Assembly (NCBI GenBank): GCA_001897535.1
Contig: MKTC01000041.1
Coordinates: 1 to 42,252, forward strand
DNA length: 42,252 nt
Source of the DNA: Bacteroidetes bacterium 37-13
Lineage (GTDB): Bacteria; Bacteroidota; Bacteroidia; Chitinophagales; LD1
Direction: 5' to 3'
Shown here: piece after piece, positions 1-42,252 of the stretch
Position numbering within the stretch: position 1 is the first letter of the stretch
How the letters are laid out: every line of letters begins with the position of its first letter
Made by a program: the position numbers and the translations under genes
Notes under the pieces: generated by a model
The model's input: only the letters and a program-made list of their open reading frames with translations
The model's database searches: none
What the model was told of the DNA's origin: nothing

Positions 1-1399
1 CTGTGGCGCTAAAAGTTGCTGAGCCGCTGTTGGCACTTGCGCAAGTTGCATCTTGTTTGCTTTGTACGCTCACGCTAATGCTTGGGCAAGCTGCACAAGG
101 AGCTACTGCTGCAATATTTGAGATTACAATTTTTGTTCCTGCATTATCTTCCACTTTAATAGAGTCTTTTCCGGTGGGCGGGGTAGCAGTTGCGCCTGTT
201 GCATACTGCACCCATTGTGCAGGAGATGCACAAGATGTAATGGGTGTGATGCCAGATAAGCATTGCCCAAACATCCATGAACCTCCGCAAGCAGTGCATT
301 GTGCTTGTGTTGTAATAGGTGTAGAGGCAGCAGCTTGCCAATATGACCATTTGAAAACAGGTGTTCCTCCGCTCACAGTTAAATCGCCATTTGTTTCTTT
401 ACAAACAGAAATTGCGGGACAACTATTTACTGAAATGCTTGTGGTGTAAGAACTTCCACAAGAAAGTGTAAATGTTATGGTATGTGTTCCAACGCCTGCA
501 ATTGAAGGATTAAAAGTGCCGAGCGAAGCATTGGTAATTCCTGGACCGCTCCAAGTTCCGGTAATATTTGGACTGCAAGAAGTTCCTGTTCCAGTTGTGG
601 CAATTAAGTTTGTTGCTGGGTCTGAAATACAAAACGGACCAGACTTTGCAATGTCTGCATAACAGCAAGTATTTGGCACAATGCTCACATCATCAATAAA
701 ATAGTATGCAAAATTATTTGGGAAATTTGGGTTGCCTGTATTTTGAATTGTGGTATTTGAATTGCCATAAAAGTTACCGATTGTAAAGAATTGTTCACCC
801 CCTGCAGCTGTATAATCCCATTGCAAACGAACCCAATTTTCGCTGGTGTCAGTGATGGCACTACAGCCGTAATTTAATTGTGGTGTTACATTTATGATTG
901 CGCCTTGTGTACAAGCATCGCGCATATAGCGTGTGTTTGAAAAATATACACCAATATTATTAGTTGCATACGGCATAAAATCAGCTAAGCTTATATACAT
1001 TGAAACACAGTATTTCTGCCCTGCAACCAAGGGCGAAGAAGTACGACCTTGAATATATTCTCTGTAAGTACTTGAAATTAATTCATAAGTAATTAAACCA
1101 ACATAGCGTGTGCCGGTGTGTGCATATTGAAAACCAAGAGCGCCCATACCGCCACCAGGAGATTTGGTAAATGCAATATTGCATGGCGCAAATAAATCGG
1201 GAGAAGAGCAACTATCGCCTGCGGCATTTGAGTTGGCATTATCCCAATCGGGTCCTAAATCTGCTCTGAAACCTTCTCCGCCAAAGTTAGCACAATTGCT
1301 ATTGGTGTTTTCAAAACTTGGATTTACCACAAGGTTTTGTGCTTGTAGTTGTAGTGCTGCCAATAACGCAAGCGCTAAAATTGAGTAGTACTTAATCAT
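1..1399 (-). CDS. Secreted surface protein with SprB-like repeat, 5' part only
   Basis: The frame is open from an ATG at 1399 to the window edge, about 466 codons, so the C-terminus is missing. It begins with a Sec signal peptide (MIKYYSILALALLAALQLQA, then QN). The next 200 or so residues start LVVNPSFEN and are rich in aromatic and Gly/Asn residues. They look like the jelly-roll, choice-of-anchor type domain common at the N-terminus of Bacteroidota surface proteins. Ig-like segments with paired cysteines follow. The last visible residues (ATCASANSGSATFSAT) look like the start of an SprB-type repeat. By analogy it is probably exported by T9SS and used in adhesion or gliding, but the sorting tail would lie outside the window. 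Specific function is unknown. Confidence 0.8.
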   Translation of the reverse strand, partial: MIKYYSILALALLAALQLQAQNLVVNPSFENTNSNCANFGGEGFRADLGPDWDNANSNAAGDSCSSPDLFAPCNIAFTKSPGGGMGALGFQYAHTGTRYVGLITYELISSTYREYIQGRTSSPLVAGQKYCVSMYISLADFMPYATNNIGVYFSNTRYMRDACTQGAIINVTPQLNYGCSAITDTSENWVRLQWDYTAAGGEQFFTIGNFYGNSNTTIQNTGNPNFPNNFAYYFIDDVSIVPNTCCYADIAKSGPFCISDPATNLIATTGTGTSCSPNITGTWSGPGITNASLGTFNPSIAGVGTHTITFTLSCGSSYTTSISVNSCPAISVCKETNGDLTVSGGTPVFKWSYWQAAASTPITTQAQCTACGGSWMFGQCLSGITPITSCASPAQWVQYATGATATPPTGKDSIKVEDNAGTKIVISNIAAVAPCAACPSISVSVQSKQDATCASANSGSATFSAT

Positions 1400-1490
1400 G
1401 CTAAAGTATGTTCCTTAACTGTTTTGTTAATCGAAGATGGAAAAAAGAATGATTTCGTTGTGTTTATTTGATGCATTGTGTGTTGATATG

Positions 1491-1522
1491 AAAAAGCCCC
1501 AAAGAATTTAATCTTTAGGGCT
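1491..1522 (-). terminator. Rho-independent terminator of the nir operon
   Basis: The dyad AGCCC/GGGCT plus AAAGA/TCTTT has one internal mismatch and a six-base loop. Read on the minus strand it is followed by five T residues. It lies 34 bases after the SCO gene stop, where the nitrite-reduction operon should end. Confidence 0.7.
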
Positions 1523-1555
1523 AAACTAAAAGCAAACAAATTATTTGATGTGAAT

Positions 1556-2137
1556 TTATGAATTGGATTTTACTGTTTTTGTAACAGTAGTTACTACTTT
1601 TTCTACATTTATTTCAGAGCCTTCTTCTTGGCTTACTAATTGCCCATTGGGCTTAAATATGCTAATGATATTGGAGTGTGAAAAATCTATTGGCGAAATT
1701 CTTTTGTACTTCATAGAAAGTACGTTTGCAAATTCTTGTGTTGCGTCTTTATTTGAAGTTAAGAAAACCCATTGCGGAGCATCCATTTTGTTGATTTTTG
1801 CAAATTCTGCTAATCGGGTTGGAGTATCTGTTTCAGGGTCAATGGAAACCAACACAAGCGAAACTTTTTCTATATCTTTTCGGTCTATTTTCTCTTCAAT
1901 AGTTTTCATTTTGGCAACTAAAATTGGGCATGCAGTTTTGCAAGAAGTATAAATCATTACAACCACTAAAGTTTTGCCTTGTAAATTTTTCAGTTGTAGA
2001 GTTTCTCCTTTTTGGTTCTGCCATTCAGTAGATAAATTAAATATGGAATTAGATGGGAGTGTCTCCGACTGTTTAGATTTTTCTTTACAAGAAGCCAACA
2101 TCAATAATGCAATAAGAAGATAATTATAGTATTTCAT
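1556..2137 (-). CDS. SCO1/SenC-family lipoprotein (copper chaperone or thiol redox protein)
   Basis: This 193-residue lipoprotein has a signal peptide ending in the lipobox LASC (Cys17). A thioredoxin-like fold follows, with the SCO metal-binding motif CKTAC (Cys66, Cys70, in YTSCKTACP) and the conserved distal His154 in DFSHSN. SCO proteins deliver copper to, or keep reduced, the copper sites of envelope enzymes, classically the CuA site of cytochrome oxidase. The ATG overlaps the preceding gene's stop by four bases (ATGA), which implies translational coupling. As the last gene of a nirK operon, its likely client here is the copper nitrite reductase. That assignment is inference; the family call is firm. 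Confidence 0.9.
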   Translation of the reverse strand: MKYYNYLLIALLMLASCKEKSKQSETLPSNSIFNLSTEWQNQKGETLQLKNLQGKTLVVVMIYTSCKTACPILVAKMKTIEEKIDRKDIEKVSLVLVSIDPETDTPTRLAEFAKINKMDAPQWVFLTSNKDATQEFANVLSMKYKRISPIDFSHSNIISIFKPNGQLVSQEEGSEINVEKVVTTVTKTVKSNS

Positions 2138-2991
2138 AATTCATTATTTTGGTGAACTGTTATGGTATCTTTAGCACATCTAAAACCTAAATTGGCAATA
2201 GTGTAATTTGCTTTAAGAGAAGTTCGTAGTGCAAAGCGCATAAAGGCAGCATAGTTTAAATTGTCGGAAGTGGTTGTGGCACTACCTGCACAGAATAAAC
2301 CCTTGTCATCATATTCACCCACTCGCGAATCTCCGGTGCTTAATATAGAATTAAAATCATCTGTCCATTCCCAAATTAAGTCGAACATATTGTAAACTTT
2401 CCAATAGTTTGGAGTGCTTTCTTTTACGGAATTAAACTGCCTATCTTTTTGAGAATATAAGCCAATAATTTGATTGGAATACTCCGGTTTTTTTCGGGCG
2501 TTAAAAGTATCGGTATCTGCCATTGCTACGAACTCCCATTCATCTAAAGTTGGAAGTCTTTTTCCTACACTTTGCGAATATGCTTTAGCTGCAAACCATG
2601 AAACAAAGCATACGGGAGCATCAAGCTTTGCACCTTTCGGAAGTGTTGTGTCATCAATCCAATCGCGTAAATAAGTTGTGTCTGCATAAATTTCTTTCAC
2701 ATTAGATTTTTGCCACTGTGGATTAGCTTTTACAAAGGCTAAAAACTCTTGATTTGTAACTGGATTTTCATCTAACAAAAACGGATGTATGGTAATTTCT
2801 ATTGAGTCTGTTAAGAAAAATGGCTCGTATTTTCCTCCGGGAATATAAACCATTTTGGTAGTAGTAGGAACCGGATGTAATGTATTAGAAAAAGTATTTT
2901 GCAGCATAGGTTTTTCGCTTGTTGTGCGCACTTGCTTTTGGCAAGAAAACAACAGTAGCATTCCCATAATTGCTGCAAAATACTTATACAT
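2134..2991 (-). CDS. nirV: NirV-like, formylglycine-generating-enzyme-fold lipoprotein
   Basis: This 285-residue protein has a lipoprotein signal (LLLFSC, Cys17) followed by an FGE-sulfatase/SUMF1 domain. The domain shows MVYIPGGKY near its start, then NPVTNQEFLAFV, an RLPTLDEWEF motif, a WEWTDDF motif and the terminal GFRCAKD. Genes called nirV encode proteins of this fold and sit next to nirK in several denitrifiers, and gene order here is the same. The exact role of NirV is not settled in the family; a part in maturing or assembling the reductase is usually assumed. The gene starts 30 bases after nirK and overlaps the SCO gene by four bases. The gene symbol rests on context plus fold. Confidence 0.8.
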   Translation of the reverse strand: MYKYFAAIMGMLLLFSCQKQVRTTSEKPMLQNTFSNTLHPVPTTTKMVYIPGGKYEPFFLTDSIEITIHPFLLDENPVTNQEFLAFVKANPQWQKSNVKEIYADTTYLRDWIDDTTLPKGAKLDAPVCFVSWFAAKAYSQSVGKRLPTLDEWEFVAMADTDTFNARKKPEYSNQIIGLYSQKDRQFNSVKESTPNYWKVYNMFDLIWEWTDDFNSILSTGDSRVGEYDDKGLFCAGSATTTSDNLNYAAFMRFALRTSLKANYTIANLGFRCAKDTITVHQNNEL

Positions 2992-3021
2992 TTTTATTGT
3001 TCTTTAGAGCTTAATAATAGT

Positions 3022-4065
3022 TTAGTGGTCGGTTAATTTCTCTGCACTAAATACTTTCGGATTAGCGTCTCCGGTAACTTTCAGTTTTCCAATTGCGCCT
3101 TTGTTGAAAGCTCTTGAAAGTGAGTGATCCACTAAAACATATTCACCCGGAACATCTACTTTAAATTCAACGATGGCAGCACCACCGGCAGGAATCATAG
3201 TTGTTTGAATGTTATGAGAAATAGTGCTTCCACCTTCTAAGTAAACGTTATCGAAAATTTCACCAATTACATGGAAAGAAGAAGTAAGGTTTGGACCGCC
3301 ATTTCCTACAAATAAACGAACAGTTTCTCCCACTTTTGCTTCAATCATGTTTTTGCCTAAAAGTGAACCTTTTTTACCGTTGAATAAAACGTAATCTGGG
3401 TGTTCTGCAACAGCCTTGTCATTATCAAATTCCAATAAGCCCTTTTTAATTGTAGATGCTTTGGTATAGAAGTCGCCTTGCATAATGTAGTATTCTCTAT
3501 CTACTTTAGGCAATCCACCTTCCGGTTCAACCAAAATTAAGCCATACATACCATTGCCAATGTGCATTGGTACCGGAGGAGCAGCACAGTGGTAAACATA
3601 CAAACCCGGATTTATCGCTTTGAAATTAAATGACGCTTCTTTTCCAGGAGCAGCTGTTGTAGCTGCAGCACCGCCCCCAGGTCCTGTTACAGCGTGTAGA
3701 TCAATATTGTGAGGCAATACGCTATTAGCAGCATTTTTTAAATTCAGTGTTACTTCATCACCTACTCTTAAACGAATAAAACTGCCCGGTACGGTGTTAT
3801 TAAAAGTCCAAAAGGTATATGGAATTGTATCAGCAATTATACCTTCCATTTCGGTTGTTTCTAAATTTACAATAAACTTTTTGGCACCTCTTGTTCCTAC
3901 CGGTGCTGGCACATTGGGTGCGCCTGTAACTTCTGCAACTTCAGGGTTGCCTTCTGCTACAATATCAACAGCGGGTTTAGAGTTGTTGTTTTGGTTTTGG
4001 TTGCATGCCGAAAGCGCAATCATCATTGTAGCCGAAGCGCAAAGCATTAAGTGTTTAGTTTTCAT
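3022..4065 (-). CDS. nirK: Copper-containing nitrite reductase (NO-forming), lipoprotein form
   Basis: This 347-residue protein reduces nitrite to nitric oxide in the envelope. It has a lipoprotein signal (IALSAC, Cys21), an Asn-rich linker and two cupredoxin domains. All expected ligands are visible. Type 1 copper ligands are His119, Cys160, His168 and Met173. Type 2 copper ligands are His124, His159 and His314. The catalytic pair is Asp122 (in PHNIDLH) and His265 (in SSFHVIGE). The lipobox suggests membrane anchoring rather than a free periplasmic trimer. It lies 26 bases after the porin gene and 30 bases before the NirV-like gene. No NO reductase is visible in the window, so NO must be handled by genes elsewhere. 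Confidence 0.96.
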
Positions 4066-4091
4066 GTTAATTGTATTTTAAAGTTTAAAAA

Positions 4092-5453
4092 TTAAAATTT
4101 TGTTTTAAATAATGTAGGATTGATGTTTAAAGATAGCCACACCCACTGTTGATAAATATTCGCGGTTAATGTATTTTTTAGTAAATTTAGAGTAGGAGTG
4201 GAGAGGTAAAATGAATAACCACCGCTTATATTGATGAATTTGTATATGTTGTATGATGCTGTTAAGTCTAATTCTTGTCCTAAATTGTGATTGTGATTTT
4301 TAATGTTATCGGCAATTGAATTTGGAGTTAAAAACTGGTGGATGGCTAAATTTACAGTAAGCCCTTTTTTCCATTTGTAGTTCAATTTTAAGTAGCTATC
4401 AGAGAGCCCAACATTGCCATGTGCATTGCCTGCATAGTAGTAATCCATAAAGCCGTAAAACTTGTGTCCTGTAGCGAAGTATGGAGTGAAAATCATATTT
4501 TGTTTTGATGCGCTTCCGAAGTTGTTTCCGCTCACTAAATCGCTTCCAATTCCTAATTCCCAACTTGGTGTGATGATGTAGCCTGCATAAACTGCGGCCA
4601 TATAACCTTGTCCATCTAAGCCTTTTAAATTTTTACCTCTTTGGTAGTAGCCAGATAAATTACCTACGAATTTTTCGCCTTTATGTGTGTAGTTAAGGCC
4701 AAAAGTTTGGGAAAAATAAGTGCGGGTGTCTTTGTCTGTTTTGGTGTAATTTTGAAAACCTAAATTGGTAGCAAGTACGGTAATTTTATCCTTTTTGCTT
4801 ACTGGAAAAGCGGCCCAAACTGTTTGCATCCATTTGTAAGGAAGCGCATCGGTTGGAGCAAAAAAGTTTCCTGCTGCATTACTTAAATTATTCCCATAAA
4901 CTTCTTTGTAGTTTTGGTTGAAAGCAAAGAAACTTTTTACTTCAAAATTGTTTTTACTAAAGTTTATTGATACCGCATCGTGAACTCTTCCGCCTTGCGC
5001 CCAATCTAATTCACCGAAGAAACGCTCATCGTCTAATGAAATTATTTGCCTGCCAATTTTAAAGTTCCAAGAAGGTGACGCATTCAATAATGCCCAAGCT
5101 TCAAAAATGGCAAACTTACTACCGTTGTTCTCTGCTCCCTGCACCATATTTGCCTGCCCCCAAACACTTACATTTTGTGGTGAAAACCGAAGCGACAAAA
5201 TATTCTTGTAACTGTAGTCGAAATTTATTCTCAGGCGTTCACTTATTAAAGCTGCAGGTTTTTCGCCTCTGTTTAATGGACGAAATGCTCCGTATCTAAA
5301 TTCGGCTCTGGGTCTAAACTGACCAGAAAGTGAGAAAGTATTGTGTTTGGTTTGTGTTGTGTCTTGTGCAAAATTTGAGATTGAAATTCCCAAACTAAAC
5401 ACTAAAACGAGCAGTAATCTAAAAAGATTTGGTATGTAATTTATAGCACTCAT
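4092..5453 (-). CDS. Outer-membrane porin of the alginate-export (AlgE-like) family
   Basis: This 453-residue protein starts with a signal peptide ending SNFAQ. The mature part alternates hydrophobic and polar residues with many aromatic strand ends (SGQFRPRAEFRYGAF, FKIGRQIISLDDERFFG). It ends in Phe, as outer-membrane beta-barrels do. The pattern fits the alginate-export porin family often found in Bacteroidota operons for anion use. It is the first gene of the nir operon, so passage of nitrite or nitrate across the outer membrane is a reasonable inference; the sequence does not show the substrate. Confidence 0.8.
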   Translation of the reverse strand: MSAINYIPNLFRLLLVLVFSLGISISNFAQDTTQTKHNTFSLSGQFRPRAEFRYGAFRPLNRGEKPAALISERLRINFDYSYKNILSLRFSPQNVSVWGQANMVQGAENNGSKFAIFEAWALLNASPSWNFKIGRQIISLDDERFFGELDWAQGGRVHDAVSINFSKNNFEVKSFFAFNQNYKEVYGNNLSNAAGNFFAPTDALPYKWMQTVWAAFPVSKKDKITVLATNLGFQNYTKTDKDTRTYFSQTFGLNYTHKGEKFVGNLSGYYQRGKNLKGLDGQGYMAAVYAGYIITPSWELGIGSDLVSGNNFGSASKQNMIFTPYFATGHKFYGFMDYYYAGNAHGNVGLSDSYLKLNYKWKKGLTVNLAIHQFLTPNSIADNIKNHNHNLGQELDLTASYNIYKFINISGGYSFYLSTPTLNLLKNTLTANIYQQWVWLSLNINPTLFKTKF

Positions 5454-5530
5454 TGTATGTTCTTTTGTTTTCGTATGGCAAAAGAATATCTTGCATAAAT
5501 CACTTCTAATGATTTAAAATATGCAGTATT

Positions 5531-5544
5531 ATGACTTATGTCAT
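5531..5544. promoter_or_regulatory. Putative FNR/CRP-family operator upstream of the nir operon
   Basis: ATGAC-TTAT-GTCAT has perfect five-base arms around a four-base spacer, the geometry of FNR/DNR-type sites (TTGAT-N4-ATCAA). It lies 78-91 bases upstream of the porin start codon. Nitrite-reduction genes are commonly controlled by CRP/FNR-type nitric oxide or oxygen sensors. The half-site differs from canonical FNR, and no regulator gene is in the window. Confidence 0.45.
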
Positions 5545-5596
5545 TTTTTGTATGGTGTTGCGATCATAAATTAAAAGGTTGCCAATAGTTAATTGC

Positions 5597-8518
5597 TTAT
5601 TGTTTCACCAACTGCCTTCTGTAGCTATTGTTTTTATCGCGCAGCTCAATAATGTATGAACCGGTAGAAAGCTCATCGGTTCTAATTAAAGTATGCTGCA
5701 AACCAATAGAATTACTTTTTAGAATTTGATGTTTTATTCTTCTGCCCGAAGCATCAAAAATATTGCATTCTAATTCGGTTTGTTTGTAATTGTAATACTG
5801 CAATACCAAGCCGTCCACAAAAGGATTTGGATAAATTCCAAGCATGGCAAAATCATCATCATTCGTTTTAATTGAAGAAACGCCAACGTAAATTATTAAT
5901 CGCACAGTATCGCAGTTTGTTGGAGAATTGCTGTTGCATGCAATGGCGTAAACAGTATCAACGCCTGTATAGCCATTTGGTGCGTAGTAATTAAAACAAG
6001 TATCACTTTGCACTTGTATCAGTGCGTTGGTTTTTTTAATAATGTTTACGTTGTTAAAAGGTTGGTTTACTTCATCAAAAGAATAGCAAATAGGAATTGC
6101 TGTTCCGCCACTTCCCGAAAAGGTAAAAGTTTGAGTGCTAAATTCCGGTACTATATTTAATTGAACTTCTATAGTGTCGCAGTTTTGAACATTACAGTTA
6201 TCACAGCCTGTTGCTACAAAAACAGTTTGCCCCGTAGCGCTTGAGGTATAGCTAAAGCAGGTATCATTTATGAAATTTAAGTTGCCAATGTTAGGCTGAA
6301 CAATAACTTGAGAAGAAGCAACGCCTGATTCTAAATCGTTGTATTGAATACAATAAATTATGGTGTCGTTTTGTTTCACCGAAATGGTAGCTACGTCTTT
6401 CACCACAGGCAAACCTACTCTAAAAATATAGAGAACTGTATCGCAAACGGTAGCTTGGCTGTTTTCGCAACCGATTAAATAAACTTCTTCGTAGCCACAG
6501 AAAGTTGAAAGTGGTGTGTAGCTGATACAGCTATCGTTGCTAATTGATACAGACCCGGTATAAGCGCCTTCGTAGGATACTGCAACATTGGTGCTAAACA
6601 AATCGTCAAATCCTTTGCAATTGCTGTAAACCTGCCCGCTGGTAAGTGAAACATTTACAGTGTCGGCTTTTGTAACAGCGGTTACCTGTAATAATACTGG
6701 AATAGTATCACATTCAGTTGGGTTGGCGGTTTGGCAAACTAAAGTAAGCACTGTGTCGTAGCCGCTGTAGTTGTGTATTGGCGTGTATAAAACATCTTTA
6801 TTATTTACTGCCACAGCAGTTCCATAAACAGGGTTTTCAATTATTTGCAAGCCAATTGCAGGACAGGCCGGAGCATTTGGAATTACGGCAATAGAAAGTG
6901 GATTGTTTTGTGCTGTAGTTACATGTATTTCTCTTTCAACCTTTGCAAATGGCACAAAATTATTAGGAAATAGCGATGGAATAGGTGCAGATACCTTTGG
7001 TGCAGCAACTTGTGCGTTTGCTTTGCGCAAAAAACTTTCAGTTCCGTTTACATACCAACTTTCGCCACTTGTTTCGGTGTTTGAAATTTTATCAACCGCC
7101 AAGAAACGATAGTCAGCTTGTACTTTATTCTTCTTCACATCTAAAGTATAATAACCATGATCTACCAAATTAATATATTTCATGTGTGGGTTAAATGATT
7201 TAATCAAATTAACACCAATTGAAAATGGCATACTCTTAGAAGTAACGCTTGTGCCAACAAACTCAACGCCCACAGAGCCTGCTCCAGATGAAGAATTGTA
7301 GTTAGACCCGGGAATATCGTTTGCCCACGAAGTATGAATATCGCCCGTAAGCACAACCACATTTTTAATATTGTTATTCACAATGTGGTTTTCAACTCTT
7401 TTGCGTTCAATTTCGTAACCGTCCCATTGGTCATCGTTTAAAATTGCCCCAAAAGCCTTAAATGGTGCAAACATTACTTGGTTACCAATTACTTTCCATT
7501 TAGCGCTAGTATCGCTAAGTTGTTGCAGCATCCAATTCATTTGGTAAGGTCCAAGTAAATGATGGGTTGTATCATTTGCTTTGCTGCCATCTTGTTCAGA
7601 ACGGTCGTAAATCCTTGAATCCAACATTACCAAGTTCATTAATTTCCCCCATTTAAAATTTCTGAAAATTCTAAAAGTATCTGCAAGATCTGGTCTTCTA
7701 ATCGGTATCCATTCATAATAAGCATTCACACTATTGTTTTTTCTTACATACCACGAGCCTTCGTTTGATTGGTGGTTGTTTGCTCCGCCTTTCCATGAGT
7801 TATCTGCAAATTCGTGATCGTCCCACACGTTTATGAATGGAAACATTTGGTGGCAGCGCTTGAGTTGATTATCTAATTTGTAAAGTGAATGGCGAACGCG
7901 ATAATCGCTTTCCGTAATAATTTCATTTGTTGGTTCATAAGTTCTGCCTGCAATATTTGAAGAATATTGCCCTACACCATATTCGTAAATATAATCACCA
8001 ACATGCACTACTGCGTCCACTTCATTTCTATCGGCAATATTTTGGTACGCATTAAAAAAGCCATGCTCCCAACTGGCACAACTTACTACCGCAAAACGTA
8101 CACTATCATTATCGCTGGTTGGCAAAGGTGCAGTTCTTGTTCTTCCGGTAATAGAGTTTTTTCCATTGTTTTGAAACATATAATAATACCAAGTGTTTGG
8201 TTGTAGCCCACACACATCAACTTTTACGGTATAGTCGTTTTCCGGCAAAGCTTGCGTATAGCCAAAATTTACCACGTTTGTAAAATTAGTATCTGTTGCC
8301 ATTTGCCAATACACATCTAAATTTCCGCTCACGCCCGTATCTGGCGTGCAGCGAGTCCAAATTATAACTTTTTCGTGCGTTGGATCGCCACTTGCCACTC
8401 CGTGATAAAACGGCTCGAAAGCAGGTGTTAAAGTAAGTCTAGCTTGTGAAAAACTTAGTTGAGTAAATGCTGCTACGGAAAATATAATAAATATAGAGAG
8501 GCGAAAAAAACGAAGCAT
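5597..8518 (-). CDS. PhoD-type alkaline phosphatase with Ig-like repeats and T9SS sorting domain
   Basis: This 973-residue protein has a signal peptide ending SFSQA. A PhoD N-terminal domain follows (about residues 35-130, HGVASGDPTHEKVIIWTR). The PhoD metallophosphatase domain spans about 140-490, with motifs VVHVGDYIYEYG, NVWDDHEFADNSW and VLTGDIHTSW, which carry the expected metal-binding Asp, Asn and His residues. From about 540 to 885 come roughly four repeats of about 85 residues with conserved ECDT/NCDT and YTP motifs. The C-terminus is a type A T9SS sorting domain (IYPNPF...GSYIIEL). It probably releases phosphate from phosphodiesters at the cell surface or outside the cell. The minus-strand box TACATTTG at 8541-8548 matches the TAnnTTTG promoter consensus. 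Confidence 0.9.
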   Translation of the reverse strand: MLRFFRLSIFIIFSVAAFTQLSFSQARLTLTPAFEPFYHGVASGDPTHEKVIIWTRCTPDTGVSGNLDVYWQMATDTNFTNVVNFGYTQALPENDYTVKVDVCGLQPNTWYYYMFQNNGKNSITGRTRTAPLPTSDNDSVRFAVVSCASWEHGFFNAYQNIADRNEVDAVVHVGDYIYEYGVGQYSSNIAGRTYEPTNEIITESDYRVRHSLYKLDNQLKRCHQMFPFINVWDDHEFADNSWKGGANNHQSNEGSWYVRKNNSVNAYYEWIPIRRPDLADTFRIFRNFKWGKLMNLVMLDSRIYDRSEQDGSKANDTTHHLLGPYQMNWMLQQLSDTSAKWKVIGNQVMFAPFKAFGAILNDDQWDGYEIERKRVENHIVNNNIKNVVVLTGDIHTSWANDIPGSNYNSSSGAGSVGVEFVGTSVTSKSMPFSIGVNLIKSFNPHMKYINLVDHGYYTLDVKKNKVQADYRFLAVDKISNTETSGESWYVNGTESFLRKANAQVAAPKVSAPIPSLFPNNFVPFAKVEREIHVTTAQNNPLSIAVIPNAPACPAIGLQIIENPVYGTAVAVNNKDVLYTPIHNYSGYDTVLTLVCQTANPTECDTIPVLLQVTAVTKADTVNVSLTSGQVYSNCKGFDDLFSTNVAVSYEGAYTGSVSISNDSCISYTPLSTFCGYEEVYLIGCENSQATVCDTVLYIFRVGLPVVKDVATISVKQNDTIIYCIQYNDLESGVASSQVIVQPNIGNLNFINDTCFSYTSSATGQTVFVATGCDNCNVQNCDTIEVQLNIVPEFSTQTFTFSGSGGTAIPICYSFDEVNQPFNNVNIIKKTNALIQVQSDTCFNYYAPNGYTGVDTVYAIACNSNSPTNCDTVRLIIYVGVSSIKTNDDDFAMLGIYPNPFVDGLVLQYYNYKQTELECNIFDASGRRIKHQILKSNSIGLQHTLIRTDELSTGSYIIELRDKNNSYRRQLVKQ

Positions 8519-8540
8519 AATATAAATTGTTTCAATCGTA

Positions 8541-8548
8541 CAAATGTA
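8541..8548 (-). promoter_or_regulatory. Putative -7 box for the PhoD gene
   Basis: On the minus strand this reads TACATTTG, a full match to the Bacteroidota TAnnTTTG box, 22 bases before the ATG. No clear TTG -33 element is visible at the usual spacing. Confidence 0.4.
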
Positions 8549-8603
8549 ATGTATAAAATGTGTAATGCCGCTAATAATTCTTTAAAACATTTGGTTAAAA
8601 ATA

Positions 8604-8611
8604 TACTTTCG
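8604..8611 (+). promoter_or_regulatory. Putative -7 box for the NrnA-like gene
   Basis: TACTTTCG matches TAnnTTTG at seven of eight positions and ends seven bases before the ATG, so the transcript would be almost leaderless. No -33 TTG at normal spacing was found. Confidence 0.35.
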
Positions 8612-8618
8612 CACGCTT

Positions 8619-9635
8619 ATGTTTCAGGAATTTATTTCAGGTGTTTCACAGCTTGTAGCTGAAAAAAAAAGAAGTGTGATAGTTACACACCGCCAGCCCG
8701 ATGGCGATGCAATGGGTTCTTCTCTTGCTTGGTGGGCTTTTTTGAAAAGTGAAGGTTGCGAAGCGCATTTTATTTCACCAACAGAAATTACGAGGAACTT
8801 AGATTGGCTTCCATTTTTTTCTGAAGCAATTTCTTTTGAACAAAAAGAAGGTAAAAAGAAAGCTACAGAAATTTTAGCACAAGCAGAAGTTATTTACTGT
8901 TTAGACTTTAATGCAATTTCTCGCTTAGAAGAACTTGGAACCTTAATTGCCAATAGCAGTGCTGCTAAAGTGATGATTGACCATCACCGCGAACCCGAAA
9001 GTTTTGCGGCATTTACTTTTAGCGATATTCGATTTGCGGCTACTTGCGAAATGGTGTTTGACGTAATTGAAAAGTTAAGTAAAACCGATAAGATAAGCAA
9101 AGAAATTGCAACGCTTCTTTATGCCGGAATGTGCACAGATACAGGCTTTTTTCAGTTTAATAATACTTCGCCAAATGTGTTGCGCGTGGCCAGTATTTTA
9201 TTGGAAAAAGGTGCGCAACCGGATTACATAAGCGAAATGGTGAATAATATTTTCCATGAACGCAGACTTAACTTTTTCGGTTTTTGCTTAGATAAAAAAT
9301 TGAAACTCACCTGCGGAGGAAAAGTGGCTTATATAATGGCAAGTGCTAAAGAAATTAAACGTTTTCATTTACAAAATGGTGATAGCGAAGGTTTGGTTAA
9401 TTATCCTTTTAAAATAAAAGGCGTGGAAATGACTGCCTATTTTAGTGAAGAAGGGGAGAAAGTGAAGGTTTCTTTTAGAAGCAGAGGCAATACCTTAGAT
9501 ATGAATCAATTCGCCAGAATTTTTTTTGAAGGCGGAGGACATTTTAATGCTTCGGGAGGCAAAAGTTTTCTTTCTGTAGAGGAAACAGAAGCTAAATTTT
9601 TAGAAGCGTTAGAAACTTTATTTCCCAAACAATAA
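8619..9635 (+). CDS. DHH/DHHA1 phosphoesterase, NrnA-like (nanoRNase / pAp phosphatase)
   Basis: This 338-residue cytoplasmic enzyme has the DHH motifs in order: VTHRQPDGDAMGSSLAW (His24, Asp28, Asp30), the DFN motif, VMIDHHREPE and GMCTDTGFFQF. The C-terminal DHHA1 substrate domain ends in FEGGGHFNASGGKS. This is the layout of bacterial NrnA, which degrades short oligoribonucleotides and dephosphorylates 3'-phosphoadenosine 5'-phosphate. Length fits the family. The ATG gives a normal N-terminus. It is divergent from the PhoD gene and precedes the isomerase gene by about 35 bases. Substrate preference within the family cannot be read from sequence alone. Confidence 0.9.
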   Translation: MFQEFISGVSQLVAEKKRSVIVTHRQPDGDAMGSSLAWWAFLKSEGCEAHFISPTEITRNLDWLPFFSEAISFEQKEGKKKATEILAQAEVIYCLDFNAISRLEELGTLIANSSAAKVMIDHHREPESFAAFTFSDIRFAATCEMVFDVIEKLSKTDKISKEIATLLYAGMCTDTGFFQFNNTSPNVLRVASILLEKGAQPDYISEMVNNIFHERRLNFFGFCLDKKLKLTCGGKVAYIMASAKEIKRFHLQNGDSEGLVNYPFKIKGVEMTAYFSEEGEKVKVSFRSRGNTLDMNQFARIFFEGGGHFNASGGKSFLSVEETEAKFLEALETLFPKQ

Positions 9636-9670
9636 ACTTTTACGATAATTGACAGTTGAAAAACACCAAA

Positions 9671-10792
9671 ATGAATAACAATTTAATTATGAAAACAACC
9701 AACTTTGCAATGGCGCTTTTTGCCGGGCTTTTTGCAGCCTGCAACGCAAATGGCAGTAACAAAACTGAAACCGCTTCTTTAAGCGAAGCAATGAATCAAC
9801 CAACAGAACAACAACAAAAAATGAGTCAAGAAAACCTAAAATGGAAAGAAACGCCAGGCTTGTATGCCGAATTTCAAACTTCTAAAGGCACAATTGTGTG
9901 CGAATTAGATTACAAAAAAGTACCAATGACCGTTGGTAACTTCGTAGCTTTAGCCGAAGGCAAAATGAAAAACAGCGCAAAGAAAGAAGGTGTTCCTTTT
10001 TACGATGGGCTGGTTTTTCACCGCGTAATTGCGAACTTTATGATTCAAGGTGGCGACCCACAAGGCACAGGAATGGGCGGGCCCGGCTACCAATTTGCTG
10101 ATGAGTTCGATCCATCGCTTCGCCACACCGGTCCCGGAATTTTATCTATGGCAAACGCAGGACCTGGAACTAACGGCTCTCAGTTTTTTATTACACACAA
10201 AGAAACGCCTTGGTTAGATGGAAAACACAGCGTGTTTGGTCATGTAGTTGAAGGACAAAAAGTGGTTGATGCCATTGCACAAGGCGATAAAATTGAAAAA
10301 CTTTCGATAGTGCGTGTTGGCGATGAGGCTCAAAAATTTGATGGGTTGAAAGCCTTTGCTGATGCTCAAGCTAATGCAATAAAAAAGCAAGAAGATGCTA
10401 AGAAAGCTGCTCGTGCTTCGTTTGAGCAATTAGTGAAAGAAAAATATCCTAAGGCGAAAAGCACCGCTTCCGGTTTATATTACATTATCGAAAAGCAAGG
10501 AACAGGAGAGCAAGCAGTTGCTGGCAAAACTGTAGAAGTTCACTACACCGGAACTTTAGCTGATGGCACAAAATTTGACTCTTCTTTAGATAGAGGTCAG
10601 CCGTTTTCTTTCCAATTAGGCAAAGGAATGGTAATTCGCGGTTGGGACGAAGGCATTGCGCTTTTAAAAGTTGGCAGCAAAGCTAAATTTATTATCCCTT
10701 CAGATTTAGGCTATGGCGAAAGAGGTTTCCCTGGCGCAATACCACAAAACGCAACATTAGTTTTTGATGTTGAATTATTAGGTGTGAAATAA
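9671..10792 (+). CDS. Cyclophilin-FKBP fusion peptidyl-prolyl isomerase, lipoprotein
   Basis: This is a dual-family immunophilin of about 373 residues. A lipoprotein signal ends LFAAC. A cyclophilin domain follows, with [19 protein letters not shown] (catalytic Arg/Phe/Gln region), NGSQFFIT and the Trp of [13 protein letters not shown] Lys/Ala-rich linker joins a complete C-terminal FKBP domain ([48 protein letters not shown]). Both domains keep the residues expected for activity, so it is probably an envelope foldase. ATGs occur at 9671 and 9689; the first was chosen because an A-rich leader precedes it, but the second also gives a good signal peptide. A strong terminator follows. Confidence 0.93.
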
Positions 10793-10816
10793 CAAACAAG
10801 ATATTTCTTTAAAGAA

Positions 10817-10851
10817 GGGAAGATTGAAATTCAGTCTTTCCTTTTTTTTTT
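10817..10851 (+). terminator. Rho-independent terminator after the isomerase gene
   Basis: GGGAAGA pairs with TCTTTCC (one G-T wobble), extended by TGA/TCA around a tiny loop. Ten T residues follow directly. It lies 25 bases after the stop codon. Confidence 0.85.
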
Positions 10852-10958
10852 GCTCATGTTTGGGCATTGAAAAAGCAATACACAAAAGGTACTGACCTAA
10901 AAGAATAAAATAATGGATTGATGAACTTAGTTCTGGTTAAGCAATAGCTTCCATTTTG

Positions 10959-11108
10959 CTACTTAATTGAAGATTTAATTATAGACATCAAATAAAAAAG
11001 GAATAATACTATAAGAAGCGCAACGCAGCCCCAAAACGTTTCCGAATTATTATCTTTCTTTTTGTATTGAATTCTCTTGCAAGAAATACAAGTGTTGCCT
11101 ATCACCAT
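10959..11108 (-). CDS. Possible small membrane protein, 49 residues
   Basis: A minus-strand ATG at 11108 opens a 49-codon frame starting MVIGNTCISCKRIQ and ending at a TAG. It has a CxxC pair near the N-terminus, a charged KKKD stretch and one clear transmembrane segment (WGCVALLIVLFLFYLM). It resembles the small zinc-ribbon-plus-anchor proteins of Bacteroidota. It sits in a stretch that otherwise looks decayed, so it may be a leftover rather than a working gene. No ribosome binding site is recognisable. Confidence 0.3.
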   Translation of the reverse strand: MVIGNTCISCKRIQYKKKDNNSETFWGCVALLIVLFLFYLMSIIKSSIK

Positions 11109-11126
11109 AAATTTTTTACAATACTA

Positions 11127-11185
11127 ATACCGATTTGATATCCGTAATAGACCAATAAAATTGTTCTAAACGGCTATCACATCGG
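11127..11185 (-). repeat. Dispersed repeat, copy 1
   Basis: The reverse complement of these 59 bases matches 28156-28214 at 49 of 59 positions. The central 43 bases differ at only three. Nothing coding spans it. It lies between the small ORF and the zinc-ribbon remnant. Its nature (mobile-element end, structured RNA or recombination site) is not evident. Confidence 0.7.
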
Positions 11186-11251
11186 CATTATACAATATAT
11201 TATTGGACTAATTTATAAATCAATTTAGTATAACATGTTGCACTAAGCCAT

Positions 11252-11490
11252 CTACATTATCTGGATCCGTATTTCTTTATGCAACTCTGGTTGTGCAACT
11301 ATTTCGTTTGATAAAAACTCTACACTACAGTTAATGCAATACACTTTTAAAACATTGCTTCGCATACTTCCTCCCACAAAGTTCCAAGAAGTTAGAGCCG
11401 ATCATTTATTTCCTAAAAAGTGCAAAGCCTTCTTTGTCTGCTATAATTTTAACGGAGCCACAACGAGGATATATTAGTTTCCGTTCTGGG
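11252..11490 (-). pseudogene. Remnant of a zinc-ribbon protein gene
   Basis: Two frames together recall a Bacteroidota zinc-ribbon protein. The first part reads PERKLIYPRCGSVKIIADKE up to GFALF and stops. After a frame change the second reads FVGGSMRSNVLKVYCINCS and on to a TAG at 11252. The family pattern is CPxCGS...ADKxGF...GS...V.C.NC. Here the first Cys is Tyr, a TGT-to-TAT type change, and the middle is shortened. I see this as a decayed gene with at least one stop and one frameshift. The rest of the 10852-11576 interval holds only the small ORF and the repeat listed separately. Confidence 0.45.
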
Positions 11491-11576
11491 TTAAACTATG
11501 GTTTTAAAATTAAATGGAATTAAATGAAAGTCTTTTTTATCTGAAACCTATAGAACAGTCAAACTGAAACAATAAA

Positions 11577-11610
11577 AAAAGCCGCTTGAAATTACTCTCA
11601 AGCGGCTTTT
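11577..11610 (-). terminator. Rho-independent terminator of the giant secreted-protein gene
   Basis: GCCGCTTGA and TCAAGCGGC form a perfect nine-base stem with an eight-base loop. A run of seven T residues follows on the minus strand. The symmetrical A and T runs make it possibly bidirectional. It lies just after the stop at 11630. Confidence 0.9.
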
Positions 11611-11629
11611 AAATATTTACTAAAGTTCT

Positions 11630-14600
11630 TTAGCGTTGAATTGCTAACTGTTTAGTGTATGTAGAACCTTCAACTTTTACGCGAACGCTGTACAAACCTG
11701 CAGCGAAGTCTTTCAAATCTAAGTGAATTACTTCATGCTTAGCAGAAGCTGCTTTTTGTTCTAAAACTATTCTACCAAATGCGTCAAATACTTCAACACT
11801 AATTGGTTTCTCGTTTTCTAACTCAACTAAAAGTGTTGCATCGCCCGCAGTTGGGTTTGGATACAAGCTAATTTTACGAACGCCTGAATAAGCACCTTCA
11901 ATACCACTGATAAAGTTGATAGTATCAGTAAGTACAAAAGTACAGTTGTTAGCATCTGTAATGGTTACGGTGTAAGTTCCGGCAGCAGCAGTAATGTTTT
12001 GAGATACTGCAGCATTGCTCCAAACGTATTGGTAAATTGGGCTTCCTCCGTTTACTGTTAATGTAATTGAACCATTGGTAGAACCAACTTGGTCAGTTGA
12101 AACTGAAGTAGCAGATAATGCACTTGCAGGTTGGTTTAAAGTGTCATATAATGTAACCGCACAGCCGTTTGCATCGGTTACGGTAACACTATGAACTCCG
12201 GCAGTTAAACTTGTTACAGAAGCTGTTCCTGCACCATTATCCCATAAGTAAGAATAGCCAGGAGTACCGTCTTGTGCATTTACAGTAGAACCACCGGTTG
12301 CACCACCAAAACATTTCACATCGGTAGAACCCGAAATGGTTGCAGTTAATGCAGTTGCAGGTTCAGTAATGCTATAACTTGCTGAATTTCCAACACAACC
12401 ATCAGCACTTGTAATTGTTGCTTGGTATTGACCAACAGTTAAGTTTGCTAATAATGAATCTGTTTGCCCTGAGTTCCACTGGAACACAAAAGGAGCAGTT
12501 CCGCTTGCCATCACAATAGCAATTGATCCGGTAGAGTCTCCTTTACATTTTACAGAGTCTATTACAACGTTTGCAATATCAGGTACTGCAGATACAGTAA
12601 CAGTATCATTAAAGCTATAGCAACCGGTTAAAGTATAAGTAATTATGAATGGACCGCCTACGCCAGCAATGCTAGGATTAAATTCATTGTTAGGAGTTAT
12701 TCCTGCACCTGTAAATACTCCGCCCGGAGTTGTTGGATATAATGTTTCAGCGCCTGCATCTTCACAGTAAACCGGTTGTAAACCTACAAAACTTGGATCT
12801 TTGGCAGGGGCTTCATAAATAAACAAACTGGTAGTGTCTTGTATAAGACCAAATCCAGGATAAGCAGCTAATTGGATGTAGTAGAACTTGCCCGGAACTA
12901 AACATTCAACTGTATCAATATAAGAAGAAAACATCTCTGCGCCAATAGTAGCATAGTCAGGATTGTCATCGTTTGCACCAAGTAAGGTATAGCCGCCCAA
13001 AGTAGAATCTGAAAGTGAAGCACAATCTGTAGCATCCCACAATGCTAAGCGAGTATCAGTTCCAGGAGAAACAATATATACTCTTCCTGAAGCAGGAGCT
13101 TGAAATTTAACCCAAATTGATTGTAATAAATCTTGGTCGCACCAACTCATAGTACCTTCACAAGTATCGCCTGCAGGGCGTACTTCATTTAGGGCTGCTG
13201 TGTATAGTGTGAAATCATAAGGGCCATTTTGTCCTATAGTACCAACAAATGCATCGCAAGATTCATCACCTTTTAATTGAATTACAATAGAGAAGGTGTC
13301 TGAATATGATGAAGCACAACCGTTTGAGCTAACTTTTGCTCTTCCATAGAAAGTGCCAACAGCATTTAATAATAAAACTAATGAATCGTTATTTACACCT
13401 AATGAAGTATATGGGCCTGAAGGATTAGTAGAAATTTCCCAAGAAATAACATCTCCGGTAAATCCGCTTAATACAAACAGTCCATTGGTATTTGCATCTG
13501 CTGTATCAGGTCCCGAAATTGTGCCGCCAACAGTTGGAGTGGCACAAATAGGAGTTGTGGTATCTACAACAACGGTATAATCTTCAGTTTCTCCCCAGCC
13601 ATAAGTACCACATGAAGATGCTGCAACACTTCCTTCGCGTAAAACTATGCGCATTCTGGTAGCACCAGGCAAGGCAGTTGCTGGTACTGTTACCATTCCG
13701 GTTGGAATAGAACCAAACGCGGTAGTTTGTCCAAAGGTATAAACTACCTCATCTGCATCATCAAAATCGCCATCTTGATTCCAATCAATGTAAGCGCCTA
13801 AATAAGCACCGAAGTGTGTGCCGCCACAGCTTCCATTTCTAACTCTTAATGGGTATTGGAATAGTTTTTGAATGGTGGTAGATAAATTAGTATTGTCTGT
13901 GTAACTTTCACAAGTAGAAGCAGAAGTTCCAGCAACAATAGAGCCAAAGTAAACAGAATCTATTTTTGTATCAGATGTACTTGTTGCATTTGATGCACAG
14001 TAACAAAGTTTAGTAACCAATTTAATTACATTAGAGAAAGACGAATCTGCACAAGTTACTTTCAATCTGTAAAATACAGGAGCAGTTACTGCTTGTGAAG
14101 TTACAAATGCGTTTGTGGCGTTTGCAACATCGCTCCAAACAGTAGAATCACTAGAAACTTGCCATTGGATACTTGCTCCTAAATCATAATTCGTTGCAGT
14201 TAAGTTGGCAGTAGCATTAGTACAAACGGCAGTATTGTTTGCTGCAATTGTGCCTGCGGCAGGTGGATTAGTGCAAGGAGCAGGTTGCACTATTGTAACA
14301 ATATAATCTTCTGTTTCTCCAAAACCATTAGAAGAACATGCATTAGCTTGTGCAACAGTTGTATTGTAAATGTATCTTACCCGCATGTTTATTTTGCCTA
14401 AGGCAGTTCCGGTAGGAATTGTAATAACGGTATCTGCTTGAGTACTTGGTAGTATTCCGTTTTTAATTAAGAAAAATTCACCGCTATCAGTAAATGTTCC
14501 ATTATTGTTAAAGTCGAACCAAACACCAGCTCCGTGTGAGCCGCTTCCTGAGCCGGAGGTAAGCGAAACTTGATAGCTTACGCCTTCTACTAAAGTAGTG

Positions 14601-17137
14601 GTGAATTGACTTTCAGAATAAGAAATATAGCTATTAGGTAAACCATTGCAAGCTGAGCCTTGGTTTGACAATGTGTTAATTGAGAAGTTGTTTATAAAAT
14701 CTCCAGAACTACATCCATTGCTTAGTGCCGGAGTGCAGTAACACATTTTATTGTATAGTTTTAGTACATTAGAAAATACAGAATCTATACAAGTTACTTT
14801 TAATCTGTAATATACTATTCCATTTACTTGTTGTGAAGTAAGTGTAAAATTATTACCACCAACTACGTTAGTCCAACTTAAAGAATCAGTTGAAACTTGC
14901 CATTGAAGCGAAGAACCTAAACCATAATTTTGAACAGTTAATAGAGTTGTAGAATCTAAACAAACAGCAGAATTAGCAGCGCTAATTGTACCGGCAGCAG
15001 GTGGATTTGTGCAAGATGGTGGAGCTGCAATAGTTATGGTATAATCCTCAGTTTCTCCAAAAGACTTTGCAGAGCAGGCATCAGCCTGTGCAACAGTAGT
15101 GTTCCAAATATACCTAACTCTTAACCTTGTTTTTCCATACATTGCAGTATTTGGAATGGTAATATTTGTAGTTCCTAAACCACTTGCCCCAATACTATTG
15201 GAAATTAAGAAAAATTCATTTGCATCAGCAAAACTTCCATTTTGGTTTAGGTCTATCCAAACTCCAGCACCATGCGTACCACTGCCGTTTCCTGCTCTTA
15301 AACGTACAGAATATGGAACAGTAGTCATTAGTGTAGTTGTAAATTGAGTGTCAGGATAAAGAATATAATTTCCCGCTTGTCCGTTACAGCCTGAAGCAGG
15401 ATTAACTAAGGTATTTATAATTAAACTATCAATCATATCCCCTCCGGTGCAGCCATTTGAAAATGTAGGCTTGCAGTAGCAGATAAGAGTAGTTATCTTT
15501 AAAGCATTAGAGAATGTAGAGTCGGTGCAAGTAACTTTAAGCCTATAATATGCAGTAGCCGGATTTGTTGTTGAATACGAAGCGTTTGTAGCACCTTGTA
15601 TATTGCTCCATGCTATGGAGTCGCTTGATTTTTGCCATTGCAAACTTCCACCCAAATCAAAATTTGAAGCCGTTAATGTTAATAAAGAATCTGCACATAA
15701 AGCATTAGCATTTGCGGTTATTGTGCCTGAGGCAGGAGGATTGGTACATGTTGCAATATCTAATGTAACCTTATAGTCTTCAGTTTCTCCATAGGTATAA
15801 CTAGAGCAAACACTTGCTTGGTTAATAGTAGTTCCACTAAAGTATCTAACTCTCATTCTTGTTAAACCCGGGTTAATTGTAGCAGGAACAGCAACGTTTA
15901 TTGTAGCGCTACCGCTGGCAGGAATAGAATTTGATATTAAGTAATACTCACCAGGATCTCCAAAACTACCGTTGCGGTTATAGTCTATCCAAACCGCAGC
16001 GCTATGTGTGCCGGATCCACTACCTGCTTTTAATCTTAATGTATAAGTGCCATTTGCGGTTAAGGTAGTTGTAAATTGATTTTCAGTGTAAGAAATATAG
16101 TTATTAGCTTGCCCGTTACAACCTGATGCGGCATTCAATAAAGTATTTAATGAAAAACTATCAATAAAATCATTGCTGCTACAAGCATTTGTAATTGTAG
16201 GAGTGCAATAGCAATTGTCTAAAGATTTCTTTGATACAGAAACTATATTTGAAAACGCAGAATCTGTGCCATTGCAAGTAACTTTTACTCTGTAATAAGT
16301 TAAGGCAGAAATAGAATCGGTTGTTGAAGTGCCGGTAGCGTTATATTGCTTATTAGTAAAAGTTATACCATCATTTGATTTTTGCCATTGGAATGTTATT
16401 CCGGAAACTCCGCTTGTTTGCCCGCTTAATGATAATGCAAAACCAACTCCGCTACAAACACTATCTACACTTGATGTTAAAGTGCCAGGGGTTGGAATAC
16501 CTGTACATAAAGCTGCTGGTGTAATGTTTAGCTGAACGTTTAGCATGCTAGTTGAAGAAACTGTTCCTTTTCCCGGTGGAGGAGAAGAGTCTTTAGCCCA
16601 ATTTTGATATGTGTAGTTACCCGTAGTGTTAAATCTGAAACTTTTAGCTGAAGATGATGTTTCTATTCCAGAACCTCCTCCGTTAGCTTCAACCAATATC
16701 ATTAAGTTTCCGGTGCCGCTATAAAAAAAAGCTGTATCTAATGTTTTTGTAAGCCAGCTACTATTTACCAAATCTGTACTTAACACATTTCCGCTATAAA
16801 CTAATTTTGCAGTACTTTGTAGCGAAGTAAAAGTATCACCACTTGCGGGAAAAGAATTTAATGCAGTTTCCTTCATATATATCTTAACCGGGGTGCTTGC
16901 CGCAGGAGACGAGGAAGCTGTAACATAAACCCCAAAGGAGGTAATAGTTCCTACCGCTCCAATATCTGCTGACTTATAAATTACAGCAGTTCGCTCATAG
17001 CCATAATAGTTTCCATAAGGTCTTCTATCCGTGGCACTGCCGGTATTTCCTGTCGGAATTGTTACTAATTGTGCAAAACTGCAACTAACATCAAGTGCTA
17101 TCAGAAGCACCAAAATACTTCGTAAAAATTTGTACAT
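11630..17137 (-). CDS. Giant secreted protein: Ig-like/GEVED tandem units, SprB-like repeats, T9SS tail
   Basis: The ATG at 17137 gives 1835 residues with a clean signal peptide (MYKFLRSILVLLIALDVSCS, then FAQ). The longer in-frame start at 17230 would bury that signal, so it was not chosen. After an N-terminal domain of about 190 residues come four tandem units, most near 240 residues, each an Ig-like segment (LQWQxSxDSxxW, YYRLKVTC) followed by a GEVED domain with the motif GETEDY and an acidic DxNxxGxFxD loop. A carbohydrate- or peptide-binding-like domain follows (DESCDAFVGTIG), then about three SprB-like repeats (VKCKGDSTGS, VKCFGGATGG). The end is a type A T9SS sorting domain (SLYPNPTAGD). 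It is probably a surface adhesin or gliding-related filament; the ligand is unknown. A strong terminator follows. Confidence 0.9.
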   Translation of the reverse strand: MYKFLRSILVLLIALDVSCSFAQLVTIPTGNTGSATDRRPYGNYYGYERTAVIYKSADIGAVGTITSFGVYVTASSSPAASTPVKIYMKETALNSFPASGDTFTSLQSTAKLVYSGNVLSTDLVNSSWLTKTLDTAFFYSGTGNLMILVEANGGGSGIETSSSAKSFRFNTTGNYTYQNWAKDSSPPPGKGTVSSTSMLNVQLNITPAALCTGIPTPGTLTSSVDSVCSGVGFALSLSGQTSGVSGITFQWQKSNDGITFTNKQYNATGTSTTDSISALTYYRVKVTCNGTDSAFSNIVSVSKKSLDNCYCTPTITNACSSNDFIDSFSLNTLLNAASGCNGQANNYISYTENQFTTTLTANGTYTLRLKAGSGSGTHSAAVWIDYNRNGSFGDPGEYYLISNSIPASGSATINVAVPATINPGLTRMRVRYFSGTTINQASVCSSYTYGETEDYKVTLDIATCTNPPASGTITANANALCADSLLTLTASNFDLGGSLQWQKSSDSIAWSNIQGATNASYSTTNPATAYYRLKVTCTDSTFSNALKITTLICYCKPTFSNGCTGGDMIDSLIINTLVNPASGCNGQAGNYILYPDTQFTTTLMTTVPYSVRLRAGNGSGTHGAGVWIDLNQNGSFADANEFFLISNSIGASGLGTTNITIPNTAMYGKTRLRVRYIWNTTVAQADACSAKSFGETEDYTITIAAPPSCTNPPAAGTISAANSAVCLDSTTLLTVQNYGLGSSLQWQVSTDSLSWTNVVGGNNFTLTSQQVNGIVYYRLKVTCIDSVFSNVLKLYNKMCYCTPALSNGCSSGDFINNFSINTLSNQGSACNGLPNSYISYSESQFTTTLVEGVSYQVSLTSGSGSGSHGAGVWFDFNNNGTFTDSGEFFLIKNGILPSTQADTVITIPTGTALGKINMRVRYIYNTTVAQANACSSNGFGETEDYIVTIVQPAPCTNPPAAGTIAANNTAVCTNATANLTATNYDLGASIQWQVSSDSTVWSDVANATNAFVTSQAVTAPVFYRLKVTCADSSFSNVIKLVTKLCYCASNATSTSDTKIDSVYFGSIVAGTSASTCESYTDNTNLSTTIQKLFQYPLRVRNGSCGGTHFGAYLGAYIDWNQDGDFDDADEVVYTFGQTTAFGSIPTGMVTVPATALPGATRMRIVLREGSVAASSCGTYGWGETEDYTVVVDTTTPICATPTVGGTISGPDTADANTNGLFVLSGFTGDVISWEISTNPSGPYTSLGVNNDSLVLLLNAVGTFYGRAKVSSNGCASSYSDTFSIVIQLKGDESCDAFVGTIGQNGPYDFTLYTAALNEVRPAGDTCEGTMSWCDQDLLQSIWVKFQAPASGRVYIVSPGTDTRLALWDATDCASLSDSTLGGYTLLGANDDNPDYATIGAEMFSSYIDTVECLVPGKFYYIQLAAYPGFGLIQDTTSLFIYEAPAKDPSFVGLQPVYCEDAGAETLYPTTPGGVFTGAGITPNNEFNPSIAGVGGPFIITYTLTGCYSFNDTVTVSAVPDIANVVIDSVKCKGDSTGSIAIVMASGTAPFVFQWNSGQTDSLLANLTVGQYQATITSADGCVGNSASYSITEPATALTATISGSTDVKCFGGATGGSTVNAQDGTPGYSYLWDNGAGTASVTSLTAGVHSVTVTDANGCAVTLYDTLNQPASALSATSVSTDQVGSTNGSITLTVNGGSPIYQYVWSNAAVSQNITAAAGTYTVTITDANNCTFVLTDTINFISGIEGAYSGVRKISLYPNPTAGDATLLVELENEKPISVEVFDAFGRIVLEQKAASAKHEVIHLDLKDFAAGLYSVRVKVEGSTYTKQLAIQR

Positions 17138-17261
17138 ACTCAAAAAATTAAGTGTTAGAATGAGGCTGTAAACATAGTGCAAAAAAAATCCATTTTTGTA
17201 GTCATGTGCATAAGTAAATAAGATTTTCAACCACTTCTTTCTGTCTAAAAATTTCAGATAG

Positions 17262-17289
17262 TTGTTTTATTCATTTTTTCTTACGTTTG
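17262..17289 (+). promoter_or_regulatory. Bacteroidota-type promoter for pdhA
   Basis: A TTG at 17262-17264 is followed after 17 bases by TACGTTTG (17282-17289), an exact match to TAnnTTTG. Transcription would start near 17296. This excludes the TTG at 17287 as the start codon and supports 17311. Confidence 0.6.
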
Positions 17290-17310
17290 CACTCCTTTAA
17301 AATTAAAGAG

Positions 17311-18303
17311 TTGGCAACAAAATTTACAAAAGAAACTTATTTGTATTGGTACGAACTCATGCTGCGCTTGCGTAGATTTGAAGAACGTGCCGGTATGCTT
17401 TACGGCCAGCAAAAGATTCGCGGTTTTTGCCATTTATATATTGGGCAAGAAGCCGTAGCCGGAGGAATGATGACTGCTTTACACGCAGAAGACAGAGTAA
17501 TAACAGCATATCGCGACCATGCTTTAGCAATAGCAAAAGGTATTTCTTCGCGAGCTGCAATGGCTGAGCTTTATGGCAAAGCTACCGGATGCACACAAGG
17601 AAAAGGTGGCTCCATGCACTTCTTCTCGAAGGAACACAATTTCTTTGGAGGGCACGGAATTGTAGGCGCACAAATTGGATTAGGCGCGGGCATTGCTTTT
17701 TCTGACCAATATTTGGATAAAAAGAATGTAACAATATGCTTTTTTGGCGATGGCGCTGCAAGGCAAGGTATGCTGCACGAAACATTCAATATGGCAATGC
17801 ACTGGAAATTACCTGTGATTTTTGTGTGTGAAAATAATGGCTATGCCATGGGAACTTCAGTGGAGCGCACTTCGAATGTTACACATATTTACAAATTGGG
17901 CGAAGCCTACAATATGCCATCGGAAAGTGTGGACGGAATGAAATGCGAAACCGTTCACGAAGCAATTGAAAAAGCTGCTGAAAGAGCTAGAAATGGCGAA
18001 GGTCCAACCTTTTTAGAAATAAGAACCTACCGCTACAAAGGGCACAGCATGAGCGATCCTGCAAAATATAGAACTAAAGAAGAAGTAGAGTCGTACAAAA
18101 AGTTAGATCCAATAGAAACTACTTTAGAAATAATTTTAAAGAAAAAATGGGCAACGCAAAAGGAAATTGATGCCATTAGTGCAAAAGTTGATGCAGAAAT
18201 GGACGACTGTGTTCAGTTTGCAGAAGAATCTCCTTTTCCTGATGACAGTGAATTATATAACCATATTTACACCCAGCAAGACTATCCTTTTATGACCGAA
18301 TAA
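17311..18303 (+). CDS. pdhA: Pyruvate dehydrogenase E1 component, alpha subunit
   Basis: This protein has about 330 residues, the usual length. With the beta subunit (not in this window) it decarboxylates pyruvate using thiamine diphosphate and passes the acetyl group to E2. Visible motifs are RGFCHLYIGQEAVAGG, the TPP motif GDGAARQG ending ENNGYAMG, and RYKGHSMSDPAKYRTKEE near the phosphorylation-loop region. No ATG lies upstream of the conserved N-terminus. TTG at 17311 gives MATKFTKETYLYWYELMLR, a normal family start, and sits just downstream of a good promoter. The gene is divergent from the giant secreted-protein gene. A TPR protein follows after 58 bases. Confidence 0.94.
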   Translation: MATKFTKETYLYWYELMLRLRRFEERAGMLYGQQKIRGFCHLYIGQEAVAGGMMTALHAEDRVITAYRDHALAIAKGISSRAAMAELYGKATGCTQGKGGSMHFFSKEHNFFGGHGIVGAQIGLGAGIAFSDQYLDKKNVTICFFGDGAARQGMLHETFNMAMHWKLPVIFVCENNGYAMGTSVERTSNVTHIYKLGEAYNMPSESVDGMKCETVHEAIEKAAERARNGEGPTFLEIRTYRYKGHSMSDPAKYRTKEEVESYKKLDPIETTLEIILKKKWATQKEIDAISAKVDAEMDDCVQFAEESPFPDDSELYNHIYTQQDYPFMTE

Positions 18304-18361
18304 AAAGGAAACACAAATAAAATTTTAATCAAACAACATCAATCATTTACAAAAAACAACC

Positions 18362-19069
18362 ATGTCAGAAGAATTAGAAAAAGAAGTTCAACAAGTAGAA
18401 GCAACCACAAGCGAAAAAAGATACAAAGGCGTTGATTTCTTCGATAACATTCAACACTTTTTTGAAGAAAAACAGAAGTTGGTCACCTATGTCGGTGCAG
18501 GGCTTTTAGTGGTTATTGTCGCTTTGGTTTTTGTGTTTATGAAATGGTTGCCAGAGCGTAATGTAGCGGCACAAAAAGCTATGTTTCACGCAGAACTTGC
18601 ATTTGCCAAAGACTCATTTAATGTGGCATTAAACGGCAATGGAAGCAATAAAGGGTTTTTAGATGTAATGAACAATTACAGCTTCACCAAAGCTGCTAAT
18701 TTATCTAATTACTATGCCGGAATTTGCTACTTCAATTTAAAGCAATACGATAATGCCGTTAAGTATTTGAATAAATTTAGCACCAACGACCCAATTTTGG
18801 GCGCTGTGAAACTTAATGCCATTGGCGATTCTTACTCAGAATTAGGAAAAATGGACGAAGCTTCTTCTTACTACAAGAAAGCAGCTTCTTATTCCGATAA
18901 TGAAGTTTATACACCATATTTCTTATTAAAAGCAGCTTTAGCTTACGAAAAACAAAAAAATTACAGCACAGCTAAAGAACTTTTAGAAAACCTTCGCACA
19001 CAATATCCAAACTCTGATGAAGGCCGTGAAGCTGAAAAGTATTTAGCAAGAGTAAATGCTGAAATCTAA
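18362..19069 (+). CDS. Membrane-anchored tetratricopeptide repeat protein
   Basis: This 235-residue protein has a short acidic cytoplasmic N-terminus, one transmembrane helix at about residues 39-61 (VTYVGAGLLVVIVALVFVFM), then a periplasmic region with about four TPR units (YYAGICYFNLKQYDNAVKYL, DSYSELGKMDEASSYYKKA, LAYEKQKNYSTAKELL). The layout is like the YfgM-type anchored TPR proteins that act with envelope chaperones. Function here is not shown. It follows pdhA by 58 bases and is followed by a terminator, so it may be the last gene of that transcript. Confidence 0.8.
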   Translation: MSEELEKEVQQVEATTSEKRYKGVDFFDNIQHFFEEKQKLVTYVGAGLLVVIVALVFVFMKWLPERNVAAQKAMFHAELAFAKDSFNVALNGNGSNKGFLDVMNNYSFTKAANLSNYYAGICYFNLKQYDNAVKYLNKFSTNDPILGAVKLNAIGDSYSELGKMDEASSYYKKAASYSDNEVYTPYFLLKAALAYEKQKNYSTAKELLENLRTQYPNSDEGREAEKYLARVNAEI

Positions 19070-19078
19070 GCAACTTTC

Positions 19079-19106
19079 ACAACGCTGAAAACCAGGGTTG
19101 TTTTTA
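19079..19106 (+). terminator. Terminator after the TPR gene
   Basis: ACAAC pairs with GTTGT and CTG with CAG inside, with one G-G mismatch and loop AAAAC. Five T residues follow. Confidence 0.55.
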
Positions 19107-19180
19107 ACTTAGTGGCATTTTTTACTTTGAAAGAAATATTTTACCTGAAAAGTGAAGTAGAGTATAGTAAAAACTTCGCC

Positions 19181-19188
19181 TACTTTTG
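19181..19188 (+). promoter_or_regulatory. Putative -7 box for cca
   Basis: TACTTTTG is an exact TAnnTTTG match ending nine bases before the cca ATG. No convincing TTG at -33 is seen. If used, the leader would be only a few bases long. Confidence 0.4.
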
Positions 19189-19197
19189 TTGCCATCA

Positions 19198-20613
19198 ATG
19201 CAAGCAAAAATAGACTTATCGCATCCTGTTTTTGAAGCCGTAAAAAGAGCTGCGGAAAAACTGCAACTTGAAACTTATGTGGTTGGCGGCTACGTGCGCG
19301 ACCAACTGCTAAATCGCAGCAATAAAGATTTTGATTTTGTGTGTATTGGCAGCGGCATTGCGTTGGCAGAAGCCACAGCCGCAGAACTTAGCCCCAATTT
19401 ACACCCAACAATTTTTAAAAATTTCGGCACGGCAAATTTTAAATGGCAACATGCCGATGTTGAATTTGTGGGCGCACGCAAAGAATCTTACAATAGAGAT
19501 TCGCGCAAGCCGGCAGTGGAAGAAGGAACATTTTCTGATGATCAAAATCGCAGAGATTTTACCATAAATGCGCTGGCTGTTTCTATGAACCAAAGCAATT
19601 ACGGCACTTTGGTAGATAGCTTTAACGGACTTCAAGATTTAGATGCCAAAATTATTCGCACACCTTTAGATGCTGATATTACTTTTAGCGATGATCCACT
19701 GCGAATGATGCGAGCCATAAGGTTCGCCACGCAATTAGATTTTGAAATACAGGCAGAAACATTTGATGCAATTAAGCGAAATGCGGAACGTATTCACATC
19801 ATTTCGCAAGAGCGAATTACTGATGAATTGAATAAAATTATCCTTGCGCGAAAACCTTCCAAAGGCTTCATCTTATTGGAAGAAGCAGGCTTGCTAAAAA
19901 TTATTTTTCCTGAATTTAATGCGCTAAAAGGCGTAGAAAACTACGAAGGAAAAGGGCATAAAGACAACTTCTTTCACACCTTGCAGGTTTTGGATAACAT
20001 AACCAGAACCACAAAGGATTTATGGCTGCGCTGGGCGGCTATTTTACACGATATTGCGAAACCGCCAACCAAACGCTTTGTGCCTGGCGAAGGTTGGACA
20101 TTTCACGGACACGAAGTTTTAGGCAGCAAGTGGGTTCCTAAAATTTTTAAGCGAATGAAATTGCCGATGGGAGGCGAAATGAAATTTGTACAGAAGATGG
20201 TTTTTCTTCATTTGCGACCTATTGCTTTAACGAAAGAGGAAATTACCGATTCTGCACTGCGCAGGCTGCTGTTCGAAGCTGGTGATGACATTGAAAGCTT
20301 ACTCATGCTTTGCGAAGCAGATATAACCACTAAAAACAGGCAAAAGCAAATTCGGTATTTAGAACGGTTTGAAAAAGTGCGCGAAAAGCTAAAGGAAGTT
20401 GAGGAAAAAGATAGAATAAGAAATTTTCAACCGCCTGTGAGTGGAGAATTTATTATGGAAACTTTCGGTATTCAGCCGTGTAAAGAAATTGGAATTATTA
20501 AAGAAGCTATTAAAGAAGCCATTCTTGAAGGCAATATCCAAAACAATTTTGATGAAGCTCATAGCATGATGCTTCAACTTGGTAAAAGGCTTGGGCTTAA
20601 AATAAAGCAGTAG
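19198..20613 (+). CDS. cca: CCA tRNA nucleotidyltransferase with HD domain
   Basis: This 471-residue enzyme adds or repairs the 3' CCA end of tRNAs. The class II poly(A) polymerase head is clear: YVVGGYVRDQLL (residues 27-38), KDFDF with the catalytic carboxylates, the DQNRRDFTINALA nucleotide motif and DDPLRMMRAIRFA. An HD domain follows (RWAAILHDIAKPPTKRF), as in the bacterial CCA-HD subfamily. The ATG at 19198 was chosen. An in-frame TTG at 19186 overlaps the -7 box and adds only four residues. The gene ends one base from the convergent GNAT gene. Confidence 0.95.
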   Translation: MQAKIDLSHPVFEAVKRAAEKLQLETYVVGGYVRDQLLNRSNKDFDFVCIGSGIALAEATAAELSPNLHPTIFKNFGTANFKWQHADVEFVGARKESYNRDSRKPAVEEGTFSDDQNRRDFTINALAVSMNQSNYGTLVDSFNGLQDLDAKIIRTPLDADITFSDDPLRMMRAIRFATQLDFEIQAETFDAIKRNAERIHIISQERITDELNKIILARKPSKGFILLEEAGLLKIIFPEFNALKGVENYEGKGHKDNFFHTLQVLDNITRTTKDLWLRWAAILHDIAKPPTKRFVPGEGWTFHGHEVLGSKWVPKIFKRMKLPMGGEMKFVQKMVFLHLRPIALTKEEITDSALRRLLFEAGDDIESLLMLCEADITTKNRQKQIRYLERFEKVREKLKEVEEKDRIRNFQPPVSGEFIMETFGIQPCKEIGIIKEAIKEAILEGNIQNNFDEAHSMMLQLGKRLGLKIKQ

Positions 20614-20614
20614 T

Positions 20615-21133
20615 TTATACCGTATCAAATTCCTTAGGATACACTACCAATCCGCTTGTGTTTTCTAATCCATTTGGAGTTAATTCAAGTGCCATAAATA
20701 CATTTGCCGGAACATCGTAAGGCGATTTTATATTCCACTTTTCTGCGGGTTCAAAACCAAATTTGGGATAGTAATGTTCGTGTCCTAACACAATTATAGA
20801 TTTGTAGCCAAGTTCCTTAGCCTCTTCAATTCCGCTATTTACAAGCTGCCCGCCAATTCCTTTTTGTTGAAATTCCGGTAACACCGCCATTGGAGCAAGT
20901 GCTAAACTTTCTGTATCATTTTCATTGTTTACAATTTTAATTTTAGTAAACAGAATATGCCCAACAATTTGATTTTGAAACCAAGCAACTAAAGAAAGTT
21001 CGGGAATAAAAGCACTGCTTTTTCGCAAAAGTTCCACCAACTTAGGTTCGTTTTCTTGCCCAAAAGCAAGTTTGTTTAGTTCAAAAACGGCATTAAAATC
21101 TTGCGCTGTTTCTTGCTGTATATTTAGTTTCAT
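20615..21133 (-). CDS. GNAT-family N-acetyltransferase
   Basis: This 172-residue protein has the acetyl-CoA binding motif A in LAPMAVLPEFQQKGIGGQLV (QxxGIG) and the later strand-helix IIVLGHEHYYPKFGFEPAEKW. Both are typical of the YhbS-like branch of GNAT enzymes. The acceptor substrate cannot be read from sequence. Its stop lies one base from the cca stop, convergent, with no room for a separate terminator. Confidence 0.87.
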   Translation of the reverse strand: MKLNIQQETAQDFNAVFELNKLAFGQENEPKLVELLRKSSAFIPELSLVAWFQNQIVGHILFTKIKIVNNENDTESLALAPMAVLPEFQQKGIGGQLVNSGIEEAKELGYKSIIVLGHEHYYPKFGFEPAEKWNIKSPYDVPANVFMALELTPNGLENTSGLVVYPKEFDTV

Positions 21134-21328
21134 TTTTCGAGCTTATTGAAGTTTAAAATTTAAAGTCAAAGTTAAGATGAAACGCTACAAACTTTATTTG
21201 AAAAAGCGGAAAGTGAATGTTTTTTGCTTCAAATTGATTTTCAAAAAACTCAAAGTATAATTTGTTCTTTCATTAAAATGATTAGGGTTGGTTGAAATGT
21301 AATTACTGTTTATTGTACTGTATTTTGT

Positions 21329-21353
21329 CCAGTGCAAAAGTTTTCAACACTGG
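21329..21353. promoter_or_regulatory. Candidate operator upstream of the XRE regulator
   Basis: CCAGTG and CACTGG form perfect six-base arms around 13 bases, 59-83 bases upstream of the regulator start. The spacer itself is partly symmetric (AAAAGTTTT). An autoregulatory site is plausible but not shown. Confidence 0.3.
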
Positions 21354-21411
21354 TTCAAAATGTACTTAGGGTTATTAGAGCAAGACTTTGATTATTTGCA
21401 AAAAAGCAGTT

Positions 21412-21756
21412 ATGGTAAAATTAAACTTAAATCGCATTTTTAAAGCACGCGGAATTGAACAACCTTATCGTTTTTTAGTGAAAGGCGGCTTTGTTTCCTT
21501 CACTGCACACAAATATAAAAATGGGAAAGTAGAGCAGATGCGACTTGACCACATCGAACAGCTTTGTGTTCTACTAAATTGCACACCAAACGATATTTTT
21601 GAGTGGACCCCAAACGATTTATTAGATGACAGAAATGACCATCCGCTTCAAAAAATTAGAAGGCAGGAAAAGAAAATTGAAATTGGAAAATTGCTGAGCA
21701 AAATGCCTCTTCAAAAGCTGGAAGAAATAGAAAGAATGTTGCAAAGTGTAGCATAA
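21412..21756 (+). CDS. XRE-family helix-turn-helix transcriptional regulator
   Basis: This 114-residue protein has a Cro/C1-type HTH at about residues 5-65 (LNRIFKARGI ... LDHIEQLCVLLNCTPNDIFEW). The last part, LCxxLNCTPNDIFEW, is typical of single-domain XRE proteins. A basic then leucine-rich C-terminal helix follows (KIRRQEKKIEIGKLLSKMP), which may mediate dimerisation. The ATG at 21412 gives the natural MVKLNLNRI start. Targets are unknown. It precedes the Nfu gene by 47 bases, but a promoter lies between them. Confidence 0.85.
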   Translation: MVKLNLNRIFKARGIEQPYRFLVKGGFVSFTAHKYKNGKVEQMRLDHIEQLCVLLNCTPNDIFEWTPNDLLDDRNDHPLQKIRRQEKKIEIGKLLSKMPLQKLEEIERMLQSVA

Positions 21757-21758
21757 GT

Positions 21759-21788
21759 TTGTAGTTAAATTGTTTTTAAAGAACTTTG
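21759..21788 (+). promoter_or_regulatory. Promoter for the Nfu gene
   Basis: TTG at 21759-21761, 19-base spacer, then GAACTTTG (seven of eight matches to TAnnTTTG) at 21781-21788. It ends 15 bases before the ATG at 21804. Confidence 0.5.
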
Positions 21789-21803
21789 CACACTTTTAAA
21801 AAT

Positions 21804-22391
21804 ATGGAAACTTTTATCTTAGAAATTCAGCAAGAAGTAACGCCCAATCCGGAGAGCTTAAAATTTTCAACCAATTTGAGTATTTTGCCAAATTACCAAA
21901 TTGAGTATAAGGCAAAAGATGAGGTAAAAGGCGAATCGCTCTTGGCTGATGCGCTTTTTGATTTGCCATTTGTACAAAGCGTTTTTTTATCGCAAAATTT
22001 TGTAACGGTTACTAAAAAGGCAGATGCCGATTGGTTTCATATCACCACTCCAATTATTGAAGCCATAGAATTGTTTCATAAGAGCGGCAAACCTTTCGTT
22101 TCTGAAAATTTAAAAAGCAAAGGTGAGTTTAGCGAAACTAAAACCGATGGCTCTGAAAATTCAACTCAAGACAAAATAATTTCGCTCTTAGATAAATATG
22201 TAAGGCCTGCTGTAGAAATGGATGGCGGTTATATTGCTTTCCGCTCTTTTGAAAACGGCATTGTGAAACTTTCGATGCAAGGCAGTTGCAGCGGTTGCCC
22301 AAGCTCGCAGGTAACGCTAAAAGCCGGAATAGAAGGCTTGCTCAAAAGAATGCTTCCTGAAGTACAAGAAGTGGTAGCGGTTGAAGAGTAG
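21804..22391 (+). CDS. NifU-like (Nfu) Fe-S cluster carrier
   Basis: This protein of about 195 residues has an N-terminal Nfu domain (residues 1-90, [38 protein letters not shown]). A linker follows, then the C-terminal NifU-like domain with [14 protein letters not shown] and the CSGC cysteine pair ([14 protein letters not shown]) that binds a [4Fe-4S] cluster. Such proteins deliver clusters to apo-enzymes. The next gene, miaB, makes a two-cluster radical-SAM enzyme, a plausible client, although miaB has its own promoter. The ATG at 21804 was preferred to an in-frame TTG at 21786 that falls inside the promoter box. Confidence 0.92.
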
Positions 22392-22418
22392 AGATTTCTA
22401 AATACAGAGATATAAGTT

Positions 22419-22450
22419 TTGAACTAATTCCTTTCAATAATTTATCTTTG
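22419..22450 (+). promoter_or_regulatory. Promoter for miaB
   Basis: TTG at 22419-22421, a 21-base spacer and TATCTTTG at 22443-22450 match TTG/N17-23/TAnnTTTG. The box ends six bases before the ATG, so the transcript should have almost no leader. Confidence 0.65.
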
Positions 22451-22456
22451 CGCCTT

Positions 22457-23941
22457 ATGAGTGATTCTTTGTATAGTAATGAAGTTGCTTTTGAACTTTT
22501 AAATAAAAAGCACGATGAAGCAAGGCAGGGCGAAGCGCTAAGCATGGAGCGCCCAAAAGAAGTAGTTTCAAACGGAAAAAAATTCTATATAGAAAGCTAC
22601 GGCTGCCAAATGAATTTTTCTGATAGCGAAGTGGTGGCTTCCATTTTAACAGGTGCAGGCTTTGATTCTACCACCGATTTTAATGAAGCAGATTTGATTT
22701 TAATAAACACTTGTGCCATTCGCGATAATGCTGAGCAGCGCATTCGCAACAGACTGCAACATTTAAACAATGTAAAAAAGAAGCGAAAAGCTGCAATGGT
22801 CGGTGTTTTAGGCTGCATGGCAGAACGTTTAAAAGAAAAGTTTTTAGAAGAAGAAAAAATTGTGGACATCGTTTGTGGTCCCGATGGCTATCGCTCGCTT
22901 CCGCTTTTGGTTGATGAAGCTGTGAACGGACAAAAAGCTATAAACACTTTGCTAAGCCGCGAAGAAACTTATGCTGAAATAAATCCGGTTCGCTTAAATT
23001 CAAATGGCATCACGGCTTTTATTTCCATTATGCGCGGTTGCGATAATATGTGTGCGTTTTGCGTAGTACCTTTTACGCGCGGCAGAGAACGCAGCCGTAA
23101 CTGGCAAAGCATCGTAAACGAAGCAAAAGACCTTTATGAAAAAGGCTACCGCGAAGTAACGCTTTTAGGGCAAAACGTAAACTCCTACCGCTACAGTGAA
23201 GATGAAAAATTAGTAGGTAAAAAATTGGTTGATGCCAAGTACGATGATAGTGTGGTGAACTTTGCCCAGCTGCTTGAATTGGTTGCACAAGTAGCACCCG
23301 ATTTGCGTGTACGCTATAGCACTTCGCACCCAAAAGATATGACCGATGATGTGCTTTATGCAATGGCAAAATATCCAAATATCTGTGATTATATTCACTT
23401 GCCGGTGCAGAGCGGAAGCAGCAGCGTTTTAGATAGAATGAACCGAACTTACGACCGCGATTGGTACATGAATCGCATTGCTGCCATTAGAAAAATATTG
23501 CCCGATGCCGCAATTTCTACCGATATTATTGCCGGTTTTTGTGGCGAAACAGAAGAAGAGCATCAAGAAACATTAAGCCTGATGGAAGAAATAAAATACG
23601 AGATGGCTTATATGTTTTTCTATAGTGAAAGACCTGGAACGCTTGCCGCAAAAAAGTTTGTCGATGATGTTCCAGAAGAAGTGAAAAAACGCAGACTGCA
23701 AGAGATTGTAGATTTGCAACAAGCAAGTTCACTTATCCGCAACCAAAAAGATGTGGGAAAAACTTACGAAGTTTTGGTAGAAGGTGTTTCGCATAGAAGT
23801 AAAGAACATTTGTTTGGCAGAACTTCTCAAAACAAAGTAGTGATTTTTCCGAAAGGAAACATTGAACTGGGGCAATATGTTCAAGTAGTTATTACAGAAT
23901 GTACATCAGGAACTTTAAAAGGGAATGTAGTTTCTGCATAA
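22457..23941 (+). CDS. miaB: tRNA-2-methylthio-N6-dimethylallyladenosine synthase
   Basis: This radical-SAM methylthiotransferase of about 494 residues acts on A37 of tRNAs that read codons starting with U. The N-terminal UPF0004 domain holds the auxiliary-cluster cysteines Cys50 ([13 protein letters not shown]), Cys86 and Cys120. The radical-SAM CxxxCxxC is Cys195, Cys199 and Cys202 ([22 protein letters not shown]). The C-terminal TRAM domain includes [12 protein letters not shown]. The ATG at 22457 is used; an in-frame TTG at 22448 lies inside the -7 box. The specific MiaB signature and full length make confusion with RimO or MtaB unlikely. Confidence 0.96.
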
Positions 23942-23992
23942 TTTTTAACCAATATTTCAATTAAAAATTTCCATTAAAAAGAATAGAAAAAC

Positions 23993-24481
23993 ATGAGCAA
24001 CGAACCATACAAACGACCAAGCTGGGATGAATACTTTATGGAAGTAATGGATGCCATTAGCAAACGCGCCACTTGCGGCAGAGGCAGAAGCGGCTGCGTA
24101 ATTGCGAAAGATCATCAACTCTTGGTAACAGGCTACGTTGGCTCTCCTGTTGGCTTACCACACTGCGATGAAGTGGGACACCAAATGAAAAAGGTAATTC
24201 ACGAAAATGGAGATGTAACTGAGCATTGTGTGCGCACAGTTCATGCTGAGCAAAATGCAATTTGCCAAGCAGCAAAAAGAGGCGTTTCTTTAGATGGTTC
24301 TACACTTTATTGCAGAATGACTCCTTGCCGCACTTGTGCCATGCTTATTATCAACTGCGGTATTAAGCGCGTAGTTTGCCAACGCAAATACCATGCTGGA
24401 GTAGAGAGCGAAGCTATGTTTTTAGAAGCCGGAGTTAAATTGGAGTACTTTTTTGAAGAACTTCAGCAATACGAAAAGTAA
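23993..24481 (+). CDS. Deoxycytidylate (dCMP) deaminase family protein
   Basis: This 162-residue zinc deaminase has the motif HAE at residues 84-86 (TVHAEQNAI) and PCRTC with Cys112 and Cys115. An N-terminal insertion holds GVPxGLPHCDE-like residues (SPVGLPHCDEVGHQ), typical of the ComEB/dCMP deaminase group. These enzymes convert dCMP to dUMP for thymidylate synthesis. It starts 51 bases after miaB and is followed two bases later by an HhH gene, so the last two are probably one transcript. Confidence 0.92.
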   Translation: MSNEPYKRPSWDEYFMEVMDAISKRATCGRGRSGCVIAKDHQLLVTGYVGSPVGLPHCDEVGHQMKKVIHENGDVTEHCVRTVHAEQNAICQAAKRGVSLDGSTLYCRMTPCRTCAMLIINCGIKRVVCQRKYHAGVESEAMFLEAGVKLEYFFEELQQYEK

Positions 24482-24483
24482 GA

Positions 24484-24786
24484 ATGTCGAAGGCAAAGGA
24501 TAAGTTTAGTCCTGAAGTAGAAGCTGCCATTAAGGATTTGAGAAAAATTCCTGGCGTAGGAAAATCTATTGCAATGGATTTAATCAGTATTGGAATTGAA
24601 AAAGTTTCAGATTTAAGAGCTAAAAATCCACTCGAACTTTATGCCGAATCAAACCGCTTCGCAGGCTGTGTGCAAGATAGATGTTTGCTGTACGTATTTC
24701 GGTGTGCTGTTTATTTTGCCGAAACGCCCGCAAATAAGCAAGAGCCCGAATTGCTAAAGTGGTGGAATTGGAAAGATTCCAATTAA
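24484..24786 (+). CDS. Helix-hairpin-helix protein (Cdd1 / 'pathogenicity locus' family)
   Basis: This 100-residue protein carries an HhH motif in IKDLRKIPGVGKSIAMDLISIGI. The conserved C-terminal part is SNRFAGCVQDRCLLYVFRCAVYFAE with WWNWKD near the end, which matches the small Cdd1-type family. The biochemical role is unknown, with DNA binding likely through the HhH. It starts two bases after the dCMP deaminase stop, suggesting translational coupling, and lies 18 bases from the convergent Fic pseudogene. Confidence 0.8.
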   Translation: MSKAKDKFSPEVEAAIKDLRKIPGVGKSIAMDLISIGIEKVSDLRAKNPLELYAESNRFAGCVQDRCLLYVFRCAVYFAETPANKQEPELLKWWNWKDSN

Positions 24787-24804
24787 CTGCTCAGTATTAT
24801 GTGA

Positions 24805-25910
24805 TTACATAACAAAGTCTGCTAATTCGTAATTGGTGTTTCGCCCTCCCTCTTCTGTTTCTTGTAAAATACCTTTTTTTATTAAGTCTTTTATGTCGCG
24901 CAATGCCGTGTCTGCCGAAACTTTGGTAATCTTCGCCCATTTTGACGATTGCAGTTTTCCGTCAAATCCGTCAAACAACATATTTAAAATAGTGCGTTGG
25001 CGTTCATTGATTGCAGTGTTTTCGTGTAGTTTCCAAAATTCGGCTTTGCGCAAAATACGTTGTGTGGTGGTGTGTTCGGTGGCAAGCATTGCATTTTTCA
25101 AACAATGTAAAAACCATTCGAGCCATTCTGTAATGTTGCCTGTGCTGTGTTGCTCTTTTTGTAATATCTCGTAGTAGCGTTTCCGTTCTACTAAAATTTG
25201 GTTCGACATACTGTAAAAACGTTCGCCACTACTTTCGGCACGTGCAAGTAACATATCGGTTATGGCTCGTCCAATACGCTCGTTTCCGTCATCAAATGGG
25301 TGAATGATGATAAACCAAAAGTGAGCAATAGCGGCCTTTATTACGGGGTCAAGTTGATTGTTATTATTAAACCAGTCTAAAAACTTATCCATTTCAGATT
25401 TTACCAATTTGGGATTTACGGCTTCGTAGTGTGTTTTTTCTTTGCCCATTGCTCCCGAAACTACCTGCATTTTGCCTGTTCGGTACTTGCCAACTTCTAT
25501 GGAGTATGGTCTGCTATAACCTGTGGGAAAAAGTGCTGCGTGCCAACCAAACAACCGTTTTTCGGTTAAAGGTATTGTGTAGCGCTGGGTGGCATCAAGC
25601 ATCATTTCCACCACTCCTTCTATGTGGCGGCTGCTTGGCACAAGACCTGCCGTGTTTATTCCCAAATGTCTGGCTATGGAAGATCGTACTTAGTCGTAAT
25701 TGAGCAATTCCCCCTCTATTTCGCTTGATTTTACTACATCTAAAGTAAGAGCCGTAAGCGTAGCTTCTTCTTTGGCAGAAAACCCTAAAGTGTTCATTTG
25801 TCCGATAATTTTTCCCTGCATTAGTTTTGCTTCACCAAATACTGCATTAATGGCTTTTCGTTCCAAGTGAAATCTGTCCAATTTTTATACTCGTAAATGT
25901 ATTTTGCCAT
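24805..25910 (-). pseudogene. Fic-family gene with a frameshift, a nonsense codon and altered Fic motif
   Basis: Read from ATG 25910 the frame gives MAKYIYEYKNWTDFTWNEK. A missing A in a run at 25855-25858 then shifts frame, and the sequence continues as AINAVFGEAKLMQGKIIGQM. A TAA at 25690-25692 lies between SSEIEGELLNYD and VRSSIARHLGINTAGLVP, where relatives have Gln; one CAA-to-TAA change explains it. The rest is intact: a DUF4172-type N-terminal domain, the Fic core and a C-terminal winged helix (NERQRTILNMLFDG ... SADTALRDIKDLIKKG). The Fic motif reads HPFDDGNERIGR, where the family consensus is HPFxxGNGRxxR. Fic enzymes transfer AMP to proteins. A fragment from 25665 down to 24805 could still be translated, but full activity is unlikely. 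Confidence 0.88.
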
Positions 25911-25922
25911 TGCCCTAAAAAG

Positions 25923-25988
25923 ATTATGCGGTAAATATATGTATTATTTGCCGCATAATTGCGGTGATTGCTCTATTTTTTCACCGCA
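25923..25988. promoter_or_regulatory. Array of four alternating half-sites upstream of the Fic gene
   Basis: Two nested dyads lie 13-78 bases upstream of the Fic start. ATTATGCGGTAAATA (25923-25937) pairs with TATTTGCCGCATAAT (25945-25959), 14 of 15 positions. TGCGGTGA (25960-25967) pairs with TCACCGCA (25981-25988) perfectly. All four share the half-site TGCGGT or its complement in alternating orientation. The Fic protein carries a winged-helix domain, so this may be its autoregulatory operator; that is inference. Confidence 0.55.
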
Positions 25989-26020
25989 TTATATCAACCC
26001 GATGCCGAAAAAGCGCCCTC

Positions 26021-26055
26021 ACTCTCGCGTTTAGCGAAGCGTAACTTGTGAGAGT
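26021..26055 (-). terminator. Hairpin downstream of the 17-residue-repeat gene
   Basis: ACTCTC and GAGAGT arms with a GTT/AAC inner pair enclose a GCGAAGC-rich loop. Read on the minus strand it follows the repeat-protein stop (26076), but a T run comes only after some ten bases. It could be a weak terminator or a small palindromic repeat. Confidence 0.35.
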
Positions 26056-26075
26056 AGATAAGGTAAGTTTGTAAT

Positions 26076-26921
26076 TTACTTATACGCATTATACCCTGCT
26101 TGATTTCCAATCATTACTGAATTATTTGCACTGTATGCCTGATACCCTGCCTGATAACCCGAGAATAACGATGAATAAGCATCCGCTGCCTGATATCCTG
26201 CCTGGTTTCCGATAAAGTTTGAAAATGAGGCATTGGTTGCTTCATATCCTGCCTGATACCCCAGGAAAGAAGAGTTTCTTGCATTGGTTGCATTTTGTCC
26301 TGCTGCACCCCCAAAGAAATTTGACCGAAAAGCAGCTGTTGCGCCATTACCTGCATTTGCACCAATGAACGAAGAACTATACGCACCGCTTGCACCATTA
26401 CCTGCCAAGTCCCCAAAGAACACAGAGTTGGCTGCATCCGTTGCCTGATACCCTGCATGATAACCGAAGAAGTTTGAGTTATTTGCATTGGTTGCGTAGC
26501 ACCCTGCTTCTTGACCAAAGAAATTCGAGTTATTTGCATTGGTTGCATTACATCCGGCAGACTGACCGAAGAAGTTTGAGTTATTTGCATTGGTTGCATT
26601 TTCCCCTGCACCGGTACCGATAAAATTCGAATAACCGGCATTACTTGCTCCATTTCCTGCACCGATACCAATGAATACAGTGTTATCGGTAGATCCGCCA
26701 TTTTGTCCGGTATTGGTTCCTACCCATGTGTGATCGGTTTGTGTGATTACATACAGATTTACGATACAGTCGGTGTCTCCTGGTGCGCATGATGGATCGT
26801 TGCTTTGACCAGGAATGTACCCTCCTGGTGGAGCTGAGGCGAATACAAAAAATCCGTACCCTACTATTGAAAGTTGTGTAAGTGTTATCTTTAAAAAAAT
26901 CTTGTGAGAAAAGTGCTTCAT
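26076..26921 (-). CDS. Secreted protein of twelve exact 17-residue repeats
   Basis: This 281-residue protein has a hydrophobic N-terminal signal (about residues 8-30, ending VFASA) and a short linker with two cysteines. Then come twelve repeats without a gap. The Gly of the F-[FI]-G motif falls at residues 85, 102, 119, 136, 153, 170, 187, 204, 221, 238, 255 and 272. The consensus is N-A-T-N-A-N-N-S-N-F-F-G-Y-Q-A-G-Y. The spacing suggests one turn of a beta-solenoid per repeat, like the shorter repeats of YadA heads and the NTFxGxxAG repeats of Bacteroidota tail-fibre-like proteins. There is no sorting tail or chaperone domain, so the protein may be cut short. Function is unknown; surface adhesion is a guess. 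Confidence 0.75.
   Translation of the reverse strand: MKHFSHKIFLKITLTQLSIVGYGFFVFASAPPGGYIPGQSNDPSCAPGDTDCIVNLYVITQTDHTWVGTNTGQNGGSTDNTVFIGIGAGNGASNAGYSNFIGTGAGENATNANNSNFFGQSAGCNATNANNSNFFGQEAGCYATNANNSNFFGYHAGYQATDAANSVFFGDLAGNGASGAYSSSFIGANAGNGATAAFRSNFFGGAAGQNATNARNSSFLGYQAGYEATNASFSNFIGNQAGYQAADAYSSLFSGYQAGYQAYSANNSVMIGNQAGYNAYK
26079..26684 (-). repeat. Twelve tandem 51-base coding repeats
   Basis: The DNA under the repeat protein has an exact 51-base period, with near-identical stretches between units around 26460-26620. The identity keeps a second minus-strand frame open for almost the whole array. Such arrays can gain or lose units by slippage. Confidence 0.85.
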
Positions 26922-26988
26922 AATAGGTTATGTGATTATTATAATGTAAGTGTTTATTCTTAGCAATACTATGTGGATAATCCCCATT

Positions 26989-27015
26989 AAAAAATCCCGA
27001 ACGTTTGTTCGGGAT
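26989..27015 (-). terminator. Terminator of the collagen-like gene
   Basis: ATCCCGAAC and GTTCGGGAT form a perfect nine-base stem with a four-base loop, followed on the minus strand by a T run. It lies six bases after the stop at 27021. Confidence 0.9.
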
Positions 27016-27020
27016 GGTAT

Positions 27021-27989
27021 TTAATTGTGTCGGTACCAAGTAATTGATGCTCTTCGCATGTATGCACGGGCGTGCCCAGGTGCAACAGCAATGCATATAC
27101 GAAATTGAGGAGCGAATGTATACGGCATGGGGACCTCTAATGAATACGCAATAGGGTGCCATCCTGGTTGCGCAACAGAAACATCGGCACCACCGGAAAA
27201 TGGTAACAATACATTGCCATCATCAAAAGTAAATCGTACGCCATCGTAATCGTATTTCTGTAATCCTGGATTTAATGGGTCGGCCACAATAATGGTGTCG
27301 GACATCACCTCGCAAGAAAACCATACGGTGTACTTTCCACCTCCTGATCCTGGTGCTGATATTACTGGTGCAAAAGTGTTACTTGATGAAGTAACTGGTC
27401 CGGTAGAAGCATAACCAATATTGGTTACTAAACCGGTGGGTCCTGTTGGGCCAGTTGGTCCTGCACCGGTTGGTCCTTGTGGTCCAGCAGGTCCTTGTGG
27501 TCCTGTGGCGCCAGTAGCTCCGTTAGCTTCAGGTAATCCTGCACCGGTTGGTCCAATAGGGCCTTGTGGTCCAGTAGGGCCGGTTACACCGTTGGTTCCG
27601 TTAGTTCCTGCAGGTCCTTGTGGTCCTGTGGCACCAGTAGCACCGTTAGCACCAGGTAATCCTGCACCGGTTGGTCCTTGTGGTCCTGTTGGTCCGGTAG
27701 GGCCTTGTGGTCCTACACTAGAATTACATAAATTCACCAACTATTAGTAGGTGTTCTAAAAAAGAAATAACACTGACTATCGGTATCAAATACTAATAAC
27801 GCATCTGCTGGATTTACAATAGATAATCTTTCTACTGTAGTCATTCTTGGTAAAAGTACTCCCATTTTTTTTGGAATACATTTCTACCAATGCAGAGGGA
27901 TCAGGGTTTTGAGTTCCGATACCAATATTGTTTTGCGCTGATAACCCTAAGGAAAAGGACAAAAGTAGGATTAGTATAGGTTTGTGCAT
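27021..27989 (-). pseudogene. Collagen-like secreted protein gene with two frameshifts
   Basis: From ATG 27989 the frame reads a signal peptide (LILLLSFSLGLSAQ) and NNIGIGTQNPDPSALVEMYSK. An extra A in an eight-A run (27865-27872) breaks it. The next frame gives MGVLLPRMTTVERLSIV, NPADALLVFDTDSQCYFFF and RTPTNSW, the standard continuation in Bacteroidota tail-fibre-like surface proteins. A missing G at 27737-27738 breaks it again. The third frame gives VNLCNSSVG, about 30 Gly-x-y triplets rich in GPTGPQ, and a C-terminal domain of about 130 residues ending SITWYRHN. The parts are in the right order, so this is one gene with two single-base indels. Decay, phase variation through the A run, or sequence error are all possible. 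Confidence 0.85.
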
Positions 27990-28082
27990 GATAGTATAGA
28001 ATAGATAGATGATGATTTAAAAAAATCGTGTACATAAATAAAAAAACTTTATGTTCTACAAATAAAAGATGCTTTATAGTAG

Positions 28083-28104
28083 CGTCCAAAACGTTTTTTT
28101 AAAA
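28083..28104 (+). repeat. Direct repeat flanking the RhuM segment, left copy
   Basis: CGTCCAAAACG followed by T7 and A4 recurs at 29529-29551 as CGTCCTAAACG with T8 and A4, one substitution and one indel. The two copies bracket the RhuM gene and a gene remnant. Part of the match is low-complexity. Confidence 0.4.
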
Positions 28105-28144
28105 AAAAGAGATAAGATAGATGGAAATTTTGCCGTGTGATACT

Positions 28145-28160
28145 CCCGATAGCTATCGGG
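28145..28160. repeat. Perfect 16-base palindrome
   Basis: CCCGATAGCTATCGGG is fully self-complementary and directly abuts the dispersed repeat at 28156-28214. No T run follows on either strand, so it does not look like a terminator. Confidence 0.6.
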
Positions 28161-28214
28161 ATGATAGTCGTTTAGGACAATTTTATTGGTCTATTACGAA
28201 TATCCTTTCGGTAT
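28156..28214 (+). repeat. Dispersed repeat, copy 2
   Basis: It matches the reverse complement of 11127-11185 at 49 of 59 positions, with a core of 40/43. Like copy 1 it lies in a gene-poor stretch beside decayed genes. A shorter stretch (CGTTTAGGAC) recurs on the opposite strand at the right flanking repeat near 29529. Confidence 0.7.
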
Positions 28215-28232
28215 AATTTTTATCAGAGTTGG

Positions 28233-28354
28233 GTTTGCAAGCTCTTAGATAAAGTTTGGCTTCGTGCGGTTGGCTTGTGATACTTTGGCAAATGCGAAGC
28301 GTTTACGAACACAAACTAAATTACAAAATAACCTGTGAGTAATTGCTTGCAAAC
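28233..28354. repeat. Large imperfect palindrome, about 122 bases
   Basis: The outer arms GTTTGCAAGC and GCTTGCAAAC are perfect ten-base complements. The inner arms AGTTTGGCTTCG (28253-28264) and CGAACACAAACT (28306-28317) pair at 10 of 12. The remaining stretch has no ORF. It could fold as a cruciform or a structured RNA. The attC consensus ends were looked for and not found. With the repeats above, this accounts for the gene-free interval 27990-28364. Confidence 0.4.
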
Positions 28355-28364
28355 AGCGTTGGCG

Positions 28365-29354
28365 TTATTTCTTTTTTGTTTTCTTATCTATTGCTTTCAG
28401 ATTTTCTAAATAGTTTTTTTCGGCTTCGCTCAATGTTTTTTGCTGATACTTTTTTTACTCTGTAGTGGCTTTCTCTACTGCTTTTTCGCGGCTTACCGTT
28501 CCTGCACCTTGTAACAATTTTTCTCCACTCATTGTTAAAATTCTGTCTAAATGTTCAGCCCAGTTTTTCATTGTCATTGCTTTTTCACGTTCGGCTTGTC
28601 GTTCAGCAAAATCCAAATATCCCGAAACAATTTGCCCCAAAGCACGAAGTTCTTTTTCATCTAAATAATTCTTCGCAACGGTTACATCTTTTAAATACGG
28701 ACGGTTTCCCGAAAAAGTCATTAAACCCATAAATTCTTTTTCTGCATCGGCACGGATAAAAATGACTTCTGCTGCTGTTTGTCCATGAACAGCAAAATGA
28801 ATTTTGTTTTGTACCTTCTTAAAAAACTCAACGGAAACATCTGCTTTCGGGTCGTAATCAATGCTTGTACCATAAATATCCAAAACCTGACGATAAAACA
28901 CTTTTTCGGAAGTACGAATGTCTCGTATGCGTTGCAACAGTTCTTTCCAATAACCGCCACCGCCAAGATTTCTTAGGCGTTCATCATCCATTGTAAAGCC
29001 CTTACGAATATATTCATTCAGGCGTTTTGTAGCCCAAATTCTGAATTGTGTAGCCACTTTTGAGTTTACACGATAACCAAGCGAAATAATCATATCAAGG
29101 TTATAGTGCTTTGTATCGTATTTTTTGCCGTCTGCGGCAGTTCGTAAGAATTTCTTACTAACTGAATTTTCCTGTAATTCTCCTTCTGAAAAAATGTTTT
29201 TTATGTGTTGTGTAATTCCCGGACGTTCCACCCCAAAAAGCAATGCCAACTGGTCTTGTGTGAGCCAAACATCCTGCTCGTCCAAACGAACGTCCACCGA
29301 TATTTTTTCGTCTTCGGTTTTAAATAGGATAAATTCAGAATTTGTATTTCCCAC
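28365..29354 (-). pseudogene. RhuM-family gene with a premature stop near its 3' end
   Basis: The frame from GTG 29354 gives 299 residues typical of the 'virulence RhuM' family: VDVRLDEQDVWLTQDQLALLFGVERPGITQHI, YDTKHYNLDMIISLGYRVNS, ATKRLNEYIRKGFTMDD and SGEKLLQGAGTVS. A TAA at 28455-28457 then interrupts KATTE. The same frame goes on for 29 more codons (KKYQQKTLSEAEKNYLENLK) to a second TAA. Relatives have Tyr at the stop, so one TAT/TAC-to-TAA change explains it. Loss of the last 30 residues may or may not matter. RhuM proteins are often found in restriction-modification or mobile loci; their activity is unclear. An in-frame stop just upstream supports the GTG start. Confidence 0.8.
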
Positions 29355-29359
29355 TTTAC

Positions 29360-29531
29360 TTAAATTTCACCCCCTAATTTTTTCAATTTTTCCAAGGATT
29401 CATAAGCCCAAAATAAGGATTGATCTTTTCTTTTTTAACTAATGCGGTTTGAATGGTTTTTACGTTTGCTAATTCAAGGTTATCGAACACTTTTGTCTGA
29501 CTTACTACATCAATAATCTGTTTCCAGTCGT
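29360..29531 (-). pseudogene. 3' remnant of an unidentified gene upstream of RhuM
   Basis: A minus-strand frame reads DWKQIIDVVSQTKVFDNLEL, ANVKTIQTALVKKEKINPYF and G. After one missing base near 29406-29409 it continues YESLEKLKKLGGEI and ends in TAA five bases before the RhuM start. The 5' side ends abruptly at an in-frame TAG inside the CGTCCTAAACG repeat. This looks like the last 56 or so codons of a gene that formed an operon with RhuM and was cut by a rearrangement. I do not recognise the family. The rest of 29532-29753 shows nothing beyond the start region of the GH3 gene. Confidence 0.5.
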
Positions 29532-29551
29532 CCTAAACGTTTTTTTTAAAA
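29529..29551 (+). repeat. Direct repeat flanking the RhuM segment, right copy
   Basis: This is the partner of 28083-28104. It coincides with the point where the gene remnant loses its coding frame, which supports a breakpoint here. Confidence 0.4.
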
Positions 29552-29753
29552 GAGGAAAAGCTAAATAGCTCTAATTATCTTAGAGGTTACAGAACAAAAA
29601 ACAATTCTTCTTATGACAAATGTAATATTGTTTTCTCAGATTGTACTAAAACTTGTATCAGGATTCTTAACCAAAATATGTAAACTTTTTTAGGGACGGG
29701 ACACGAAAAAAATTCCGGTTTTTCATTTTCGTTAAAATTGCCATATTCGCTAT

Positions 29754-31250
29754 ATGGGACTAAAATCAATTGCTGTGAAACTTGCGGCAGCATACACAGT
29801 TCCCGGCATATACCGAGAGCATAAACACGCTGTGCAGTTGCAGCGCGAAACGCTACACAATTTATTACAGAGTGCGCAAAATACCGCATTTGGAAAAGAG
29901 CACCATTTTAGTTCAAGGATTGCCTACAATGATTTTGTTCGCGCAGTGCCTGTTCGCGATTACGAAGGCATAAAAAGTTATATAGAGCGAATTGCAGATG
30001 GCGAAAAAGACGTGTTGTGGAAAGATGCTCCGCTATATTTTTGCAAAAGCAGCGGCACCACTTCCGGCACAAAATATATACCACTTACCAAAGAAAGTAT
30101 AAACGAACAAATTCGCGCAGCTCGCAATGCGCTGTTTTGCTATGTGTATGAAACAGGGAAAGCTAACTTTTTCGATAAAAAAATGATTTTTCTGCAAGGT
30201 AGTCCAGAGTTGGATATGCACGGTAAAATACCATCGGGAAGGCTGAGTGGAATTGTGTATCACCACGTTCCGCAATGGCTAAACAAAAACCGAATGCCAA
30301 CTTATCAAACCAATTGTATTGAAGATTGGGAAACAAAAGTGAGCGCCATTGCCAAAGAAACTTACCAAGAAAAAATGAGCCTGATAAGCGGTATTCCGCC
30401 TTGGGTAATTATGTATTTTGAAACATTGCAAAAGCTAAGCGGTAAACAATTTGTAAAAGATATTTTCCCTGATTTTGAAATCTTTGCTTACGGTGGCGTA
30501 AATTATGAACCTTATCGTTCGCGAATAGAAACACTTTTGGGCAAGAAAATTCCAACTGTAGAAACTTATCCTGCCAGCGAAGGTTTTATTGCTTATCAAG
30601 ATTCGCAACAGCACGAAGGCTTATTGCTAAATGTAGATGCTGGAATATTTTATGAGTTCATAAAAGCGCAAGATTACGGCAAGCCGAATATGCCAAGAGT
30701 GATGCTTCAAGATGTAGAACTTGGTGTGAATTACGCACTCATACTTTCTACCAACGCGGGGCTTTGGGCTTACGACTTAGGTGATACAGTAAAATTTGTT
30801 TCGCTCAATCCATATAGAATTGTGGTAACAGGAAGAATTAAACATTTTACTTCTGCTTTTGGCGAACACGTAATTGCTGAAGAAGTAGAACACGCGCTTA
30901 GCGAAGCATTGACAAAAAGGGGAGGAGTGGTAACGGAATTTACGGTTGCGCCAATGGTAAATCCTGAAGGTGAACTCAGTTACCACGAATGGTTTGTTGA
31001 ATTTGAAAAAATGCCGGATAGCTTGCAAAATTTTGCCCAAGCGGCAGATGAATGTTTGCAGCAAACAAATGTTTATTACGCAGATTTACGGCAAGGCAAT
31101 ATGCTTCAGCAATTAAAAATTACAGCTTTAAAGTCAGGAGCTTTCAACGAATACATGAAAAGTATTGGTAAACTTGGCGGACAAAATAAAGTGCCACGCT
31201 TGAGCAACGATAGAAAAATAGCAGAGAAGTTGGCGGTTTTAACTTTGTAA
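29754..31250 (+). CDS. GH3-family acyl-adenylating enzyme
   Basis: This 498-residue protein of the ANL superfamily shows GH3 motif I (KSSGTTSGTKYIPLT, residues 98-112), motif II (VETYPASEGFIAYQ) and motif III (LWAYDLGDTVKFVSLNPYRI ending RIKHFTSAFGEH). Plant GH3 enzymes link amino acids to hormone carboxylates through an acyl-AMP. Bacteroidota relatives are common, but their substrates are not established. The ATG gives a normal N-terminus. It is a monocistronic-looking gene: the next feature is an inverted-repeat element and then a convergent gene. Confidence 0.92.
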   Translation: MGLKSIAVKLAAAYTVPGIYREHKHAVQLQRETLHNLLQSAQNTAFGKEHHFSSRIAYNDFVRAVPVRDYEGIKSYIERIADGEKDVLWKDAPLYFCKSSGTTSGTKYIPLTKESINEQIRAARNALFCYVYETGKANFFDKKMIFLQGSPELDMHGKIPSGRLSGIVYHHVPQWLNKNRMPTYQTNCIEDWETKVSAIAKETYQEKMSLISGIPPWVIMYFETLQKLSGKQFVKDIFPDFEIFAYGGVNYEPYRSRIETLLGKKIPTVETYPASEGFIAYQDSQQHEGLLLNVDAGIFYEFIKAQDYGKPNMPRVMLQDVELGVNYALILSTNAGLWAYDLGDTVKFVSLNPYRIVVTGRIKHFTSAFGEHVIAEEVEHALSEALTKRGGVVTEFTVAPMVNPEGELSYHEWFVEFEKMPDSLQNFAQAADECLQQTNVYYADLRQGNMLQQLKITALKSGAFNEYMKSIGKLGGQNKVPRLSNDRKIAEKLAVLTL

Positions 31251-31263
31251 CTGGATATAATCA

Positions 31264-31426
31264 TTAAACCCAGATTCCGCAATAGATTCTTTACTGCGAT
31301 AAAATACTACTTTATATCTGCTTCAACTGCTCAAAAACCATAATTCATTATGCTTTTATCGCAGTTTTGCAGATATTTTGTATTATTTCATCTCGCTTAA
31401 ATTTCTATTGCGGAATCTGGGTTAAA
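31264..31426. mobile_element. MITE-like element with inverted ends and possible TTAAA target duplication
   Basis: The perfect 20-base inverted ends AACCCAGATTCCGCAATAGA (31267-31286) and its complement (31404-31423) enclose a second perfect 12-base pair, ACTGCGATAAAA (31293-31304) and TTTTATCGCAGT (31354-31365). The sequence TTAAA flanks both sides (31264-31268 and 31422-31426) if the element proper begins at CCCAG. At about 153 bases it encodes nothing, so a transposase would have to act from elsewhere. It could also act as a bidirectional hairpin between the convergent GH3 and PAP2 genes, but there is no T run. Confidence 0.7.
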
Positions 31427-31467
31427 AGTTAGAAAATATACGCTCAAAAGAATATTTAGTATTCAAC

Positions 31468-32016
31468 TTATAGGATATGTTTTCTAAAAATAAAGGCAAG
31501 TACAGCGCCAATTGCAGCGCCTAATAGTGCTCCGCAGAGTACATCAATTGGAAAATGTACACCAACATAAATTTGAGAAAATGAAATTGTTGCTGCCCAA
31601 AATAGCAACAGCAATTTCACTAATTTGTTTTTAAAGAGCGGCAATAAAAAGAACGATAATCCAAAATGGTTTGCGGCATGGCTGCTTACAAAACTAAAAC
31701 CACTTCCGCAGTGAACCAATACGCGCATTTCGCTGGCAAGTTCCACAGTGTTGCATGGTCGTAATCTTGCAAAGTAAGGTTTAATGAGAGATGCAGAAAT
31801 TTGGTCGCAGAGCAAAATTACTAAACCCGAGAACGCCAATATCCAAAGCGCCTTCCATTTATATTGCTTTGCAAACCATGCGAAGAGCAAAACGTAAAGC
31901 GGAATCCAAAAAAGTTTATTTCTAAACAGTGGACAAAGCACATCAAATACAGGATTTGCAATTCCTTTATTTAGGAAAAGAAATAGTGCAATATCAATGT
32001 GCTCAATCTCTTGCAA
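31468..32016 (-). CDS. PAP2-family membrane phosphatase
   Basis: This 182-residue integral membrane protein with about five helices has the three phosphatase motifs: KPYFARLRPC (KxxxxxxRP form), FSFVSSHAANH (the PSGH motif, with Ser in place of Gly) and SQIYVGVHFPIDV (SxxxxxxHxxxD, Gln in place of the usual Arg). Relatives dephosphorylate undecaprenyl pyrophosphate or lipid A. The substrate here is not decided by sequence. The two motif variants are seen in active members but deserve a check. It starts ten bases after the M16 protease stop, so both are likely cotranscribed. Confidence 0.87.
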   Translation of the reverse strand: MQEIEHIDIALFLFLNKGIANPVFDVLCPLFRNKLFWIPLYVLLFAWFAKQYKWKALWILAFSGLVILLCDQISASLIKPYFARLRPCNTVELASEMRVLVHCGSGFSFVSSHAANHFGLSFFLLPLFKNKLVKLLLLFWAATISFSQIYVGVHFPIDVLCGALLGAAIGAVLAFIFRKHIL

Positions 32017-32026
32017 ATGCAGTTGT

Positions 32027-34927
32027 TTAGTAGCCGAATATTTCTTCTAAGGTAAGCTCTTTAAACTTGCCTAATTGCTCTAAGTTTTTGAAGTCAATGG
32101 TTTCTTTGTTGCCCAAAATACAGTAAGTAAATTGCTTGTTTTTAATGTGAGTGTTAAAGAAATTTTCAAGCAATTTAAAGTCAGCAGTTTTCATGTCTTT
32201 GTAAACTTGAATTCTGTAATCGGTAGTTAAGCCGCGCTTTTGAGCAATATCGTATTGCCAGTAAATATCTTCACCGTTTATTCTTTCGCTTTCTAAGGTT
32301 TTAATGATATTTTCTTTTGCGCCATTAAATTGTTGCGGCACATAAGGAATATTATTGAACAACTTATTCATTTCTGATAAAGCAGTTTTTAGCTTATCGC
32401 TTTGTGTTCCTACATAGCCGTGTAAGTAGTGTGAACGGTCAGCATATTTCGGCATTTCAAAATAGCTGTAAACAGAATATGCCAATGCCATTTTTTCTCT
32501 AATTTCTTGGAACAAAATACTGGATAATCCGCCACCGTAATATTCGCTGTAAAGTGTTTGTGGCGTAAATAACTTGCTATCAAATTTCACATCTTTAGCT
32601 AACATGCGCACTTCAGCTTGTTTCATATTGTAATTGCAGAAATAAACCAAAGGCTCTTTTGTATCCAATTCAGGATATACTGTTGGTGCAGGATAGTTTT
32701 TTAATGCAGTATTCGATTTATGGTATTTAGCAATAATATTTTTTGCTGCATTTGCATCTAATTGTCCGTAGTAGAAAATTTTGTGTTTATAGCTTAAAAG
32801 CGATTTCAAAAGTTGCACTAATTCTTCCGGCTTAATGGTTTTTAATTCGCTTTCTGTAATAATATTATTGAAAGGATTTTTTGCACCATACTTTGCATAA
32901 TTTGCCATGGCGCTGTGCAGTATTTGCCCTTTGTTTAGTTTGGCATTTGCTCTAGATTGTTGAATATCGGCAATTAAACCTTCATACGATTCTTTATTTG
33001 GCTGAACATTAGCAAGCAGATGTTCAAAGAGTTCAACGCCTTTTTCTAAGTTTTCTTCTAAGCCGCTAAGCGAAACATAAACGCGGTCGCGCTGTGTGTT
33101 TACATTAAAGCTTAAACCAAGTTTGTAAAATTCTTTCTGCAAATCTTCAGCAGAATATTTGTTTGTTCCCAAGAATTTTAAATAACCAACAGCCAAACCT
33201 AATTTCTTAATGTTATCATCGCCCATATCGAAAATATAGTTGAGTGAAAACGTTTTGTTTAGTTCATTTTTTACATAATCGAAATTGATTTGCTCGCCTA
33301 ATTTTAAGTGAGTAATATCTTTGTTGAAGTCTAAGAATTTTGGTTGCAATTCCTGCATTCCTATTTTATCGAAATTGCTTTTGAAAGCACTCTGCGTGTC
33401 TTTGTTCATTACCACTGGTGTAATTTGTGGCTTCTCTACTTTGTGCCTTTCCGGAGTGCCGATACGCTTGTAGCAAACTGCAAAACCTTGTCCGTAATTT
33501 TTGTTTGCAAAAGCTATTAATTCTTGCTTGGTAACTTTGCTTAATTCGTCAATTTGTTTTATTTTTTTCTCCCAAGGAATATCTTCTACAAAAGCACCCA
33601 TCATTTCTGAGGCGCGAGAATTGTTGCTTTCTGCTTCTTTCATTAAACGCAACTTTCTGTTTTGGATAATTGCAGGAATAAGCCAATCGTCAAATTCGCC
33701 TTTTTTTATTTTGTTCAATTCGCCTAATAGCAAATCTTTTACTTGCTCTAAAGTTTGCCCTTTGCGCGGTTCACCATACAGAAAATGTGTTGTAAAATCT
33801 TTGTTGTCCCAAAAGAAAGAAGAGGCGCTTAAAACCTTTTGTTTTTGCACCAAATCCAAATCAATTAAACCGGCTTGTCCGTTAGAAAGAATTTCATCAA
33901 CCAACGAAGCTAACAGTGCATCGCGCGTGCCGGCTCCATCAAATCTAAAGCCAACAAAAACGTGCTCCGGTTGTGGACCTTTCACTACGGTATCTATTTC
34001 TTTGGTAAGTGGAGGTAATTCATTTTTATGGAACTCAGGAATTTCGCCTGCTTGCCAATCGCCAAAATACTTTTCAACTTCTTTTACAGCTTCATCAGGA
34101 TTCACATCTCCGGCAAGAATAATTGCTACATTATTTGGGCGGTAGTAAGTATCAAAATACTTATGTATGTTTACCATACTTGGGTTTTTTAAATGCTGCC
34201 CCAAGCCAATGGTAGTTTGTGTTCCATACGGGTGATTTGGATAAAGTGCTTCCAATACACTTTGCAAACTCCAGCGCGAATCGCGGTCTTGGCTAATATT
34301 AAATTCTTCGTAAACAGCTTCTAACTCTGTGTGAAATAAGCGAAGCACCAAAGTTTTAAATCTATTAGATTCTAGCTTCAACCATTTGCCAATTGCATTG
34401 GCAGGAATATCGTTTACATAAACTGTCATATCGTTTGAAGTGAAGGCATTAGTTCCTTGTGCGCCCAACGATGTTGTCATTTTATCGTATTCATTAGGAA
34501 TTGCCAGTTTCGATGCTTCGTAGCTAAAGCTATCTATTCTGTGGTAAATAGCTGTTTTCTTTGCTTCATTCGGTTCGTTTTTATGTGCTTCAAATAAATT
34601 AGAAATAGAATCCAGCATTATGCTTTCTTTATCCCAATTTAATGTGCCAATATCGTGCGTTCCTTTAAACACCATGTGTTCCAAATAATGCGCCAAACCG
34701 GTAGTTTCTGGCGGGTCAAATTTTGAGCCTGCTTTCACCGCAATCATAGTTTGCACTCTTGGCGAAGTTTTATTCACCGAAATGAAAACTTTTAAACCAT
34801 TTTTAAGCGTGTATTCTTTTACCGGAAAATAGCCATCGGTATAGTTTTTAGCTACTAATGTTTGCTGAGCAAAAAGCCCGCCCGAAGCCAATAAAAAGGC
34901 AACAAAAAAATTGAAATACTTCATCAT
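32027..34927 (-). CDS. M16-family zinc metalloprotease (two-domain, exported)
   Basis: This 966-residue protein has a signal peptide (FVAFLLASGGLFAQQ). The N-terminal half carries the inverted zinc motif HYLEH (His80, Glu83, His84), with the distal glutamates in ELEAVYEEFN near residue 205. The C-terminal half shows M16_C features (QEIREKMALAYSVYSY and the GYVGT region), with no HxxEH motif, as in pitrilysin-like clamshell proteases. It probably degrades peptides in the periplasm. Two ATGs occur in tandem at the start. The downstream PAP2 gene follows ten bases after the stop. Confidence 0.93.
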   Translation of the reverse strand: MMKYFNFFVAFLLASGGLFAQQTLVAKNYTDGYFPVKEYTLKNGLKVFISVNKTSPRVQTMIAVKAGSKFDPPETTGLAHYLEHMVFKGTHDIGTLNWDKESIMLDSISNLFEAHKNEPNEAKKTAIYHRIDSFSYEASKLAIPNEYDKMTTSLGAQGTNAFTSNDMTVYVNDIPANAIGKWLKLESNRFKTLVLRLFHTELEAVYEEFNISQDRDSRWSLQSVLEALYPNHPYGTQTTIGLGQHLKNPSMVNIHKYFDTYYRPNNVAIILAGDVNPDEAVKEVEKYFGDWQAGEIPEFHKNELPPLTKEIDTVVKGPQPEHVFVGFRFDGAGTRDALLASLVDEILSNGQAGLIDLDLVQKQKVLSASSFFWDNKDFTTHFLYGEPRKGQTLEQVKDLLLGELNKIKKGEFDDWLIPAIIQNRKLRLMKEAESNNSRASEMMGAFVEDIPWEKKIKQIDELSKVTKQELIAFANKNYGQGFAVCYKRIGTPERHKVEKPQITPVVMNKDTQSAFKSNFDKIGMQELQPKFLDFNKDITHLKLGEQINFDYVKNELNKTFSLNYIFDMGDDNIKKLGLAVGYLKFLGTNKYSAEDLQKEFYKLGLSFNVNTQRDRVYVSLSGLEENLEKGVELFEHLLANVQPNKESYEGLIADIQQSRANAKLNKGQILHSAMANYAKYGAKNPFNNIITESELKTIKPEELVQLLKSLLSYKHKIFYYGQLDANAAKNIIAKYHKSNTALKNYPAPTVYPELDTKEPLVYFCNYNMKQAEVRMLAKDVKFDSKLFTPQTLYSEYYGGGLSSILFQEIREKMALAYSVYSYFEMPKYADRSHYLHGYVGTQSDKLKTALSEMNKLFNNIPYVPQQFNGAKENIIKTLESERINGEDIYWQYDIAQKRGLTTDYRIQVYKDMKTADFKLLENFFNTHIKNKQFTYCILGNKETIDFKNLEQLGKFKELTLEEIFGY

Positions 34928-35084
34928 AATTTACTTTCTGAAAACCGAAGTTGAAAAAAATATGTAATTGCAAAGCATAAAGCGCGGAATAACTTTTTTC
35001 GCTGTTAAAAAAAACTAACTTCGCGCGGCTCAAATTCAATCTAAACTATAATTTGCGCTTCAATTAAAAACATAAGTAGTTAAT

Positions 35085-37046
35085 ATGAGATTTCTGTTTC
35101 TTGCATCTGCCCTTGCTGCTTCAACAGCATTATTTTCACAAGTTGAAAAAAGCACCACACTTTTCACTGTTGCCGGAGAGCCTGTAACTGTTGGTGAGTT
35201 TGAATATGTTTACACTAAAAACAATGTAAACAATCAAGCTGATTTTAGTGAAAAAAGTCTGAGTGAATACTTAGATCTTTACAAGAATTTTCGCTTAAAA
35301 GTAAAAGAAGCCGAAGCGCTGAAGTTAGACACTATTACAAGTTTAATGACAGAGCTAAGCGGCTACCGCAAACAATTAGCTAAATCGTATTTAACCGATA
35401 AAGAAATTTCGGAAAAACTATTGCAAGAAGCTTATGAGCGTTCTCTGCGCGATGTGAATGCCAGCCACATTTTAATTAAGTGCGATGAAAATGCTAATCC
35501 ACAAGATACAATGCTTGCTTACAAAAAAGCGATGAGCATTCGCCAACGTTTAATTAAAGGCGAAGATTTTGGAAAATTAGCGCGCGAAAACAGCGATGAC
35601 CCAAGTGCAAAAGATAACGATGGCAACTTAGGTTGGTTCTCTGTTTTTCAAATGATTTATCCTTTTGAATCTGCCGTTTATTCTTTAAAACCGGGTGAAG
35701 TAAGCATGCCTGTTCACACACAATACGGCTACCACATCGTGAAATTAAATTCTTCGCGTCCGGCACAAGGCGAAATTCATACAGCGCATTTGTTGTTGAA
35801 ATTCCCTGAAGGTGCAAACGATGCTCAAAAGAAAAAAATTGCAACTCAAATAGATTCAATTTATCAAGCTATTGTTTCCGGAAAAGTTTCTTTTGAAGAT
35901 GCTGTTGCACAATTTTCTGAAGACAGAACTTCAAGAAACAAAAAAGGTGATTTACCTTGGTTCGGAACAGGAAGAATGGTTCCTCAATTTGAAGAAGCAG
36001 CTTTTGCACTTAAAAACGATGGCGATATTTCTAACCCGGTTCAAACTGCTTACGGCTGGCATATTATTAAGCGTTTAGAGAAAAGAGATGCTCCAAAATA
36101 CGATGAAGTAAAATCAACTTTAAAACGCAAAATTGAGCGTGATAGCAGAAGCCAAGTAGCAAAAGGTATTTTGGTAGAAAAGATTAAGAGAGAAAATAAC
36201 TTTAAAGATTTCCCTGCCAATAAAAAAGAATTTTTTGCTGCTGTAGATTCAACTATTACCAAAGGAACTTTAAATACTGCTGAATTAGAGAAGTTGAACA
36301 AACCACTTTTCACTATTGCAAACAATACGTATTCGCAAGCAGATTTTGCAGGATATATTTCAAAAAATGCAAAACATAGAGGCGATAAAAACAAAGAACA
36401 ACTTTTAGAAGAGTACTACGAAAACTTTGTAGCACAAAGCGCTTTGGATTACGAAGAAAGCCAATTAGAAACTAAAAAGCCTGAGTTTAAATCTTTGATG
36501 AAGGAATACAGAGATGGTATTTTGTTGTTTGAATTAACCGACCGCGAAGTATGGAGCAAAGCTTCTAAAGATACAGTTGGTTTAAATGCTTTCCACGAGC
36601 AAAACAAAAATAAATACATGTGGGGAAATCGCGTGCAAGCAGTTATTTACAACACAACCGATAAAACTTTAGCTGAAAAAGCACATAAAATGGCTTTGAA
36701 GAAAAATGCTGATGAAGAAAAAATAAAAGCAAAATTGAATAAGCCCGATGCTGCTGCAAAAATTTCAACTATTGATGGCAAATACGAAAAAGGCCAGTAC
36801 AACGTGATTGATGAAATAGATTGGAAAGTTGGTGTAACTCCTGTGAAAATGTTAGATGACAGCAGCTACCGTTTTATTGTGGTGAAAGCATTGGTAGCTC
36901 CTGAACCTAAAACATTAAAAGAAGCAAAAGGTTACGTAGTAAGCGATTACCAAGAATATTTGGAAAAAACTTGGTTAGATAATTTGCGCAGAAAGTATCC
37001 GATAAAAGTGAATGAAAGTGTTTTAAAAGCACTGATAAAAAAATAG
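35085..37046 (+). CDS. SurA-like peptidyl-prolyl isomerase with two parvulin domains
   Basis: This 653-residue periplasmic protein has a signal peptide ending ALFSQ and a SurA-type N-terminal helical part. Two PPIC (parvulin) domains follow, near residues 125-225 (NASHILIK, GNLGWFSVFQM, TQYGYHIVKL) and 230-335 (HTAHLLLKFP, GDLPWFGTGRMVP, TAYGWHIIKR), then a long C-terminal region. SurA escorts outer-membrane proteins to the BAM machine. It is followed 16 bases later by a second SurA-like lipoprotein gene and then by an outer-membrane barrel gene, which fits an outer-membrane biogenesis operon. Confidence 0.92.
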   Translation: MRFLFLASALAASTALFSQVEKSTTLFTVAGEPVTVGEFEYVYTKNNVNNQADFSEKSLSEYLDLYKNFRLKVKEAEALKLDTITSLMTELSGYRKQLAKSYLTDKEISEKLLQEAYERSLRDVNASHILIKCDENANPQDTMLAYKKAMSIRQRLIKGEDFGKLARENSDDPSAKDNDGNLGWFSVFQMIYPFESAVYSLKPGEVSMPVHTQYGYHIVKLNSSRPAQGEIHTAHLLLKFPEGANDAQKKKIATQIDSIYQAIVSGKVSFEDAVAQFSEDRTSRNKKGDLPWFGTGRMVPQFEEAAFALKNDGDISNPVQTAYGWHIIKRLEKRDAPKYDEVKSTLKRKIERDSRSQVAKGILVEKIKRENNFKDFPANKKEFFAAVDSTITKGTLNTAELEKLNKPLFTIANNTYSQADFAGYISKNAKHRGDKNKEQLLEEYYENFVAQSALDYEESQLETKKPEFKSLMKEYRDGILLFELTDREVWSKASKDTVGLNAFHEQNKNKYMWGNRVQAVIYNTTDKTLAEKAHKMALKKNADEEKIKAKLNKPDAAAKISTIDGKYEKGQYNVIDEIDWKVGVTPVKMLDDSSYRFIVVKALVAPEPKTLKEAKGYVVSDYQEYLEKTWLDNLRRKYPIKVNESVLKALIKK

Positions 37047-37062
37047 TATCACAAGAGCAACA

Positions 37063-37986
37063 ATGACTCAAAGCACACCAAACAAAAAAACTTTAGTATT
37101 TAAAAATAGAAAAGGAACTCCTACAACGGGGTTCTTTTTCTTCATAGCATTTCTATTGCTTTTGGGTGGCTGCCAATACTTGAAACAAAAAATTTCTGGC
37201 ACAGATGAAAAACCTATTGCAAGAGTTTATGATGAATATCTCTATGCCAGCGACTTGAAAAATTTAACCACAGGATTAAGCCCAAAAGATAGCGCACAAG
37301 TAATTAAATCTGCCATTGAAAAATGGATGCAGCAGCAACTACTTTTAAAAAAAGCTGTTGAAAATATTCCTGATAACGACCCGAGCATTTTAAGAAAAGT
37401 AGAAGACTATCGCCAATCTTTAGTGCTTTATGAATACGAAAAAGCATTGATTATTGACCGTTTAGATACAGCCATCAATCAAGCAGATATTCAAAAGTAT
37501 TACGACCAATACAATGATAATTTTCCTTTGTCTCAAATCATGTATTTGATACAGTTTGTGAAACTAAAAGACAATGCTCCGGAGATTAAAGAATTTAAAA
37601 AGCTATTGCTTAAAAACCATACCACCGAAGATGAAGAACAAATTGAAGGCTATTGCAAAGCAAATGTTACTTCTTATGCATTTGCAGAGCCGCTTTGGTA
37701 TAATGCAGAAAATTTAAAAACTATGTTTCGCTTTGAAGATGGCGACTTATTGCAGCTTTCGGTAAACAACAAGTTCAAAGCGTATGAAAAAGAAGAAGGA
37801 ACAACTTTTTATGTAAGAATCTTAGATATTAAGCGTGAAGGCGAAAAAATGCCTATTGAATTGGCAAGAACGGATATAGCGAAAATAATTATTGAAAAAC
37901 GTAAAATGAAATTGATTGAAGATTTTTATAAACGCGCTTACAATGAAGGAGTTACATCAAAAAATGCAGAGTTATATGTTCAATAA
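37063..37986 (+). CDS. SurA/PpiD-like lipoprotein without a clear parvulin domain
   Basis: This 307-residue protein has an unusually long N-region (about 22 residues before the hydrophobic core) and then FFFFIAFLLLLGGC, a lipobox with Cys near residue 37. The mature part begins like SurA N-terminal domains (IARVYDEYLYASDL ... VIKSAIEKWMQQQLLLKKA ... YYDQYNDNFPLSQI). No PPIC active-site motif is visible, so it may be a chaperone-only paralogue. No alternative ATG gives a shorter signal. It overlaps the next gene by 11 bases. Confidence 0.75.
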   Translation: MTQSTPNKKTLVFKNRKGTPTTGFFFFIAFLLLLGGCQYLKQKISGTDEKPIARVYDEYLYASDLKNLTTGLSPKDSAQVIKSAIEKWMQQQLLLKKAVENIPDNDPSILRKVEDYRQSLVLYEYEKALIIDRLDTAINQADIQKYYDQYNDNFPLSQIMYLIQFVKLKDNAPEIKEFKKLLLKNHTTEDEEQIEGYCKANVTSYAFAEPLWYNAENLKTMFRFEDGDLLQLSVNNKFKAYEKEEGTTFYVRILDIKREGEKMPIELARTDIAKIIIEKRKMKLIEDFYKRAYNEGVTSKNAELYVQ

Positions 37987-38560
37987 AATCTCCTTTTTAC
38001 TCGTATTTTTCTTTCTTGTATTTACTGCAAATGCACAGTTAGAAAAAGGAAATATTTCTACCGGAGCCGGCATTGATATTGCCAGCACTTTTGTAGCAGC
38101 TACGAAATATAACAACAGTTATTTCAACCTGAGTGTTGCGCCAGGATTAACCTACTTTGTAATAAACAACTTAGCTATTGGCGGAAGTGTAAATTTTACA
38201 ATGATAGTGCAGCGAAGAGAAAAAACAACCGCTTTTCTTTCGGAAGTAGGGCCAACTATTCGTTACTATTTTGGAAAGAAAAAAGTAACCAATAAAAAAG
38301 GATTTATTCAACTGAATGGTGGATATGCAACTTCTACTTTTTTAATTGATAGTAAAGTTTCTGGTCGCGATGGCGGCTTTGTTGGTGGTTTGATTGGTTT
38401 TGCTTATTTCATCAATAAAAACATTTCGATGGAAACTTCTTTAGGTTATACTTACAATAAACAAAAGGATTGGGTACGGCACAATATTCCTTTTAAAGTG
38501 GGATTTAATATTTTTATTTTACCCAAAAAGAAATCACCTGAGAGTGAGGCGCAGCCTTGA
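37976..38560 (+). CDS. Small outer-membrane beta-barrel protein
   Basis: From ATG 37976 the protein has 194 residues with a clear signal peptide (MFNKISFLLVFFFLVFTANA, then Q). Eight or so amphipathic strands with Gly and aromatic residues follow (ISTGAGIDIASTF, YFNLSVAPGLTYFVI, GPTIRYYFG, GFIQLNGGYATSTF, MSLGYTYN-like). This fits the OmpA/OmpX-type small barrels common in Bacteroidota. ATG 37964 is an alternative four codons upstream. The 11-base overlap with the SurA-like lipoprotein gene suggests coupling to the foldase genes. The function is unknown. Confidence 0.78.
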   Translation: MFNKISFLLVFFFLVFTANAQLEKGNISTGAGIDIASTFVAATKYNNSYFNLSVAPGLTYFVINNLAIGGSVNFTMIVQRREKTTAFLSEVGPTIRYYFGKKKVTNKKGFIQLNGGYATSTFLIDSKVSGRDGGFVGGLIGFAYFINKNISMETSLGYTYNKQKDWVRHNIPFKVGFNIFILPKKKSPESEAQP

Positions 38561-38631
38561 TTTTGTATTGAAAAATAAATAAATTAAGAGTACGAGATAT
38601 ACCAATCTCATAAAAAATATCAACTATACTC

Positions 38632-38661
38632 TTGACAAATCAATAGCATAGCCCTATTTTG
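38632..38661 (+). promoter_or_regulatory. Candidate promoter for the beta-helix gene
   Basis: TTG (38632-38634) and TATTTTG (38655-38661) are 20 bases apart, close to the Bacteroidota pattern but one base short in the box. Transcription would start near 38668, leaving a leader of about 70 bases. Confidence 0.35.
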
Positions 38662-38739
38662 CAGCATGTAAACACTAATACGATAACAGAAAAATAAAGT
38701 TTCAAAAAAGTTACAAGAAAAAATTTAAAAATTTAAAAT

Positions 38740-39918
38740 ATGGAAAAGCCTTACACCTTTACAATGATTTTCTCTGCTCTACTACTTATTACAGGCGTAG
38801 TTTTTGCAGAACCGCTAAATGGAGAATACACCATTGGACAAAATGGTACTTTTAAAAGCATGAATGCAGCCGTAAAGTCTTTACAAGATAATGGCATTTC
38901 AGGACCGGTTTGGCTTAGCTTTGAAAAAGGAGAGTACAAAGAAAAAGTGAACATTGGTAATATTAAAGGTGCAAACGCCATGAACACCATCACTTTTGAT
39001 TCAAAATCAGGAAATAATTCTGATGTAGTGATTGAATCTCCCGCTGATGGAAGTGATTACACGATTAGCTTAAAAGATGCTTCTTTTATTTCATTTGAAA
39101 ATATAACCATTTCAAACAGCGCTTCCACTTATGGAAATGTTGTGAAAGTTGATGGCAATGCTTCTAACATTGGTTTTAAAAGTTGTATTTTAAATGGAGT
39201 AGAAGGTGCCAGAACAGGTTCAAATAATGCCGTGATTTATTGCACTTCGCAAGGCAAAAAGGATTATTTTTCTTTTGATGATACGGAGTTAAATAATGGC
39301 AGTTACGGTTTGTATAAGAAAGCCGAAACTGCATCAATAAGAACATTGATCTCAGGCTGCTTATTTTACAACCAATACGAAAGCGGTGTTGTGATTGATA
39401 ATGAAGAAGCTCCAGTGCTAACAAACAATGTAGTGAATTCGCTTTCTAAATTCAGCGATTACAAAGCAGTAGCTTTAAGCCAATGCAACGGAAATACAAT
39501 TATTTCAAACAATATTATCAATGCAGCAAATGGTCGCTACGCTATTTATTTGGATAACTGTACCGGTTTGGATAATAACTACGCATCAATAAATGCTAAC
39601 TCAATTTCAGTAGGCGGAACTGATGCAATTTATGGTATTGCAATCAATGGAAATTCTGATAATCAACTTATTAACTTCAACAGAATTAAACTTACCATTG
39701 ATGCAAAACAAGCAGCTAACCAAGCTTACTACGCTAATAATTCAACAGGAAAAAATGTAAATCTTACCAATAATTTATTCTATGATTTGAATACTGGAGG
39801 CTACACAATTCTTGGAAATACTTACAAAGATTTCTTTAACCAATTGCCGGAGCAAAACAGTTCGCTTTCAGTTTCTGCAAATGGAATTACAATAGAAAAA
39901 GTGATACCAATAAAATAA
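38740..39918 (+). CDS. Secreted right-handed beta-helix protein
   Basis: This 392-residue protein has a signal peptide ending GVVFA. A start resembling other Bacteroidota surface proteins follows (GEYTIGQNGTFKSMNAAVKS). Then come pectate-lyase-like parallel beta-helix turns with Asn ladders (ENITISNSA, FKSCILNG, TNNVVNSL, ISNNIINAANG, LTNNLFYDL). There is no catalytic signature and no T9SS tail, so it may be a binding or structural protein. A strong terminator follows 33 bases after the stop. Confidence 0.8.
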   Translation: MEKPYTFTMIFSALLLITGVVFAEPLNGEYTIGQNGTFKSMNAAVKSLQDNGISGPVWLSFEKGEYKEKVNIGNIKGANAMNTITFDSKSGNNSDVVIESPADGSDYTISLKDASFISFENITISNSASTYGNVVKVDGNASNIGFKSCILNGVEGARTGSNNAVIYCTSQGKKDYFSFDDTELNNGSYGLYKKAETASIRTLISGCLFYNQYESGVVIDNEEAPVLTNNVVNSLSKFSDYKAVALSQCNGNTIISNNIINAANGRYAIYLDNCTGLDNNYASINANSISVGGTDAIYGIAINGNSDNQLINFNRIKLTIDAKQAANQAYYANNSTGKNVNLTNNLFYDLNTGGYTILGNTYKDFFNQLPEQNSSLSVSANGITIEKVIPIK

Positions 39919-39951
39919 TATATTCCAAAGTTTTTCAGACTTGTTCAGACT

Positions 39952-39983
39952 AAGACGGTTTCTTTGAAGCCGTCTTTTTTTTT
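39952..39983 (+). terminator. Rho-independent terminator of the beta-helix gene
   Basis: AAGACGGTTTC and GAAGCCGTCTT form an 11-base stem with one wobble and a three-base loop. Together with the stem's closing T residues, a run of nine or more T residues follows. Confidence 0.92.
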
Positions 39984-40011
39984 GTTTATATTCTACAATA
40001 TAGTTTTGAAT

Positions 40012-40035
40012 AAAAGGTTACAGAACGAACCTTTT
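40012..40035 (+). terminator. Second small hairpin before the SprB gene
   Basis: AAAAGGTT and AACCTTTT enclose eight bases, with a fifth T beyond the stem. It lies between the terminator above and the next gene and could be a backup terminator or a leader hairpin. Confidence 0.3.
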
Positions 40036-40106
40036 TAATTGTGGATAAACTATGCAACATTCAAGGTTAAAAATCAGTACAACCACAAAGTTGAACCGAT
40101 GTACCT

Positions 40107-42252
40107 ATGAAAGCGAGTAGAAACCATGAAAAATACTTTAGTGGAATATTTTCCATTTTAACCATTCTCACATTTTTCTTAGCCGAAAAAGCAAATGCGC
40201 AATGTTCTACCCTAAAAGCGTATGCAGGAAGAGATACATCTGTTTGTGCAGGAATGAATTTCACATTAGGTGGTTCGCCTTCTGCAAGCGGAGGAAAATC
40301 GCCATATACTTATCTTTGGACAACAACTACCGATACTGTTTCTTCTAAGACAAGCGCCAATCCAACTGCAAGTCCATACACTACTTCTATTTATATTTTA
40401 AAAGTAACTGATGACAATAATTGTACAGCATTCGATACTATTACAATAACTGCCGGAACTTGTAATGTGGTTTGTTCAGGAGCAACAGGTCCCAATTTAT
40501 TAGGTGCGATGGGAACTTTTAGTACGCCATATATTTCACCAAACAATAGTACTTCTGCATCTTGTATTAGAAACGGAACGCCTGAAGCACCATTGGATAA
40601 TATTGGTAATCCAAAACCTACGCAAACATCTTATGTGTATTCGCAAACGAGCGGTGGCTTAGGACCTGAAGGTAGATATACTTTCGTGAAGAAATTGGGA
40701 AATGGCTCTGCTGCAAACTGTTTACACAACGATTTTAGAGGTGAAGATCACACCGGAGATGGCGGCTATTTTATGGCAATAAACGGCTCACCTAACCAAG
40801 CTCAATTTGGAGCAACTTTTTTTAGAATGGATTCTATTCCGGTATGTGCAAATACCGATTATGAGTTTAGCGCTTGGTTAGCCAATTTAAAAACAGGAAT
40901 GCAAACACATGCAGCAGGTTCATTTCCCAATATTGCATTCTTTATAAATAATGTGATTGTGGCTTATAGTGGGCCAATTCCGCCAACAAATGGACAATGG
41001 AATAATAATTGGATTAAAGCCGGAGGAACTTGGCACAGCGGTAATACAACGCATGCTTCAATTAGAATTGATAATTACACATTTGTAGCGTTTGGAAACG
41101 ATTTAGCATTAGATGATATTCACTTTCAGGTTTGTGGTCCTGTAATTATTTCTAAGACTTCTAAAACAACTTATTGTGTTGGAGAACAAGTTATTATTCG
41201 CGATTCAGTAGCTTGCACAAATGGACAACCGTACTCATGGTATCGCTGGCAGCGTAGCTTAGATGGAGGAAATACTTGGTCGAATATTTCTAATATCCAG
41301 TCTTCAAACAACAGTGCTTATTATCCGGTTAGCTTGCCTCCGTTCACAGCAACAATGGCGCTGAATAATTCAAAATATAGAGTTGTAGTTTCTTTAGATT
41401 CTTCATCACTTGCTGACCCAAATTCGGGCTGTTTGATTATTGGTGATGCCACAACAATAAATGTGAGAACTGCTCCTACTGTTACTTTACAGAATACGGA
41501 TACTTTGTGTTACGGCACTTCAAAAACTTATACGCCAATTATTTCAGGAGGTCAAAATCCATTTACTTCTACTTGGACAAATTTAGGTAATGGAAGCACC
41601 ACAAATTCTAATGCGCTTAGTTTATCACTAACAAACACAGTGAAATATTCTGTGAAGATTACAGATGCAAACCAATGCACCGCTCAAGATACAATAACTG
41701 TAGCGCTTGCGCCTACAATCACTTTTGCTAAAAATGTAAGTAGCAATCCTTGTGTAGGAAGTAATACAGCCACTATTAAAATTGTTCCAACAAGTATAGG
41801 CGCTCCTTTCCAATTTAATTGGAGTACGGGAGCGCAAATTGACTCTATTAAAAACCTTGCGAATGGAAAATATACAGTTACTATCACAAATCATTTTGCT
41901 TGTACTGCGAAAGATTCTACAATAATTTCAGCAGTAACAAATACATTAACCGCAAATGGCACAACCGATTCCGTAAAATGTTTTGGCAACAACACAGGCA
42001 AAATTACACTTTCAGTATCAGGCGGAACGCCAAGCTACACTTACGTTTGGAGCAATGGAAGTTCAACAAAAGATATTCAGAATTTAGCTGCAGGAAATTA
42101 TGCTGTTACGGTTCGCGATGCGAATAATTGTTCGGCAACAAAATCGTTTACAGTTGCTCAACCAAACGCAGCATTAACTGCAAACGGCACAACCGATTCT
42201 GTAAAATGTTTTGGCAACAACACAGGTAAAATTACACTTTCAGTATCAGGCG
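40107..42252 (+). CDS. Large secreted SprB-repeat protein, 5' part only
   Basis: The frame is open from ATG 40107 to the window edge, about 715 codons. A signal peptide ends AEKANA (then QC). An Ig/PKD-like domain follows (GGSPSASGGKSPYTYLWTT), then a domain of about 230 residues resembling choice-of-anchor modules (TFVKKLGNGSAANCLHNDF, ALDDIHFQVCG), then further Ig-like segments. From about residue 610 come SprB repeats of 76 residues with the motif VKCFGNNTGKITLSVSGGTPSYTYVWSNG cut here at VSG. The two visible units are nearly identical at DNA level. SprB-like proteins are T9SS-exported surface adhesins linked to gliding; the sorting tail would lie outside. Confidence 0.88.
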   Translation, partial: MKASRNHEKYFSGIFSILTILTFFLAEKANAQCSTLKAYAGRDTSVCAGMNFTLGGSPSASGGKSPYTYLWTTTTDTVSSKTSANPTASPYTTSIYILKVTDDNNCTAFDTITITAGTCNVVCSGATGPNLLGAMGTFSTPYISPNNSTSASCIRNGTPEAPLDNIGNPKPTQTSYVYSQTSGGLGPEGRYTFVKKLGNGSAANCLHNDFRGEDHTGDGGYFMAINGSPNQAQFGATFFRMDSIPVCANTDYEFSAWLANLKTGMQTHAAGSFPNIAFFINNVIVAYSGPIPPTNGQWNNNWIKAGGTWHSGNTTHASIRIDNYTFVAFGNDLALDDIHFQVCGPVIISKTSKTTYCVGEQVIIRDSVACTNGQPYSWYRWQRSLDGGNTWSNISNIQSSNNSAYYPVSLPPFTATMALNNSKYRVVVSLDSSSLADPNSGCLIIGDATTINVRTAPTVTLQNTDTLCYGTSKTYTPIISGGQNPFTSTWTNLGNGSTTNSNALSLSLTNTVKYSVKITDANQCTAQDTITVALAPTITFAKNVSSNPCVGSNTATIKIVPTSIGAPFQFNWSTGAQIDSIKNLANGKYTVTITNHFACTAKDSTIISAVTNTLTANGTTDSVKCFGNNTGKITLSVSGGTPSYTYVWSNGSSTKDIQNLAAGNYAVTVRDANNCSATKSFTVAQPNAALTANGTTDSVKCFGNNTGKITLSVSG
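41949..42252 (+). repeat. Start of a tandem 228-base SprB repeat array
   Basis: The stretch from about 41949 recurs from about 42177, offset 228 bases (76 codons), with only a few silent-looking differences over the 75 or so bases that can be compared. The array continues beyond the window. Confidence 0.7.

Follow-up and report, generated by a model that had tools for sequence, protein, structure and literature searches.

A predicted beta-solenoid of twelve 17-residue repeats behind a Patescibacteria-type leader in a Bacteroidota contig

Among surface proteins built of short repeated turns, the YadA-type heads are left-handed parallel beta-rolls whose layers comprise 14 residues, or mostly 15 in UspA1, according to the available part of their description (PMC9543794). 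The MAT fibres of Bdellovibrio, as far as the portion of PMC10769870 used here goes, are cell-encoded, phage-fibre-like adhesins that combine a signal peptide and a conserved beta-rich domain of ~130 aa at the N-terminus with a varied shaft, and the same portion gives 13 of 21 MATs as ending in the S74 domain. The protein considered in the present study is encoded in contig MKTC01000041.1 (assembly GCA_001897535.1) of Bacteroidetes bacterium 37-13, which was analyzed over its whole 42,252 nucleotides and is referred to below as the window. Its open reading frame, 281 aa plus stop on the reverse strand (26076..26921), begins with ATG and has one match in its own genome.

Residues 77-280 of this protein (26082..26693, reverse strand) consist of twelve gapless 17-residue units with the unit consensus NAxxSNFxGxxAGxxAT and are predicted by AlphaFold2 to form a beta-solenoid. 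Splitting the chain into units bore out the first-pass annotation, which had described twelve gapless repeats with a Gly falling every 17 residues from 85 to 272 without exception: this Gly (unit position 9) is present in 12/12 units, as are a second Gly four residues on (unit position 13, aa 89-276) and the Ala residues at unit positions 12 and 16, and Ala at position 2, Ser at position 5 and Phe at position 7 are each found in 11 of the twelve, position 7 being Met once. Across the repeats, residue identity at lag 17 reached 0.58, and 5000 composition shuffles gave no value above 0.235 for any lag of 5-59. In the DNA, Tandem Repeats Finder reported a 51-base period over part of the array only (26450-26599, 2.9 copies). 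In 55 of the 59 unit pairs for which both values were above zero (66 pairs in all), dN was lower than dS, which shows that the units differ under constraint and have thus been under selection in the past; present use is not proven thereby, and this constraint may be older than the transfer proposed below. The third-position G+C content of the gene (0.349) is inside the range of the host genes, so that composition carries no signal of foreign origin.

The repeat protein had no match in Pfam, PHROGs, NCBIfam or the PDB sequences. In particular, neither the S74 domain (PF13884, Pfam) nor the TIGR04183 T9SS sorting domain (NCBIfam) was found in it, in agreement with the earlier statement that the protein lacks any known anchor, sorting tail or chaperone domain. 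Neither the protein nor its leader is described in the titles and abstract openings listed by the literature searches, a coverage that leaves out most subscription journals.

AlphaFold2, run with alignment A3 (P0001 and 27 viral arrays), gave pLDDT values of 93-98 over about aa 81-280 and placed one three-residue strand in each 17-residue turn (65-67, 82-84 ... 269-271; thirteen strands). Alignment A3 leaves out two misaligned leader rows of A2 and one L016 array, and both A2 and A3 are without the L008 and L028 arrays, which are copies of those of L007 and L006. Residues 1-62 were mostly below pLDDT 60 in the array model, and a second model, of the leader (aa 1-66), had a mean pLDDT of 66 with a helix at 4-28 of low to medium confidence. 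The regular beta-solenoid proposed from the sequence is therefore confidently predicted, with one strand per turn, and it stood after both outcomes named beforehand as refuting it, a disordered chain and homologues of irregular spacing, had been examined. Foldseek found no solved structure in the PDB at E <= 0.001 (best E 0.12). Among viral models, the best match was A0A6J5N938 (BFVD; E 4.7e-9, TMq 0.40, rmsd 9.8 over 271 columns), annotated as a YadA-like head domain of an uncultured tailed phage, and the next was H9NCD4 (E 1e-4, rmsd 1.2 over 107 columns). VIA-align 2, applied to the monomer model, listed beta-helix enzymes, tailspikes and adhesins at Z 11-16, which are not taken as kin because, as the tool itself warns, repeats reach such Z values by common arrangement; YadA heads are absent from this list, an absence that says nothing by itself.

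The scan of viral contigs yielded 44 stretches, 36 of which were confirmed as repeat relatives (36 loci, including the near-duplicates L007/L008, L006/L028, L025/L026, L031/L034 and L035/L037, which enter all counts given for these loci), with 41-62% identity in the best segment. The ORFs that contain the arrays are 298-2326 aa long, measured from stop to stop and in some cases cut off at a contig end; in them, 712 spacings between unit motifs are exactly 17 and the next most frequent are 4 (13 cases) and 34 (9 cases); the longest unbroken array has 46 units. Since these loci hold the strict register over as many as 46 consecutive units, it is not peculiar to the window protein, and the idea that strict 17-residue spacing marks this protein out had to be abandoned, the more so as 21 further loci from Bacteroidota and Patescibacteria also show 17 as the most frequent spacing in 16 cases (tied in 2, absent or not the most frequent in 3). 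The striking register is thus ordinary for this repeat class; what was not to be expected is a leader of Patescibacteria type in a member of the Bacteroidota.

The PHROGs scan of neighbours of the viral loci covered ten proteins from seven loci. The neighbours in L007 are baseplate-wedge proteins (phrog_219, 3.4e-42; phrog_261, 7.7e-27), that in L017 is a tail sheath protein (phrog_23, 3.2e-75), that in L033 has a weak tail match (3e-4), those in L016 and L012 are DNA polymerase and SbcC-like, and four further neighbours had no PHROGs match, which places the array among tail genes in two loci and leaves the other neighbourhoods indecisive. A relative is also found in an isolate, gp257 of Sphingomonas phage PAU, with 47.8% identity over 40% of the query. 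Among the relatives of the host, 10 of 59 genomes besides its own match the repeat protein at E <= 0.001 with 28-36% identity, in open frames of 134-1776 aa, many of which have a different (TTGxxN) unit style; neither of the two genomes of the same genus has a match, i.e., the distribution is sporadic. In the Patescibacteria group, 10 of 286 genomes match, G061 included. At E <= 0.1, 27 of the 28 sequences of A3 are without a Pfam match and one has a weak match to DUF6808, and PHROGs gave two single weak matches for the repeat sequences of A3. A stretch like GSNNIIIGTNISLPxxTxNSINIGGVLFGTGTYS recurs after 17-residue arrays (L005, L009, L011, L015, L018, L027, L029 and others), and a loose pattern for this cap is present in 21 of the 36 viral ORFs.

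Three things had been overlooked in the first-pass annotation: the type of the N-terminal module, the absence of a C-terminal continuation and the broken neighbourhood. The N-terminus begins with a signal-peptide-like stretch ending in ...VFASA (aa 1-30, 26832..26921, reverse strand), recognized by eye and alignable with Patescibacteria proteins; judged by its look, the protein is probably exported. It is followed by a Patescibacteria-type module with two cysteines, PPGGYIPGQSNDPSCAPGDTDCIV (aa 31-54, 26760..26831, reverse strand), identified by pattern scan, alignment and profiles. The exact DNA pattern for DPxCxPGDTDC was found in two stretches among 84,980 species genomes, against about 0.2 expected by our own arithmetic with equal base use, and both belong to CPR/Patescibacteria, namely, a Candidatus Gracilibacteria MAG (L049) and a Parcubacteria-group MAG (L050). 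This pattern was read by the standard code and therefore misses Gracilibacteria copies with TGA for Gly; a second leader copy on L049 is visible only under code 25. No viral contig contained the exact pattern. The L049 and L050 proteins both start with a leader and PPxGGYxPGxTLDPxCAPGDTDCxV, and nine aligned leaders, the window one included, share 15 invariant columns. A leader of roughly the form YxPGxTLxPxCxPxDxxC is common to the Patescibacteria proteins of L049, L050 and L069-L081.

A profile built from the eight Patescibacteria rows matched the window ORF at E 4.4e-21; among the window ORFs of at least 30 aa, no second one came up at E <= 1. Profile A1, in which the window sequence is included, found the leader in 8 of 379 Patescibacteria-group genomes at E <= 0.001, seven of which had supplied no row to it (E 3e-10 to 1e-4), so that the leader is rare even within this group; a single Gracilibacteria genome (G060) carries ten such leaders. 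Profile A4, built without the window sequence, matched 9 of the 379 genomes, but six of these had supplied its rows, which makes the A1 count the fairer one; the other three are G354, G206 and G093, the last with a marginal and partial match (9.8e-4). In Bacteroidota, A1 matched 7 of 395 genomes at E <= 0.01, namely, the own genome, by construction, and six partially matching ones (0.001-0.009), among them G452, whose match is without the first cysteine. At E <= 0.001, A4 matched two of the 395, the own genome (2.8e-13) and G608 (7e-4), and the G608 match contains two stops; by this profile, a leader of convincing appearance is confined to the own genome among the 395. The passengers behind the leader vary between Patescibacteria proteins and comprise solenoids and S74 fibres as well as, by eye only, pectate-lyase-like and GDSL-like domains, a diversity which suggests that the leader may serve export or display.

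The window protein consists of the leader, a 22-residue linker and the twelve units, after which the chain stops five residues past the last AG pair; no cap-like sequence was seen by eye in the three frames after the stop at 26076. In 34 of the 36 viral ORFs, at least 60 residues follow the longest array, and the remaining two have 56 (L023) and 18 (L028), the L028 tail being of unrelated-looking sequence. As the viral kin continue past the array and the window chain ends there, the window copy is C-terminally truncated relative to known kin. The closest architecture is that of the L050 protein at 5513-7708 (731 aa; leader BLASTP 6e-17), in which some 270 residues separate the leader from a few ATNA-type units such as GYAAGSDATNASDSVFIGSGAGSSAASARNSIFIGANAG, with two strict 17-residue spacings, a cap-like stretch (by eye) and then S74, a domain found in both L050 proteins. 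It is the one other protein found in which the leader and ATNA-type units occur together.

The gene lies in a damaged accessory stretch. On its downstream side is a broken Fic-family gene (24805..25912, reverse strand; stop and frame change by eye, end set by plasmid alignment), in a region (24814-25989) with 77.7% DNA identity to the Haliscomenobacter hydrossis plasmid pHALHY03, a likeness that suggests plasmid-borne arrival of this pseudogene. An inverted repeat (25923-25959; 15-base arms, 93% complementary, 7-base loop) lies in the gap that separates the Fic pseudogene from the repeat gene. Upstream of the ATG, there is a promoter-like TTGCTA-17-TATAAT (26938..26966, reverse strand), a weak candidate, as the region holds eight such sites against 12.7 expected in shuffles. 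A terminator-like hairpin (26994..27015, unstranded), taken as the probable right limit of the unit, separates the repeat gene from a broken collagen-like gene (27021..27989, reverse strand; frame disrupted at about 27740-27880), whose start, NNIGIGTQNPDPSALVEM, appears Bacteroidota-type by eye and whose collagen-like (GPTGP) part matches PHROGs tail-fibre families. Beyond it lies a RhuM-family accessory gene (28455..29354, reverse strand; PF13310, E 7.7e-103), and host genes are found farther out, with T9SS sorting domains in two window proteins that mark the host as Bacteroidota. By eye and by the proteins scanned, the neighbours in the window are bacterial housekeeping and accessory genes, and the repeat gene is not among virion genes. 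The window also carries a copper-containing nitrite reductase gene (TIGR02376) at 3022-4065. Because the Haliscomenobacter-like DNA ends at 25989 and the hairpin lies at 26994, the foreign-looking unit is about 1 kb at most. Gene order differs from that of the window at the GH3 locus of G002 (same genus), G013 and G017 (same family) and at the dCMP-deaminase locus of G002 and G001 (same genus), so that an empty site or an insertion boundary could not be drawn from the genomes compared.

The explanation that we consider probable, with some reserve, is that a Patescibacteria-type gene for an exported fibre or adhesin, truncated in the present copy, arrived in this Bacteroidota genome by horizontal transfer and now probably represents a relic or a minimal soluble rod. 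The repeat part could also bring to mind a phage tail-fibre fragment left by a prophage that later gained an export leader: the arrays nearest by identity are in viral contigs, with phage PAU gp257 as the isolate example, and the adjoining broken gene has the tail-fibre-like collagen part described above. Such an origin is unlikely, as the exact leader pattern occurs in no viral contig, no other phage gene was seen by eye among window ORFs of 110 aa or more (some of them covered by the scans), and the stretch 25880-27020 had no DNA match among 50,697 phage records.

That the unit is an artefact of assembly or binning, i.e., Patescibacteria DNA misjoined into a Bacteroidota contig, would fit with a genome in 43 contigs and a contig of only 42,252 bases, and since cultivated Patescibacteria live attached to other microbes, as stated in the accessible portions of PMC12206443 and PMC11665869, mixed DNA is plausible. 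We regard it as very unlikely: with Bacteroidota-like sequence on both sides of so short a unit, a chimera would require two false joins 1 kb apart, and the genome is rated 100% complete and 0.41% contaminated. It is just as improbable, in our estimate, that the protein is a native Bacteroidota surface protein with a convergent cysteine motif, or that the Bacteroidota were the donor in a reverse transfer. The 17-spaced, tail-fibre-like proteins in the other Bacteroidota relatives speak for a native origin, but their low identity and frequent TTGxxN style, the 15 invariant columns of the nine-row leader alignment and the restriction of a convincing leader to this one genome among the 395 speak against it.

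Under the favored explanation, the protein would be exported by the Sec route, with the leader cut after ...ASA, and its solenoid of twelve turns would be preceded by a short module in which Cys45 and Cys52 probably form a pair. Each 17-residue unit is confidently predicted to add one turn, and at about 4.8 A per turn the rod would be about 6 nm long. In the relatives, the rod belongs to a longer protein that continues past the array, in the Patescibacteria relative as far as an S74 chaperone. The gene would have entered by horizontal transfer, into a stretch of accessory genes of which those next to it are already broken. What it now encodes would be no more than a small rod, either soluble or loosely attached, and may be a decaying relic; among the forms that the window copy could take, these two, relic and small soluble rod, are the most likely. 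Transfer from Patescibacteria and loss of function are what we infer here. Against this reading weigh the whole-protein scan of 84,980 species genomes, in which none of 73 stretches was confirmed as a close homologue (0/73), the scarcity of the leader even in the Patescibacteria group, its joint occurrence with ATNA-type units in just the one L050 protein, the base composition inside the host range, the lack of a Foldseek match in the PDB and the differing gene order around the flanks. A more far-reaching version, which we hold to be doubtful, takes the leader for a general tag with which Patescibacteria display very different passengers on their surface; an episymbiont would have handed a fibre gene with this tag to a member of the Bacteroidota, perhaps its host, where the bare rod would now serve as a surface decoy or spacer.

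The combination of a coiled body as in phage tail fibres with a front end of ultrasmall bacteria suggests a shortened surface fibre that has passed from one bacterial lineage to a very remote one. An exchange of genes between larger bacteria and ultrasmall episymbionts is difficult to trace, and its consequences would be felt in surface proteins. Moreover, the leader module offers a handle for listing candidate exported proteins in a mostly uncultivated phylum, and the 17-residue solenoid common to phages, Patescibacteria and Bacteroidota is a very regular natural rod.

Compared with the known systems, the window array has the same register and the same consensus as the 17-residue arrays of phage fibres; the latter continue past the array, whereas the window protein has a signal-peptide-like leader in front of the array and nothing after it. 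With the Patescibacteria leader protein of L050 it shares the leader, the module and some ATNA-type units, and it differs from the 731-aa L050 chain, with its long spacer, few strict 17-mers and C-terminal S74 chaperone. The YadA-type heads and the window array are both made of short repeated turns with a fixed Gly, but in the available part of the YadA description the layers are of 14-15 residues with Gly at position 8, so that the 17-residue unit is indeed longer, as had been claimed, and the window array departs from this type in layer length; moreover, the C-terminal membrane anchor of YadA-type proteins has no counterpart in the window protein, whose chain ends at the repeat and has no Pfam or NCBIfam match. 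The MAT fibres, likened to the window protein as cell-encoded proteins of phage-fibre type with a signal peptide, a conserved N-terminal part and a varied shaft in the portion of their published description cited above, differ from it where they carry the S74 domain, which the window protein is without, and for the putative full-length form of this protein they are the best functional parallel.
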